DNA of 7,483 nt. It comes from Alphaproteobacteria bacterium UBA2954. Its GTDB lineage: Bacteria; Pseudomonadota; Alphaproteobacteria; Puniceispirillales; Puniceispirillaceae. The position numbers and the translations under genes were made by a program. Location: NCBI GenBank assembly GCA_002348585.1, contig DEBO01000009.1, positions 1 to 7,483 on the forward strand. Direction: 5' to 3'. The notes below the pieces were generated by a model. The model saw only the letters and a list, made by a program, of their open reading frames with translations. It searched no databases and was not told where the DNA came from. Shown one piece after another: positions 1-7,483 of the stretch; positions within the stretch are counted from its first letter, which is position 1, and the number at the start of each line of letters is the position of its first letter.

Positions 1-998
1 TTTTTTTCTTCAAAAAGAGAAAAATACTCCAACATGGAATGAACTTTGGGGTTGAGATCTTCTCTATTCTCCCATGCTGGTGGCATCATTGAAACAACGG
101 CGTCCACCAAGTCCAACCCTTCGTCAAAAACGCGGGCGTTCAGTGTTTGATCAAAACGGCATGAATCAGATTGGCCTTTAGGCCTTATGATGGAACTATT
201 CTTAGATGAAGCAATAGCAGCTTCAGATAGTCTGTTTTTTTTATCGGTGTTTAATTCACCATTATGAGCCATAAGCCTGAAAGGCTGTGCCATTGTTGGG
301 TGTGGGTCTGTGTTTGTGGAAAATCGTGTATGAAAGTAGAGTGTGTGTATTTTTTGGTCTCTGCTCTGCAAGTCACTGAAATATGGAATAATTTCCCACG
401 AATTTAAACGTCCTTTTAAAACCTGTAGACGCGATGAAATAGATAACGGATATAGGCCCTTCAAAGCAGGGTCAACGTACGCAACGGCCTCTATCTCTAA
501 TAAAATCTTATGAATTCGAGTTTCTAAATTTTGTCCAAACTGAGAGTCACTTGGAGCAAAAATCCATTGTTTGATTGGAAGTTGTTTAGAGACAGACCGC
601 TCACTTATTTTAGTATTGTCAACTGGCAGATCTCTTAACAAGAGGGTGCTCATACCTGCGTTCTGAAGTTTTTCTTCTACAAGACGTATTGCATTTTGAT
701 GTTGACTACTATCTTCAGGAAGGAAAAAGTTTCCTACGCCAAATGTGCCGACTTTTAACTTTCGTCTAGTCAAAAGCGAGAAAAAGTTTTCAGAGAGGTC
801 GATAGAAATACCAGCGCCATCGCCAACACCCTCAGAAGACATTCCGCCTCTGTGAGGAACAGCGCAAAGAGCTTCTTGGCCCAAAGTAAGAAGCTCATGA
901 GACTGCTTTCCGTCTTTTCGCGTTAGGAATCCAACACCACAGGAGCTGTATTCGATATCCGCATCGTAAAGTCCGACAGACGCAATGGTATTTTTCAT
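1..998 (-). CDS. GltB-type class II glutamine amidotransferase (glutamate synthase large chain, N-terminal part), partial
   Basis: The gene starts at 998 (ATG) and runs off the left edge, giving 332 codons without a stop. Seen: a CGVGF motif with the candidate nucleophile Cys20 after a 19-residue leader, HRGG at 49-52, GDGAG at 59-63, RFSTNT at 225-230, AQPFRLMAHNGELNT at 237-251, a QSDS motif at 276-279 and MMPPAWEN at 304-311. In known glutamate synthases the leader is removed so that Cys becomes residue 1 and hydrolyses glutamine to ammonia. The order and spacing of these motifs match the N-terminal domain of GltB, a cytoplasmic enzyme of about 1,500 residues that makes glutamate from glutamine and 2-oxoglutarate. 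The remainder is outside the window, so a shorter stand-alone amidotransferase subunit cannot be excluded. The text around HRGG (AVPHRGGMSSEG) differs from the usual GltB wording (DHRGA or QHRGA), suggesting a divergent branch. An AGGA lies 10 bases before the ATG. Confidence 0.85.
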   Translation of the reverse strand, partial: MKNTIASVGLYDADIEYSSCGVGFLTRKDGKQSHELLTLGQEALCAVPHRGGMSSEGVGDGAGISIDLSENFFSLLTRRKLKVGTFGVGNFFLPEDSSQHQNAIRLVEEKLQNAGMSTLLLRDLPVDNTKISERSVSKQLPIKQWIFAPSDSQFGQNLETRIHKILLEIEAVAYVDPALKGLYPLSISSRLQVLKGRLNSWEIIPYFSDLQSRDQKIHTLYFHTRFSTNTDPHPTMAQPFRLMAHNGELNTDKKNRLSEAAIASSKNSSIIRPKGQSDSCRFDQTLNARVFDEGLDLVDAVVSMMPPAWENREDLNPKVHSMLEYFSLFEEK

Positions 999-1045
999 TC
1001 TTTCACAATCCTATTGAATAGAAACTGTCGCTTACACAAGCTGTG

Positions 1046-1064
1046 GCTCAAGTGTTGAGCTCAA
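1046..1064. repeat. Overlapping inverted repeats in the gltB-like leader
   Basis: GCTCAA (1046-1051), GTG, TTGAGC (1055-1060) form a perfect 6-bp dyad with a 3-base loop. The TTGAGC arm also forms a second perfect palindrome, TTGAGCTCAA (1055-1064). The two structures exclude each other. They lie 48 to 66 bases upstream of the gltB-like start, where an operator or a leader hairpin could sit. Function is inferred only from position. Confidence 0.35.
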
Positions 1065-1122
1065 ACCGGTCAATTAATAAATATTAGTGACCAAGAGATG
1101 CACTCTTTAAATTGTGTTTTTC

Positions 1123-1144
1123 TGACTACGAAACTTTGTAGTCA
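1123..1144. repeat. 7-bp perfect inverted repeat (possible operator)
   Basis: TGACTAC (1123-1129) and GTAGTCA (1138-1144) are perfect reverse complements separated by 8 bases. The 22-base dyad lies 125 bases upstream of the gltB-like gene and about 275 bases upstream of uppP. It has no T-run, so it is not terminator-like. A transcription factor site is possible but unproven. Confidence 0.3.
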
Positions 1145-1419
1145 TTACTCTAGTGAATGATTCAAACTAGATCTCTGCACTTTAGGTCAATACTATTTAC
1201 CCTTTTTTTTGCCAAAATGCAAGTTTTTCCTTCTTTGATACGCAAATTTATAACCAAAAAGGTCATTTTACTTTCAAAATAAATCAATATTTTCTAACTT
1301 AACTCTGTAGTTGTCGCCAGATGACCACACGATCTGCATGAATTACTTAATTTTTGGGAAATACACAATTTTTATAGCAATACTTAAATTTCTTAATCTG
1401 TTCTAAAATCAAGTCACCC

Positions 1420-2250
1420 ATGACAGCCCTGAACATTATACTCATCTCACTCATACAAGGCATCACTGAATTTTTGCCTGTATCCTCGTCTGGCCATCTG
1501 ATACTTCTCCCCGCCCTGAGCAACTTTGCTGACCACGGCCAAACAGCAGATGTCGCTGCCCATCTTGGCACATTGGCCGCTATTCTTCTTTATTTACGTC
1601 GTGATCTGGCGCTTATGGTCACCTCTGTTTTGCCACTGACCAAAATAGATGGAGCCAGTCAACATCTTGTAAAGTTGTTAATTTTAGCAAGTTTACCCGT
1701 AATTTTAGTTGGCCTTGCCTTTGAAATTTTATCGCCATCTATTCTACGGTTGGCTATTACCGTTGCGCTTGCTAATATTACTTTTGCTGGCTGGCTATAC
1801 TGGGCGGATCGGCAACCTGTCACCCATATGCTTCACAAAAATGATGGTGGCTACGATTGGCTTCAACTGACAGTCCAGCAGGCAATATTGATTGGTTTTG
1901 CCCAGGTAGCCGCGCTTATTCCAGGAGCCTCGCGAAGCGGTGTGACGATGACTATGGCCCGGCAACTAGGCCTCGACAGGCTTTCTGCTGCCCGGTTTTC
2001 ACTGCTGCTGTCTGTACCAGTGATTGGAGGGGCGGTAATTCTCAAAACAATTAACATGTTCATAGCAGAAGCGCAGCCTGATATGCCTGCCTTAGCAGCA
2101 ATTACCGGCTTGTCCTTTATCTGCGCTCTTGGGGCTATCCGCTGGATGATGGGCTGGCTGACCACGGCCAACTTTACCATTTTTGTTCTCTACAGGCTAG
2201 CCTTAGGCACATTACTGCTTAGCTTGATTATGGCGGGTATCATCAGCTAA
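1420..2250 (+). CDS. uppP: Undecaprenyl-diphosphate phosphatase (UppP/BacA)
   Basis: An integral inner-membrane enzyme that removes a phosphate from undecaprenyl diphosphate, recycling the lipid carrier for peptidoglycan and other envelope polymers; overproduction is known to give bacitracin resistance. The 276-residue product is close to the E. coli length (273). Both family signatures are intact: QGITE at 13-17 (the (E/Q)xxxE motif) running into FLPVSSSGH at 18-26, and PGASRSGVT at 168-176 with the conserved arginine at 172. Several hydrophobic segments span the rest (about 86-104, 110-128, 153-170, 193-216, 224-243, 252-275). The ATG at 1420 gives a normal N-terminus; only weak purine content (AAG at 1411) precedes it, so translation initiation looks modest. 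It converges on the NDUFA9-like gene with 4 bases between stop codons, a pairing I associate with Alphaproteobacteria. Confidence 0.95.
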   Translation: MTALNIILISLIQGITEFLPVSSSGHLILLPALSNFADHGQTADVAAHLGTLAAILLYLRRDLALMVTSVLPLTKIDGASQHLVKLLILASLPVILVGLAFEILSPSILRLAITVALANITFAGWLYWADRQPVTHMLHKNDGGYDWLQLTVQQAILIGFAQVAALIPGASRSGVTMTMARQLGLDRLSAARFSLLLSVPVIGGAVILKTINMFIAEAQPDMPALAAITGLSFICALGAIRWMMGWLTTANFTIFVLYRLALGTLLLSLIMAGIIS

Positions 2251-2254
2251 TCTG

Positions 2255-3214
2255 TTAAGGAAAATCGCCGGGAGCAAACCGGCCCCCGGGACGAAACTGC
2301 ATCAGATAATCTGGCACAACACTCTCTATAGCTGTTGGCATGATACCCAATTCGGTAAGGCCTAGTGCCGATTTCTGACAGACATTATCCACTTTGAGCA
2401 ATTTCAACTGGTCGAGCGTTAATGGCGGATTTGGCAGCAAGCTACAAAGCGCAGCTGGTAAGCGGGCAACCGAAAAGGGGACAGGCACAAGCAATCGGCG
2501 GCGGCCAACACATGTCAGTGTGAAGCGCATTAGATCAGCAAAACTATAGGTCTGCGGGCCGCCAAGCTGATAGATCTTACCTTTAGCCTCTTCCATAATC
2601 AGGGCGGCCATTACCGCATCAGCAACATCACCTACATAGACAGGTTGCATCAAACTTGTCCCGCCTCCAATAAGAGGCAAGGCAGGTGAGAACATGGCCA
2701 TTTGCCCAAACCGATTAAAGAAATTATCGCCTGGCCCAAAAATTATCGACGGCTGCATAATTACTGCATCCGGAAACTGGCGCAACAGGCCCCGCTCACC
2801 TTCAGCTTTTGTGCGCGCATATGTAGATTGCGACTTCAACTTTGCCCCTAGCGCGGACAAATGCACGACCTGACGACATCCGGCTTCTTTTGCCATTCGA
2901 CCAATCCGCGCAGGTAATTCTGCCTGAAGCGCAGGAAAAGTTTGCTGACCAGAGGGGGCCAAAATACCAACAAGATTGATTACAATTTCCGCAGGTGAAA
3001 TCACAGACAGCAAATCTGCATCAATCTGCGCATTGCCTGGAATAGCAGTCAACTGACCTATTGCTCCACCTGTCTTCAGCCGCTTTGCGCGCTCAGCATT
3101 TCTAGCCAATATTATCACACGTGCACCAGCATTGAGCAATTTTTCAGTCAGAGCACGACCAACAAAGCCTGTGCCACCAATCAAACTCACTGTTTTTCCA
3201 GACAGATCACTCAT
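2255..3214 (-). CDS. NDUFA9-like NAD(P)-binding epimerase-fold protein (atypical SDR, complex I-associated family)
   Basis: A 319-residue atypical short-chain dehydrogenase. Seen: a Rossmann dinucleotide motif GGTGFVG at 13-19 after a beta strand, an acidic or basic turn after strand 2 (LARNAER, 36-42), a VHLSALGA strand at 117-124, a YARTK (YxxxK) motif at 132-136, and QPSIIFGPGDNFFNRF at 154-169, which is characteristic of the bacterial family related to mitochondrial complex I subunit NDUFA9. In mitochondria that protein helps assemble or stabilise NADH dehydrogenase; the bacterial role is less certain. The ATG at 3214 is preceded by AGAGGAA (about 3229-3235), a rather long spacing from the start. 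Near the gene end, GCCGG and CCGGC (2267-2271, 2279-2283) can pair, followed on the minus strand by ATTTT, which might help termination inside the coding end. The tail is basic and proline/glycine rich (RPGGRFAPGDFP). Confidence 0.88.
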   Translation of the reverse strand: MSDLSGKTVSLIGGTGFVGRALTEKLLNAGARVIILARNAERAKRLKTGGAIGQLTAIPGNAQIDADLLSVISPAEIVINLVGILAPSGQQTFPALQAELPARIGRMAKEAGCRQVVHLSALGAKLKSQSTYARTKAEGERGLLRQFPDAVIMQPSIIFGPGDNFFNRFGQMAMFSPALPLIGGGTSLMQPVYVGDVADAVMAALIMEEAKGKIYQLGGPQTYSFADLMRFTLTCVGRRRLLVPVPFSVARLPAALCSLLPNPPLTLDQLKLLKVDNVCQKSALGLTELGIMPTAIESVVPDYLMQFRPGGRFAPGDFP

Positions 3215-3329
3215 TACTACACAGTTTCCTCTTAGCGTCGCTGAACAGCAATTTAAATATTAGGATCAAACATTACAGGAAAGCTCCCGAAATAACAGAA
3301 TAAATGAAATATTTTCCATTAGGAAAAGA

Positions 3330-3357
3330 TTGACACATTCAAGCGTTTGATTATTGT
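3330..3357 (+). promoter_or_regulatory. Likely sigma-70 promoter of tRNA-Leu
   Basis: TTGACA (3330-3335) is a perfect -35 box and TATTGT (3352-3357) a fair -10 box, with a 16-base spacer. Transcription would start near 3364, about 40 bases before the mature tRNA end, a normal leader length for RNase P processing. The -10 overlaps a dyad (3352-3370). Confidence 0.5.
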
Positions 3358-3370
3358 GAGCGCAACAATA
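3352..3370. repeat. Dyad at the tRNA promoter -10 region, resembling a LacI-family operator
   Basis: TATTGT (3352-3357) and ACAATA (3365-3370) are perfect reverse complements around GAGCGCA. The text ATTGTGAGCGC is shared with the ideal lac operator, but the right half is shortened by one base relative to the ideal. It could be an operator, the start of a leader hairpin, or chance. Confidence 0.25.
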
Positions 3371-3404
3371 GCACTATAGGTTACACTGCGCAGATCGCCT
3401 CTGT

Positions 3405-3492
<88 letters not shown>

Positions 3493-3678
3493 TCTTAGAT
3501 GTTCCATCTCATATAACCAATTTAACTACAGCTTTACTGCCAGTTTATGTGAAGCACTTATGCTGCCAACACGCACAAATATTTCTCAGTTTGTTTCACA
3601 GTAGATGCTCACCGTTATCAGTACAGGGAAACTAGGCATTGAGATGCTGCACAGAAATCTTCTGGTAATGGAATGACC

Positions 3679-3730
3679 TTAAGTGATGACACATCTTCCT
3701 TTATAAATACACCTTCAATGCATCACTTAA
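3679..3730. repeat. Perfect 10-bp inverted repeat with 32-base spacer
   Basis: TTAAGTGATG (3679-3688) and CATCACTTAA (3721-3730) are exact reverse complements. The left arm runs into TGATGACACATCTT (3684-3697), matching the outer arm of the palindromic repeat at 3745 (TGATTACACATCAT) in 12 of 14 positions, so this may be a further, more decayed fragment of that family. No T-run follows, so it is a poor terminator candidate. Confidence 0.45.
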
Positions 3731-3744
3731 CTCTGCACTGCGAT

Positions 3745-3790
3745 TGATTACACATCATGTGACCCACCCCATGCATGGGCCATAGGGGGT
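3745..3790 (+). repeat. Palindromic repeat, copy A
   Basis: Bases 3745-3770 match the reverse complement of 5815-5840 (copy C) in 24 of 26 positions. Bases 3745-3776 match the reverse complement of 5188-5219 (copy B) in 25 of 32. Bases 3774-3788 (CATGGGCCATAGGGG) also recur in direct orientation at 5804-5818. The copy contains a perfect 12-base palindrome, CCCATGCATGGG (3768-3779), and the dyad CACAT-C-ATGTG (3751-3761 region). This fits an outer left arm joined to an inner right arm of one larger palindrome, with part of the left inner arm deleted. It begins about 10 bases beyond the MFS stop codon, so in RNA it could act as a 3' hairpin for that transcript. Confidence 0.75.
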
Positions 3791-3799
3791 GTACAGGTA

Positions 3800-5083
3800 T
3801 TATGTTCCTCTGATTGGTTGATCGCTTATTCTTTTGAAAAATATAATTAGAAAAACTGCTAATCCGCTTAAAATGCCAGCACCGATAAAGGATGGAACAT
3901 AACTCAGCAATGTGTCACGAGCCCACCCTGCAGAGGTGGCTGCAATGGCAGAACCAAACTGGTGAGCGGCAAATATCCATCCAAACAGAATTGGTCCGTT
4001 GACTGTACCAAAATGCTTACTTGCAAGACGGACAGTAGGTGGCACGGTAGCAATAAAATCTAGACCGAAGAAAATAGCCCATAAAATTAAGGTATAAAAT
4101 TCAAATCCACTATATGGCAAATAAAGGAGCGATAAAGCCCTAAGACCATAATACCACATCAGTAAATGATAATTATTATATCTATCAGATAGCCAGCCCG
4201 AACCAATGGTACCAATAAAGTTGAAAATGCCCATAATGGCTAGATATGAAGATGCGGCGACGATGCCGACATTATTGTCTGCGCAAAAGGGAATAAAATG
4301 TTGGCCAACAATACCCGTAGACGATAAACCACAGATCATAAATGTAGAAGCTAATATCCAGAATGCAGGCTCATTCGCGGATTTAAACAAAACGTTTAGA
4401 CTGGTTAAAAATGCGTTTTTTCCATCATGCCTAGGTGGCGTAAACATTTCTTTTTCACCGAGAGGCGTGAGCCTTAAATCATATGGCCAATCTTTTGAAA
4501 ATAATAGAAACAACAGAGCTGAAAAAAAACCACCAATTATTGGAATGACGAGCGCATACCGCCAATCAACTACGGTAGTCAACCATGCCAACAAAGGAAC
4601 AAACAATAACTGACCTGCGGCAAAGGCAGAGGCAAGAATACCAACGACTAATCCGCGCCTGCGCACAAACCAGCGTGTAGCAACCGTTGCAGCTAAACCG
4701 ACGCCTATAATGCCAGCGGCGGCCCCCATTAAACAACCAACTGAAAGTAATAAATGCCATCTTTGGTCTGCTTGGGTTATCAGAAACAAGCCACAGGTAT
4801 TCATTGTTGCTGCCGTTAACACAACATTTCTAACGCCAATTTTAAGCATTAACGCACTAGCAAAGGGAGCAAAACAGGCTAATACGACATACATCAGGCC
4901 AATAGCGTTTGATACATCTGAAATTTGCCAGTCAAACTCGCGTGTTATAGGCAGTATTATTATTTGAGGCACGGTGGATACAGAAGACGAGACCATTGTA
5001 GTTATAAATACAAGAGCCGCCATAACCCAGCCATAATGGACGCCATATCGTGCAAGACACCTGTTGGTAAACTCAGCTAACAT
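3800..5083 (-). CDS. MFS transporter, monocarboxylate/oxalate-formate-like branch
   Basis: A 427-residue polytopic inner-membrane protein, a normal length for the major facilitator superfamily, with about twelve hydrophobic segments in two halves and a cytoplasmic loop at about 197-235. Seen: an N-terminal YGWVMAALVF start (17-26), RWFVRRRGLVVGI at 137-149 (typical of the MCT/OFA-like branch), and GWLSDR at 296-301, the loop motif after the eighth helix. The family moves small organic anions by proton symport or antiport; the substrate here cannot be read from sequence. The ATG at 5083 is supported by GGAG at 5089-5092, 5 bases upstream. A cupin pseudogene lies upstream on the same strand, so the two may once have worked together, for instance in uptake and use of one carboxylate; that is inference. 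Copies of the palindromic repeat lie on both sides. Confidence 0.85.
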   Translation of the reverse strand: MLAEFTNRCLARYGVHYGWVMAALVFITTMVSSSVSTVPQIIILPITREFDWQISDVSNAIGLMYVVLACFAPFASALMLKIGVRNVVLTAATMNTCGLFLITQADQRWHLLLSVGCLMGAAAGIIGVGLAATVATRWFVRRRGLVVGILASAFAAGQLLFVPLLAWLTTVVDWRYALVIPIIGGFFSALLFLLFSKDWPYDLRLTPLGEKEMFTPPRHDGKNAFLTSLNVLFKSANEPAFWILASTFMICGLSSTGIVGQHFIPFCADNNVGIVAASSYLAIMGIFNFIGTIGSGWLSDRYNNYHLLMWYYGLRALSLLYLPYSGFEFYTLILWAIFFGLDFIATVPPTVRLASKHFGTVNGPILFGWIFAAHQFGSAIAATSAGWARDTLLSYVPSFIGAGILSGLAVFLIIFFKRISDQPIRGT

Positions 5084-5109
5084 TTCGTCTCCGTGTAAAG
5101 CATTAATTT

Positions 5110-5137
5110 AGGCTATCAGTCTCCATGCACCGTGCAA
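5110..5137 (-). promoter_or_regulatory. Candidate promoter of the MFS gene with an overlapping palindrome
   Basis: On the minus strand TTGCAC (5137-5132) and TAGCCT (5115-5110) form a plausible -35/-10 pair with a 16-base spacer. The -35 box overlaps a perfect 5-bp dyad, TGCAC-C-GTGCA (5126-5136), where a repressor or activator could bind. The -10 box is weak, so this is tentative. Confidence 0.3.
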
Positions 5138-5187
5138 CAACAGTTTACCTAATTCCACAATCATATTTACATTCAATATGTGTTATT

Positions 5188-5219
5188 ATGCATGGGGCAG
5201 GTTCCATGATGTTTAGACA
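5188..5219 (-). repeat. Palindromic repeat, copy B
   Basis: Plus-strand text begins ATGCATGGGG (5188-5197), followed by CAGGTTCCATGATG, and ends at 5219. It matches the reverse complement of copy A (3745-3776) in 25 of 32 positions and copy C (5815-5840) in 19 of 26. It is the most diverged copy. It lies between the MFS gene and the cupin pseudogene and faces copy A, so the MFS gene is bracketed by inverted copies whose outer ends read TG and CA. Confidence 0.6.
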
Positions 5220-5284
5220 TATTAAATGCAGAGATGATAGATTCTGACGCGATAATTACAACAGGTACTGAAAAAGTGGCTTAT

Positions 5285-5716
5285 TCAGTGTGATTTTTGT
5301 TTCTCAAGTCCTGCTGATAACTCTGACATAGAAATTAGTTTATCCAGGTCATCTCCAGATGAATGTACTAATACTCAAATACAATCGTTTTGACTTTGAT
5401 AAAAAGGCGTATATGGCACGTTTTCCGGAATTAAGATTTGTTCACCTTGTTTCACTAGCGTTTGTTGCTCTTAATTATCCCCATGAAACAAGGTGTACTC
5501 TACCTCTAACAAATATGCTATAGTTTCGATTTCTTCGTGAATATGAGGAACTGAATGAACTCCTGGTGGCATAGGGAGAACATTCATAAACACTATTTGA
5601 GAGCCTGCGGTCTTTCTTTATACACCCGCATTGTAGGTAACGCCCTGTGCTCCCAGATATGTCTCACCAGGTTTTATCAAAATAACATTTTTTCTTTCAA
5701 TTTGATCTCCAAACAA
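5285..5716 (-). pseudogene. Cupin-domain protein, pseudogene with three in-frame stops
   Basis: Reading the minus strand in one unbroken frame from about 5716 to the stop at 5285-5287 gives a near full-length small cupin interrupted by TAA (5618-5620), TAA (5471-5473) and TGA (5375-5377), with no frameshift. Recognisable text: VILIKPGETYLGAQGVTY near the start, MPPGVHSVPHIHEEIE (the metal-binding cupin motif 1, G-x5-HxH-x3-E), and GEQILIPENVPYTPF (cupin motif 2). Motif 2 has lost its usual histidine (Tyr instead) and the following Asn (Tyr), and the Gly closing motif 1 is Val, so decay affects binding residues as well as the frame. Relatives are single-domain cupins of about 130-150 residues with poorly defined roles. 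No ATG is evident at the 5' end; 5716 (TTG) is an approximate limit. An internal ATG would give only a short fragment. Confidence 0.82.
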
Positions 5717-5803
5717 TAATTTCCAAAGCACAATTCAAACATCAGTTTTTTATGCTAGAACAGAAATCTCAAAACCTCCTAATAATATTTTTCTCAGACC
5801 GAA

Positions 5804-5840
5804 CATGGGCCATAGGGGTAGGTCACTTGATGTGTAATCA
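5804..5840 (-). repeat. Palindromic repeat, copy C
   Basis: CATGGGCCATAGGGG (5804-5818) repeats exactly at 3774-3788 in the same orientation, and 5815-5840 is the reverse complement of 3745-3770 with two mismatches. The copy therefore reads as one complete half of the proposed palindrome, from its centre (CATG) to its outer end (TGTAATCA). It lies about 88 bases upstream of the cupin remnant and 74 bases before the EamA start, so a regulatory role is possible. Confidence 0.72.
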
Positions 5841-5914
5841 CTCGCCTAGACTAAACAAAAATGATACTAGCTTGAGCAAATACAAGAAGGACACATTTAA
5901 TAGGATTTTGAAAA

Positions 5915-6883
5915 TTGAGCATTAATAAACTTACTTATTTGACTTTAGGTGGCCCAATATCGGCATTAATCGCTGTAATATGCTTTTCGTTGAATGATAT
6001 GTGTATAAAGTTTATCAGCGGAGATTATTCCCTGCATCAAATAGTTTTTTTTCGCTCAATTATTGGACTTGGAGTGCTGCTTGGCCTCTTAGTACCGTTT
6101 TCAGGAGGTCTTCTATCTCTTCGCACACAGAGATTAGGGCTACATCTGCTGAGAGGCTTATGTGTGGTTTTTGCCAACCTTTGTTTCTTTCTGGGATTAG
6201 CCAGCCTTCAACTTGCTGACGGCGTCGCCATATTTTTCATAAGTCCTCTACTAATTACAGTTTTCTCCGTAATATTCCTAAAGGAGACAGTTGGTCTTCA
6301 TCGCTGGTCTGCTATTTTTGCAGGCCTAGTCGGCGTTACCGTAATTTTGCGACCAGGCTCATCTGCATTTCAATTTGCTTCATTTCTTCCTCTTGCAGCA
6401 GCTTTTGGTTATGCCAGCCTTCATATGCTTACCCGCTACATTGGCAGAACCGAAAGCGCACTGACTATGTCATTTTACATTCAGGTCACGTTTTTTCTTG
6501 TCTCTTGTTTGTTTGGAGTTGCTGCAGGAGGTGGCCAATTTGCAGGGAACGAGGATGCCTCTCTTGAATTTTTAATGAGAGCGTGGGTTTGGCCTTCGTT
6601 AGAGGACTTTCCATTATTTGTGTTAATTGGTTGCGCAAGTGCATTTGGTGGTTTCTTTATAAGCTACGCTTACCGTAACAGTGAGGCTGGGATTATCGCA
6701 CCATTTGAATATTTTGCGATGCCGTTGGCTGTTTTCTGGGGCTATATTGTATTTGCGCACTGGCCAGACCGTATATCTTTTTTAGGCATGACTCTTGTCG
6801 TTGGTGCTGGCCTGTACTTAATCTGGCGCGAGATGAGAGCAAAATCTTCAGCAGTTAAGGATACACCGCGCTACCGACGTTAG
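5915..6883 (+). CDS. DMT-superfamily EamA transporter, TTG start
   Basis: A 322-residue inner-membrane protein with about ten hydrophobic helices and two EamA repeats (about 13-147 and 157-306). Seen: an N-terminal ICFSLNDMCIKF stretch (22-33), FFRSIIG (45-51), the end of repeat 1 with LKETVGLHRWSAIFAGLVGV (122-141) and ILRPG (144-148), and in repeat 2 SYAYRNSEAGIIAPFEY (250-266). This matches the drug/metabolite transporter family, whose members export or import amino acids, riboflavin, S-adenosylmethionine and similar compounds; the substrate cannot be told here. An in-frame TGA at 5909-5911 rules out any upstream start. TTG at 5915 has AGGA at 5902-5905, nine bases before it, while the first ATG (codon 29) would cut into the first helix. 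TTG is therefore the likely start. The C-terminus is short and basic. Confidence 0.87.
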   Translation: MSINKLTYLTLGGPISALIAVICFSLNDMCIKFISGDYSLHQIVFFRSIIGLGVLLGLLVPFSGGLLSLRTQRLGLHLLRGLCVVFANLCFFLGLASLQLADGVAIFFISPLLITVFSVIFLKETVGLHRWSAIFAGLVGVTVILRPGSSAFQFASFLPLAAAFGYASLHMLTRYIGRTESALTMSFYIQVTFFLVSCLFGVAAGGGQFAGNEDASLEFLMRAWVWPSLEDFPLFVLIGCASAFGGFFISYAYRNSEAGIIAPFEYFAMPLAVFWGYIVFAHWPDRISFLGMTLVVGAGLYLIWREMRAKSSAVKDTPRYRR

Positions 6884-6887
6884 GAAT

Positions 6888-6929
6888 AGACTTTACCCTG
6901 TTTTTCTTGAAGCGTAGCTAGGGTAATCT
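6888..6929 (+). terminator. Possible hairpin after the EamA gene
   Basis: AGA (6888-6890) plus TTACCCT (6893-6899) can pair with AGGGTAA (6920-6926) plus TCT (6927-6929), with a two-base bulge and a 20-base loop. It begins 4 bases after the stop. There is no T-run after the stem, so intrinsic termination is doubtful; it may instead stabilise the transcript end. Confidence 0.3.
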
Positions 6930-7031
6930 AATCGTAGCAGTTTCCTATCAGTCCAACTTGCGTAATCATTAGTCTCAGAGATTATCCAATCAACGTCAAT
7001 TTACTCTGTTGCGAGGCTTCATCGTGGTCTT

Positions 7032-7061
7032 TTGACAAAACTGATTTTCTGCCGTTATTAT
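7032..7061 (+). promoter_or_regulatory. Strong-looking sigma-70 promoter of the cysteine-rich small gene
   Basis: TTGACA (7032-7037) is a perfect -35 box and TATTAT (7056-7061) a good -10 box, 18 bases apart. Transcription would start near 7068, leaving a leader of about 20 bases before the ATG at 7089. An alternative -10, TTATAA at 7058-7063, has a longer, less favourable spacer. Confidence 0.6.
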
Positions 7062-7088
7062 AAACGCTAGTTGAAAACGGAGTTGATT

Positions 7089-7229
7089 ATGACGGATGCA
7101 GAGGATAGTTGCTGTGTAAACTCTTGTTGCGCAGAAGGTTGCTGCAGCGATGATTGTGCTAATAACTGCGAAGCTTCTTGCTGCAACGATGGATGCTGCA
7201 GTGAAAATTGCAACGATAGTTGTTGCTAA
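7089..7229 (+). CDS. 46-residue cysteine-rich acidic peptide, metallothionein-like in composition
   Basis: The peptide has 15 cysteines in 46 residues: six CC pairs (8-9, 13-14, 18-19, 31-32, 36-37, 45-46) and single Cys at 23, 27 and 41. Neighbouring Cys groups are almost always separated by exactly three residues. It has 10 Asp/Glu and no Lys, Arg, His, aromatic or Pro residue; the rest is mostly Asn, Ser, Ala and Gly. There is no signal peptide or membrane segment, so it is probably cytoplasmic. Such density of thiols suggests binding of soft metals (Zn, Cd, Cu, Ag, Hg) or a thiol buffer; a precursor of a modified peptide is an alternative, but no modifying enzyme is in view. It does not resemble SmtA-type bacterial metallothioneins, which carry His and a zinc-finger fold. 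Coding support: ATG with GGAG at 7079-7082 (6-base spacing), a consensus promoter, and TGC used 11 times against TGT 4 times. I recognise no named family. Confidence 0.8.
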   Translation: MTDAEDSCCVNSCCAEGCCSDDCANNCEASCCNDGCCSENCNDSCC

Positions 7230-7483
7230 GTGGAAAATATAAATAGGATAGTAGATCTTCCATTTTAATGGGGACTTTGGGCAGTATTTTGGTAAATGTT
7301 TGTCCAGAATGAAGCTGGCTCAGAGTTTGCACTTGTCCTGTGGGTTATGAATAAAGTATGAGGGTTTTTCAGATTGTTTGCTTGAACCTCTAAAGGATGT
7401 AAAACCAGCATGCTTGAAAAAGCGAAACTTGGAAAATCGTAAGCTTGCGAAGAATTTTATTGCCCAGTGTAGGGCACGCTTTG
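7230..7483. other. Unassigned right end of the window
   Basis: I see no gene that I can support here. Two overlapping frames stay open to the right edge: plus strand after a TGA at 7348-7350 (contains LKDVKPACLKKRNLENRK and continues past the edge, no ATG, only a TTG at 7378), and minus strand entering at 7481 and stopping with TGA at 7320-7322 (about 53 residues, basic and aromatic). One is presumably the antisense shadow of the other, and either could be part of a gene beyond the window. A small dyad, CCATT-TT-AATGG (7260-7271 region), lies about 30 bases after the cysteine-rich gene but has no T-run. Confidence 0.3.

What the first reader, a model, noticed from the sequence alone, without database searches (positions are those of the whole stretch)
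7089..7229. Unrecognised 46-residue peptide with 33% cysteine and no basic residues
Fifteen of 46 residues are Cys and ten are Asp/Glu, with no Lys, Arg or His. The composition fits a soft-metal binding or thiol-storage peptide but not the bacterial metallothionein families I know (SmtA/BmtA type, mycobacterial MymT). A GGAG site six bases before the ATG and a consensus promoter argue for real expression. It is short enough to be missed by standard gene callers.
Basis: partly seen in the sequence, partly recalled or inferred. Interest (0 to 1): 0.85.

Follow-up and report, generated by a model that had tools for sequence, protein, structure and literature searches.

The report
Ocean bacteria's cysteine-ladder metal-storage peptide
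A tiny protein that is one-third cysteine, missing from the two protein-family libraries searched, is encoded by several groups of sea bacteria and conserved by selection; it would likely hold metal ions such as zinc, as metallothioneins do.

Summary
In detail: window 7089-7229 encodes a 46-residue peptide with 15 Cys, 10 Asp/Glu and no Lys, Arg or His. It is a real gene. Homologues with the same Cys ladder occur in 29 of 136 genomes of the window's order (SAR116), own included, at E <= 1.4e-8, in 17 of 32 genomes of a second alphaproteobacterial order and on 54 named loci, some in beta- and gammaproteobacterial bins. In 44 distinct cores, 12 of 12 Cys columns mix TGT and TGC; median dN/dS is 0.085, or 0.217 at non-Cys codons. 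Promoter, Shine-Dalgarno site and ORF form one conserved block between two genera with unrelated flanks. No Pfam, NCBIfam or PDB family matches. In one genus the gene lies beside a Zur-like zinc regulator and zrg-type zinc genes. I read it as a new metallothionein-like metal store, most likely for zinc. Metal binding and expression are untested; the zinc link rests on one lineage and copper is the main alternative.

The parts
7089..7229 (+). 46-aa Cys-ladder peptide (15 Cys; every Cys-to-Cys step is 1 or 4 residues), stop codon included
   Evidence: translation; spacing; homologues; selection
7079..7082 (+). Shine-Dalgarno site GGAG, 6 bases before the ATG
   Evidence: sequence; GGAG-like sites precede many homologues; GCGGAGTTGATT is shared with L099
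7032..7061 (+). promoter-like TTGACA-18-TATTAT
   Evidence: scan, 1.1 expected by chance; TTGACAAAACT and the region up to GCCGT conserved in L099 of another genus; found nowhere else in 136 genomes at up to 3 mismatches
7009..7243 (+). conserved block: promoter, 5' leader, ORF and about 14 bases after the stop
   Evidence: 77% identity in the 100 bases before the ATG, 86% in the ORF, 53-63% in the other 100-base pieces against a random-pair mean of 57%

Best explanation
The window encodes a 46-residue peptide of a conserved, unannotated family of marine bacteria that is predicted to wrap around soft metal ions, most likely zinc, as a metallothionein-like store. Shown: the family, the fixed Cys ladder ((C)C-x3 units), purifying selection and a self-contained promoter-ORF block. 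Inferred: the peptide stays in the cytoplasm (no hydrophobic signal-like stretch), its reduced thiols form a metal-thiolate cluster, and it buffers or banks zinc (or takes up a pulse of Zn, Cd or Cu) and hands it back to metal-requiring proteins. In one lineage the gene lies beside a Zur-like regulator and zrg-type zinc genes, so coupling to zinc status is plausible there but not shown. The patchy occurrence suggests frequent transfer or loss.
For: Same Cys ladder in 29 of 136 order genomes, 17 of 32 in another order and 54 named loci, 50 of them with 13 or more Cys. 12 of 12 core Cys columns keep the residue while mixing TGT and TGC; third-position entropy 0.981 against 0.256 and 0.232; dN/dS 0.085, and 0.217 without Cys codons. 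Window against its nearest relative L099: dN 0.070, dS 0.428. Spacers drift but their lengths hold, and shortened copies L027, L029 and L030 lack one whole CCxxx unit. Nine of 55 loci have a Zur-like gene just downstream on the same strand, with convergent DUF3299/FtsX/ABC-ATPase genes like the Zur-controlled zinc operon zrg of Vibrio (PMC9817125, passages). Precedent: Zur activates the unrelated metallothionein gene bmtA in marine Synechococcus (PMC9337993, abstract and one section).
Against: No metal binding or expression data. The zur neighbourhood is confined to one genus: 10 of 11 carriers in g28, 0 of 6 carriers in other genera of that order within the flanks seen, and it is not seen in the SAR116 loci. 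The Zur-like proteins score under the curated Zur cut-off (86-100 against 167 bits). No Zur box recognised. Other neighbours point to copper (pseudoazurin) or nothing (guaA, glmS). Only 1 of 8 genomes of the window's genus has a strong match. The structure model is of low confidence (mean pLDDT 56.6).
Confidence: 0.6

Rival explanations
1. The peptide is predicted to be a copper(I) store rather than a zinc store: CC pairs and CxxxC steps would hold a Cu(I)-thiolate cluster that protects the cell or supplies copper proteins such as pseudoazurin.
For: Pseudoazurin-like genes are immediate neighbours in two loci from different families: L099 (166 bp, same strand) and L049 (216 bp, divergent) (E 2e-18 and 4e-19, under the curated cut-off). 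All Cys steps in the window peptide are CC or CxxxC; CxxxC sites bind Cu(I) in Csp storage proteins (recalled).
Against: Two of 55 loci only; the zur/zrg neighbourhood in genus g28 points to zinc. No Csp-type Pfam match.
Confidence: 0.17
2. A thiol or sulfur reserve, or redox buffer: the peptide would store reduced cysteine or quench oxidants without a metal cluster.
For: 33% Cys. Two SAR116 loci lie near what look, by eye, like sulfur-assimilation or Fe-S genes (L050 cysN/cysD-like; L049 mnmA-, iscS- and cysE-like).
Against: A reserve needs Cys content, not Cys register, yet spacing is fixed. No such neighbour recurs outside those two related loci.
Confidence: 0.12
3. A poly-Cys leader peptide: ribosome stalling at Cys codons would tune a downstream operon, as reported for mycobacterial short ORFs (search listing, and recalled).
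For: Short ORF, many Cys codons; the contig ends 254 bases after the stop, so the window's downstream gene is unseen.
Against: Downstream genes differ among the 55 loci and are often convergent. dN/dS below 1 at non-Cys codons. No terminator hairpin on the + strand after the ORF.
Confidence: 0.03
4. A precursor of a modified (RiPP-type) peptide whose cysteines would become thioether or disulfide bridges.
For: Small Cys-rich precursors of that kind exist (recalled).
Against: 2 of 486 neighbouring ORFs within 5 kb hold CxxxCxxC, and by eye neither looks like a radical SAM enzyme (other maturase types were not looked for). No leader/core division or variable core in the alignment.
Confidence: 0.04

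Closest known systems
SmtA/BmtA/Pseudomonas-type bacterial metallothioneins (Pfam PF02069)
   Same: Small, Cys-rich, bacterial; marine Synechococcus BmtA is under Zur (PMC9337993), which parallels the zur neighbourhood of genus g28.
   Different: No PF02069 match in the window peptide or in any of 17 members scanned. 14-15 Cys in a CC/CxxxC ladder and no His in the window peptide, against a Cys9His cluster in the Pseudomonas member (PMC7387436, passages).
MymT, mycobacterial copper metallothionein (named in PMC7387436, passages)
   Same: Small thiol-rich copper-binding peptide, one possible function here.
   Different: Not compared by sequence here; no family model hit.
Csp copper storage proteins (recalled)
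   Same: CxxxC steps as thiolate sites.
   Different: Csp proteins are helical bundles of about 120 residues (recalled); this peptide has 46 residues and no such Pfam hit.
zrg zinc operon of Vibrio (PMC9817125, passages)
   Same: In genus g28 the peptide and the zur-like gene face DUF3299 (zrgE-like), FtsX permease (zrgB-like) and ATPase (zrgC-like) genes.
   Different: zrgA and zrgD were not recognised; the passages seen list no Cys-rich peptide in the Vibrio operon.

Membership tests
Bacterial metallothionein family PF02069 (SmtA/BmtA type) | match to the PF02069 profile | tested here: not met
   No hit for the peptide or for 17 family members; 0 of 136 genomes of the order over the cut-off
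Bacterial metallothionein family PF02069 (SmtA/BmtA type) | Cys plus His ligands (Cys9His cluster in the Pseudomonas member) | tested here: not met
   0 His in the window peptide; Cys steps of 1 and 4 only
Metallothionein in the functional sense | small, very Cys-rich, few or no aromatic residues, conserved Cys spacing | tested here: met
   46 aa, 15 Cys, 0 aromatic; 14 invariant columns in 29 rows, 12 of them Cys
Metallothionein in the functional sense | binds metal ions in thiolate clusters | not testable with these tools
   needs purified peptide; the AlphaFold2 model (no metal) has mean pLDDT 56.6
Zur regulon member | Zur box in the promoter | tested here: inconclusive
   A simple palindrome scan found none near the peptide genes; operators of these lineages are unknown and no binding was tested
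Poly-Cys leader ORF (attenuator) | fixed downstream regulated gene | tested here: not met
   Downstream genes vary among 55 loci and are often on the opposite strand; the window's own downstream gene is off the contig

The most novel reading that the evidence does not exclude
Marine bacteria of alpha-, beta- and gammaproteobacterial groups share an undescribed metallothionein-like family built as a (C)C-x3 ladder, carried as a self-contained promoter-ORF cassette and, in one lineage, coupled to Zur: a zinc bank for heterotrophic bacterioplankton that parallels, without homology, the Zur-BmtA system of marine Synechococcus.
Probability: 0.35. Interest if true: 0.75.

Novelty: new variant of a known kind. 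Interest (0 to 1): 0.62.

Why it matters
Zinc and copper can limit or poison ocean plankton, and how heterotrophic bacterioplankton buffer them is poorly known (general knowledge). A conserved thiolate peptide in SAR116 and other marine bacteria, absent from Pfam and NCBIfam and unnamed in the large protein collection (0 of 72 and 0 of 86 hits carry a name), would be a marker of metal storage in metagenomes. It is directly testable: SAR116 isolates exist (PMC12262181, listing abstract). The CC/CxxxC ladder is also a metal-binding design that matched nothing in the family and structure libraries searched here.

Tried and rejected
Single-sequence search of the 5.8-billion protein set found nothing because no candidate shared three words; alignments were needed. 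PDB profile search: 0 hits. The structure model was too poor for fold searches, so none was run. Viral contigs: 171 pattern stretches, none confirmed with alignment A1. A Zur-box scan found no site I trust at the peptide promoters; aligning the zrg-type (4 loci) and peptide (8 loci) upstream regions gave none either. A search for other genes with the window's promoter element found only the two peptide genes in 136 genomes. Tandem repeat finder: 0 rows. Chance ORF rejected. Leader peptide and RiPP precursor disfavoured. Seven genomes with E 0.02-0.25 are treated as chance.

Rows dropped: for dN/dS, 89 ORF entries (some loci fetched twice) were examined, 71 fitted the core pattern, 44 were distinct; the 18 left out are 7 window-type, 2 cut by a contig end, 1 unrelated ORF of L052 and 8 shortened or decayed copies. 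Of 400 and 600 sampled pairs, 245 and 465 had usable dS. The neighbour Pfam tally was given 124 of the 167 nearest-neighbour ORFs and prints 25 of 120 families. Curated Zur models were run on 4 of the 9 Zur-like proteins.

Full report
What is there. The window is a whole 7483-base contig (G000:C92) of a 1.79-Mb genome rated 78% complete. A contig of the same order matches a named SAR116 record by length and position (G032:C1, 310,046 bases; L006 and L048), so the order is that of SAR116. The ORF at 7089-7229 is as described. Its 15 cysteines form a ladder: every step from one Cys to the next is 1 or 4 residues, that is C or CC separated by exactly three residues throughout.

It is a gene, not chance. 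Fifteen Cys in a 40-aa open stretch compares with at most 8 in 200 shuffles of the window. With the single sequence, 5 of 61 relatives match at E <= 10, three of them convincing, own included. With an alignment, 36 of 136 genomes of the order match at E <= 1, of which 29 (own included) are at E <= 1.4e-8 and 7 are weak. Most carriers are incomplete genomes; among the 43 genomes at least 90% complete and at most 5% contaminated, 4 match at E <= 1 and only G032 strongly. In the class sample 7 of 385 match at E <= 0.01, five of them strongly, own included; in the phylum sample only the own genome, 1 of 398. The order of G143, an alphaproteobacterial order of 0.9-2.0-Mb genomes that no tool named, has 17 of 32. 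A scan of the GTDB species contigs gave 54 loci: 23 titled SAR116, 22 with other alphaproteobacterial or unspecific titles, 6 gamma and 3 beta; some loci share a genome, and bins can be wrong. Fifty of the 54 keep 13 or more Cys. In the large protein set 72 (E <= 10) and 86 (E <= 0.001) predicted proteins match, none with a name or a Pfam domain.

Selection. In 44 distinct 31-codon cores of the commoner subfamily, 12 of 12 invariant Cys columns contain both TGT and TGC, third positions vary about four times as much as first and second (entropy 0.981 against 0.256 and 0.232), and median dN/dS is 0.085. Without the Cys codons it is 0.217, with dN below dS in 97% of usable pairs. The cores were chosen by their Cys pattern, so Cys invariance is partly circular; the codon-position signal and the non-Cys result are not. 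For the window's own subfamily dN and dS are 0.070 and 0.428 against L099, and 0.116 and 1.428 against L031/L100; the other window-type pairs had no usable dS. Copies L027, L029 and L030 lack a whole CCxxx unit. Decayed copies exist: genome G124 holds one (L026/L055) beside an intact window-type copy (L034/L099).

Two subfamilies. The window type (L031/L100, L034/L099, L090, L098, L101, probably P0070) has three residues between the two central single Cys; the commoner type has four there and a Lys after the first CC. 'No basic residues' thus holds for the window peptide, not for the family.

A self-contained cassette. Window 7009-7243 aligns with L099 from another genus: 77% over the 100 bases before the ATG and 86% in the ORF, against 53-63% in the other 100-base pieces and a random-pair mean of 57%. 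Their neighbours differ: EamA in the window; pseudoazurin-like and integrase-like genes at L099. The promoter element occurs nowhere else in 136 genomes at up to 3 mismatches. Among the eight genomes of the window's genus only the window's own has a strong match, although G001, G003 and G007 are 99-100% complete. In G007 the orthologue of the window's EamA gene (75% identity) abuts a convergent gene that looks by eye like an oxidoreductase, with no peptide between, while uppP, its neighbour and tRNA-Leu are conserved on another contig. Phage-integrase domains occur in 3 of 124 nearest-neighbour proteins. I infer transfer and loss; no tree was built.

Neighbours as clues. Nine of 55 loci have a Fur-family gene downstream on the same strand (gap 105-195 bp in eight; 724 bp in L075, where another gene intervenes). 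In the four proteins scanned the best model is Zur (NF008646, E 1.6e-28 to 2.9e-24; 86-100 bits, under the cut-off of 167), far ahead of Fur or PerR models. Convergent to it are DUF3299, FtsX-type permease and ABC ATPase genes. In Vibrio parahaemolyticus zrgE (DUF3299), zrgB and zrgC rise 76- to 148-fold on zinc limitation and the operon is repressed by Zur (PMC9817125, passages). The arrangement covers 10 of 11 carriers of genus g28 and 0 of 6 carriers of other genera in that order within the flanks seen, so it is one lineage's arrangement. Elsewhere within 5 kb the recurrent neighbours are guaA-like (9 loci), glmS-like (8), an ABM-domain gene (4) and pseudoazurin-like (3; immediate in L099 and L049). 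No neighbour is universal.

Mechanism. About fourteen Cys kept in register while the spacers drift is what a metal-thiolate cluster needs and what a mere sulfur reserve does not. With no His and no aromatic residue the window peptide would bind through thiolates alone. The most economical role is a cytosolic metal buffer or store (inference). Zinc is favoured by the zur/zrg neighbourhood and by marine Synechococcus, where zinc-bound Zur activates the metallothionein gene bmtA and lets the cell bank zinc (PMC9337993: abstract and one results section read, passages elsewhere). Copper is the main alternative because of the two pseudoazurin neighbours and the CxxxC steps. Regulation is open: no Zur box was recognised, and the one Fur-family gene found in the window's incomplete genome did not reach the Zur threshold used.

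Known or new. No match in Pfam, NCBIfam or PDB sequences; PF02069 does not occur over its cut-off in 136 genomes of the order. Nine literature searches listed no description of such a peptide; the library holds only openly licensed papers. Two SAR116 papers do not contain the word metallothionein (PMC12262181 and PMC8547437, term searches), nor does the AEGEAN-169 paper according to the listing (PMC10308909), which does mention an iron/zinc chelator (passage). I therefore rate it a new family that is predicted to work like a metallothionein, not a member of the PF02069 family.

Noticed in passing
window 3740-5845: A 31-nt inverted repeat (90% complementary, arms 3740-3770 and 5815-5845) and a 15-nt direct repeat (3774-3788 and 5804-5818) bracket the MFS transporter gene; this looks like a mobile or rearranged cassette.
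   Followed up: partly
window 5471-5593 (-): A short ORF with a VPHIHEEIETIAYLLEVEYTLFHGDN stretch that looks by eye like a cupin remnant, inside the bracketed segment.
   Followed up: no
window 3405-3492: tRNA-Leu(CAG) marks the point after which synteny with complete same-genus genome G007 stops: possibly an island insertion point.
   Followed up: partly
L071 5001-5147 and 6476-6601 (same genome as L116/L122): Two different copies of the Cys peptide lie 1.5 kb apart in one genome.
   Followed up: no
L062, L065, L068-L071, L076, L078, L079, L081, 52-173 bp from the peptide: A conserved 93-114-aa membrane-like protein (MDLLGITALYI...; one member scanned, L070:4558-4899, no Pfam or NCBIfam hit) neighbours the peptide in 10 loci, also where zur is absent.
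   Followed up: partly
L069, L078, L079, L081: between the peptide stop and the zur-like start: An AT-rich inverted repeat of about 13 bp per arm is predicted to fold as a hairpin in the peptide-zur spacer; role unknown.
   Followed up: no
L100, L053, L064, L049: An ABM-domain gene (antibiotic biosynthesis monooxygenase; possibly haem-degrading, recalled) lies 0.2-1.35 kb from the peptide in these four loci.
   Followed up: no
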